Positions 1 through 64,000 of a stretch of 64,000 nucleotides of DNA are shown here, piece after piece. The stretch is taken from NCBI GenBank assembly GCA_005281725.1, contig SSBO01000012.1, forward strand, positions 3,020,194 to 3,084,193, given 5' to 3'. Each line of letters starts with the position of its first letter. Within the stretch, counting starts at the first letter, position 1. A program made the translations under genes and the position numbers. The notes below the pieces were generated by a model, which saw nothing but the letters and a program-made list of their open reading frames with translations, had not been told where the DNA came from and searched no databases. Source of the stretch: Wuchereria bancrofti (Eukaryota; Nematoda; Chromadorea; Rhabditida; Onchocercidae).

Positions 1-1078
1 ATAAGGTGCCCTAGTTATTGTCTATTTGTTATTTCGATCATCAAATACGGTCAAACAGTAATTCTAGCCAGTAAGATGATGCAGTAATATGTAGTTCTAC
101 GACTAAACTCATTATCTTCCACTCCAAATAAGATGTATTTGTTCCGTAATCATACTTTTTTAGTACTGAATCAGTTCTCTTTTCCTAGTTGTATCAAGAA
201 ATAGGTAACCGCTTTCTGTGCACGATCCATTTTACTCTATCCTACTACTGCTACTACTAGCTGAGATATAATTCAATACAACAATGCTACCTGATAATGG
301 TGCATTCTACTGGTACATAACTGTCTGTAATAATGCTATTGTATGTCTGGGATGAGAAAAGTAGGGAAAGTTGCGATAATGGTGACAGCAGGAGTAGTGG
401 TGGCAGTGCTGGTGGAAGAGACGGTGATGCTGGCAGGGATGAGACTGAAATCGATTGGGGCTTTTTGTTGCTTCGAAGGAGTAGCTATAGTGGTGGCTAA
501 AAACAGTGCATTTTTACTAAATGTATACTTTCGGGTAGTTTGAATGTTTGTGTATGTGTATGGGCGTATGTGCCTCATATGGATGTCGTCGTCTAGTAGT
601 GTGTGTCACTTTGTCGGTGTGTCGTCGGAACAAACATAAGTAAAGTGATATTTTTTATAGGTTGTTGGAGCAGCAACGAATAGTTGGAGAGGGGGTGGGG
701 AGCGCATCATACATATACCGTCGGTACCGTGGATAATGGCTGTATCTCGAAAAGGAGCAGTAATTACATCAGGTGTGTGTATCTTACCGTTGGTGGCGCC
801 GGTCTTAACCATAGTGAGGGAGAGGACACCCCTCCTTTTTCCCTTACATTTAATTTTTAAAGATTGTGTTTTGAAAAGCACTTCTTTCTATTGTATATAT
901 CCCACCATATATCATATATATGCGTGTATGTGTGATGACACTGTTGCCAGCTCAGGTCTCGATCCAGAGTGAGAGTGGGTACTGATGGAACAGCTTACAC
1001 TCTCCACTTGTCCCATTACATCCATTTCTGAGGACTGTCAATGTGCTTAAGCCTTTTTTCCTATTGTATATATCCCCA

Positions 1079-1101
1079 ATATATATATATATATATATAT
1101 A
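1079..1101. repeat. (AT)n microsatellite
   Basis: An uninterrupted AT dinucleotide run in gene-poor sequence. No associated coding signal. Confidence 0.9.
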
Positions 1102-4100
1102 TTTGGGTCGGTCTGTACTTCCCAAATTGACAAAAAATTGTCTCCTTATGGTTTAACCCCATGCTTGCAGTGCAACTTTTCAGTGGTTGTAGCTAACCGT
1201 TTTATCTAGTAATTGCTGCTACAGAACACCATTCTTCATATCACTTCCATTTCTCATTTTTCCAATTCCTCATCTTTAAAGAAAACTTTGATTTATACCT
1301 TTCTGGACAGTGTTTAATAAGACATTGCTTATACTCTATCATCTTCTATTCTACACAGCTGCATCTTAACGCATCGTTGAAAGTTGCTTTTTTGTATGTT
1401 TCTAGCGTTAAAACATGCAAATAAATGTCTACTTCAGTCAAAGGATTCGTCAGATGGCCAATTGGCCAAGCGGACTGATACTTTATTAATCTGAAATGTA
1501 TCGAACTCTTATTCATACTTTCGTGAAAGTTAGGTTAGCAAATACACAGTGTTTTCTGGTAACGGCGCTTGCACACCGGATATATCGTTCTTTCTCTGGA
1601 AAGGCTCATGGCTCCATCCGTGAAACTACTCCGTCTAATCCGTATTTCGGTCACATTTTTGTTGACTCGCATTTCCCAATCTTCTCCGACAAAACTTTGG
1701 AAAATACACTGTCTCTTTGCTGCGGTACAGTTGCCGTGCCCAGGTTCACGTAGGTAGGCGGAGTCTCGTAACTTATTTAAAATGTCGAGTATTGTGAAAT
1801 TTGGCGCCCTAAAAATCAGACATGCAGTGGTACATGGCAAAAGAAGGGGAGGTATAAGTAATAGTGGTATGAGCATTAAATTTCAGAGGAAAGTGTAATG
1901 AAGGTGGCTTTTACTGATGCATTATGAACCATCCCCTAACAGTTTGTCACAACAGCTCTATTGTATCCTTGTGTGACTTCATATTTCATTCATCATTTCA
2001 AAACTGTCGACGTTCTCCCTGTATGATTTTTTTTTTAACCTATTGCTAGCAAACATTTCACGCTCGCTTTTTGAGTAAAGTCCTTCAGTATTTATCTATA
2101 GCTAACATGGGAAAGAGATATGTTCAGGAAGTGTATTATAAGGATTCATGTGAGATATGCTTTACATAGCTCTTATACAAATACATACACATATGCTTAT
2201 AAATATGCTTGCTTGCCATATTGGCTATAGATTATGCTTAGGATGTTTCTATAGGAATCATAAATTTAGTTATTCAGTCAGGCTTATTGTTTAGAAATGA
2301 GGAGATTAATTTGAGGGTTCTGCCTTTAATTACCGATTTACTAATGAATAATCCCTTAAATATTCTTTATTGATCTGGTATCGGTCAGATGCAGTCGGTG
2401 TTGTTTGTAACTATGACGCACCAATTTATTAAGTTATTAAATAGTTTTGAACATTACTTAGGTTTTGTAGAAGAAGTCATTGGTGAAACTATTAGCCAAA
2501 AGGTGCCAAGAAATGATATTTCACCGCAATTTCGTTATCATTGCGATATCAAATATTTGAAAATATTTTTTCATCAGAAGATTTCCCAGATTTTTTCACT
2601 GAGTTGAATTTAATGGCAGAATTCTCGGTTTTAAACAAGTCAGGTTTAAAGTTTCTTTACTAAATCATATGTAACAGCTACCGTATACTGTAACATCAAA
2701 TTGATTTTACTAGATATGCTTTATGGAATTTTATGTTAAGTCATAGAATTGCAAAATGAATTTTTGGAGGGAAATATCTGCAGTTTTTTTAGCTGCTTTC
2801 CCTTGTAAACAGAAGTGTCTGAGATGCTGGTAGTAACAGAATCTGAAATAGTTCCGCGATCTCAAATAATTCATGGAAGTGCAGAAATCTAAGATCATTA
2901 TATTTTGTATCCATAAATGGAGTAACGACATGCACTGCATAAGAATTGGTGAATGCAATGTAGCAGATGGAGTACAACTGTACTCTTTGGGCATAGATCA
3001 TATACTGCAAAACGGTGTATTGTATTTTCATTTTTAGAAGGGAAGATTAACTTAAGAAATGTGGACTGTTATCCATGATTCGAACATCGCATCTTGAACT
3101 TTGTATCATTCATCATTTGGTGGACTTAAAGATGTCTTACCAGTTCGATTTCAGCAAAAAAACTGCCCGTATTCACCATCACGAAAAGGGGAAAAGTGCA
3201 AGTTAAACGACAGAAAATAATTTTCTCTGGACATCTAATTGTGTTTCAGCCCTTGGGATTGACTTAGGATTGACCTATGAAAATATGTGGACAGTGTATG
3301 AAAACAAGTTGTTCCCATATACCTCACACATATGGAAAAATGAGAACCGGAATAATTTGGCATCTCCTGAAGAAACGAAACATAACCAAAGCAAGAGTGA
3401 TTATTATCAAACGGTAAAATAAATGCATTTAGAAAGTGCATTTGTTTTGGAAGACTTACCAAGAAGTGGGAAACCCAGGAATTTCAGTTTTTATTAGTTT
3501 AGTCATTTACCCGTCGAAAACCAACATAGTTCATTTTTCAGTTTTTTTTTGCCATCTCAATCACAATTGAAGTTTTTTATTATGTCTTTTATTTTCTAGC
3601 ACTGAACGCTTAATTAGAAGTTTTAGTAAACTAGATGATCGGTATTGGTGTAGGTGTTGCTTTCACCGGAAGACTAATAATGCTCAACGGTAACCGACGT
3701 GGAATTGTATCACTAACAGGAGAATTCAAATTTCAAGTTTTTTTTGTTAAAAATCACTTATATTTGAAGCATTAATAATTTCATTCCTCTCGCTTAACAA
3801 TATTTTTATGTCCGGTGATACAGGAGTCGTATCCTCAAACGGAACCCTGTGCAAGAGATGATTCTCAGTGAAGTGATGATGCAAGTAGTTTGCTGAGGAA
3901 ACTTTGCGAGATCTCTGTTCAACCGACTTTTATCTGGTAATGAATAATCTGCAGGTGTAATTAATGGAGACAGTTTCATTTTTGGGCCGAAGTTTCATTC
4001 TTCAGTGAATTCTTAGGATTTTTTTGTTGAAAGTCGTGTGGTTTGAATGTCATTTGTTTGAGGCAAACGTGGTGATAGTTGGCTCTATCCAAACTCTTAG

Positions 4101-5260
4101 CTCTGTTTCGAAGCATTTCTGAGCTTTTTTTAGAAAAAAAGCTCTGCTGCTTGTGCTGACACCAAACGCGTGCTAGAGGCGGCTGCCTACATGGATGGAA
4201 GGTCGAAAGCAAAGCCCATTTGGTAGTTCTGCCTGCTCCTACCGCTTCCCCTCCTCACCACACCATCAGCACCCTGCCTACTTCATGTATTGAATTTTTC
4301 ACCGAGTTCACACCAGTTCGTTCTTCAAGGCAGGCCACTCCGAATGTCCCTTTCTCCTTCCCGGTCGATCCCCTGCACAACCAGTCACCCCACTACCACT
4401 TCCAAGCACACAGACATACACACACATATATATACGACACTCTGTCATACTCCGCTAAATTTCGAGCACTTCGTTTTCCTGCTGAAAGAATGCCTCCACC
4501 GCGATGCGTTTTGCGTGTTGTCGGTAGCAACAGCCCCGCTGAAAGAACACACATGTACGCCACGTCGCACTCAGCTGACTTTCGGCCCTTCTCAGCTGAT
4601 GTTTACATATTGTGATGGACTTCCACAGTTCTATCACATCCCCTACCCCTCCTCTAATTCTGTTCACTCTATGCTGAAGCCTTTATCTATCAGTGCTTGC
4701 CACCATTTTCTCGCAGGTTTGTTTGCTCAGCAAAAACTCATAGAGTTATTGTCTTTATTTGCATCTATATAAGCATGCGACATTACTCACTGTATCCTGT
4801 ACAGACGGGTCAAAGGTCAGTTATGGGGTGTACCATTAGTTTGTATAAGCACGAGTGGAAAGAATCTCGATTGCGTGGTGCTTATTTTTACTGGGAGCAA
4901 ATGATCAACACCAGTTCAGGCTACACACAGTGATAATTGTAATTACCGGACGGTCAGGAGGTAGCTACTAATATAATGTTCCTCCATCAAAGCCTCGATA
5001 AATAGGGCAGAAAAGTTTATCCTCAACTAATAATATGACCTTAATCAATGTCTTCTGTACGAAAGCGTCCACATTTGCTGGAAATAACATATTAATCTTA
5101 AAACACAATTTCAAAATTGCACCTGATGAGTTCATAACAATTATACATATGCACACATCAGGTCGTGCATTTCACATCGACACCCGCAATGCGTCGGTTT
5201 GTAACTGGCAGCGATATGACAGTGTAGAATTTTGAAATTAACAAAGTTTCTTGGCAAGCA

Positions 5261-5345
5261 ATATATATATATATATATATGGGTAGATTAGATTAGATAG
5301 ATAAATAAATAAGTAGATAGATAAATAAATTAGATAGATAAATAT
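5261..5345. repeat. (AT)n followed by a GATA/AATA tetranucleotide tract
   Basis: An (AT)10 run at 5261-5280 is followed by about 60 bp of imperfect GATA and AATA tetranucleotides (gatagataaataaataag and similar). This is a compound microsatellite. Confidence 0.9.
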
Positions 5346-7097
5346 GCGCATATAAATACAAAGCGTACGAGCAACGAAATGCAGGAATGGTGATAACAAA
5401 ACAGTAGTGATTAATGATTGTGGACGTGTATGAATGTTTTTATGTGAGCTGCGAAAGGTACTGTTAATGGTTTAGAATCTGCCGTTATACTGTCCTTCAG
5501 GGAATTAAGCTTTTGAAACTTCTTCACTTCTCACCTCATTTTGTCTATTTCATTCATACGTTATGTCGAAATCAAAAATTTCTATGCTTTTGCTGTGCAG
5601 ATAATATCTCATCGAAACAGTAATTCAAGCATACTTGTCACTACTTCTTACGTAATAATTGATTCTTACGTTAAATTTGCCCAGTTAGTCAAAGTTTAAA
5701 GTTTCAATAAGACACAGGAAGCTAAAAATTTGATTCTTTCAGACAAATTCTGTAATAGCGTAATATAGGAAAAAACAAAGATATTTCAATCTTTAACCTT
5801 ATAGAGCTCGTAAAGTCTGCGAAGGTTTAAAGTTGTGCTGTAGCAAATCCTTTGAACTATATATCACATCATTTTCAAGATTTCAACAAATTGGCTCGTG
5901 TTATGTTAATAATGTTGACCACATGTAATATTTTCAATTATGAAATATGTTGTTTTTCGGCTTCCTTCTACTTTGTTATCAATGAAGACATTTTTCAGAT
6001 ACGATATTTGAAAAACATGTGGTGCCACAATCATTTGTAATTATATTTTGCTGAAGCATTTTCACTACTGGAAGAATATGCTCATCAAATGCAATTAATG
6101 ATTGTTGAATTATGTTGGTTCAACGGCATAAGCAGCTTAAATTTAACATATTGGTAATGTGTAAAATTACTTAGAATACGAAACACCGCATAAGTACCGA
6201 TGACGGTCTGCATGCCAGAGGCGCCATTCACATGGGTATCGCCAGTTTGCTCCACATATCACCATGGTATAATTCACGTACCGTGCGTCGATCCGTGCGC
6301 AGCCTGTCGTTTCATAGATTGTAAATGCACCTGTCTGGTATGCAGACCGACTGAACGGTCTTACATCTTTCGCAAGGAAATTCTGTGCGAGAATTTGAAT
6401 TCAAGAAAGAAATCAGGACTTCCATTGATTGCCTCTTCATAGTCTTTCTGTGCATAATCTTTTGCAAACCAACTTTATTGTGGATTTCGAGCAGTAAACC
6501 GGATTGTTGACTACATATCAATTGATGAAGAGAAACGTAACTGAGATATTGTTAGTAGCGGATGATGAGTTTTTGCTTTTTAATGGTATGAAATGAATGG
6601 CTGGAGTGAAATATTACTGATAATTTGGACGCAACTCACATCAGAAGCAATCTCTGCCTTACGAGGCATCTTTGTTTATTGCAAACATGTTCAATATCAT
6701 TGAAGAAAATAACTCACTTAGAGGGAGACAGAAGTGAGCTTCTATCCCAGGAATACCACGAAGGAAATGGTCGATATCATAACAGTTCATCAGCAGCAAG
6801 GTAACAAATGATGATCTTGAAATGGTAATGGTTGTTGAATGGTTGATTATTAGTTGCAAGCTATCTCTTCCAATCACTTCACCTCCACTTTTTTCGAATT
6901 TTCCAAAAAACCTTGTTTTCCATTTTGCCTGGCTGTCATCTCATTGATGGGTTAAGGGTAGTAGGGATAGATGGGTGGTGCTTGTTAATATTTTCTGTTC
7001 CATCTCTCTTGTTCTCTTCCCATTCCATCACCACAAGCACTTCACTCTTCGAGCACCACTCGTTGTCGAGGGGCTACACTCTCCATGCCAAACATCA

Positions 7098-7215
7098 CCG
7101 TCATCATCGTTATCATCATCATTATTATTATTATGATTATTATTATTTATTATTATCATCATCATTATTACCATTATCACTATTATTATTAATTATTGTT
7201 ATTATTACTAATTAT
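7098..7215. repeat. ATT/ATC trinucleotide microsatellite
   Basis: A run of mainly ATT, ATC and TTA triplets. It creates a long open frame rich in His, Tyr, Leu and Ile that I regard as non-coding. Similar ATT/AAT tracts occur inside introns at about 12592-12700 and 58616-58712. Confidence 0.85.
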
Positions 7216-8770
7216 TATCACTACTTTTCCACGCCTGTAGACATATATGTGTCCTCGCTCTCGTTTCTGTTTCTGCTTCTCCAGTCCCTTGCTTATCCTC
7301 ATTTCGGGTTTATCTTAGATCATGGTGTAACATTTTCACATAAGTACGCCTCATGCTGGTTGCTTCCAAAGTTGTTTTGAGTTTCAGCGTACTTATGCTA
7401 TAAATACAAAGCGAGACGAGGGACCAGAAATCTCCAAATACGGGGATTTACCGGGTGGCAGTGTGGTTAGCTGGTTGTCAGCATATCGGACAACGGCTAT
7501 CATCACTGCCGTCCTGGTTTTCCTAAAGCTCAGCATCTTCCTGTTCTCAAGACTTTAATTTTTGAGACCAAGTTTCCTGTCATTCTTACGTGTTCATTTT
7601 CCTTCTTATATTCGTCATATTCTCTATATATCTCATACCACTATCCCCGCTGGTCCCTTTTTTACAACCTTTTCTGCCATAACAACCTCAGTCACAGTCT
7701 TAATTTCAGCAGGTGTTTCGGTTGGATTTACATCTTCAGATGTATTCACAGCCTAATCTACTTTTTAGTGCTTTCTGGAGGCGTTGCAGTTTCGAATTCT
7801 GTTGCTGAAACGAAATGGACATTTCATGTAAGTTGATTTTGAAAGTACTGCTAGATTGCTTTTAACAAAATGAGGGGTCAGGTCCTATTCTTTAATCTGT
7901 CCTACTGATTTATTACAGACAGCGGGTGGCGTCGCCTTGTCGTGTTCCAGTATACTTGGAAATTTTTTTACTGATCGAATAGTATAATTATTGATTAGTT
8001 CGAGTTAGTTACATTAAATGAAGTCGACAAATAGGCGTAGGCGATCAGATTTAATGTGTTTGGAGGATTGAAGTTGTTTATCACCAGTATCTTCGTTCTC
8101 AACCTGTTACCGATGTCAAGTTAAAATAAGAGTACAAGTTTCATTGATTTTTGGAACGAGATTGCTAGCAAGCGCGCATGGCATGTTTCACATACATTTC
8201 TACTTATTTGCCTGGTTCCCTTTCGTCTCTTTCTTACGTCACTAATTCTGCTATACTGTTGTGAAATAAGCTTGAAATTTATTGTCCATGGAAAACTGCA
8301 AAAGAGCAGGAAGTGCGGATTCATTCGTTGTATTTTACTCATGGACGTTTGTTCGGAGGTGTTTGTTCTCAGTTTTTTTCCGGTGAAAAGATTTAGTATC
8401 ACATGAATCAGAGTGGATCGCTGACTGAAGAGTCGGTGCGCGCTACATACCATTTTTTGTTTACGAAATTTCTAAAGAAATTTTTTGGTAAAAAATTCAT
8501 CGAAGTTTGAGGTAATCATGAATGAAGGATGATTAATGTAGTTGGCCGATGGTACAGAATTCACTGGAGTGTTTCGTATTGTGAATGAATTGAGGCAATG
8601 CGCCAGCGATTTTCTGATATAAATATTGGAGGCTTACTGCACGAATTTGGTGGGGTTTTTTTTTGGTAGACATTGTTAAGCTGGGGTAGATGTGTGCATC
8701 ATTCGTCATTCAGCTAGGAAAGAAAATGTGTTCGTGGTTTGTGGTGTGAAGTAGAGCAATGAAACCGAGT

Positions 8771-9054
8771 TTTTCATGAACTCCATGAATTTCTGTTTTT
8801 TCTGCACAGTTCAAGAATACTCCGTCGGAGTGAAGATAAACTATTTTCTCCTAACGCAATAAACAATTCACAATGCAAATTGTTTAACTTTCTTTCCTGA
8901 AAGAATCAATTGAATGTGGAGGAAGAAGTAGGAGAAATTCTGTCACAAGGTTTTTCATTTATTGCGTTAAGAAAAGATAGATTATCTTCACTCTGACAGA
9001 TTGACCTCCTTGAACTGTGCAGAAAAGATTGAAATTCATGGAGTCCATGAAAAC
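8771..9054. mobile_element. MITE-like foldback element (imperfect inverted repeat)
   Basis: The segment 8771-8863 reappears as an imperfect reverse complement at 8958-9054. Matching blocks include the start TTTTCATG..CTCCATGAATTTC, the block TTCTGCACAGTTCAAG, the block AGTGAAGATAA and the inner block AACGCAATAAA. The arms are about 93-97 nt around a loop of about 95 nt, and the arms differ by scattered substitutions and small indels. There is no coding capacity. Size, non-coding nature and terminal inversion fit a miniature inverted-repeat transposable element. I saw no convincing target-site duplication, so the family and the exact ends are unknown. Confidence 0.6.
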
Positions 9055-11872
9055 GACGAAGAGGAGGAATTATAAATGCACTGAAAACACTCAACCTAAT
9101 ATCAGTGGTGCAGGCAATAATTTGTTAGCATTTGAATTGTAAGATGGTTTGTTTTATTATTGGCTACATATTACTCATGTATGTGACGAACTGCCGTTTG
9201 CTGGGTATGATGCACACAAATTTTTCATATGGATTAAGAAGAATTGGCTTTGTTGTTGCCTTGCTCTTACCTTCGTCGGTGGTCATCACCCTCTTGGGAC
9301 GGCTAAATGAGTTGTCATCGGTTGCCGCTGTCGCTAGTATTTCTTCCTTTCTTGTCTATTTCTGTTATTGTCATTGCAGTTTTCAGCTAAGTTTTTTTCT
9401 TTTTTTTTCTATTTTACTGAAGAGGGCATTTATGTGTCGATGTGTCCATACTTTCTCGTTCTCTTATGCCTCCTCACCATAATGCTACTTCCAAAAAGGG
9501 CCAGTAAGAGATGAAAGGATCGCATGACGCGAGCGCACATTTGTCACGCCATGCAAGTTGCATTGTAGTGTAAGTTATCAGAATTGTAAGTTATAAAAAA
9601 AAAGCTCATGGCCATTAAATCACGTTATTATCGCTATATTAACAAACGAAATTTGGGGTATTACTGCACTCGTTTCAGGTAGATTGTTGCATTCTCAGGA
9701 GTTCAAGCAACAGTCGGTTATTGTCATTAAATACATGCACAGTTCTAATTATTTGTTAGGGGAGTTTTTTTCGTTTGGTTAATGACGTGGAATTTCAAAC
9801 TTTTACCCAACTTATTTATGTAGACGAATTTCCAGGTGTTCGTTTCACGCTGGAAATCCATTTGTTGTGTTGCATAGCTTAGAATTTCCACTATTTTTCT
9901 TGTTATTTCTATAGGATGCATCGCTGATTTTTTTAACCATTAAACGAGGACTATAATTACTTTGTGGCACGTCTCGTTGTATTGACTTTCACAGTAGGAA
10001 GCATAAATTGTTTTATTCGAGACTGTTCGATTAATTTGCTAATTTGAATTGGTTTCTTTGGTTCTATGCTAACACAGAAGGCTCATTTTGGTATTTGAAC
10101 TACGATCCCAACGTTATTTTGGAAGCTTATAAAATTTATAAGAAATAGTTCTATACTTAATGAAAGTTATGTACGCGTATTGTTTGCTGATTGGCATATT
10201 ACAATCTTTCTTCACATTCGATTCACTTTTCCCACTATAATTATACATTAAAATTGATTGGCATAGGGCTTCATCTTCCTGAATTCATGGTGGTCCTGTG
10301 TTTTTTTCTTTCAAGTTAATATCTGTCAAAAATAATGAGTTGTGTGAAATTCCAGATTGATGTTTGGAATCGCGGAACAGCTTCAATAGTATGACACTGC
10401 AGTGCGACTCGCAACACTTTTTGATACTCGATTTTGATTTAACAATGGATTGAACTGTGCAGATCAACAAAAGTGGCATGGACTAGTAGTACTCCAGACA
10501 CTATGGACCGACATTCATGCCAGTGTATTTTTAAATTCAAAAATATCTCGACGTAATGCTTTTTTTACTGTTTAAACATCTTTGTATTTGCAAACCGACC
10601 AGCTGTTGCACTGCGCTTTGTACATGGTTGGTGAATAACTATTTTTGCTTGGTTTTTAACTTTCCTCCTCGTTCATTTTTGATTGTTGTTTACACCACAC
10701 TATTGTATCAATTCCTCCTTAGCTTTGCTTAACATAAACAGTTTGTTCGTAGTCAAAATTAAGGGGATGGGATTCCTTTAGATTTTTAAATCGAGATTTA
10801 AACTGAAATTGAATCCCCTGTGGAAATTATGAGATAGTGAGATATAAAAAAGGAACTGAGCATTACCGAAATTTGCATAGGTTCCTTCAATTGCTGGTTA
10901 AGAGAATGGCTTGAACGTTTTTGCACTGTCATACACCCGTTTGCTAAGTTCTGTTCGGTGGAAGAAACGCTTTACACTGGGGGAACGGTTTATTATTGAA
11001 CTTCTTTTTAGATAACTCTTCATTTTTCTAGTAATTTTCTATGTTCAAGTGACTAAACATTGTTTTCGTTAATTTTCTTTTACACTCAACTGCACTGACG
11101 TATCATCACAATGTCGCATTTGCTTGCTTGAATTTGGTTTGTGCGTACTTCTGCTCATTCATTAAATGCTGTTCAGGTCCTTATCAAATATCATAAAATG
11201 CTTCTTAAAAGACCTAGTTTGTCGCAGCTTTCCACCATAGTTTCAATTTATTGCAAAGCTACCTTCATTTATAAAAAATGAGACGGTCTCGAGACCTGGC
11301 TAATCGCCTCATAATGCGATTGGAAGTACTACAACTTATACACATACAGTTATGAAGTGGTTTTTCCATTCCATCCCTCATATATTTGTTTCAGAAAAAG
11401 TAACACGGTTATTCTGTGCAAATATGAATTTAGAATTGCGTTAAGTAGCAAATAATAGTTCCACGGTAAAAGTTAACAAACGTTGCGCGACAAATTTTTT
11501 AAATTTTATAGAAAAAACGAAGCACTATAAAAATAATTCGCTGAACGTCGATGATGTATCTTCATTTTCCACTTCCTCATAATTACTGTTGTATTTAGCT
11601 ATAAATTTAAAAGCCAAGTGGATTTTTTTCAAACTGGATAAGAGAAATTGCCTTATCGAGCTTCAAAACACAACTCGTTGGGAATTGTTTTTTAATTATC
11701 CTGGGGGTACGTTGTCTGCTTTTAGAATGTCTAAGGAGTGGAAGAGTTATATTGCAACAGGTTAAGTGAGAGGACAGATCACGACGTTTCCCAAAAAGTC
11801 AATGGAGTGATTTCAAGAAAACTACAGCTAAAGCCTTTTCGGGAAGTTCCTTTCGCTCAAAGAGAAAAATTG

Positions 11873-14800
11873 TTAGTCGAAATTTTTGTTTTTGCTAAGT
11901 CTGAAGATGTTACCCATATTTTCGCTTGGCAAATTTTCGATCAAGGCAGTTGTTGTGAGTGCAGTTGGAAATGACTGTGTTATATTTTCATCGCTAGTGC
12001 TGCCACATAAACGTTCACGAAGTGGAATACCAGTTGTTTCTTGAATATGTTTTCCCAAACGTTGTCGATAATCTGCGATTTTTTTTTCCTTCTAGAAAAT
12101 AATTTTAATTGAAATTTCTTCAGAAGAAAATTCGAACTATCCTTGCTCAAATAAGGTTTAAAAACAACATCATTCAAAAAAGGGTAAATTCTAAGATGAA
12201 ACCAACATGCTCTATTTGACACTTCAAATCGGCATTCTCATGAACAAGTTGTTGACACCGTTTTTGTTCTATCCCAGCAGCATCTGGATGATACAATGGT
12301 TTAGTACCATCATTTTTCTCACCACTTTTAGGTATCCGACGTATATGAACAATTTTTGGCAAAAATATTAGACCAAGCGTTATATACGTACTCAGTAAAA
12401 CTGAAACTATGACAGTAGTCAGTACTTGTTTTTCTCGGATCATCTTTTTTATGCTCTCAGGAATTTGCTGAAATCCAAATTCAAAGGATTAAGATAAAAA
12501 AGTCACATATAGTGGAGTGGTTCATCCATTAAACCATAACAACTTACGTGTTTACAATTTCAGTGAAGTGCATCTTACAGTAATAAATAATTTAATGACA
12601 ATAATAATTAATAATAATAATTAACAATGACATAATAGTAATAAATAAATAAAATAATAATAGTAACAACAGTAATAACAATAATAAATAATAATAAAAA
12701 CAAAAGCGCCTTCAAAATTTCTTATTTTTCCCACTAGTAGAATGTACTAAGTATCTTGGCCTTAATAAACAAGAAAAAGTTTCAAAAAAAAAAAAAAACC
12801 AGTAATGCTTATAAAAGCAAAATTGGCATCAGATTGAGATCGGATAAGAAAAGTGACAATTGGTCCAGTTATTAGAGATAACACGGCGACGTTATATATA
12901 GCCAAACCAACGAAGCGTAGATCGTTCACGAAAAGAGGTTTTAAATTACGTGTTTCATATGCAAGGAAAAGACCAAGCAGCAACAATAAGCATTTATAAC
13001 CCATTACCAAGCCTATAATAACGACACTTTATTAGTGTTTAAAAACTTACATTACAAAAATATTCCAAATAGTTACTGCAACGCCATTATAAGATTTTCT
13101 GAAAAACAAACAAAATTAAATTACACCTGCAAAAGATAAAGATGAAAATTGTAGAAATATAAAATAAAACAGGAATTCACAGAAGTGTTAAAGAGAAATC
13201 ATGAAAATCCCCCTCTCTGAAAATATAGCACTACAATCGTCCGTTAACAAAGATCAAAGCAATGATGTTCTTTGACGCTTCTTAAGAGGAACACCATTGA
13301 AACAAAATCTCTGTGTCGTTGCATACAAAATTAATTTGCCGGTGTTTGGAAATTTAATAGTTTTCGGAAAATTTCATGCCTGTCCACATTTCTTGTCGTT
13401 TACTTTGACACAATTCAAGAATCGGGAGAAGCATAATATCTTCTTCAGTTCCCATCGGTGGTTCCTGTACAAAGCGACAAGATGCACGACAGAAGATAGT
13501 CTATTTTATATAAGAGATCAAATTTTTGGGGATAAATGAATGTTATAACCGTTGAACCTAGTTCTTGATGGCAATCAGAAATAACTCAGGAATAATTTTC
13601 TTATCGAGATTTTGCTGTATTTAAGAAATATGCATTTTTTGTAAAATGCATAGTTCTTAAAAAATCGTTTTTATTTCTTACTTGTAGTGGAAACCGCTGT
13701 TCGACCCTCTGAATTGGATCAAATGTAAACCAACAGGTTATTATGATTACATCGACCACAAAAAATGCAGTAACTACGAGGTAGAATTTGCATGCAGGTA
13801 CTGGCTGCAAAATAGAAAATAGCAAATTTATCAACGTAGAAGTATATTGCAAAGCTGGAAATTACAAAAATGGTTTTGAATTTATTTTTAGAATTTCATA
13901 TCGTAAAGCTGGAAATTACAAAAGTGATGAAACGCTGCGAAAATAATTTATAGTATCCTTTGAGATTTAATGTTGTGTTCGGTTTTTCTAAGCTCTTCAG
14001 TGTACTACCTGGCCCGTAGTTGGTTTGGAAATAAGATGCTGATTTTCGGTTGAGCCTAAGCGGTGAACAACCCAAACTTTGGCAAACATCGACCCATAAG
14101 CAAACGTGAAACCAACCATTAAAAGTGATATTTGTGACTAAAAATTGAAAGTAGTTGACTTAACAAAAAAAAAAAAATCAAGCCTTAATTTTAATTTTTT
14201 GAGTTATTTTAATTTTGTTTAAATTTAAACTAACATGACAGAGCAGTGTGAATGAATGCTTTGGAACAGTGATTCCACGTGCTGGTAAGCCGAGCAACAA
14301 TAAGCTCAGACAGCAGAGTATACATCCAGCTAGAAGTACATTGTTACACTGCGGTTGAGATTCCATTATTATCCTGAACACGAGTCATTGGAAATTTCTT
14401 CTTTATAGAATCAAGAAATCTCAACTGTTGTATCTATAAACACTGATGCTCGACCGTTTAATTAATGAGCGATAGATATTACCTACTGAATCTAACTTTC
14501 AATAATACTAATTTACCAAGCCAAATACAAGTATTTTCATTCGTGTAACGTTAATTCCACGTTTGTGGCCTAATTGTTCAATCTTCTTTTTTGTTGATGT
14601 ACAAGTGAAAACACATGAAAGGAAAGAATTCTTAATATTTCTGCACAGTAAAATTGTTCATCCAAACCGTATGTATTACTATCAGATAGCAACAAAAGAA
14701 CATCGAAATCGGCTTTTAAAAGAAATGTTCATAGGAAATAAAAGTTAGTCAAAAGATATTATAGAATTTGATATTTTGAGACAACCTACCTGTTTACAGT

Positions 14801-17800
14801 AAAAAAGCATATGCTTGCTAACCTTAGGAATAAGAAGGAAATTACTAGTATTTAAACTGAAACATTGGTTACAGACGATTCATTTGGAGAATTTTGCAGA
14901 CGGTTTGAGAAATTTGGAGACTAGAGCTTTTAGTGTGTTATGACTATGTGAATGAGTGCTTTTTGTTTTTTTCTTATAGCTCCTAAATGACCGTCACTTA
15001 ACAACCACTTCTTACAGTAGATGGATACAATAATCCAGTTCAATAATGAAATAAACTGACATCCTATCAGAGTTCTTGACGTTAAATATGAATATGATAC
15101 AAGCGACAAAGATTCCAATTACTGCCAGTAACGCAATTGCATAATATAACTGAAAAAGTAACCAATCAATTTTTCACTGTATTTTACAACTGGAATTTGT
15201 CAAATAAAATTTCAACTTGTGAAATTTGGACTGACTAATAAGTTAGCAAAACTATCTCTAGATCAACCTCCAGATCAACGGTAAGAAGCCATTCTTGTAT
15301 AAGAGTCGAGTCCGGAGGAGGTAATCCATTCATTGTTGAAAACTTTTCTTTATCATACCAGTCAAGATGAAGTGTTGTTGTATCGTAAATACCTAGCATT
15401 TGATATTTTCCATCTGTAAGAATAACTCATTGCAATTTTATTGAACTGATTTTTCCTCATCAGTATTCGAAAGTTTCAACAACATCGAAATGATTAAAAT
15501 CTACTAATTACTTACTAAATTGAAATTTAAACATTGGGAAAAATTCTTTTATTTCAACCTTGTAACTGTTCAATCTGTGTTCGTGCAATGCGATCGCCGA
15601 GATCATTGAACATAACCTGACCCTGGAAGTTTATAGAATACCACCAATAGATCTGTTGGTGCAACTTATTAAAAGCAAGAAAAGATTAGGAACTTACTGA
15701 AACACCCCGAAACTGTGTGTCTTTAACACAGCTGAACAATTTTTTTGCGATGCTTGTATTGTTATAAGCAAAATTCTCAAGACTTTGTCCTACTTGAAGT
15801 TTTGATAATGTGCAATTGAAAGCCAGTGCAACTGCCCTGCAAACAAATTTTCAGCAAATAACTTCCTAATACAACCGACTGAATAATAACGGCTAGTGCA
15901 ATTTGGACTGCTTGGCTTTATTTCATATTTAAATAAGCTGTAGTTTTGTTTAACTATTTCGATAGCTTTGCTGATGGCATTCGCTATTCGATCAAATTAA
16001 TGATCTAGCTTTAATCCATAAAGTATTACATAACCTAGTTGGAGTAAAAATTATGAGAAAAAACAAGATCCTATGTAAGCTTGCAAATATAAGGAATTCA
16101 AAGTTTAAGTTTTCAACACTACATACACCCTAAAAATCTGAAAGGAAAATATAGAAAGCTTTTGTAATATTTTCAAGTAGTAGCTCCGAAATATCGCTGA
16201 AAAAAAAAGCATATCTGCTTTGCGTAGATGACTGAAAATGCAACTAGTTTTAAGGGAACAAAAATTTCACTCCTTCATCGAGATCATACACTGCTGTATA
16301 TGTTTACTGGAAAAAGACTTGTGATGCTAGTCTCCGTGTACAACATGCTGCAGAACATTGCAAGATATTTGTCCAATCGTATTTTAACACTGGCTTGTAG
16401 TTGTCATACATTGATTATAATATGCTGAACTTAGACTTTGTGCTAATAAACTGTAAAGTCACAAGGGTGAAGCAGCATAAATTTTCAAAAATTTTAATGA
16501 GTTTTCTCAACAGAAGTGGAAAAATAATTACCAAACAGCATCATAGGCTAGGGGAGCTTCTGGAAAACCACCAGTTTCAGCTGGATCAGTGGTCAGCATA
16601 CTCATTAGTCGGTTCTGAAACTGTTTACCAGTCATTCCAGAAACTGTCAGTTCTTCGTCTCTACTTAACATTATGCTCTCCGTTGTAATGTGATACTGCG
16701 CTGCTTTGATCATCTAAAAAGGATTTCCTTATTATAGTTATCTGCTCTATCTTATGCAAGTTTTTCATTTCTTATGGCACAACACAAGTTTTTAATTATT
16801 TTTCTATTATTGGAAACCAAAAAAAAAAAAATCAACAAACTAACTTGTTCGGCAGTGCAGTTAAGTGGCTCATCAGTCGGTGGAATGAACCATGTATCAG
16901 CATACCAACCAATAAAAAACCAAACATATTTTCTACCATAGAGATCATGCTTATAGGCCTGTGAAAACTGCGGTTATCTAGAAAGTTTTTAACGACCTTC
17001 TAAATATGATTTTTCAAAATACATTTCTTGAAATTGCTTGTACAAGTTTAGAGTTTTAAAATCCACAGCTTACCTGACAAAGTACACGTCGAGCCTCAGT
17101 AACATAGAACAAACCAACAATAATCCGAGCATCCTGACGTACCAAGGTTTTTACAGCATCAGATGGATCACCGTAAAAGCTTTGTCGTTCAACTCGGATA
17201 CCCTTCTCTCTGCATTGCTCCTCAAGATCCTTAGCTGTTGACGTGAATACTTCTTCTACTGATTGCAAAATAGTTATTTTCTTCCATTTAAATTTTTGGA
17301 AAAGTCTGAGCCTGCAAAAAACGTGCACATTGTCGATGCAAATATGGAATCTTAGATAAAGTATACATTGGTGAAATCACAAAACTCATGTGGGAAAAAT
17401 TACTATGGGATGGAAAAACTTAGACCTTGTTGGATTTTGCATATTTGCAGTGGGATGAGTTCTAAAAAGTGTCGGAAAACGCTGCCTGTTGGAAAGCGCT
17501 GGAGAGCTACCACCATAAGAAAGCTAAAAAGGATGCATCAGAAAAGTTCAATTAAAATGCAAACTTATTTACAACAAATAAAGGAAAAAAAAACAAATTT
17601 ATAAGAAGTCTAACAAGAATATTTACCACAACAAGATTCCAAACTGGAGCTGCTTCCGCAAAAACGGTTGTCACGGGGCTACAGCCAGCTAGTAACATCA
17701 GTTTTGTTGGAGCCTTATATAGCAATTCATACATTTGCTTTGCTGCCAGACCCGGTTGACACTAAATAAAAATACGTGCTAAGGAGAAAGTGAATAGAGT

Positions 17801-18211
17801 TCACGTAATAATCACTAATCGACATATTTGGTTATAAAAACGACACTAATAAAGTATTACTTTATTAGTGTATAAAAATGAAAAATATTTAAAATTTTTA
17901 ACAGTGATACTCATCAATAAAATTTCAGTTCAATCAATTCTTAAAGAAACTAATAATTAAGAAAAGTCGATAGAAAATTTCTGGAAATGTACCTTACTAT
18001 TATGATAATGTAACTTCAACATATAACCCGGTAATATATTGGTATTGGCATTTACATCCTGAAGGGCGATCTGGACAGCCGGTAGACACGCTTCACCACC
18101 GGCCCATCCACCCGAACCTGCTTCCATTGGAAAAACGCCTCCAATATGTAAATCCACGCAATTAACAACTGCGCATACGCAGTTGCTAATCAACAGTTTC
18201 CAAATCAACAT
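11873..18211 (-). CDS. gbb-1: GABA-B receptor subunit 1, class C GPCR, 17 exons
   Basis: Metabotropic GABA receptor subunit; with subunit 2 it forms the neuronal Gi/o-coupled GABA-B receptor. Exons in transcript order: 18211-17993, 17761-17627, 17523-17426, 17311-17074, 16958-16845, 16713-16532, 15836-15698, 15622-15559, 15413-15268, 15149-15061, 14373-14235, 14137-14009, 13804-13682, 13464-13380, 13012-12800, 12406-12207, 12091-11873. All phases close, giving 843 residues. Residues 1-18 ([18 protein letters not shown]) form a signal peptide, so I prefer this Met to one at 18271. A Venus-flytrap domain follows ([45 protein letters not shown]), then seven membrane segments from about residue 446 ([17 protein letters not shown] in TM5) and a C-terminal coiled coil (about 748-785). 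The coiled coil is followed by RQR, which could act as an RXR-type ER-retention signal (inference). There are no sushi domains, so it resembles the vertebrate 1b form. The intron after 13380 appears to use a GC donor. Confidence 0.93.
12592..12700. repeat. AAT-rich microsatellite inside a gbb-1 intron
   Basis: Imperfect AAT/ATA triplet tract in the intron between gbb-1 exons 12800 and 12406. Probably variable between individuals. Confidence 0.85.
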
Positions 18212-20563
18212 TGCCGCCACATCTCGTTTTGTATTACTCGCTGTTTCACCTGTAATTACCTGTTCCACCATAGATTTATCGCTTCACTCCGGGACTTTTG
18301 TCTTAAGTTTGACATTTTCATGCGTAAATACTAACAGATGATTTGATGAGATGTGTAATGTAGATATGAAACAAGTATGATAGTGAGGAAATTAAAGAAA
18401 AGTAGTGTAAGTTGGACTAAGTAAATATTCAACAAGGTTTAAAAAAACCAAATTTACAAATAGTATCAAAACGTTAACGAAGGATGCAAAATCTGTCTGT
18501 GTTGAGAAAGGTTACTGAGTGGCTTAAAATTTATAAGGTAAACCATAAAATTATTTTAATAAATAGAAAGATGTAGAGCGTATAATATTATTTACGGCAG
18601 TATTAGTCATTCTTTTTTGAACCGAGTAAGGACAAAACATTTTACCTTTTTTATAGTAAACATTTTGATAATAGGTTAAAAAGTGAAATTCAAAAGGAAA
18701 AACTACAAAAGACGAGTCGAACTAACAGAAATAACTCCTCTTTGAAGTTCTGAGGAAAAAATTCATTACAATGTTATCGTTAGTAATGTTTTTTGTATAT
18801 TCCCTCCTACATATAACCCTTAATTTCTTTTTCCTTCTGCCTACCTTCGCCCTTACAAATGATTCGAAATGTTCAATTTAAAATTATTGCTACTAGAAGA
18901 TTATCAATACTTACTGCCCATTATGACCATCAATTCAATTACTCCCCCCCCCTCTTTATATATTTTCTGAGTTTACTAAATCACTCTAATCAGATTCAGT
19001 ACGAAGATCACTCATAATTACATCCAACATTCTGTTATATATAGGAAAGTGTTGCCACTAATCAGAAATATTTCATTTATTCCATTGAAGAAACTTTGAC
19101 ACAAAATTAAAAAATTCGATAACCGATATTTGAACAAGAAATTACTTCTCCTAGATCCCCTCCTAAGAAATTTCAACTTTTGATAGTATTACGGGTATTA
19201 TAAGCTAAAAATGGACTCAAAAAAACTATCCAAAATAAATGTTTGTAATACTTAAGAGAAAAAAATCTAAACAACAGAATTGATAAAGATATCCCGAACG
19301 GAGAAGGAAACAAATTTGACAAAGAGATATCATAGAGGAATCAAAATACGATATAAACTACAAATATATGATCGAAGACGTAAACTGAAAAATCAGTTCG
19401 AAAATAAATTTAGTATGTCTCTTATTTTTAAGGTTTGATCCCTAGTGTAAGGTAGGCTCCAGGAATACTGGAAAGATAGGACTGAAAGGCACATACGACA
19501 TTTAAAAATATGAGCACAGACCTATGCAATACAGATGAAAGTGGAAAATGTTGTGATGTAGAAATAATAGACAGTGATACAATGATATCTAACTTCCTTT
19601 TTTATCTGTGTGGATGTGTTTCAGAACAATACTTAGTACCTACTAAACTCATTAATGACGTTGCGTCATTTACATTAGAACTGATAAACTCTTAAATACC
19701 ACCTAACTTCACTCCACTTAGACTATCTAGAAATAAGACTCGAATATATGTGGCCATATGTAGATAGATGAAGAGATACATAGGACTTCTATTTTCTATT
19801 ATCATCTAACGCTGGGCGTAAGCATCCAATGTAATTATTTTTAACACACATGTTAGCATTTTAATGTTTGGTATGTGAAGAGGGAGAAAGAGGGAAAGAA
19901 ATGATTAGATTTAACATTGCACAACATTACAGCGAGATGCTTTCTGCAAATGCAGTTTGGAAAACAGAGTAAAAGCTAGGCAATTAAAGGCTTGTTACAT
20001 AGGTAACCTATATTATGAGAGACTGTTGCAAAGTCCAGAAGGTAAGGCATCAATCAAATCTCTCACCTTCTCTCTTTCTAACTATTGCAGGCCAAGAAAC
20101 AAAGTTACTTTGCACATATCACTTGAAATCTGCTATTCAGACCTGCTAACATATAAATTTTCCACTTTTTAAATAAGTCGCAAACGATGACTGTGTATAG
20201 TAATATCTGAGCAAAATATATGTAAAAGAAGCTCAAGGGATTACAAATCACTTCACTTATCGGATGCAATTGCAGCATTTGCTAGATGAAAAATTAAAAA
20301 AGTAGTAGTACAGGCGAAATAAACTAAATTATTTTCAAATACAAAACAAAAGCAAAACTGAACATGGGGAACCGATATTTTAGCCTTCAATTAACAGCTT
20401 TGGCTGTCAAACTTTCATAACTAAATATTCCCAGCAACTTCTTATGTTTTCACTTCGAAAAATACAAACCCTAGACTGGATAACCTGCAACAGAATTTCT
20501 TTGAAAAGTAGTAAAAACAATGTATTTTAAAATTTTCAAATCCTTTAAAAAGCCGTAAGAAAC

Positions 20564-20705
20564 CAGGTTGGAATGCTAAGTTCATCTGGTATGCATTGGT
20601 AATGTTATTGTGAAGCACGGCACAACCAATCATTCCGCATAGAGGACATTTTTACTGGATGCTACGGTGGCAAATTAAAGTACCATCAGAAGTGTTTTCT
20701 TTAAA
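20564..20705. repeat. diverged direct repeat, copy 1
   Basis: Starts CAGGTTGGAATGCTAAG and ends AGAAGTGTTTTCTTTAAA. It is repeated in the same orientation at 21123-21257 with scattered substitutions and a few small deletions. The two copies sit about 560 bp apart. Both encode a similar minus-strand peptide with the core HNNITNA. It could be a remnant of a dispersed repeat or of a small tandem duplication; I do not recognise the family. Confidence 0.75.
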
Positions 20706-21122
20706 ATGAAAGAAAATCGTGCGGAGAAGGAGAACATCGAACAAAGCCGCTTCTGATGGGAAAGTTAGTGTGCGGATATGCTGAGAGTAAGGATGATGTA
20801 GCTGTGAAAGATTGGATATATGCAGTTTACGATGAAATGTTGTTGTCTCCCTCCACAATCTGCTTTGAAATTATTGATGTCCTTGAAGCATCATTTCACA
20901 CCCTTAAAATACATTTCAGCCGACGGATAATACTTGCAGTTTTCTTGCAAGGAACATCGATAACTCTCTCGGCAACTTACATCAAAAAATGCTGCAAAGG
21001 AATTATAATGATGATATATATATATATATGGCCGGATGAAACCAACGTCCGTTCATTCGTAATTCTGATTCGATGGAATTCGCATGACGAAACGTTTGAG
21101 GAGACTAAGAGATCTGCTTCAT

Positions 21123-21257
21123 CAGGTTGGAATGCTAAGCTCGTCTGGAATGCATTAGTAATGTTATTGTGAAACATGGGACCAGCAATCATAGAGGACA
21201 TTTTTACTCGGTGTTACGATGGCAAATTAAAGTACCATCAGAAGTGTTTTCTTTAAA
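21123..21257. repeat. diverged direct repeat, copy 2
   Basis: Second copy of the repeat at 20564-20705, same orientation, seven bases shorter. The shared core includes GAGGACATTTTTACT and GGCAAATTAAAGTACCATCA. The sequence between and outside the copies does not align, so the repeated unit is only about 140 bp. Confidence 0.75.
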
Positions 21258-21902
21258 CAACCTTAAAGTTCGTATGAAACTTTTAACAAACAAGTGAGAG
21301 ACAACCTTGCTGGATTGAAGGGGCTTCGGACATAGTCGTCATTTTAATTAAATAGCACTTCCAACGCGATCGGGCATTTCTTGTTTTCCTTTTCTCCCTC
21401 CCCTTTTTTCTATCTCAACTTCTCCCAGTCCTATGCTCTCTCCCTATCCCTGTTTTTGTGAACAACAACCATTTCAGATCCAAGAAACTGACAAATAACC
21501 AATTTAAAATTAAAACATTCCAAAACAATCAAAAATTCTCAAGTACAATTTACACTTTTGATATTAATTACTATTTCACAAATTCTACGAGATGCACATT
21601 TTTCATCTCAGCGCTTTCAACACTAAATTATAAAAGTCTCGATATCTTTGAAGTGTATTATATGCGTGGAATATTTATAAAAGAGGCACAATATTACCCT
21701 GAAATGAACAGTCAAATGAAATTTATTCCGAAATTTCAAATGTTCACTTTTAATAACTGTTGATGTTGAGATGGTGCAAAAAGCACGAAGAAAAAAAGAA
21801 AAACTTCATGAGAGAAATAAAGGAACATAGCGAAAAATTATACAAAACGTAGTTTTATTCCGTGCAAAAGATTTCGTAAATTTCAATAATTCACGAAACG
21901 AG

Positions 21903-24898
21903 TAAGAAGTGAATAATATACAATACGTAGAGCAATAAAGTAGTAAAAGGTGCAAACTGAAAAAACACAGTAACTGTGAATTGTAATCAAACTGGAACAA
22001 GTATAGGAGTAACGAGGTATGAAAACAAAAGGGTTAAATACTTTGAAGGCTTAAAAATAAGAGTCAAACTAGGCTATAGTTATTGGCATTTCTCATTTGC
22101 AAGTATATTACCAGGCAGTCTATACACACAAAAACTTAAGCTTAATAACTGAGATATTCAAAAGAAAAAAATATTTATGGCACACTGTCTGAAAATAAGA
22201 ATTAAATGTTTTGAAAGTAGAAAAGTTCCTCAAACAACGTTTGCAACAAAATCTAACCTCTTGCCTGATTCATCTGTAAGAGTCAATGTAAATTCTTCGT
22301 TGCCTGGCCAGCAATCACTTTCCCTGAAGACTTTAGCTCGCGTGAAATCTGGGATAAACAAATCTGGACAATCACTGCGTGAACTGTGGCCCGCATTCAA
22401 ATGTTGATCTAAAATTTACATTCAAAAAGCAAGCTCATGCTAAATTACGAGTCCTGGTGTACCTTCTACAATAAACTAAAAACAAATAAGCAATAGGCAA
22501 AAATAGATAATTTGAAATGGATGGAATTCCAAACACTTACTATTTCTTTCTGGATAAGTATAAGCAATACAGGGTACATAATCACATTTGATATTTTCGT
22601 ACGGTAAACCGTTCACCTCATTTCTGAAAATTTTCCTGTAAAATGCATACAGCGGGAAAATGCCTTCATTTTCCTTACCGTTATTAAAACGGTTTCCTCA
22701 TATAGTTCAAAGGAAGGTTTTGCTCAGGCAAATCAACACAAGATCAATAATGAATCCATCACTTCAGTCAAAAGAAATATCTACCACTGTAATGGAAATC
22801 GATCAAAATTTCACACTATTTTACAATTCAAAGTATCGAATATTTCAAATGAACACCTTTTAACAAGATTTATTATGAGGGCACGGTCAAATAGATGTGA
22901 TTCCATACATCCATAAAAGGCATTTAAGTGCTTATCATAAAGAGCCAATGTGCTTCGATGAACCAATTTTGCTCGAGTTACTTGCCTTTTCAGCTTAAAA
23001 TTTACACCGCTGCTTTTGTCCTGAATTTTGCTATATTTATCAGTTTTATTATCAGTTTGAATATGCAAGTTGGAACTATTCTCACTCTTGCAAAATCGAC
23101 AAGCAAAAATGTCATCAATCAGTAATAGACTTGCGTTCGTCTATCCCTTTAGTGGTACCCGTTGAAGACTTAACTAATTACCTCGAAGTAAAAGTAAAGC
23201 ATGCTTCGTTTAAAATAAATATTGCGTGCATCTTTCCCACTTCAGTAAAGAAATCGATATAACTTACTGAATCACAGACACATGACAGGCTTTGTTGAGA
23301 AGTTTGTCTTTTGGCAACAATTTCATTAAAATGCTCACTGAACAGAACAGATGGACGCTTTGCCGTTATAAAATCATTCCTTGAATGATTTTAATTAATT
23401 TCAAAGAAACTAAATAGTCGTTTGGCAATTAACTAATAGCGGACAACAAGTAACAAGCAAAGAAATGACCTCAACTTGTGAAATCTATCGGACCAGTATA
23501 ATGTGATATCTCCGAATTTTGGTCAGAACTGATCATCCCTTTCGTCTACCACTTTTTGTATGATTTGTATGATTGGTGTATTCAAAATTATAGCATCACG
23601 TAAATTTTTGACTGAATAAATTTAGTAAACAGATATGTTGTCACAGGTGTAATGAATCATAGACAGGCATACACAAGAGTTGACAAATCGATAGGAATCT
23701 TGGATTGAGAAAGGTCTGTTTGTTGAATATGTTTTTCAATTGTTCTTTCAAAATAAAAGGAAATACACAAACAGATATATATGTATGTGCATATATATGT
23801 GTGTCTGTGTGTATAAATATATTTTAAGAGATGAGTTGGAGAAAATGGTATCGAAACAATTTGCTGTGTACAGTTACATTTTGCTAACAAAAATATAAAT
23901 TTAACTGAGAGCCATCGATCGAAATTCTATCTGTTTCATCACATACCACGTGGCTAATGAAACTCTTATGAAAATTGAGCTCATTTCATCTTAAGGCTCA
24001 ATTGTCTCGAATCTTTTAAGTGATTCGCAAAAGAAAAAGAAAATGAGCATTTTCTAAACAAATTACTGTTGTCGCGAAACTCGAACTAAGTTTCGCGAAC
24101 CTCCAAATAACAAAATATATCAAATAAAATTGTATTACATCCATAAAGCTAAGAATTGTCTTATTTCACGTAGAAAACCGTTTATTTTGTATTCATCTTT
24201 CAAATGGATTATTTACACGGTATCAGCTTCTTATTTAGTTGACCTCATTGCTGTTTCGTCATTAATTGTAAATTATATTTGAATCTACGAGATTAACAAC
24301 TTCTGCTTAACTGACATTCTTTGTCTCTTGTCAACTAGTAATTAGATTTGCTTGTAAACTAGTCAACAACTCTTTGTTAGACTGCTTATTCTTTCGGTAG
24401 GTCAACTTCTTATTGTAAATCATGTACTTTGTTTATGCATATTACTTGCTATATAAGGAGGTCACTCATGTTCACCGGGGAGTGCGTGTGTTTTTACCAA
24501 GAACTAGGAGAGTTCAACCAAGAGGCAGTTCGACCACAAAAAAGGGGTTTTCACTACTTGCACCTCAATTCTTCTCTATAAAATTTGTAGTACTATTGCT
24601 TTTGTTGATAAAAGAATTATTATATTCCTGTGCTACCCACATATTAACATCTCCATCAAACGAATCTTCCCGAGATCAGTAAAACTCTCCCAGAAAAATT
24701 AAACTGCACCTACAACTGTTACAGAAATGTAGATTTGATCTTATCATTACAATAACACATTGCAGCAAATGACAGTTTCATATGCTTCAACTAGTGTGAC
24801 AGTTGACTGACCCATTGCACTAAATATAATCAATAACAATCAACTTTAACCCTTACCACAACATCCTTTAAGTGTCTTCCCTACCACCCTACGAATAA
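21903..24898. repeat. left arm of a 3-kb inverted repeat
   Basis: Reverse complement of 28231-31226. Paired positions always add up to 53129, so no length change has occurred in 2996 bp. Every segment I compared, including an AT/GT-rich microsatellite near 23777-23830 and six translated stretches, was identical. Identity stops sharply at 24899 on the inner side and at 21902 on the outer side. The arm contains the antisense DENN gene fragment described separately. Confidence 0.93.
22258..23361 (-). pseudogene. truncated antisense copy of DENND2-like exons
   Basis: Mirror copies of the internal exons of the DENN gene at 28139-33668. Minus-strand exon copies lie at about 23361-23268, 23086-22857, 22623-22541 and 22408-22258. 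They encode the upstream DENN start (MESHLFDRALIINLVKR), the YTYPERN block and the CPDLFIPDF block. Exon 1 (28139-28187) and every exon from 31292 onward are missing from this side. The copy therefore cannot encode a DENN protein by itself, although its exons carry no disabling change. It could be transcribed as antisense to the intact gene. Whether it is real or an assembly artefact cannot be decided from sequence. Confidence 0.75.
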
Positions 24899-27800
24899 AC
24901 AAATCAATAAAATAAATATAGTAAAAACAACCTTATAACTGCTTTGTGATGAGAGATGGGATGATTCGATCTCGACATCCGCTTCCCTACAAACAAATTC
25001 TATGTGCTTTAATCAGTTGATCTGAAAAAAAAATTCGATTCATGCGAGATCTAAACTAAATGAAGCAGTGGATATGCAAATAAAATAGTGAATTTCGTGG
25101 TACAATGAGGGAATAATAAGCATGCCATTGAAAATTCATATAATCTTTGCCCTAAACGCAATTAAAAATAAAAGCTTGTGCACATCCCACTTAACTTTTC
25201 ACATCCATAATTTACAGCTAAACATGCAGGTCAATTAATCTTGAAAGATGTTTATATAAAAAGGTCCCAGCTTTCAACAAAAGGGTTACTCTCGAAAGAA
25301 GTTGCAGAAGAGTTTGCAATTGAGACAAGGTCAAATAAGTAGTACGCTTCTCACTACCTTTCCTTTTCCTATGTAAGCACGAAAGATTACAGCAACCTAT
25401 TTTGTTGATTTTTAGTGCTTCTACGATATTATCAACAATGTCCTTTTATCGTCTACATTACAAAACAATCCCATTGCTGTTATCGATCGCTTTGATATTT
25501 ACAGCACATTTTACAGCAAAGCCACTGAAAAAGTGGCTAAAAGTTCTCGATGAAATGTTGCGTGAAGGTCAAAGTACATCGTTTTATGTATCACTCTTAC
25601 CATTGCTCAATTTCGAATGGTTTAGAACAGCTATCTGGTGTGGAACATTAACCTAATAAGCCTTCTCCTAAGTTTTCTTCAGCTATATTCTCATTTCATG
25701 CTTATGCAATCAACTTAATTTTTAGAAAAACATAGTCTAATTTATTCTGTTAGTATCATGTCGCTTTCCAATTCATAACAAACACGGATATGATGACAAT
25801 TTTCGGGCTGTTTATGGAATTTAAGACGAAATGGAAGTATTAAAATTGGCACAATTCACAGTGCAATGCTTCACAGTCTCATAGTTCACGGTATCGGTTA
25901 CTTTTTAATTTCTAATATCGCAAACAGTTTACAAGAAACAAAAAAACATTTTTTCTAATTCTTATTTTTCCTAATACTCACCCACAATCTCTTGTTTTTT
26001 GAAAAATGTCAACAAAACTTTTATAAAATTTCCTTATGTTTTTATGCAGCTGTAACTTCGTTTCAGCTTATCAAATAGCTAAATTATATATTTAATTTCA
26101 TATAATCAAAATCCTTATATTAAGGTATTCTTTCTTACGATTTGTGTGAATAGAGCTATGACTCATCTATTCTAGTCAGATTTCTTTATAACTTCGCCGT
26201 ATTTGCTTGAATCGTTTCTGATTAAAGTAACGGCATTATAGTTATATATTAAAAACTGGGAAAAATATGCAAATAGATAGCAATGTCCGAAAAATATAGA
26301 TATGTAAAACAAGTTAATTTCCCATTTACATTTTTTAGTATTGAAATCTTAAGAAAAAACTATATTTACTATTTTTTAAAAAAACTAAGAAAAAACTAAT
26401 TCGGAGATAACCACTATATTCAAGGTATTTTTTCGAAACCAAAGATTAACGATAAAAAATTGTCGATTTTTACTTATTTCCCTTATATATTTTAAATAAA
26501 AACAACGGGGATCTGTCCCGGAACATTCTTTCTAACTAATTATTTTGGAACGCTGTGAATAATTGTACATATAATGCGTCTTCAACAGCTTAAAAATAGA
26601 TCACTACTTTTAAAGACAGTTCTTTCCAAATTTTTGTTTTAGAAGTTTAATTGTTCTTCAAAGAAAATAAATAATTGCATATAGAAACTTGGAGATCTGC
26701 ATTAAAAGTCTGTATGTACGCGCAAAATATCTGTTCTGTACACATCGGCCTCTAATAACACAATTTGATGCGTTTCATGCGCATTTGAGTCATCGAATCA
26801 TTTTTAGTGGAATGTGATTGAATTACTGAGGTTTCTGAAGTAAAGATGTTGCCAGTGCATATTTGTTTTAAAGAAAACCTGTAAACTGTGTTGTCAAATG
26901 TAAATGTGGGATTCTATCTCAAATTTTAGCAATTTTTCCAATTATTATTGTAAATTTATTGTCAAAAATTGAATGAAATTTTGAAAAGAACAGGATGGAG
27001 AGGAAAATTCAAGTTCTTTTTGTTTTCAGAATAGAAGTGTAGAAGTAACTGAAATATAATTTCAAAGTACAATTCAATAAATTGCTACACGACGACTGCC
27101 ATCATTCAAAACTGAAAAATGAAACAGAAATAACAAGAAAAAGTTTACTTGAAAGGAGACAACTGTAATTACACACTGACAGAATCATGTAATAACAATG
27201 ATCTAGCTGATTAGCGAATTCCAAAAGACATATGCGAAATCTTTCAGATATATTTAATTCAAACGGTTTTTGACGCGTAGCTTAAAGGAAATAGCTAGGG
27301 AAAAGCATTGTGAAATTATTGCTTAGAAAATTCAAAAGGTTTAGTATTTCTGATTTAAACAGGGCGTATAAGTACTGAAATATAGGCCGAAGCATTCACC
27401 GAATTTGTAAAAATTTGATTCCGATCAGTTAATACAGTACAGCGCAAGATTGTATATTTCGAATTCAGCATGGTTCAAAATACTCAAAATACTGAGTGGA
27501 AAATAAAGACAGTAATTCAAATCTCATTCACAAAAAAGAGCTGAAGAGTTTCAATAAATGAAACTTCGTGGAATAACTTATTTAAGAAAACAGTTAGCAT
27601 GTTTATCAAGAATGTTTGGTAATAAATTGATTACACATGTAAATAAGAATGATTAAAACTCTTTAAAGATGGCATTTATATTCTTCACTGCTGTCAGTAA
27701 CAAAAGAGTGAGGCTACTGTGGATTTATCTGAATACTAATGGGAATTTGAAATTAAATGACGGTCCTTAAAAAAATCAAATACATACAGAAGTATAAGTA

Positions 27801-28230
27801 TTACGCATTCGGTAATGTGATTAAACTGAGGAATCCAGACGTGATTCACGGCAGTACGCTATTAGGTACCAAAAAAAAACATAGTACAATTTGCTTTTCA
27901 ATCACTGGAGCAATAGCACTGCATGACTCCCGAAAAGGCACCGTACGGTACAAACAAGAAAGTGAATAAACAAACTTCGCAAAAAAACTTTCAATTACTA
28001 TCGTCAAATTAGTAAAATAAATTATTTTACTTTCCAACCGAACGGTTTAGACGTTGACCCTCATTGACACTTTTTCTTCTTTCTTTCCTTAAAGTTGTTA
28101 TTAACATATTACTGTTGTGCAATCGACGAGACCTAGCTATGGTCATTCCTATCGGTTTCGAAATCAGAAAATTCTTTAATAAGACAGGTAAGCATATTTT
28201 TACTGCTTTGTTTCAAAAGACGACTTACAA
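24899..28230. other. single-copy spacer between the inverted-repeat arms
   Basis: 3332 bp of AT-rich unique sequence. No exon chain was found except at its right end, where the proposed first coding exon of the DENN gene (28139-28187) lies. An open frame at 25402-25656 is short, resembles no family I know and has no supporting splice neighbours. If transcription crossed the whole region, this spacer would be the loop of a very large hairpin RNA. Confidence 0.7.
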
Positions 28231-31200
28231 TTATTCGTAGGGTGGTAGGGAAGACACTTAAAGGATGTTGTGGTAAGGGTTAAAGTTGATTGTTATTGAT
28301 TATATTTAGTGCAATGGGTCAGTCAACTGTCACACTAGTTGAAGCATATGAAACTGTCATTTGCTGCAATGTGTTATTGTAATGATAAGATCAAATCTAC
28401 ATTTCTGTAACAGTTGTAGGTGCAGTTTAATTTTTCTGGGAGAGTTTTACTGATCTCGGGAAGATTCGTTTGATGGAGATGTTAATATGTGGGTAGCACA
28501 GGAATATAATAATTCTTTTATCAACAAAAGCAATAGTACTACAAATTTTATAGAGAAGAATTGAGGTGCAAGTAGTGAAAACCCCTTTTTTGTGGTCGAA
28601 CTGCCTCTTGGTTGAACTCTCCTAGTTCTTGGTAAAAACACACGCACTCCCCGGTGAACATGAGTGACCTCCTTATATAGCAAGTAATATGCATAAACAA
28701 AGTACATGATTTACAATAAGAAGTTGACCTACCGAAAGAATAAGCAGTCTAACAAAGAGTTGTTGACTAGTTTACAAGCAAATCTAATTACTAGTTGACA
28801 AGAGACAAAGAATGTCAGTTAAGCAGAAGTTGTTAATCTCGTAGATTCAAATATAATTTACAATTAATGACGAAACAGCAATGAGGTCAACTAAATAAGA
28901 AGCTGATACCGTGTAAATAATCCATTTGAAAGATGAATACAAAATAAACGGTTTTCTACGTGAAATAAGACAATTCTTAGCTTTATGGATGTAATACAAT
29001 TTTATTTGATATATTTTGTTATTTGGAGGTTCGCGAAACTTAGTTCGAGTTTCGCGACAACAGTAATTTGTTTAGAAAATGCTCATTTTCTTTTTCTTTT
29101 GCGAATCACTTAAAAGATTCGAGACAATTGAGCCTTAAGATGAAATGAGCTCAATTTTCATAAGAGTTTCATTAGCCACGTGGTATGTGATGAAACAGAT
29201 AGAATTTCGATCGATGGCTCTCAGTTAAATTTATATTTTTGTTAGCAAAATGTAACTGTACACAGCAAATTGTTTCGATACCATTTTCTCCAACTCATCT
29301 CTTAAAATATATTTATACACACAGACACACATATATATGCACATACATATATATCTGTTTGTGTATTTCCTTTTATTTTGAAAGAACAATTGAAAAACAT
29401 ATTCAACAAACAGACCTTTCTCAATCCAAGATTCCTATCGATTTGTCAACTCTTGTGTATGCCTGTCTATGATTCATTACACCTGTGACAACATATCTGT
29501 TTACTAAATTTATTCAGTCAAAAATTTACGTGATGCTATAATTTTGAATACACCAATCATACAAATCATACAAAAAGTGGTAGACGAAAGGGATGATCAG
29601 TTCTGACCAAAATTCGGAGATATCACATTATACTGGTCCGATAGATTTCACAAGTTGAGGTCATTTCTTTGCTTGTTACTTGTTGTCCGCTATTAGTTAA
29701 TTGCCAAACGACTATTTAGTTTCTTTGAAATTAATTAAAATCATTCAAGGAATGATTTTATAACGGCAAAGCGTCCATCTGTTCTGTTCAGTGAGCATTT
29801 TAATGAAATTGTTGCCAAAAGACAAACTTCTCAACAAAGCCTGTCATGTGTCTGTGATTCAGTAAGTTATATCGATTTCTTTACTGAAGTGGGAAAGATG
29901 CACGCAATATTTATTTTAAACGAAGCATGCTTTACTTTTACTTCGAGGTAATTAGTTAAGTCTTCAACGGGTACCACTAAAGGGATAGACGAACGCAAGT
30001 CTATTACTGATTGATGACATTTTTGCTTGTCGATTTTGCAAGAGTGAGAATAGTTCCAACTTGCATATTCAAACTGATAATAAAACTGATAAATATAGCA
30101 AAATTCAGGACAAAAGCAGCGGTGTAAATTTTAAGCTGAAAAGGCAAGTAACTCGAGCAAAATTGGTTCATCGAAGCACATTGGCTCTTTATGATAAGCA
30201 CTTAAATGCCTTTTATGGATGTATGGAATCACATCTATTTGACCGTGCCCTCATAATAAATCTTGTTAAAAGGTGTTCATTTGAAATATTCGATACTTTG
30301 AATTGTAAAATAGTGTGAAATTTTGATCGATTTCCATTACAGTGGTAGATATTTCTTTTGACTGAAGTGATGGATTCATTATTGATCTTGTGTTGATTTG
30401 CCTGAGCAAAACCTTCCTTTGAACTATATGAGGAAACCGTTTTAATAACGGTAAGGAAAATGAAGGCATTTTCCCGCTGTATGCATTTTACAGGAAAATT
30501 TTCAGAAATGAGGTGAACGGTTTACCGTACGAAAATATCAAATGTGATTATGTACCCTGTATTGCTTATACTTATCCAGAAAGAAATAGTAAGTGTTTGG
30601 AATTCCATCCATTTCAAATTATCTATTTTTGCCTATTGCTTATTTGTTTTTAGTTTATTGTAGAAGGTACACCAGGACTCGTAATTTAGCATGAGCTTGC
30701 TTTTTGAATGTAAATTTTAGATCAACATTTGAATGCGGGCCACAGTTCACGCAGTGATTGTCCAGATTTGTTTATCCCAGATTTCACGCGAGCTAAAGTC
30801 TTCAGGGAAAGTGATTGCTGGCCAGGCAACGAAGAATTTACATTGACTCTTACAGATGAATCAGGCAAGAGGTTAGATTTTGTTGCAAACGTTGTTTGAG
30901 GAACTTTTCTACTTTCAAAACATTTAATTCTTATTTTCAGACAGTGTGCCATAAATATTTTTTTCTTTTGAATATCTCAGTTATTAAGCTTAAGTTTTTG
31001 TGTGTATAGACTGCCTGGTAATATACTTGCAAATGAGAAATGCCAATAACTATAGCCTAGTTTGACTCTTATTTTTAAGCCTTCAAAGTATTTAACCCTT
31101 TTGTTTTCATACCTCGTTACTCCTATACTTGTTCCAGTTTGATTACAATTCACAGTTACTGTGTTTTTTCAGTTTGCACCTTTTACTACTTTATTGCTCT

Positions 31201-33668
31201 ACGTATTGTATATTATTCACTTCTTATTCTTCTCTTGCACGCAATAAAGCTACGTTTTGTTTATTGAGATAGCTACAGGAATGAATTTCAGAACTTTCGC
31301 ATATTGTGTACGTCACTTGATACGACGGCATGAACTGAATAACGAACAAGGTATTGCTTTTGGTATTTTTTTTTTTGTAACTTTTAAGGAACTGTTTTAT
31401 CTTTTTTAACATTTACAATTTTCTTATGGCTTTATAGTGAAGGAAAAAGTGATGTTATGTAATGATTATCCTATCGTAAAAATTGATCACTTCCTTTGAA
31501 TATTTAAAACCAATTAGCTGTAACGCACGATTACAATTTTACAGGAAATATCGCTTTGTCCCGGATAATTAAAGTATAATTGCATTTTTGCTTTTACGTA
31601 AATAACTTTGTGCTGTGAATAGTTACAAACAAAGATTGTTTACAACTACATCTTTAGAAGAAGGTGATATGCCCGAAGTTTTTGCCATCATTTCACCGAT
31701 TCATGCACCACTGTTTTATTTTGCGCTTGCTCGAGAATGCGTGTGTTATTTACACGATAATTTGGGAAGACTGGAAAATTTGCTGAATGTTGTTTATCGA
31801 TGCACATTTCCTACTGACGGTTAGAATCTTAAACTTTCTCAGATAATTTATCTGAGTTTAGGAAAGAATTTGAATCTCCAGTACTTCGAAAGAACTTCAC
31901 TCTTTTACTGGGCTGCAGCTACTGAGTAACTAGTACCTCATTTCAGGTAGTTCTCTGCATGTTTTCGAAAAAGCAAAAGATGGATTCAAACGGAATATTG
32001 TGATCCGAGGACAAGGTGCTATACTGGGTCAGTCAAATTGTTCTGGAATTGTGCGACGCATGGGGCCAGAAATTACAGTTGCTATAATTGCAGCATTATT
32101 GGCTGAACAACGAGTTATCATTGCTGGTGGTTCGGTAGTTTTTCAAGTGTTTATATATTTAAACGCTTTGTAATTGAATAATTCGTGGATGAAATAATAG
32201 GGCAGCTAATTAATTAATGAAGGAAGATATGTTTGAAGTAAGGAAATGAGTCAACTAATTAGTCAATGATGTAAGGAAGAAAAATATATTAAATTTCCAA
32301 AAGTTGGAAAACGAGAATGAAAATATTATAGCATAATGAGTGGAAGATTACTCTATTAAGCAGTTGCAGGTACAATGCGTTTGCCACGCGGTTCAATCGG
32401 TCGCTTGTCTACTGCATCCATTTTCATGGCCTTATACATTAATCCCAGTTCTTCCAGATTCTTTGCTAGAAATAGTAAATTCTCCAACACCATATCTTAT
32501 GGGGTTGTTAAGGTCAGTTAGTCTTTTTTACCCCGTCTTTTTCTTTGCTACTTTTACGATTTATTTAACATTTTAATTTATCGATGCAATCAGTTTGTTT
32601 ACTTCTGTTGAAGCATCGGTGCTATTCAATCTCGAATAAATTTTAGGACAAACATGTATAAATTGAAGTCTTTGGCCGCCAAGGATAAGAATCAGTGCAC
32701 TGATGATCTTACCCAGGTAGATTTTACAAGTTAAAAGTTTCTCAGCATTGTGTTTGCAAACGTTCGTCATATTATGAACCAAATATAACTTCGAAAGTAT
32801 TAGGCACTTTGTTTTGAGGACGACCTTGTTATAGTCGATCTCGATGGCGGTATATTTGTGCCACAACTTACCGAACTGTATACTGCAAGTGAGAATATTG
32901 ATTATAAAGCAAAAAACGCATTCGCATTATGTGAGAAACTTTTGGTGCCCAGGAAGCTTGCAGTAAGTCTTGCTATAAAACTCAAAGAAGCTATCGCTGT
33001 TGGTGAAGGCCCTCGCGCTGATCTTTTGCTTCAGAAAGTAGGTTTTTGTTTTGGACTGAGAAATAACTTTTGATGAACTGGGAAGAAATGCAGTTTGAAC
33101 GACGAAACGTAAGAAGGTATTTTTTTTATTTCATCTTTCACTTTCAATTACCGAAATTTATTTTATGCCGAAAAAGAAGCTTTCAGGCAATGCTGTCTTG
33201 GTTTGCAGCTTTAATTTGGCCCTATAAAGGTTGTGGCTTCTATGCGGCATTTGTCGCCGAATCAAATGGTGATTTTGAATCTTTTCGAACTAGCAAGGCT
33301 CAATTGATCGCCTCACACTCTTCTAAATCTGCTCGACGCTTTACAGAATGGTTTGTCGAAACTGGTATTTTTCGTGAGTGGATCCGTCGAAAGGTGATTT
33401 ATTGTAATTCGTTCGAAATGCAAAAATGCATTTTTCGAAGTCCAAATCATGTTATTTACCGGATAAATCCTCATTACATCTTTAACAGGTGGCTGGTGCT
33501 CCGGAAATAACCAATATGATTCCTGATGTCGCGGAAGAAGTGGTAAATCAGAAATTCGACGAATGCGTCATTGCGGCAACCCCTCAATCATCCCAAAGGC
33601 GTGTGACTAACATATTCACAAAAGCACACAACGTTATCTTTCGTTCTTATTTGGGGAAGAAGTTGTGA
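28139..33668 (+). CDS. DENN-domain protein, DENND2-like putative Rab exchange factor
   Basis: DENN proteins activate Rab GTPases in membrane traffic. Placed exons: 28139-28187 (MVIPIGFEIRKFF, strong GTAAGC donor, tentative first exon), about 29768-29861, 30043-30272, 30506-30588, 30721-30871, 31292-31350, 31658-31819, 31947-32134, 32370-32512, 32647-32716, 32804-33037, 33187-33393, 33489-33668. From 30043 on all phases close to a TGA (568 residues). Upstream DENN: LFDRALIINL, YTYPERN, CPDLFIPDF, TFAYCVRHLI. Core DENN: LLAEQRVIIAGGS and LHPFSWPYTLIPVLPDSLLE..SPTPYLMGLL. Downstream DENN: SKSARRFTEWFVETGIF. Overall this fits DENND2 better than DENND1/RME-4. Exons between 28187 and 29768 are unresolved, so the N-terminus is uncertain. 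The 5' half lies inside the right arm of the inverted repeat. Confidence 0.82.
28231..31226. repeat. right arm of a 3-kb inverted repeat
   Basis: Mirror image of 21903-24898. It begins 43 bp after the proposed first exon of the DENN gene and ends in the intron between exons 30871 and 31292. Because the gene reads through both edges of this arm in phase, this arm is the ancestral location and the left arm is the duplicate. Confidence 0.93.
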
Positions 33669-35478
33669 GATTAATATTATCAAAACTGTATACTGCTGAA
33701 TAAAATATTTAGGAATGATTTATATATAACATATATTACATAACGTGGAACTTGTTACATTTTGCTGTATTTAGTCCTACAAGTGAAATCCTCTTTTTCA
33801 AGATTTTTCAAATAGTTACACTGAAAGTAATGAAGAATGAGTAAATCTAATTTTTGAAATAATAGTGAACAAAATTTTTAAAATAATGAAAAATAACAAA
33901 ATTTGATGAAAAGCTTTGGAATGGGAACTTCGTTAAAACACCAGAAATGCCGTTTGGTATAATTCCAGGAATGATCATGACAGTTAAAGATGACAGCTTA
34001 ACATCGGAAGAATGAATTATTACTGCGTTTCACCAACACTATAAATATCCTAAGTTTTACCAGACCAATAAAGTTATTGAATTTACAGTGGGAATATTGA
34101 GGATTTCATGTCTCTGTTGATTGTTTTGCGTACAATGAAATGAACAACTCTTCTGAACAGCTGTTACTGGCAGTTGTAACGGCAGTTCAAAATATTTTTT
34201 TTGTGAGTTAGGTTTCGTCCACCTAGATCCATGACTTCCTGGCGTATATTGTAATGGTGGGTAGGACATTTTCGATTGTTGACAGGACACCGTGCTCCAA
34301 TTGTTAACTACGTGAAATTTTCTGAATCACCTAATCAGCTTTTTGAGATTCTAAAGTTTTGGAGGCCTCTTATGGAAAACTTTCATTCTTCCTTCCTTCT
34401 TACTTTTTTAACATCAGTAATTCGTCTACTCAATTTATTAGCTTTTCAAACTTTTGTTTTTCACCGAATATGCACTGCTTAACTGATTCGTTTTGTCATT
34501 TCATTTATTCATTTCTTATAACTGAGGTGTCATCCAATGAAGTTTTCATTCTTATTTCATATTGTATTCATTTTCATACAATCATCTGTTTCGTCAACAA
34601 CGGAGTTTTCTCTGTTTTGTTAAGCAAAGCATCCTTTAGAACAGTGAATTTAGTTTGAGTCAATTAATGACTTATTATAAAGTAAAGTAATGGTCAGCCC
34701 ACCATCTTACTTTTCTATCGCAGATATCTTTCTGGAACATTTGCATGGTCTGTTTGGGTTACGACCTCCGATAAATTTAATTGATTTTTATAGAACATGA
34801 TCCCTACTGCACCTTATTTTGATTGAAATGACACAATGACACCGCAAGGCGAAACAGGTTTCAACATGCATCAAAGAAGCTTGCTGGATTGATGGTGCTC
34901 CGTTGAGTACAGCCAGGACACTTCAGGCCACCACACACTTCCGGATTGTCCTGCCTTCGTTGGATAACACAAAATTGTGCCAAGGCGATATCCGTTGCAA
35001 AGAGTTGAGGTGCTGATCGTGTGGAATATGTATGTATATATATAGTAGCATATTTTTCATTTGCTGGATGACCGATTGTTTCTTCTTATCCAGCTATTAA
35101 CAGTTGGTACTGTGATGTAGAACTGATATGCTGAAGATTTTGCCTAAATAATCTTTCTCCTAGGCTAAACTCTGTGCCATATCTTAGTTTAAAACTTAAG
35201 GGCAGGTTCCTCTTTCTTCCTTTCTACGGAACACTGTTTATTGCTTAGACTTTTAATTTAAAATTCGTGCTAATATTTCAGTTTAATTTATCTTTATGTT
35301 AAACCATACAAAGTAATTTCCTTATGCTGAAGTCGCATTCTGAATAAAATTGTTGCTGTTATTATTCTTCGTTATTCATCACAGTCACGAAAGTGAGAAT
35401 TTTCAGCTAGTTTTTCAAACCATTTCTGATTGCAGGACATACACTAATGTAGGATATGTATTAATGTATTTGTAACGA
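33669..35478. other. intergenic region, DENN gene to ninein-like gene
   Basis: AT-rich spacer with no recognised exon chain. It holds the 3' end of the DENN gene, with a poly(A) signal at 33699, and presumably the promoter or trans-splice site of the ninein-like gene. Short open frames near 34276-34658 are T-rich and show no family resemblance. Confidence 0.6.
33699..33704 (+). terminator. AATAAA poly(A) signal of the DENN gene
   Basis: AATAAA lies 31 bp after the TGA stop of the DENN gene, a typical distance for a compact nematode 3' untranslated region. Confidence 0.7.
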
Positions 35479-38400
35479 ATGACAACTTCGGTGTTAGACG
35501 ATGAAAATGTTCATGTCAAAGAGCTCAACAGAGTGAGTTTTTGTTCGTTGTGTTTGTTCGTTAATAAAGTGACTTTGTCAAACTTTAAAGATTCATTGTA
35601 AACGATTTATTGAAAAAGAAAAACTTAGTTTTCTTGAAGCTGTTTCTAAGTTGCGTAAAAAATGGCGACACACACTTGGACGCTACTGGCCTACGGGATT
35701 TATGCATTAAACTCAACCTTTGTTCTTTTACTGATGTCATACTTGAACGAATACTCAGTGGTTGTACAGTTGTCGACTTTACGGTATATAATATTGTTCG
35801 AAGTTTTTTTAGTGCAAATATAAATCTTTTATTTTTTTGGCGAGCCTTTACTGATAGCCCAAACTCCTGGATTTGTTAACAGAAAACTGAGAACTAGTTT
35901 GTGGAAGTGGAAAACATGTGGCTTTAAAAAAATTCATTTGAAGATTTTCAAAGAACGGTTTATGCAGTTGCTGCCAGATATTATCAGCGTTTCCACGGTA
36001 GCAGAAAATCTTGAAAATAATGCAGAAAAAAATTTGTCGGAACTTGGAATTGAACCCTGTGGCTTTTTAACTCGCTACGACATTCGTATTTTGTGTGGGC
36101 ATACGCCAGAACTAAACAGGTAAACTTTAAATATGCAGCGAAAAAAATCCCTTTCGCAGTGTGATATGTAAAATTGGAGTATTTTCCTGTAAAATAACTC
36201 CTTTCTTATACTACACTTTAGTAGCTTGAAAAATGTTCTTTGGAAAACAGCCTTTCAGTCTTGGGATAATGGAGATCGATAAGCTTTTTGACCATGCGGA
36301 TACTAGCCATATGGGACGCATCACGTTAGCACAATTTCTTGCTCAATATCAAATGCAGAAGAGGTTGAGCGAAGAAGTGAATTTTATTACTGAAACTTTC
36401 ATACCTTCAGTGAATTTGTTCGAGGCACTGGATCCTTCAAACACCGGGTAATCATGTAGTTTCTGTATCAAATTTTTAATCTATTGTTTGTTAAACACTG
36501 AACCTTCCTTTGAAATCGAAATCTTCCTGCAACACAAGCAGCGACAGAGAATGCATCTTAATTTTTAGAATCATTCGATGCCAGGAATTGTTGGAACATT
36601 GGCGAGCATGCGGTATTAGCATGGAACAGGGTTTATATGTTTTGAAGGTAAAATGAGTGGGATATTGTTGAATGTTAGTTGAATGTTATGGATTTTTAGA
36701 CGGAAATATAAAAACTTCATTTTGTGAGTTACGATGTTTTTATTCTATTAAGGTTTCCGGACAACCACTTGAAGGGACGATCAATGCTATCTCACTTAGT
36801 AGTAGTCTGGAGCGACAGTTAGGTACTTTAGTAGCTGCACCGACTGCTTCCACAGTAATTCGAGTTGCACTGCTTTCACTTCATGCTTTTATCGATCATC
36901 TAAGGTATGTTTATATTATGCTCTGTTATCCTGGTTTTCGCGGTTTAATATTGTTGTTTTTACCATCAATTTCAGTCATTCTTTTTGCAAAGTGGATTCT
37001 AAAGGGTACCGAAGATGGAACTTCCGGATGAGAGTTAGAGAACTTATGTTTCAGGTGTTCGCTAAAGGAGGCTGAATTGCGTGCAGAACATTTTTACAAA
37101 CAATTCCAGCAGGCGAATCAGAGACATGTTCTTTTGATTGAAGAATTAGAGCAAAATCAACTCTCCATTGAGCAGACATATGAGCAACGGTGTAGGTTGG
37201 TTTTACCAGAAGAATTTAGTACCTAAAGTCATTTTCTGTGTTCTATACGTGCAGTCTCCTTTATAGTGTAGTTTTTTTTTTTTTTTTTTGAGTTTTTTGT
37301 CAAATTGCAGATAATTACCAATTTTTTAAAAAACCGCTCTTTTTATTATAGGAGTTCTGATGAACGCTATCGGAAAAAAATAAGTCAAATCGAGGAACAG
37401 TTTTCTCAAGAAAAAAAAGACTTGCTAGCTGAATTGGAAAAGGTTATTTTGAAAATATGTTTCATATTGGTGTAGAATTTTGAAGTATTTTGAACCCTCA
37501 AAAATGACTTAACACATTCACTGAAATAAGTTCTTTCGAGGATGCGGTGATTAAGAAAAAAAATGGTGTAGAATTGTTTTTAGGCAGAAGAAGAACTTGC
37601 TGGATTTCGAAAAAATGAGTCATCGTATCGTACTCGTTTGCAATTGCTTGAACGGCAGTACGCACGAATTACAGAAGAGGCAAAGGAATTATCTGAAACG
37701 GTGCAGCAATCAGAGCAAATGAACCGACACCTACGCAGCGAACTGAATAAGGCGTTACAACCGCGGTTAATGGAAGAAACGCAGCCAACGATGATGCTAA
37801 GACGTCGTGTTGAATTACTTATTACTCACAACAAGGTTTTTGATGGAACTGTAGAAATGAGTTTAAAAATTTGTGTAGATAAGCACACAAACTCTTTTTT
37901 AGAGCATAGGACACATCACTTCTGAAAAAAAACATAACATGAAACGAATGGACTGGATTTTACTTTAAGAACTTGGTACTCCTTTTCAGGTTAAAATATC
38001 AGTCTTCTGTTACTATTGCAAAACCTGATTGGGTTCATTCTTTAGTTTATAAAATAGCGAAACGGACTGTGAAAATTTTTTTGTGCATCATGATATGAAT
38101 TATTTTTTTAGTACTTCATGATGTAAATTGTCATGAATGAATTGGTTGTTTCAGTATTAGTTATTGCAGTAATTCTACAAAATTTTTCAGAGATTACGGG
38201 AAAAAATAGAAGAATTAACAATTAGTCAGAAAAAACGCAATAGTTGTTTCAACACGGTTGAGCCACTTTATTTTCATTGGACCAGTACGTTTAGATTGGA
38301 AATGTTGGCTCTAAAAAGGCGTAAGGAAGATAGACCAATTGATACACTATCAGGTAGATATCATTTTTTGACCTTATAGTATAGCGTTGGTCAGGTATAT

Positions 38401-41058
38401 TCTGGTGATCGCTAAAATGTTATTACAATAAAATATTATACTCTATGGAATCAATTATTTAGAGATGGAAAGTGAACCGGAGTCTATCTTTATGAGATTC
38501 AGAAGACGTCGTATGTTGAAAGTCAAAGAACGGAAACGTCGGCATGACCGAATTGCTAGGACTATAGAAAATTCGTCATCAAGTATATGCATCATATTCA
38601 AGAATCATGTTTATTCATTTCGTAACTTATGTCTTTAAAAATGATAATGTAGAATCATAGAAAATTTTTCGAACATCATTTACTACCAAGTCATTAGTAA
38701 TGCTTTAGATGAATGGGCAGTGAATGCAAGGAAAGATAAAGAAAAGATATTAGATGTTGCACTGAGTAAAAAGCTCAAGCAAGCCTTGCTGGATGGTTCA
38801 CACGACAGTGTAGAAAGAATCAAAGAGCAGCATCGAAAAGAGATTGTGGCTTTAAAACACTCGGCTAATAAGACTCTTGCAGATGCTTTAATTGATCAGC
38901 AACAGCGAATTACACAAAGGCAACTTTTATGATTGAGGATTATTGAATTTATTGTCTAATGGTGAACTCTTCAGAAAATGTTGCTTTTCCAAGTTCTTTA
39001 TAAGACGTGCATAATTTACTCTTTTTCGATACTACAAAGTTATTTTTATAAACTTGCACAAAATTTAACTTCGAATATTATTTCACAAAATGAAGAATTT
39101 TTGGAAAACTTCCTTGACTTCATTAATAACATAGTGTTGTAGTTTCGAGAAGGAACGGCGCCAATTTCAAATACAGTTGGTTACCGAAAGAAACACTTTA
39201 GAGCGAAAATTCGCAGAGGAAAAAATGAAAATGATCGGTCGACTGCAGGCAACTTGCTATATTCTCATTAAATTTTTTGCAGTTCCAGTTTTGACATGAA
39301 CGTATATAAATATCTAGAATCAAGCATAATAATTCATTTCAAGAAACTCGTGTTAAAAAAATTCTTACATGGAAAATTTATATTGCAGGAAGAATTTGGA
39401 TGCGAATTAAATCGCCTAGAAACAGTCATGTCTCCTTCTAAATATGACAATTCACGATTATTTGCTCGTAAACTTGGGGTAAAGACTTTATTTTAGGGAT
39501 TTAAGATCTTATTTGCGTACAATTTTAAAACTTGAAACCAGACATTAGTAGTTGAATAAACAAGTTTTTTTTTTCACATTTCTCGTTAATTATTCTGCGA
39601 AAAAAAAGAAAAGTATTAGTTGTTAAGAATAATAAGCAGCAAATAGCCACTGACGACTATCGAACATTAAGTGTTAATTGATTTGTTATTTATCAGTATA
39701 ATGGCGAAAGTATTACTGTTGAAAATATGGAAAGCATTCAGACGTATGACTCAGTGCAATCTCTGTTCAGCATTAAACGACCACATTGCAGTACTTTGGT
39801 GGAAGAGTTCCGGTAAAATTTAGCTTTAGAAAGAAAACTAGAAAGGATAAAAAATCATAAAAGTAACAGTTTTCCACCATTAACTTTTGCATTTTATATG
39901 TAACAGTGTTCATTGGCTTTCGATTAATAAAAAAGCAGTACTAATGTTTTTTCTAGAACAGTCTATCACTGTTTGGTTTTGTATCCAAAAATTTCTGTGG
40001 AAATTTAGTAATTTTGCGACTAATAAGTTCCAGTCCCTGACATCTAGTTTGATGGTTAAATTTATTTTGCAGGAAAAGTGGTGATTCATATAATATGTTT
40101 AATCAGAGTAATAATATTGATATGTTGAATATAGAGAAGACATCGCCACCGCCAACGCCATTTTGTAAGGTAAAATTGCAGTTTTATTATTTCTGACCCA
40201 GAAAAGCTTAACATAGTTTCCTTCGTCAGTACTTCACTAACTGCATATTTCTCTTTATATTTATGTGCAATAATCACTTCTGAATTACAATCGTTATTCC
40301 GTTTAGTGTGTTTAGATGGTGCACGGCAAATGCTCCCATTATGAAATGATAAGGACAAAATTAAGGCAGATTCATGCAGCCGTAGCAGGTGATAATAATG
40401 TCGTCGAAAGTGGTTTTGAGGATGTTATCTCTAGTGCTGATAGCATAACCGAAGTGAGTATTTTATTCCATTTTCCAGTGTACTTTGCTCTCGTTCTGGT
40501 CTGTTTCAAATGAACTGTTGTTTTATGAAATTAATAATTGCTAGATTGCTAAGAATTATAACGAAGGTGTTCTTTTCAATAGTGATATAAAGAGGTGGTG
40601 CCGGGGACTAAGTTTTAAAGTTATTTCTTATACTGTTATTGAAACTCATTTATAGCATTAAGAATGTTGATATTCTGCAGGAACATGCGCATTTGAAGAA
40701 CGAAATCAAAAAACTGAACGGTCGACTTTGTTCGGCTCGTGAAAAAATCATAGAATTGCGTGCTTACTTTGCAAAATGCTCCGCTGGTTGTGCGGCGAGC
40801 TTTGAAAATTGGCAAATTGGACAACCAGCGAGTGACTGCTTGACTACTAGAAGTACATGGATACGTCGAAGAACAACAGCTCCTGATAGCATTTCGAGAA
40901 TGGAGCAACTTAAAGCGGAAAATGTTTTGCTTAGTGCACGGTTAATAGAATCAACAGAATTGGTGAAAATGTTGGTTCGAGAATATAGTGATCAATTGAA
41001 TAGAACGTCGCGTTTAGGGAGATTTATCCGCTCTATCTACTCTATTGACGATGAATAA
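35479..41058 (+). CDS. ninein-like EF-hand and coiled-coil protein, 18 exons
   Basis: Ninein-family proteins anchor microtubule minus ends at centrosomes and other organising centres. Exons: 35479-35532, 35640-35783, 35944-36119, 36259-36447, 36569-36647, 36753-36904, 37055-37195, 37352-37442, 37584-37835, 38191-38353, 38463-38582, 38709-38919, 39143-39248, 39389-39478, 39697-39812, 40073-40169, 40316-40453, 40681-41058. All phases close, giving 898 residues, much shorter than vertebrate ninein. The first 260 or so residues follow ninein's degenerate EF-hand region: NGDTHLDATGLRDLCIKL, MEIDKLFDHADTSHMGRITL, QELLEHWRACGIS, LEGTINAISLSSSLERQL. Heptad-rich coiled coil follows (SDERYRKKISQIEEQF, LLERQYARITEEAKEL), and the C-terminus ends RSIYSIDDE. 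The introns after 38919 and 39248 appear to use GC donors. C. elegans NOCA-1 is the known nematode relative, but this protein keeps the EF-hand end. Orthology is strong for the N-terminus and weaker for the tail. Confidence 0.82.
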
Positions 41059-41126
41059 TTATGGCTTTGCACATTCCTTGATGCTAATCTTCGCATTTCT
41101 TAATTTTATTTCGTGCTTGTTCTGGA

Positions 41127-41132
41127 AATAAA
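41127..41132 (+). terminator. AATAAA poly(A) signal of the ninein-like gene
   Basis: AATAAA lies 69 bp after the TAA stop and is followed by a T-rich stretch. It sits in the 567-bp gap before huntingtin. Confidence 0.7.
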
Positions 41133-41573
41133 ATGTATAAATTTTTTCCTTTTTTAAACAAATATTATCTAAATCTGAAAACTACTGCTAGAACTTTGGG
41201 TTATCATCCCATCTTTTCTCTGATATTTTGACAAAATCTCATCTGTGAAAAATCAGAATTTATAAGGAAAAAGTAAGAATAAGAGTGTTATTTCTTTGTT
41301 ACTGAAAGTATTACTTATGGAAGTTTTAGCGTAGTCTGGTTCCCAAACTGAGTGATTGGATATGGAACTAATGTACAATAAATATGGAAATGGAGAAATT
41401 TGGTTTATTTCAGATGAACTGCCGTAATGTATCTAAACATATTTCTAAGATAAAATGGCAGATGTATGAGGTTCATAGCGAAGGTGTTGTTTTCAATAAA
41501 TGTGTGGAGAGGTGATGTCAAGGCACTGGTTTTCTTGACGTTTTTTTTTCTAAAATATTCCGCTAAACTATGT

Positions 41574-41589
41574 AATTTTCTCCTTTCAG
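41574..41589 (+). promoter_or_regulatory. candidate spliced-leader acceptor before huntingtin
   Basis: A pyrimidine-rich tract ending TTTCTCCTTTCAG lies 36 bp upstream of the huntingtin start codon. No matching upstream exon with a donor is evident in the gap. Position and sequence fit a nematode trans-splice site. An ATG with an immediate in-frame stop lies between the acceptor and the true start. Confidence 0.45.
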
Positions 41590-41625
41590 GAGTTTTTTAT
41601 GATTATTTAAGTAAAAATTTGTAAG

Positions 41626-44600
41626 ATGGATCGTCTTTCGAAAGCCCTTAATGTTTTGCAAACAGCTGGAAAGTCAGATTGGATAGCTGCGCCCAGGTTA
41701 GTTCTTACTGCAGATACTTTTAGGTTTGTGTATAGTGTGTACTGGATATACTGATTATGCAGAAGGTTTGTATTTCGTGACTGGTACCGTATAATAACAT
41801 TCAGAAAATATATTTGTGGAATTTCATTGCTGCATAGACATTCAGTCATAAATTATAAAGAATTCTTTTGCAGTATAGGATATGTCGAAATTTTACGAAA
41901 AAGTATGCTAATAATTTAACTTTACCATTTTCCTCAGTTTTACACCTATCAAAAATTGGTTTGAATTTGTCAAAATAACATGCATTTCATATGAAATTAT
42001 TGAATTAGGTGTTTTAGGAGCTTAGTTCATGTGCATGTGTTGATAAGCTTGGGTAGTGTTTCCAGGTGAGCAGGAATATCATTTTGTGACTCGTTAATTC
42101 TTGATTTTGCAGCAAAAAATTGGAAGTTTGCGAAAAAGAATATGCAGCTTTCTCAGATATCAAAGATGTTTTGGTTCGATCGGAACTCTGGTTAGCTGTT
42201 TACGCATTCGATAAAAGTGTAAAACTAAATATTCTATCTGAATTTACTGCTGAACAGTATATGCGTCCTCTCATTAAAGACCTCAAAAAAGTTTTCGAGG
42301 CATTGCTTCATATCATTACCTTTTAAAACGATTCAAGTCGTGCTGATACAGAGTCATGCCGAAGTTATAGTCATGCCATTATTCCAGACGCTTTACACTT
42401 TATAATCGAATGACCAAACAGCTTCAGTGATTATGTCCTTTTTTCACATCCTCCTTTGTAGTAACTTGTTTTTCGTCTTTCAGGAAAGATCCGAAATATA
42501 ACGATGAGTTCAGTCGTGCAGTGGAAGTTTTGTTTGAATATATCAATCATCGAAACAGCGACCTTCGTATGTTAAGTGAACAAACAATGGATTCAGTATT
42601 AAGGGTAGGTATCAGTGTTAAATAAGTTGTTTCTGTTTCTTTCCGAATAGGCTAGCTATGATTGCGTTTTTAGCAACATACAATTAGGAATCTTTCTCCA
42701 TTAACCCCAATAAAGTGAATGCAGTGAATTTTATGTAATTCGGAAAATTATGTTGCGACAACTGGTAATCATTTGCAGCATTTGGTCATTGATATGAATA
42801 CTTCTCGTGTGATTGTTTTATTGATGTCAGAAATTAAACGGAATGGGACTTCCCGATCACTCGTTTTTGCGCTTTCGCGATTGATCGATGCTCTGAAATA
42901 TGTAAAAGTGAATCGTTCACGGTTAGCTAAAGATTGTTAACTGGAATTCATTGTCGTTCCTTTCATGTAAAAAGATGCATGGGGTACGTTCTGGATCTTT
43001 GAACCAGCAACTAAACCAACAATACTAAATTTAATTTGAACCAACAACAACAAAATTTAACATTCTTAAATGGAAAAATAGCTGATTCACATTTATATTT
43101 TCAATTTTTTCAGAGCTATAGGAATGCATTTGATCTCTGCTCTTCCGAAAATCTTGATTCGTTCAGAAGAAGTTGTACAGCATGCTTTGGAAAGGTATCT
43201 TCCTCCGCTTTTCGTGTTTCTTGGTCCGGATTTCGAGACACAACCAAATGATATTGTATCGGTAAGTGTGAAGGATTAAGTAATCTGATGTAAATATGTG
43301 TTTTTGTGAAATCTTTGAATGTTATTCTTCAAATAAGGTACTAGTTATATCAAACGAATGATTATAGAGAAACAATTTGATTTGATTTTTATTTCTAGAA
43401 GCTCTATGAAGCAGCGCTGTCTAATTTGGAACTACCTGGTGTAACGAATCGGGCAGCTACTGTCATTATAAGTCAATTAGCTACTTACGTTGGAGTTATA
43501 CGCAGAAAAGTTTTTCTACATTTTCTCAGTAAATATATCATTTTTGTTCATTTTCAGCTACACAATTTCTTTTTTTTTTGTTTCGAAAATTGAAGTAAAA
43601 GCCTGGTTACCGTTCTTTTTAGAAGTGTTGTCTAAAGCAAGTGAGCAGCAAAATAGAAATCTGTTGGTTGGGACCCTGAACTCACTTCGTTTACTGTGGT
43701 CTGTTTATTTATTGAGGAGCAGTGAATATGAACTAGAGAGTCTACGAAATGTAAGTGGAATAGTTCTTCATCTTAATGAATAGAAATGTTGGATCACTAT
43801 TAAAACTTAAATTTGGTTTGCTTTTTTATTATTTATTCTAGATTCATGACATAGCGTTTTATTAGAACATTTTTATGGATGCTGTTTTTAGGTGATTCGT
43901 GGCTCATTACGCTGCCTCTTTTCACCTCAAAATGAAATTGTGGTTGCTTCATTGGAATTTCTCGAAAAAGTGGTTTCATCTCCACTCGCTGCTCTTGATG
44001 TAGAGTCATTTTATCCACAACGGCCAAACACTTTAAATTCTGATGTAGAAAAACAGGATATTGCTGTGCCGACAAGTTTGCCTTCTTGTAAGTTTTTATA
44101 GTTTTATGTTTGAAATATTATGCTACTTGTACCCAAATTCTTTAATCTTGCTTTTTTTATTTTGCAGATGATACCAGCTGTATGAGCTCACTGAGAGCTA
44201 GTCCAGTAAATTTCCCTTTTGGAAGCGTATCTTCTGAAGTAGTGGATGTAGCTGACAGTAGTGTTCAGCCTTCATTTAATTTGTCTTTAAGGACTGGTTT
44301 CTCGAGCTTAAAAATGGTGAGTGCCAAATTAGTTATCCTTAAAAATTGAAGAATGCTGTGTTATAGCAGAAATTATGCCGTAAGATAGTTTCTGAAAATT
44401 GGAAAATTTCGAAAAATTGCTGATTCCTTTAAAAATAATACTCGGTCGCGTCACTTTTTTAGCAGAACGAGGCAAATTCGGAAAGTGGCATGGACATTAT
44501 TGATCCACTAAGACATTTAGAGATATCTGGTGATCTAACCAAGTGTTGTAGTTCGTCAGAAGAATCGTTTCCTGAATTTACACCAGTTTCATCTATTCCG

Positions 44601-47600
44601 ATACCCGAATATTTACCTGTAGACATATGTAACTTTTCATTTTGGTTTATCTTATTGTGTAAGATGGGCGTTCCTGAAGATCGTAAAAGAATCAATGTCT
44701 CAGAAAGCTCTTGACTAGTAATAATCTAATATTGTTTATTTGTGGTCTTAACTGATATTTCAAAAATAAAATGTTGCAGAAGTTAAAAACCAATATGTTT
44801 TTTATAGCATTCGGTTCATTCCTCACATATACAGCTGTACTTCTGGCAAAACGATTTTTGTTAAGTGGGCAATGCTTTAAATTGCTGGCTGATAGCGAAG
44901 TTCGTGTAAGCCACAAAATTTTGGCAATGTCTTGCTTGAGCAGTCTTGCTTTGTATTTGCCACAATTTGCAGATATAACTCTTCACCCGAAAGGTGATTA
45001 TTTCCATTATCAAACTAAGGTTGCTAGAGCAGTCAGGATATTTGAAATTTGTTATTGACAATGAGATTTAGGTGTTTTGGGCGCGCAAACATTGAAGGAC
45101 CTCCAACTTTATCTGAATCATGAAGATGATCAATTAAAGGCCGCAGCAATCACTGTGTTTGTAAATGCTGAGAAGTGTCGCTTTCGATCATTGGGTCAAC
45201 AATTCCATGGTTAGCCTTCTAGAAATTTTGCATCATTTATTAGAAGTCAACAGTTCCCGTTTTTCTCTATCTTAAAAAGAAACCTTTCGGGCAAATTAGG
45301 AACTTTCAACTGCAATGTTATAGAATTTAGTTGCTCTTTCGCTTCATTTGTATATGATGCGATTCGTGTTCGTCGTGCTCACTGCAGTCGTGCGTTGCTG
45401 ATAGCTCTAAAGTCTGCGAAGGAATTGGTTTACCAAACTGGTATTGTATACGACGTTGCAAAATTTGCTTGTGAAAACTATCAAGACAACTATTTTTTGC
45501 TTCGGGTGAATATTTTAAACTAATTTCTGGAAGTTAAAAAGGGTTACTTTACATTTGTTATAGTAATATTCAAGAAAGAAAATATCATAAAACGAATCTA
45601 TATTTCTAGCTGGAATAACGATGATATCGAGAAATATATGTTGGTCTATTTTTCAGATAGCTGTAGTGGAATATCTAGCAAGTATCGAATGGGCATTTGT
45701 GAGCTCGTTTTGTACTCATCTTCCTGATGAAATTTTTGAGATATATATGCATTTGCTTTCTGATGACGACCAACGAGTGAGGAATGCTGCGGCAAAGCAT
45801 CTTTCGTTGTTCGTTTATTAACACTCGAAACAGTGATTCGTGGTGAATTACAGTGAATGAATTTCTGGAAAATACACTGATAATTTCGAGCAAGCAGTTG
45901 TTGACAGTTAACATGCTTAATATTTTTCTTGCAGTGTTTACAAGTTAGAATTTAATTTGTTTTCCAGACTAACTGAAAATGCGAACTACACTTCAACACC
46001 GAATAACATCGCAGTGGAAGAACCTGCTGATTACTTCTGCTCCGATTTTCCAAAAAATTCTCTGGTATAATATACACAAATAAGATACAAAATCTCTAAT
46101 TATTTGCAATTAAATAGAACGTCTATCATTCATCATTTCTCATCTCCGTTTCTTTTCAGACTGTTGGTATGAGTCCACATTATGATTTCCTGCAGCAGCC
46201 ATTCAATTTCTTGATCGCGGCAAACCTTTCTTATATACTTAGAAAGATGTTCTATATTTTAACAACAAGTGCGAACGAAAAACAGCAGGTTATTGTTTAA
46301 CTGAAAACAGTATATCCATTTCTTTGCTCCGATTAATGTGTATTTCAGCATGTTCATCTGACCACTTCTAGTTCTAATATTTGGGTTCTTTTTTTTCTGG
46401 TTAAGTTTTTAAAGCATATTTCATATAACATAACTCGTTTATAATATGAATATTTGTTCAAAGTAAGTTAAGAACTATTTAGGCAGGCATTGCTGCTGGG
46501 TTGTTTCAACTGTTGTGTTGTTTCAAGTCTAGGCATTATGCACAAGCCTGGGGACTGGAATCGAACGTTGACAGTTCGAGGACTGGTTTAATCACGGCTC
46601 TAATTTCAAAATGTGATTGTTGCTGTACAGATGTTCAGACTTTCATACAGTTTTTAAATATTGTAACGCATATGACTGCAGGTAAATTGATGTTGGTGTT
46701 TTTCGGAAGTATTGTAATGGTCTTGTGGAATTTTGCAGAATTTGGTCCCACTTTACTCATTGTTTTAAGAGTTACTTGCTCGAACACTCCTACTGGAAAA
46801 TGAATTTGGAAAGTATAACATAAAGTATTTGTAAAAATTCCCACATTACAATCTGTGTTAAGGCTTATACACAGTAAATATCATGAAGGCCGCTAATGGA
46901 AGTAGCGATGTAGTGCTGAAATTCCCTAAATATTCTATTTATGAACAACTTATTCTGTTACAGTTGAGGTATGTCAGTTACTTTTTCCAAGCTAGAAGTT
47001 TTCCCTATTTGATTGGTAGAAATATCGTATAGAGTTTTATAACTTTAGAGCTGATGCCGATAAATGGATTAATTATTGCTTAAAAAACTGAAAGTCTCAA
47101 GAACGTCATCCTGTAAGCAAGCGAAATGATTTTTTTTTTTTTTTTTCTGTATAGTGTTCGACCATTTATATCAGCCCTCTTTTTAGTTTTTAGGGTTATT
47201 AATTTGTATTACTGTTTGATAATCGATCATCGGCAGCAAACTGCATGTTCTTTTTCACGGTCTTCACCACTTTCGCCCGTTCGTAAGGCACTTCCTGTTA
47301 GTACCAACAGTGCAGCATCATGGGAGCAACGAATTACCGCGATTTCAACATTTGCTGGTATTGACATCAAAATGTCTAGAAATACAAGTTTCCTGCAGTC
47401 TTCTAGTCTCATTCATTTCGCTGATTCATTAAAGGGTGGTTATCTCAATTATATGGTGAGAAGCTTTTCCATCGTTTTTTTTTCTTTTTTTCATCTTTAT
47501 TGTCCATTTAATTTTTTTTACGTATTTATACTATTACCATTACAAGTTTTATATTTCAGAATACCTTGGCATTTGATGCATCTGAACGTTTCACAGCTCT

Positions 47601-50600
47601 TTTGATTTCAGCACTAAACTGTTTAGCTTGTACATTGGAGGTGATGCGTCTGCCGCAGGTTGCGGACATTCTTGAAGAGGTTGTTACCAAAGTTTACAAA
47701 GATTGTTTTGGTTATCATTGTAGTCTATCGGTATTACCGGTAAGAAACATATGAATACATTCGAAAAATAACTGCTTACATTTCACTTATTAGTTCAAAC
47801 ACTTATTAGTGAAGAGCAAGCATGTATCCTAATACCATCAACACCAAAAATTTTCTTGGTTAAAAGCTTTTTTACGTAATATAGATACAAACCTTTTTCA
47901 ATCATATCACTCATGATCACTAGTTTTTAGCCTGAAATGTCTGGTTTTTAGGTTTTATTTTACTGTCAGACTGTTGTCGAGATCGTGCCAGATGAAAGTA
48001 TTCGAGTTGCAATGCAGCTGTTTAAGATATTATTTGGAAGTAATGTTGCAAATTTGTCGCTAGATGCATTGAGGAGTTTGAAATTAAATCATATTAGTCA
48101 ACCCAAAGGTGATTTTCTGCATATCTAATTGCAAAACTGAAATTTTTTTCTATGGCTTTATTTTGTAATCTACAAAATAAAAAAAATGTTCATGTAATCC
48201 AACCCCCAATCAAAGTTTAGTCTCTGACTTTGTTCTCATGACTTTGCTTCTCATGACCAAATTCTCATGACTTTGCTGCGGCATAAATTCTGGAACGGTG
48301 TATGTTGTAATCTAGCAACATCAATCCTGTTGTTTTTTATGGTTTTCGTATTCAATTTTTCCAAATCCTAAAAAAAATATCCAATTCTTCCAAAACCATA
48401 TTCACTGTATCAAAGTCACAAAGGTGCTCTTTGGAAGAGATAATTGCTGCTTTTAATTAGTGCTTTTTGATGCCGCATGTTTTAGCTCTTGTTTTATTTT
48501 TGTTTTATCTTTATAGATCTTCTCGAAGTTTGCGTGTTGAGAAGTGCAGACTTTTTCACAGAATTTGTTATCAACACAGGTCGAGTTGAAAATGACGAAG
48601 CACAACTTATGAGGTAAGTTTTATTTCCATTTCTTTAAGATTTTAAAGAGTTTTAGTCAACTTAAGATTTAAATAAATCTTTACCAAAATTTTATAATCA
48701 TTTTGCATAGATGTGCTGGTTGGTTGCGTAAAGACCTAATTTCTAAGGATGGAATCCCCGCAAGCATGGAAATTACTCCATATGTAACCATGTTTGAACC
48801 ATATGTATCACTGACAATTCGCTTATATCAATCAACGAATTCCGTGGATGTGCAGTGCTCGGTGATTTCGGCTTTTCATGAACTCATCAAATCTTTTTTC
48901 AATTGATTTCTTGAAAGAAAAATCTATTAAAGTAAAAGCTGTAGTGAATGTGTTTCAGGTATTGAATCTCATATGTGTACTTATTCGAGGTGGAATAAAC
49001 TATTCTATGCTGGATCCGGAAACTCGTTTGCTGGATTTCGTCACTGAACAAGTGAATGAGATTAGTACCCGGAATTGGTATCTTTCTGAAAATAGTTTTT
49101 CTATTATTAGATCATAATTACGTCATTGGAAGGCAGTGATTTTGATACTGAGGTTTACACCGTTTCTATGGATTCCAGTTTTTTTTTCTTCAAGAATTGT
49201 TTGGAAAGTTCTTGATTTGACTGCTTTTTAGGATAGCTGCGGATGCTGAAAAATTGCTAACTTCAGTATTTAATTATTTCTTATCACTTTATCATACTGA
49301 AAGTCAAGGACAAGTAATCATGAAATTGGATAAAATTCGCTCATTTGTGGAACTCTTAATGAAAGCTTGTAATGCGCGACCATACCTGACCCCATGTGGT
49401 TTGTGTTAAGTCTTTCACGGACTTGAAGTTTGGCGATTAGATCGAAATGCGCTGACTATATTTCGTTTTCTTCTTCAGATATATGAATGCTAATTCAGAT
49501 GCGGTACATATTATTTATCCATCAACCAATCATAGAGACCGCACCATTTTTGTGTTAAACTATATATTATTTCCAGCCTTGAATTGTCTCCAAATAGTAT
49601 TGGTTGACTGTATAATCATGCATCTTTCTTTTGATGTTACACTTCTGAAGATATTACAAACAACCAACCAGTTAGCAGCAGTTTGCCCGACAAGAGTTCT
49701 TCAGCTCTGGGCGCTTGCTGTTCTCGGTTCCCATATTAATGGAGATGCAAGGTAATAATGTTCTTCCTTTCCATCTCTGTTATGTGTTTATTTTACTGTC
49801 TTATGTGGTGATCGAATATTAATTATGAAGATGGTGATAAAAAGGCTGTTTTTTCCAAATGAAAATCGCGAGCCGTCTCAGGTTAATTGCTGCATTATTT
49901 CTTTATAGCTGGACAAAAACATCTTTGTCCCTGTTTGAAAGCTTGCAGCAATTAGATGCGGAAAACTGGGACTTCAATACAGCCTTCAATGCAGTTCTTT
50001 TGTTGCGGTCATGTTATGCCTCCATTACTCGACCAACAGACGCTTTTTTCAAAAAGATGATCAGCATTTTGGAAGATGTTGGTGTTTACTCACACTTGAC
50101 AAAATTTTCAGTTTTTGTTTCATCAATAGTGTTATTAATTGATGTATTTGTTGAAATTGCAGGATTTCTACTGTTTTTCACGACTGCTACTCGTTCTTCC
50201 GTATCTCTTCATATTCTTTTGTGTTTTGAAGGAAAGTTCGACTTTTACAAGAATCGAACAAATATGTGATCATGGTGCTGAAAAGATTGGGCGGTTTGTC
50301 TTCTTACTGTTAATGTTTCTTGTAACACGTTGTGTTCTTTTCTTTTTTGAAAAAAAAAAATGATACTATACGTATTTGCAGTGAATATTTGCAGTGAACT
50401 GTATATTTATTTTTTTTCTTTTTTATAGCTTGTTAATGACCATACTTGGTCAGTGTTTGCAAGCTTTACGACGACTAACTTCTTTGGACAGTATTAATGA
50501 GGAAAATAGTGAAAACTTGATGGTTTGGTATCTTTTAATTTTATCTCACGCCGTTCGTTCAGGTGAAATTTCAATTTTTATATTCTACGTATGAGTAGCT

Positions 50601-53600
50601 ATTGGTGATTATTACTTCTTAAATGAAAATTTCTACACGGTGAATCCTGTTAAAATAATTCAGCTGATTGCGCACTTTATACATGTTATTATTTTGAGGT
50701 AATATGGAATCAATTACAAACACTTTTGATGCACATTTCTCAGTGGATTTTGCTGATCTTCAAAGATTATCGATGTTTTATCCACGTACTTATGCACAAC
50801 TATTTGCATTTGTTAACGTTGCTGGCTTTCACAGGCATAAACATTTGTTTTATTCTTCTTTTTCGAAGTAAGTTATTACTCCAACTGCTAACTTTCCTTA
50901 TTTTTTGGTGCAAATGAATCACATTCTTTTGGATGTAATTTGCAGACAATTAGGCGATTTGTGTATGATAATGCGATGCCGAGCAGCGGGTCCAGATGGA
51001 GCTAGTGAAATTGCTCGCTTATTCGACTTTTGTTGTCCAGATATTTTGTTAACTGTCGTAATACGTAGATGGCTTGCATGTCATATGAGGTAAAGCCTGA
51101 AGAAAATCACTTTTTTTTCCTTTTTTTCTAATAAATTTAATCACAAAACAGAGAAATTGGAGTTATAAATAAAGTGCTGAAACATGTCTAATTTAACAGA
51201 TAGCTTGAAAAAGAACTTATCATTCTTTCGAAATTAATGATATAACTTGGAGAATAAGAATATGCTGTTTTTTTAGTGACTTGGGCATTGAAATGCAGAA
51301 AACATTGTTGAAAAGCGTTATCGATCTCAGCAAAAATTATCGCTCTGTAAGTTTTCATGATTTCTCATTAGATTAATTTCAGTAAATTAGTTAAGTGTTT
51401 TTGTCAAACAATTTGTTACAGTGTGCTATTGATTTGGATATTATCGAACTTATTGCATCTGGTGATATTCCGGAAGCATCAATTGCCATCGAATTTTTGA
51501 GAACTAAACGTGGTGAATCTAGAATACTGGACCGTTTGACAACTCTTCTTCTTGATCATCAAGTAATTTTATTAAGATATGAGAAAACACCACCAGGAAT
51601 TCAGTATTATTTAACACCTATTCAGTTCAGTCGTGCAACTTCATGACAGACATCTTTTTACATCAGTTTGACAACTGAAGCTTAATATGCTAATCATTCC
51701 CCTTCAGTCTTTCTATTAGTCTACCGGTTGCTTGAACCACTTTTCAAATTAGACATTCCATTACCTTTAGCACAAACTGAGACGAATTTCATTGCAGAAA
51801 CGTTTCAGTCTGTTACATGCTTCCTTATGCAGGAATCATCTGAAGTGATTTGTTCCAAATTTACTGTCATTAATTTTAGAGTAAAAATGTTGAGTCCAGA
51901 GCATTGCTGACGCACTTCATGACATCAGAACAATTTTCTGCTGACTTTGAATGGTAATACTGATCTCACTTGAAATTCATAAGTGCTTTTCTTCAAAGGT
52001 TTCCTGCATGTGTTAGGATAAATGATTCGGAAGAACTCAGTAGTTATAGTTTCATCATGCAATTTATCTCTTTGAATTTCTTTATTTTATTTCCATCACT
52101 TATTTTAGTTCTGAACAAATACCAAAATTAAGTAGCAAGAAGCGCAATCTTCAAATTGGTGATCCATCGCAGTTCACTCCAGAAGTTTTTGCTGATATAC
52201 TTCTACAAATTATTGACGGAAAAAGTCAGGTTTTGAGTTGTTTAACAACATTTTTCTAAGATGGTAGAAATGCATGTGTGTCATTTCAGATTTTGATATC
52301 CAGGCAGAATTTATTTGCACCATGTTGTTTAACGTTGAAGGAAGGTATGCGGAAATGATATTACGAAATACGGTACTACATTTATATAAGATTACTTTCA
52401 AACGTTTTTTTTTAATTGTTGTCTATCTAAACTTGGATAAGTGCATCCGCAGCCGCTGTAGGGAGGGATTTATGCCACACTTTTTTTTTTCTTTTTTCTT
52501 TCTTTTTTTTTCTTTTTTTTTGTGAGGATTTTGATTGCGAATCAATTACATGAAATATTATTTATGTAATTTGTTTCCATGTAATATTACGTGTCATTAA
52601 TCCACATTTATTTATAGTATGAATGCAAGAGGTACGATGTACTCTCCAGCTTTATTGACATGTTGGATCAATTTAAAATTGCTAAGGAATGTTCTGGTAT
52701 GATTACAATTATTTCTAAAACTTTTGTTTAGCATACAATACCTGTAATTCCAGAAATTTGTTGCACGTATTTTTTTCATATGTTAAGTAATATTGTGCAA
52801 GCTATTTTTACTCAGTTCGCTTTGCAGACATTTTTTAAGTGTCATGTTGACACTTCCCATTATTTTACATATTTAGGTGGATTATATGACGAGCTTTCTA
52901 CATTTTCTGTGCTGAAAATTGACTCATTGTCGGCTTCATTTGTTTCACTTGCGTTCGATCCATCTGTCAATTCTTCCTTGCAGCTTTTTGTTCAAAGTAG
53001 AATTGCAAATGTCGGTATTCATTTGATCCTTTTCTTTGTTGTTCAGATTCTTGGTTTTTATAGGTAAGAATTGGATGGATTTTCACTAGTTTGTTTTTTA
53101 CAGAAACCTGAAAGTATTGTCTATAAAAAAGCATCTGATTGGGTTACCGAAAATTCGTTATTTGATCATTGGATGCAACGCTATGTCGATTCTCTTGCTG
53201 TGCAGGTTATTCATCACGTTTTTGCTGTCGGACATGAACAATTTGATGATTGTTTTTGCAAAATTACTTAAATATTTGGTTGCTTCCTCTGTCACAAATT
53301 TTGGATGTTTAGAGCGGATCAAGAACATCCGAAGTCGCGTGCGCAATCGCTTTTGGAATTACTAGGCGTTCTTTTCGTGAGATTATTGACCAAGCTCAAA
53401 ATTCGAAGAAAGTTGTAGAGCAGCAGCTATCTTTGGCTCTTAGCGTCGCGCGGTTGGATTCAGAATTTTTTTTCCCTTTCATCATTTTCGTTTTCTTTTG
53501 AAAAGATTGATTGTGCATTAGTAAAGAAGGCTGCATTTTTAGATTGGTACAATGCGTTTTTGAGCAGTGTAGCATACTGTCTTACCAGGGATTGCAGAAA

Positions 53601-56600
53601 CTGGGTGATCCGTTTTGCAGTATGAAAATAATCGATAGGACTGGGAAAAAAGACTTCGATATAGGTAAATTTTTTTGCTGGGAATGAGTATTTTATTCTG
53701 TCGGTTGAAAGTTAACTTGTACCAGTACTCATTGTTTGGAAGTTGGCGATTGTTAATCTGATTTCTGTCTTGCGGATTTAACTAGCTTTTTTATGCTTAT
53801 TTTTAGTGATAATTTTTTGTTGTTTTCGTGTTTTTGGACTGGTTTACATGGAAGTCATGTATTTATTGGTGTTTTTTTTTTTAGTTATTAATTTTTTTCG
53901 TGTTAAGTTGCATAATTTTAATTGATATCATACACAGGCATATGATATATGTTTGAGGTTAATTTAGGTTGACTTATTCGTATTTTACATTCTAATGGTG
54001 CTTCTATGTTTTTTTTATTTGTTTATTTTCATATTTTTAAAGGTTTTGAAATTAGTCAAGTTGTATGTTAAGACTTCTTGGTATTGCAGATTTTTTCTCT
54101 GATGCTATACGAACTGCTTTTGATGTAACGCAAAAAATTCAAGAAATTTTTCGGAAGAAACGTCAAAAAACTCACTTGTATATTCACTTAGAAAGGCTAG
54201 CTAAGGGTCAGTTTTGTGATTTAAGTCTTCCGTATTTCACAATCACCAATCCAGCTCTGGAATTAGTTACTGTTGTAATATAATTAATTTCATGATTGAC
54301 GTCCTGAGCATTTCTGTATATCCTTTTTTATGGAGCACTCACATTTGTGAGGAGTAGAAAAGTTGAATCTACGCCAGTATAATAAGTCACTGTAGAACAC
54401 TATAAAATACCAGTAAATGAATCCACCTTTTTAATGGAATTTGTTTTCACCCAGCAAAATTTTTCAGCTGTGTCAAGATTGCCGTTCTTGAATGATATTT
54501 CATGCATACCGCGATCTGCAATTTTGTAAGTATATCACATTATTTTTTTAAATCCCATCAGCATTATGTTTTCTCTTTTCCTTACTCAGTGATGTTTTGA
54601 GATGTGGTTGGAAACCGGAACCAGAAATTCATCGTGCCTCGATTTCGATACCAACAGTGAATATTCATTACCTTGGGAATGTAGATATTTTGCATGATTT
54701 TGTGTGGCGAATTTTATGGGCTGGTTGGAATCGCCGCTCAAATTTCGATAATTTTTCAATGTCTTTGTTTGGTGTAATTTCGTCAACTCCGTCTGGTTCT
54801 GAACTTACAAATGCTAATATGGTACTTTGTTGTTATTGTGTTAGAAAAAAACTGTGGTAAAATTTAACAGTCATACTTTTGCATTTTTTCTGGTCTTTTG
54901 TTTGCTAATATTGTATGAATTAATGCATTTATTCGGGAACTTTATCAAAAAAGTTGTCCTAAAAATAATGTTTTCAGAATATGACGGAGCAACTTGTGGC
55001 TAGTACTGTTGCTGTTGAAGGTTTAACAAACTTACTACTAGGAACTTTGCTGTATCCGGAAAGAGGTGATCCAGTTACGGGAAGGTTCATTGTGAAACCA
55101 CGTGATGTATCGCCAGATTTTCTTTCATCTTCGTAAGTGTTCTTGAATAGTTGTGATAATTATTGTTCTACATCAAACATTTTTTTCCTTAATTTATTAC
55201 TTTTGGTAATCCCTTTTAACTTCATTTCTTGAAAATTGAAGTACTCTTGAAGATATGGACAACGCTTAACTATGCTTCAAGCGAAACTGTTAGGTGCTTC
55301 CGCAATCGATTCAATTCATAAAAAGAACTTAGAAATTCTAAACGATCGAGGAAGAAAGTATCGGCCGGGACAATTTTCGGTGCTTACATCATGGAATATG
55401 GCTGGTATTCTGGAGCAAGAACGCAATTTGTATAAAGATATCATGCAAATCAGTAGTCAATCAAACGAGGTGCGCTTTTATGTCGATTTCTTTCATGTTT
55501 TGAAAATACACAAATTTTTGTCCTGAATTTTATAGTTAAGTGCTGCGATTTCTAAAAAATTGGATTATCTAATCAGTCTACTTATTTCTTTCCTCGAGAT
55601 ACTTGTGAAATTGGAATTGGTCTTTAAATAATTTGGTAATGCTCTTTTATTGGCTCAGTTATAAGGTGGAAGACTAGACATTGCAGCGATTGCCTTCGTC
55701 AGACAGTAGCTATTTACTGAACAGTGGCCACGATACTACGTACGAATCATGTTTGCGAATGCTTTTCGATACTTACTCACACTGGTTTCGTTCTGGTGTG
55801 GATACTGTTCCATTACCTCTTCTATCAGCAACCGTTAAGTCGGTACAATTTTAAATATGTTTAATAATAATCTCATAAAACATCTTGATGTTTAAAAATT
55901 AAAGAAAATACAGAAATTACGTGTCTTGAGGACACAAAAATTGTACAGAGAGGGTTTTTTAAATCTCTTTATAGATGTCTTTGTTATCTGATTTGTTTAC
56001 GGAAATGGATCAATACCGTTTTGTGTTTGGGCATATGAAAACATTATTTTCGATTCGTTCATGTCTTGATAATGTGGACATCGGCAATATCATTTATTCA
56101 CTGTTGAAATGTGTTTCGATCCTTGGCATTGTAAGTTTTCTCCATCATCATTTTTTAACACGATTTTTGGTTACTTTAATAACTCTGTCCGACAGTATTT
56201 TATGCAATTAATTCTTTTTGTTTCCAAAGTGTTTGAGCGTAGACATCAGTCTCAGTCATTATCAATAAAATGCATGAACGCATAAGCAAATGTAGTCTTA
56301 TAATGCATTGACAGATATGAACAATGAAATACAGCAAGCAAAAATGAAATTATTGCTAATTCCTTTTGTAGAATAGACTTGAAACTGACTGACGAAATCC
56401 TCAGTTTCACAGTTATTCGGCTTAATTGATCATTTTTATCAAGTTTACTATTCATATTCTATGTTTTTGTGTAATACTGTTTGTTTTGGTGTAAAAACTT
56501 TTTTATTCACTAAGCTTCCGCTCCGCATTCAGTACACGAGGTCCTGTCATGTAATCTCGAATTAACAGTTTCTGAAGTGCTGATGTTGAATATTTCTGAT

Positions 56601-59509
56601 CTTTTAAAGAGTCATTTAAATTAGCAATTCTTGTCAGGAAGACTCGTTTATACCCAAAGTTGATGCACAGAAAATAGTTCTAACATGGGTTGAAACTGGC
56701 CTTACTTCGGAATTTACTGAAATCCGAATCAGAACACTGCAAGGATGTCTGTTCCTGCTTCAAGCAATTGGTTTTGATGAGTTAAAGGCTGTATTTCTTT
56801 TCTTAGAATCATTTCTGATGGATTATTCACAAATAAGGTAAATGAACTTGATTATTTCCTGCAACCTGTAAAGTAAACTTTTTAAAAGTCGATCCTGAAA
56901 TAAAACTTGTCCAGTTGGCTTGATTTATGTCTCTATGGTAGTTACTCTACTTTCCCTTAATTTTACTTTTTTACTGATAGATTTTAAGTGAACTAAAGGA
57001 CGAAACACACCGTAGAATCAACATGAAATCAGCTTTTGTCATCATGAAATTTAGTTTGTACAAAACTGTAAATTATACATTTTTGAAGTGGTTACGGATT
57101 ATATGAATATGAAACGACATTGTGGACTGCAAGGTTTTTCTTTTTCAACAACCCTTCTTATTCTTCAGACAGTTCACGGGCTGCATTTCTCAATGTAAGT
57201 TATATTTAGCATATGAAAATACTTTTTCTGCGAACTTTGTTAAAACGTTAGCAGTATTTTTAAAATCATTCAAGTGAAGAATGTTGCTACCTGTATTTGT
57301 ATTCTTAATGCTGCCGATTTGAAGCTGATCAAATACATTGGTTTTCTTCAGATGATATGTGAAAAATTTGCCGCAGTTGCAACCCCTGGCTGGTTGATGA
57401 ATTTAATATCTGTGGGTATTGAAAAACTAATCGTTGGTTCTCGAATATATGTGCTCACTTTCAGTCGTGTTGCCGTTCGTCAGTTGATGTTTTTGTTTCT
57501 TTTATGGATTTGTTGATTTGGTTCTCAAATTAGTGTTCTATGATATGACTACTCTTGATTTACTTCGCATAGAATTACTTGAACCACTTTATTGTTGCTT
57601 TTAGAAGCACTGGAAAATTATTTCTATGCACCACAAAAATTTTTGTATGCGCTTCGTATCTTTATTGTGTGCCTATATCGAGGCTTAGAAGAAGGAAGAG
57701 TACAACATTTGGGAATTCAACCGTATGATCCGCGTATTCATCTTATGGAACAGCATGCAATGATATTCAAGATGTAAGTTTGTGACTGTGATTATTTTTA
57801 TTGGCAGATAATTACAGTGAAAAGCTTAAAGCTGTTAATTGGTTAAATTCTTACATCGTAAAAGCTAACGTCTGTTTTACAAAACTGTTTGCTTACTTGA
57901 TTTTGGAAGGCCTTTTTTTTTTCCAGTTAGTGAATCTCAGTGCGAATTTGATTCCTATTTTTCAGACTTGCAGAAGGTTCCGAGGGTGATGCATTGCAAT
58001 TAATGAAGGTATTGCCGTATTTATTAATAGATTCGCTGAATCAAAGTGAACTTATAAACAGCATTTTGAAAGAACTAATCCATCGATATGCAGGCCCTCA
58101 TCCACGTTCTACTGCCATTTTTAGAATTATTCATCATGTGAGTCGTCTGCTTTTTCTGGTACATATGCTTTATTATGAAATTGACTGATGAATGGTTTTT
58201 TCTACCATTTGAATTCATTTCTTTTGAAATTTCGGTGGGAGCTTAACTGATTTACCTGCAGGGAATTTATTCTTTCCCTTGATGAATTATAAACTTTGTA
58301 GTGGTTTATCGTTCTGCACAGCCGTGAAACTGAAAGTGTCGTGTTGGAATGGACTCTAAATGGTTTGGAGTCTTTCAAATATGTAGCCGATCCTACATTG
58401 TTCCGATTTTACGTCAGTGCATTTCTTTGTTCATCATCACCAAATCCATGCATCGCTAATTTGTAAGCATCTTCTTAACTTCATTTCCAAGGATAAAAAG
58501 GTCCTTCACATTCTGTGGTGGGTTATTATTTTTGTAGTTTTTTTGCACAACAGCTTTTTTTGTGAATCAGAGATTTTTTGATGTCAGTCGAGTTTAAGTA
58601 AAAGGATTTCTTGTTATTATCATTAATTATTATTAATTACTATTATTATTTTTGTTAATGTTGTTATTACTGTTCTAATTACATAATTATAATTATTGAT
58701 TATTAATCATTATTATTACTCTGTCATGGTACTGGGTGTCGACATCCTATCATTTGCTGTAGTTAATAATAGTCAGATCAAGAGAGGAATGTACAAATTC
58801 CTGGATGCTTGAGGTCTATGGAGGGGACATACATGTATTTTCAAATTCTACAAAATTTTCTCGAACAGTTGGATTAGAAGTTTTCTTAAAAGTTAAAGTT
58901 TCTTTGTAGAATAAGGGAAAAGTTTCATTTTCATTTTAAAAAATTGTAGGTTTTATCTTGTCATTGGACGCACATCAAATTTAGTTAGGATCGATGACTT
59001 CCTATTTGAATTTTCAGTGCGATCTTTGCTTTTACGGGTTTGTTTTCTTTGTTATGGAATACTCTACCGTTTTAAATTGTCAACTTTTGTAGTCCCCAGT
59101 ACTTTTTCATATTCTCTTCTGTATTTGAAGCCTGATATTAAGAGAGTTCCAAGTTCTGGAAATTGGTTCCTGATGTAATTGTTGTTTTATGTGAGGAAAT
59201 ATTCAGATGTTTTTTCCATAATTATCCTTACAGATGAAAAAGGATGCAAGAAATGGGTTAAAATTGTCTATGGAGAAGTTTGTATTAAATGGAAAAACAT
59301 GCCGAGACCCGAGAAGAATAGCGTCTTTTCCACAGCTGTAATTCATTTTTCCTCGATATATGAACTTCAGGTTATTGGGTCTTACATATGTACCTCTAAA
59401 TACTGATTTCTTTGTACCGGAAGGAAAGAAGACATTTATCGCTGATATGTTTGTTAATCCGACTTGCACTAGAAGGTTTCTTAACAAGCTGTGTCACTTA
59501 TTATCTTGA
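41626..59509 (+). CDS. htt: huntingtin orthologue (HEAT-repeat scaffold), no polyQ
   Basis: Large HEAT/alpha-solenoid scaffold linked to vesicle transport, autophagy and spindle orientation. Placed exons: 41626-41696, 42113-42256, 42484-42604, 42779-42921, 43114-43261, 43399-43528, ~43596-43750, 43892-44087, 44168-44316, ~44466-44628, 44808-44993, 45072-45209, 45324-45505, 45657-45808, 45968-46064, 46160-46288, 46483-46681, 46770-46812, 46906-46968, 47194-47455, 47560-47739, 47970-48108, 48517-48613, 48711-48861, 48959-49077, 49232 to about 49400, then less exact blocks to a last exon at about 59370-59509. Landmarks: MDRLSKALNVLQTAG (like human N17), NGTSRSLVFALSRLIDALKY, DDDQRVRNAAAKHL, LRVINLYYC, LRCGWKPEPEIHR, VWRILWAGWNRRSNFD, SLLSDLFTEMDQYRFVF and the final TDFFVPEGKKTFIADMF..RRFLNKLCHLL. 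No glutamine or proline tract follows the N-terminus. The exons between 58464 and 59370 are unresolved. Confidence 0.88.
52483..52523. repeat. T-rich tract inside huntingtin
   Basis: About 40 bp of almost pure T with single C interruptions, located between coding blocks of the huntingtin gene. Confidence 0.8.
58616..58712. repeat. ATT-rich microsatellite in a late huntingtin intron
   Basis: Imperfect ATT/AAT triplet tract between the coding block ending near 58464 and the last exon. It lies in non-coding sequence. Confidence 0.85.
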
Positions 59510-60935
59510 ACCTAGTGTTTTCTTTTTACAATTCTTGTAATTCTTTTTAAAACATTCTTCTAATTTCATGCAATGTAAGTTATTCCCCATCATGTCTGCA
59601 TAATTTTATAATATATTGCTTAAAATGTCTTGTACCGTGACGTGACCGTAGTTTTTTTTTTCAATCTTATTTTTCCTCAGTTCCGTTTAATAATAATATA
59701 CATGTCGATGAATGGTAACACGTCGTTATGATACTGTTTCGTTAAGTACAGTATTTTAATAAAAACTGATTTGTACAAAACAGGCAAATCTGTGGAGTTT
59801 TCCTGCAAGTATTGAAAGTGTTATGAAATTTATTAAACAACATCGCAACAATAACCCAAATGAAATTGTGATGCATGTAATGTACTCAAACCTAATTCTA
59901 CATAATGTCTATCTGGCTTTTACAGCAAGTTGATACCTGCTATTCCGTTACTGCTTAGTATTATGATTTCGAGAATTTTGCCTCCAGAGTCTTATCTGTA
60001 TTTCTTTTCACTCCCTACCTGTATGTTGTACTTACAAGGCACCCCATTCACAGGATGCTTAAGAAAGTTCTCTTTCAGTGCGTATTTCATAGTGAACAAA
60101 ACCGAAATTATGAGTCAACGTCATTTCGATACAGTAGAATAGATTTTGTTAGTCGTGAGTAACGGTGGCCAAACAGGTGAGGCGGTAACTTGTTTCAGAG
60201 TTCCTTTCAGACTGCCCATGAGTGAGTGATAAATGAGCGAATTTGATAACATTCTCCAAAAGGATTAAGGAATGTGGTGATCGGTGATAGGAAGTGTTCC
60301 TATTGAAGCTAATAAGTTGAAATAATCATATCGAAAAAGGATCCAGGCAATACATCTAACTCGCCATTTGTCAGTTAAATGTTTAACACTGAAGGTAAAA
60401 TAGCAATATTTAACTGCTGAGGAATTCAAGAATGAGAGGGATAGGTCTAAGAGGACACAGAAAATAAGTCTTGTGCATTCCAGTTTGGTTGATTTTTGAT
60501 GTCTTACAAAGAAGTAATGGGAGAGGAAAATTTAAGGTGAGTGGAGGGGGAGAGGGTTGGAAGCGGTTAGTTGTGCAGTCGCGTGATAACGTTTGCAGCA
60601 GTTGGCAAGAGGAAGCGTTATTGATTGTACCGGCTAGCCGGTTGCTGTTGAAGCTTTCGGGATGAGAGTGTTGTTGCACCATTGCTGACAACGACATAGG
60701 CGAAGCTGGGTGTACGTTGTGACAGGCATACACTCCTATGGATGGGAAGAGAGGGAGGGGACATTAGTAAACGTTCCAACAAACATTGAGTTTGACAGAG
60801 ACATACACGCTCTCTCACGCACGCTATTTCTTTAGAACGTTCAACATACGTTCATCCTTTGTGGTACGTAACTTTGGGATATAATTACTGCACTCTTGAA
60901 AGTATTGTTGACCGTGAAGCGTTCGACGACTTTAA
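59510..60935. other. intergenic region, huntingtin to nuclear receptor
   Basis: Contains the huntingtin 3' end and presumably the promoter of the receptor gene. The stretch 60400-60850 is clearly less AT-rich than its surroundings (runs such as GGTGAGTGGAGGGGGAGAGG), which could mark promoter or regulatory DNA. No protein-coding chain was recognised. Confidence 0.55.
59758..59763 (+). terminator. AATAAA poly(A) signal of huntingtin
   Basis: AATAAA lies about 250 bp after the TGA stop at 59507-59509. It is the clearest such signal before the next gene. Confidence 0.55.
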
Positions 60936-63900
60936 ATGGCACAGCGTAAGTTCGTTCCTACCAAAATTGTATGTTTATGATCATCATCCGGTAGCAGATG
61001 ACAGCGGTATGGAATTCCGAAGGGAAGCTTAATTTCAATTTGTTTTATGCCGTAAGAGTGGTATTCAGGTAGGATGAAATAGGTGTGAATGTCAATCCTA
61101 GTCTTTCTGTTGGAGGAGCTGTGTCACATTGCAGTTCAGACAGTTGGTTCTTTTTCATTTCTGTTTCACCGCACTCAATGGTATGCTTCCTAACGTTATT
61201 CATGCCACTGCGGCATTTATCGATACTTAAAAATATTGGTTTCCGAATCATAATGACATCTGCAAATGTTTGTATCCATCCATATATGTGTGTTGCCTGA
61301 CGGCTTTTTTTTATATGTTGAAGTGGACATATTCTATTAGGCTTTGTTACGCTTTTTGTAGGTATTTAATCACAATCATTAAAAGAAAAAAAAGAAATAT
61401 GCAGCTCCGTTAAGTTTTGTTGCGGAACGTTAAGGTAGACTTAGACTAAACGTTACCAAAAAAGAAAGAAATTGAAATTCATAATATGAAACATTAACCG
61501 TAGGATCTTTGAAACCTCATAATATGGGAACCATGGATTAGGAAAGAATAGGAAAAAAGTATATTGTGATGGAGATCCGGATTCGGAAGTATTATATTAG
61601 CGTTCTTATGGTAAATCAGAAATTCACACCATCACAAATATTTTGAATTTTACATATATGTAATCCTATGTGTTTAGTTCTCAGCAGAATTTTCTTCCAG
61701 TTATTTCCTTATTTCATAGCACTTAAATGACTTAACCAGCTGGGACCCAGATGCTATCTTTCATAAGCTTTTAATTATTTTGCTCAAAGAAATACTACAA
61801 TATTAACATTATTTTGTGACAGAATGCTTCCTATAATAATCTGTACTTGATAAATAATTGTATTTTACTTACTTTAATAGTATTTCAGGCCGAAAAGTTC
61901 CTGAAGGTGAACTCTGTGCAGTCTGTTCAGATCTCGCAACAGGTTATCATTATGGTGTGGCGAGCTGCAATGGATGGTTAGCGTTTCTTTACTGTTTTTG
62001 TTGGGGATTTTATCCGCAGGATTTTTACTTTTTTGGTGAAGTTTGAGTAGAGTATGTTTCTTCACATATAATTTGCCTTTACGTGGATTGCATAACAGAA
62101 ACTAAACAACGGAAGTCTTTTTAATGTTTTCTATGCTTTTTCTTTGAAATACATGTAACTTGTATGCACTTCAGCAAAACATTTTTTCGTCGTACCATTG
62201 TATCAGAGCACACGTTTGTCTGCCAATACCAGGGTAACTGCGATGTCAATAAAAGTAAGTTATTATATGTAAAGTTGTACTGTACTTTCTATTATACTGT
62301 ACAGAATATCTGTTAATGACTCGTATTAAAGAGCTGTTAGTAGTTTGTCTTTTTTTTTGTTCGTAAGATATATTCATTCATGAGGTATCTCTAGTATCGA
62401 GATTTTCTTAAAGTTTTATTGATTAATGTAAATTCTGTAGACATCCGCTGTGCCTGTCGACATTGCCGTTTCAATAAATGTGTTGCTGTAGGAATGGATG
62501 CCAAAGGTTTGTTGCTCACCTTGTCGTTAAATGTATTTAGTTGTAGGGTTTTATTAGATTATGCGTATTTAGTTTAGTCATGTAGAAGGTTCTTCAGGAT
62601 AAATATAGGCAGCGTTTTCTTCTTTCTCTTTGATTATGAAGTGTTTTTTAGCGATCCAGAATGATCGCGATCGCATCGGGCCAACCAAGAAAATGAAAAT
62701 GGGTAATCAAAATTCTGAAGATGATTGTGCAATTCATATTCGTTCAGCAGAAGAAAGGGTAAAGCATGTTTGTGTTTTCATTGATGTTTTATCTTGTGAT
62801 AATATTCGTCGCATCTTACATTTTATAGCTGGTGTGTGATTAGTTATCAACAGAATTGAAAAAATTGATGGATTATTTTTTGCAGCTGATAGAGCGTTTG
62901 TTGGCAATTGAAAAGTTGTGTATGAGGTTACGACAGTGTGTGCTCCCTGAAATCAATGGACTTAAAGAAGCTGTTTGTGAACCCTCACTCGTTAACGAAG
63001 TTAATAACCTTAAAATAGATGTTAGTTTTTATAATGGTGCAGCAGGATTCCATATGATTCCGATTTTCACAATGGATAAATGTTTATTTTAGGAATCAGT
63101 GGTTTTTTTATCCAGTTACTTCAAAATAGTTGTTCACATTGTCTGTAAGATGTTTCACTTATTCAGCCATATACAAATGCGAAGGAGTTGTACATTGCAA
63201 CATTAAAAGACATACAAATGTGGAATAAACGAGAAATGCGAGTGGGTTTAGAATGGGCAAAAACCTTTGATTTATTTAATCAGCTCTCTTTGGATGATCG
63301 AGTAAGTTTGAGTTTTTTGTTTTTTGATTATTTATTGTTGTTAGGGTTCTGATGGTGATAATTTATCTACTGTTTAGCAAAAAGAAACAAAAACAAAATA
63401 TGAAATTTTATATATCATTTAGTCACTGCAGATTGCATTGATAAAGAATTTTGGATTTACTTTCAATCTTTTAAATCGAAATTATTATGCACCTGACCAT
63501 GGTGCTGATAAACTCGTATTGCCTAATGGTGCCTATATTCGGCGTCAAGTTCAAAATGAAGTTAAGTTGCCTGGTTGTAGGTAAGTTTGCATTACAAGTC
63601 CGATTCCATTTTGTTTAGTCCCATGTTGTTTAAGTTACCTATGAATGCTTGTTATTACTTCTTCGTACGAGTTCTAGACGAGTTTTGTAAAGAATTTCAT
63701 ACATTGCTTATAGGTCAATTTATCACCGACAAATGGATGAAATTATGATTCCATTCAGACAACTGAAAATCACCATGCCCGAATTTGCATTGTTCAAAGC
63801 TAGCGTCTTTTTTAACCCTGGTTTGTTTCAATAATTTATGAAGATGCATTGCGAACATATTTTAGGTATTTGTTTTTCAGACGCAATCAACCTTTCTTCT

Positions 63901-64000
63901 CTAGCAAAATCCCAAATTTATGCCGAAAGGTCAAAATATTTATCAGCACTGTTTTATTTAATAACTTCTAAATGTGGAATAACTATGGGTGCACAAAAGT
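60936..64000 (+). CDS. nuclear hormone receptor, nematode HNF4-derived type (partial)
   Basis: Ligand-type transcription factor. Exons: 60936-60945 (ATGGCACAGC, strong GTAAGT donor, tentative), 61889-61976, 62175-62254, 62441-62506, 62652-62758, 62886-63020, 63167-63301, 63432-63580, 63714-63820, 63881 to window end. All phases agree, including the 10-bp first exon (MAQ, then a split Arg codon). The DNA-binding domain has both C4 zinc fingers: CAVCSDLATGYHYG..CNGCKTFFRR, then CQYQGNC and CACRHCRFNKC, followed by GMDAKAIQNDRDRIG as in HNF4-type receptors. P-box Asn and Thr (CNGCKTFF) replace the usual Asp/Glu and Gly, as in nematode-specific receptors such as the nhr-10/nhr-3 group, which I think is closest. 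The ligand-binding domain has the helix-3 signature (EWAKTFDLFNQLSLDDR, IALIKNFGF). The rest lies beyond the window. Confidence 0.9.

What the first reader, a model, noticed from the sequence alone, without database searches (positions are those of the whole stretch)
21903..31226. Near-perfect 3-kb inverted repeat with a 3.3-kb spacer
Arms 21903-24898 and 28231-31226 pair without a single length change (coordinates sum to 53129 throughout), and every compared segment is identical, including a microsatellite that should mutate quickly. Either this is a very recent inverted duplication, or arms kept alike by gene conversion, or an assembly or library chimera. If real, it is a large cruciform- or hairpin-forming locus.
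Basis: seen in the sequence. Interest (0 to 1): 0.8.

Follow-up and report, generated by a model that had tools for sequence, protein, structure and literature searches.

The report
Old inverted repeat kept identical
A filarial worm carries two letter-for-letter identical, mirror-image 3-kb copies of the front half of a gene; proteins of related worms suggest that the copy is old, so something probably keeps overwriting one copy with the other, rather than it being a new duplicate or an assembly mistake.

Summary
The genome is a nematode's, closest to Brugia by protein. The right arm is the original: it holds exons 1-4 of a DENN-domain gene whose other exons lie outside it. The left arm is a truncated inverted copy.

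Evidence that it is old: (1) A 33-base stretch with 4 differences, beyond an indel, continues the homology past both outer ends; its pattern occurs nowhere else in 86.5 Mb. (2) Dirofilaria immitis has a protein joining exons 1-4 sequence to a tail that in this genome matches only the left flank, and a longer version with the DENN domain. Elaeophora elaphi adds weaker evidence from the spacer side. (3) The two D. immitis versions are identical at 95 of 95 residues, yet differ from other filariae with full overlap at 12 to 16.

Best reading: an old inverted partial duplication whose arms are homogenised by gene conversion, as proposed for Caenorhabditis. No DNA of other filariae and no reads were examined.

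The parts
21903..24898 (-). Left arm: inverted, 3'-truncated copy of the DENN-gene 5' half
   Evidence: 0 differences in 2996 to the right arm; holds exons 1-4 but not 5-12 of the model
28231..31226 (+). Right arm: original copy; holds DENN exons 1-4
   Evidence: 12-exon chain with an open frame runs out of the arm; nematodes outside the filariae have both parts in one protein
24899..28230 (.). Spacer; found once in the genome apart from one weak 148-bp match on C9
21839..21871 (+). Diverged remnant of homology just outside the left arm
   Evidence: 29 of 33 identical to the reverse complement of 31231-31263; its 30-base pattern, up to 3 mismatches allowed, occurs twice in 86.5 Mb
31231..31263 (-). 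Partner of the remnant, in DENN intron 4, ending 28 bases before exon 5 (31292)
21872..21902 (+). 31 bases between remnant and left arm (4 bases, 31227-31230, on the right): heterology containing a quasi-palindrome TTTCGT...ACGAAA
29750..33668 (+). DENN-domain gene (DENND2-like): exons 29750-29861, 30109-30272, 30506-30588, 30721-30871 | 31292-31350, 31658-31819, 31947-32134, 32370-32512, 32647-32716, 32819-33037, 33187-33393, 33489-33668; a first exon upstream was not found
   Evidence: hand-made model, 11 introns all GT-AG, open frame of 578 residues; PF02141 E 8.3e-21 on a 265-residue piece; relatives
21431..24978 (-). Inferred truncated gene of the left arm: exon 1 24932-24978 in the spacer, then 23268-23379, 22857-23020, 22541-22623, 22258-22408, ending in the left flank (21431-21449, or another nearby acceptor)
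   Evidence: 191-residue open frame; exon 1 resembles that of E. elaphi P0006, the left flank resembles the tail of D. immitis P0004
21322..21444 (-). Left-flank stretch matching the tail of the truncated D. immitis protein; this frame holds one TGA here
   Evidence: 61%, E 1.8e-9, the only place listed for this part of P0004 in the genome

Best explanation
An old inverted partial gene duplication whose arms evolve in concert. Step 1 (inferred): in an ancestor shared with Dirofilaria, the 5' half of a DENN gene (exons 1-4, at least about 3.03 kb) was copied in inverted orientation upstream of itself, 3.3 kb away in today's window. Step 2 (gene model and relatives; no RNA): the left copy became a separate short gene on the minus strand, with a first exon in the spacer and an end in the left flank. 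Step 3 (inferred from the mismatch between the age of the layout and the identity of the arms): recombination between the arms repeatedly copies one arm over the other, so that introns and exons stay identical, while 33 bases past a 31-versus-4-base heterology have drifted to 88%.
For: 0 of 2996 differences in the arms against 4 of 33 in the flanking remnant (Fisher p 1.2e-8); the remnant pattern is found only at these two places in the genome and its alignment score, 46, was not reached in 20,000 random draws (best 42; a few overlapping draws were skipped). D. immitis: P0012, which has part of the N-terminal exons and the DENN domain, and truncated P0004, both listed with a 27,526,700-base contig, are identical at 95 of 95 residues. 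P0004's tail matches this window at 21322-21444 minus, E 1.8e-9, the only such place listed (25 of 39 identical; best in 264 kb with score 133, next 37, best of 40 shuffled queries 49). E. elaphi P0006 begins with an exon like 24931-24978 minus (9 of 16 identical; best in 264 kb with score 48, next 31). Right arm ancestral: Thelazia, Ascaris, Dracunculus and Enterobius have both parts in one protein (Ascaris from the listing only).
Against: No DNA of another filaria was seen; gene models of other species may be wrong, and P0004 and P0012 could be two models of one locus. The exon-1 match is short: 40 shuffled queries reached 44 against 48, and the search of the whole genome with P0006 did not list that place. 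The test that truncated copies form one clade was not rejected (p 0.374), but the four identical full/truncated sets were left free in it, so it decides nothing. Arm GC (33.2%) is not above the 5-kb flanks (33.8%, 35.0%). No homology above chance beyond the inner ends. Seven of the nine truncated proteins do not tell the left arm from a split gene model. A passage of PMC2728529 reports that in C. elegans most detected conversion was in large gene families, so conversion within a lone pair is not the usual case there.
Confidence: 0.83

Rival explanations
1. Very recent inverted duplication by template switching: a replication fork switched strands at a pre-existing short inverted pair (the 33-base pair), copied 3 kb and switched back. 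No conversion is needed.
For: Perfect identity; the outer junction lies beside a unique 33-base inverted pair with a quasi-palindrome, and template-switch models use short inverted repeats (PMC10766186, passages).
Against: Left-arm-specific sequence is already seen in D. immitis and probably E. elaphi. The unique 33-base pair would itself need an earlier inverted duplication at the very same place.
Confidence: 0.1
2. Assembly or library chimera, or polishing that made two merely similar arms identical.
For: No reads could be examined; arm-to-arm homogenisation by polishing cannot be excluded for a few differences.
Against: A chimera copies existing letters and would not leave a diverged remnant outside the arms; two junctions with a 3.3-kb single-copy spacer would be needed; a D. 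immitis protein carries left-flank sequence.
Confidence: 0.04
3. In D. immitis the exons exist once and the left-flank sequence was moved behind exon 4 there, while this genome gained its left arm recently and separately.
For: P0004 and P0012 are identical where they overlap, as two models of one locus would be.
Against: It needs an extra rearrangement that happens to join exon 4 to the same flank, in the same direction, as in this window; the flank match is the only one listed in this genome, and the E. elaphi first exon points to the same layout.
Confidence: 0.03

Closest known systems
Inverted repeats with paralogous gene pairs in Caenorhabditis elegans, C. briggsae and C. remanei (Zhao et al. 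2007, PMC1803023; parts 1-3 of 4 read)
   Same: Nematode; inverted copies with arms often 95-100% alike within a species and much less between species; in one C. briggsae pair identity covers the 5' side while the 3' part differs; gene conversion offered as a mechanism
   Different: There both members are genes and the spacers given are short (126 and 414 bp); some pairs have decayed (83% in C. remanei, under 61% in C. briggsae). Here the spacer is 3.3 kb, one copy is cut off after exon 4, and the lineage is filarial
Primate X and Y palindromes (PMC8981503 and PMC3723533, abstracts and outlines only)
   Same: Arm identity above 99% kept by arm-to-arm gene conversion, conserved across primate species; conversion tracts of kilobases (mean 2068 bp in P6)
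   Different: Conversion there is GC-biased and X-palindrome arms are richer in GC than their flanks; here arm GC is not raised
Partial gene duplicates of C. elegans (PMC2728529 and PMC3449122, passages only)
   Same: Median duplication span 1.4 kb, about half of young pairs partial or chimeric; breakpoints in introns with recruitment of neighbouring sequence are described
   Different: Those are young pairs; this one seems old and homogenised
ODIRA / template-switch inverted copy-number variants (PMC10766186, passages only)
   Same: Junctions at short inverted pairs
   Different: The model gives inverted triplications from repeats of about 5 nt, 40-80 nt apart; here 33 bp, kilobases apart, and no triplication

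Membership tests
Inverted repeat maintained by arm-to-arm gene conversion | Two inverted arms with near-perfect identity in exons and introns | tested here: met
   2996 of 2996
Inverted repeat maintained by arm-to-arm gene conversion | Structure older than a species split | tested here: met
   Left-arm-specific sequence in D. immitis P0004, weaker in E. elaphi P0006 (not listed); protein level only
Inverted repeat maintained by arm-to-arm gene conversion | Copies more alike within a species than between species | tested here: met
   D. immitis 0 of 95, this genome 0 of 95, against 5 (this genome to Brugia) and 15 (to D. immitis) of 95; the L. sigmodontis pair is 0 of 95 but on separate contigs; amino acids only for other species
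Inverted repeat maintained by arm-to-arm gene conversion | Homology fades at the outer ends | tested here: met
   29 of 33 identical beyond an indel
Inverted repeat maintained by arm-to-arm gene conversion | Homology fades at the inner ends | tested here: not met
   Nothing above chance: 3079 of 20,000 draws as good, 809 of 2993; the inner ends look like the bare breakpoint. Not a feature the family requires
Inverted repeat maintained by arm-to-arm gene conversion | Segregating conversion events or shared variants in both arms | not testable with these tools
   no reads or population data
GC-biased palindrome conversion (primates) | Arms richer in GC than flanks | tested here: not met
   0.332 against 0.338 and 0.350
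Transposon with terminal inverted repeats | Multiple copies of the unit in the genome | tested here: not met
   Full arm and spacer are listed at this locus only
DENN (AEX-3) domain protein | Pfam PF02141 match | tested here: met
   E 8.3e-21, 75.2 bits, cut-off 23.4

The most novel reading that the evidence does not exclude
The locus is a slow flip switch. Crossing-over between the perfect arms inverts the 3.3-kb spacer, which carries the inferred first exon (and presumably the promoter) of the truncated gene. Each flip would hand that first exon to the full-length DENN gene and leave the truncated gene with the other end, so that the repeat is kept by selection for exchanging promoters between a full-length and a uDENN-only protein.
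Probability: 0.06. Interest if true: 0.7.

Novelty: new member of a known kind. Interest (0 to 1): 0.45.

Why it matters
It appears to be a filarial counterpart of the inverted repeats described in Caenorhabditis, with a built-in clock: perfect arms, a diverged remnant at their edge, and relatives with both a longer and a truncated protein. That makes conversion rate, tract ends and possible selection on the truncated copy testable with existing filarial genomes. It also warns that perfect inverted arms in an assembly need be neither young nor artefacts. Three searches of the held library (filarial + inverted repeat + gene conversion: 5 papers; Brugia malayi + palindrome: 7; Bm10957: 0) listed no paper whose title or abstract start describes such a case; the papers were not opened, and most subscription journals are missing from the library.

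Tried and rejected
Chimera and recent duplication: see the rivals. Homology beyond the inner ends: not above chance (3079 of 20,000 draws as good; 809 of 2993). GC-biased conversion: no signal. A hairpin RNA from the two genes: both copies are read outward from the spacer, so their transcripts would have the same sense (inference). RNA families in the window: none at gathering score. DNA of other filariae as contamination in bacterial assemblies: 17 pattern matches, 0 confirmed. Tree of the shared 95 residues: 14 rows, 10 different; this genome's one sequence was entered twice, as full and as truncated; three rows (B. pahangi, L. sigmodontis trunc b, A. viteae) were dropped beforehand for partial overlap; truncated rows are scattered (6 changes; 0 of 200 bootstrap trees with one), branch support is weak, clade test p 0.374 with identical sets left free. 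The alignment of the dispersed repeat used the wrong end of the arm and is void; one search repeats it by BLAST. The left-gene model had a one-base error; one search corrects it.

How common such repeats are: 264 kb around the window hold two further inverted pairs at 99.5% or more, of 1178 and 423 bp, and no direct pair of that length and identity. The 1178-bp pair belongs to a dispersed multi-copy repeat; the 423-bp arms are listed at a single locus. Neither has a clear remnant outside its arms (the best, at the inner ends of the 1178-bp pair, is equalled by 124 of 2993 random pairs).
Full report
The finding. The arms are exact: 0 differences in 2996 bases between 21903-24898 and the reverse complement of 28231-31226. 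The repeat finder's longer arms take in 11 outer bases with 4 mismatches. Both arms lie on one 24.1-Mb contig of an 86.5-Mb assembly of 108 contigs and no third full copy is listed (40 of 267 candidates scored). The spacer is found once but for one weak 148-bp match. The 503 bases left of the left arm are found once.

The organism. Rfam's SL1 spliced-leader RNA rings in this genome, seven of nine listed matches over the cut-off, and in 0 of 14 control genomes, so it is a nematode. The 7 proteins come from filarial species. Over the shared 95 residues this genome differs from B. malayi and B. timori at 5 positions, and from the other filarial rows that overlap in full (Loa, D. immitis, L. sigmodontis, O. 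flexuosa, C. johnstoni, E. elaphi) at 13 to 18; rows with a re-spliced start or gaps (B. pahangi, L. sigmodontis trunc b, O. volvulus, A. viteae) are left out of that range. The species is not identified.

Which arm is original. On the plus strand a 12-exon open frame of 578 residues runs from 29751 to 33668 (made by hand; its 11 introns all read GT...AG; the start of exon 1, taken as 29750, is the least certain, as a first exon must lie further upstream). Exons 1-4 are in the right arm, exons 5-12 outside it. A 265-residue piece matches Pfam DENN and, by sequence, the structures of DENND1A and DENND1B. A search with the N-terminal 172 residues for longer proteins returned 10, all with the DENN domain: Brugia, Thelazia, Litomosoides, Onchocerca, Dirofilaria, Ascaris, Dracunculus, Acanthocheilonema, Enterobius and one unnamed; several models start late, that of Acanthocheilonema within exon 4, and the Ascaris sequence was not fetched. 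Sources call two of them DENND2C and 'suppression of tumorigenicity 5'. The right arm is therefore the original, and the left arm is a copy that stops in intron 4.

The edge of the repeat. Just outside both arms a 33-base stretch matches its partner at 29 positions (21839-21871 and 31231-31263), with 31 bases between it and the arm on the left and 4 on the right. A 30-base pattern covering both versions, with up to 3 mismatches allowed, occurs twice in the whole genome, at these two places; its reversed control occurs nowhere. Its alignment score of 46 was not reached in 20,000 random draws of 100-base pairs (best 42; overlapping draws skipped) nor in 2993 pairs of 300 bases (best 37). So the duplicated stretch was longer than the perfect arms, and its edge has diverged by 12% while 2996 bases have none (Fisher p 1.2e-8; the test treats sites as independent). 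The inner ends show no such remnant.

Relatives. A search with the 265-residue piece returned 7 proteins; 6 are N-terminal only and go on for just 8 to 75 residues past the end of the last exon inside the arm (counted by hand). A search for short relatives of the N-terminal part returned 9 proteins, all from genera of Onchocercidae (family checked for Dirofilaria, Elaeophora and Brugia, the others recalled). Seven of the nine could be split gene models or use an end inside the arm. Two carry sequence specific to the left side. D. immitis P0004 goes on after ...DESGKR into a tail that matches this window at 21322-21444 on the minus strand, outside the left arm; searched against the whole genome, P0004 finds 5 places: the exons in both arms and this flank, E 1.8e-9. 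E. elaphi P0006 starts with an exon that matches 24931-24978 on the minus strand, in the spacer 33 bases from the left arm, with an ATG and a donor site; it is the best place in 264 kb (48, next 31), though 40 shuffled queries reached 44, the genome-wide search with all of P0006 did not list it, and the end of P0006 reads into an intron present in both arms. In this genome the same parts give an open frame of 191 residues on the minus strand (its last few codons depend on which acceptor is used).

Concerted evolution. In D. immitis P0012 (with the DENN domain) and the truncated P0004, both listed with a 27,526,700-base contig, are identical at 95 of 95 residues and differ from this genome at 15 and from Brugia at 13. 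If the copies had gone their own ways since before the split, no difference in 95 would have a chance of about 3e-6 to 8e-8 (simple binomial with 12 to 15 expected differences). This assumes that P0004 and P0012 are two loci; if they are two models of one locus, it says nothing. The L. sigmodontis pair is also identical but lies on different contigs, perhaps of different assemblies; the Brugia pair comes from two species. The tree groups identical full and truncated rows, which follows from their identity, and has few informative columns otherwise.

Mechanism and limits. Shown here: identity of the arms, remnant, gene structure by model, relatives' proteins. Inferred: the age of the duplication (before the split from Dirofilaria; perhaps after Thelazia, for which only a long protein was found, which is weak), conversion as the homogenising process, its direction, and a product from the left arm. 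Zhao et al. 2007 (PMC1803023; parts 1-3 of 4 read) describe a like pattern in three Caenorhabditis species, offer gene conversion as a mechanism and also suggest selection for the structure. Against a general role, a passage of PMC2728529 says that conversion detected in C. elegans was mostly in large gene families. The abstract of PMC3723533 gives mean conversion tracts of 2068 bp in a human palindrome, so arms of 3 kb are within reach of few events, and reports inversions as rare, which weighs against a frequent spacer flip. Arm GC is not raised, unlike the primate X palindromes (PMC8981503, abstract).

Verdict. Real, of a kind known in nematodes, and probably older than its perfect identity suggests; moderately interesting because relatives make the conversion testable.

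Noticed in passing
L014:3978-5676 (G000:C12:3004171-3005869), outside the window: A second perfect inverted pair: 423-bp arms, 100% identical, 853-bp spacer, the arms listed nowhere else in the genome (more matches, to a repeat at the end of the spacer, were not listed). No remnant at its ends.
   Followed up: partly
G000:C12:2956539-2957715, 2999845-3001022 and 2737597-2738774: Three nearly identical copies of a 1177-bp stretch on one contig, with many diverged relatives (65-87%, often partial) elsewhere: a dispersed repeat with recent copies.
   Followed up: partly
window 24112-24715 and its mirror in the right arm: Dispersed repeat of about 500-600 bases, 80-84% alike in the six loci compared; 40 of 267 genome-wide candidates were scored.
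   Followed up: partly
window 20564-20705 and 21123-21257: Direct repeat of about 140 bases, 86% identical, near the left arm.
   Followed up: no
window 31010 onwards (and mirror in the left arm): An in-frame short terminal exon (RLPGNILANEKCQ, stop) inside the arm, as at the end of the B. pahangi protein P0020; it could end either copy early.
   Followed up: partly
window 12177-18283, minus strand: Exons of a receptor with a ligand-binding ANF_receptor domain (17059-17376, E 2.1e-13; 17960-18283 and a weak 7tm_3 hit at 12177-12488 are below the cut-offs), perhaps a GABA-B-like receptor (the name is recalled).
   Followed up: no
G000:C12:3120321-3120446, outside the window: 126 N in the 264-kb tile: a gap or a withheld stretch.
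   Followed up: no
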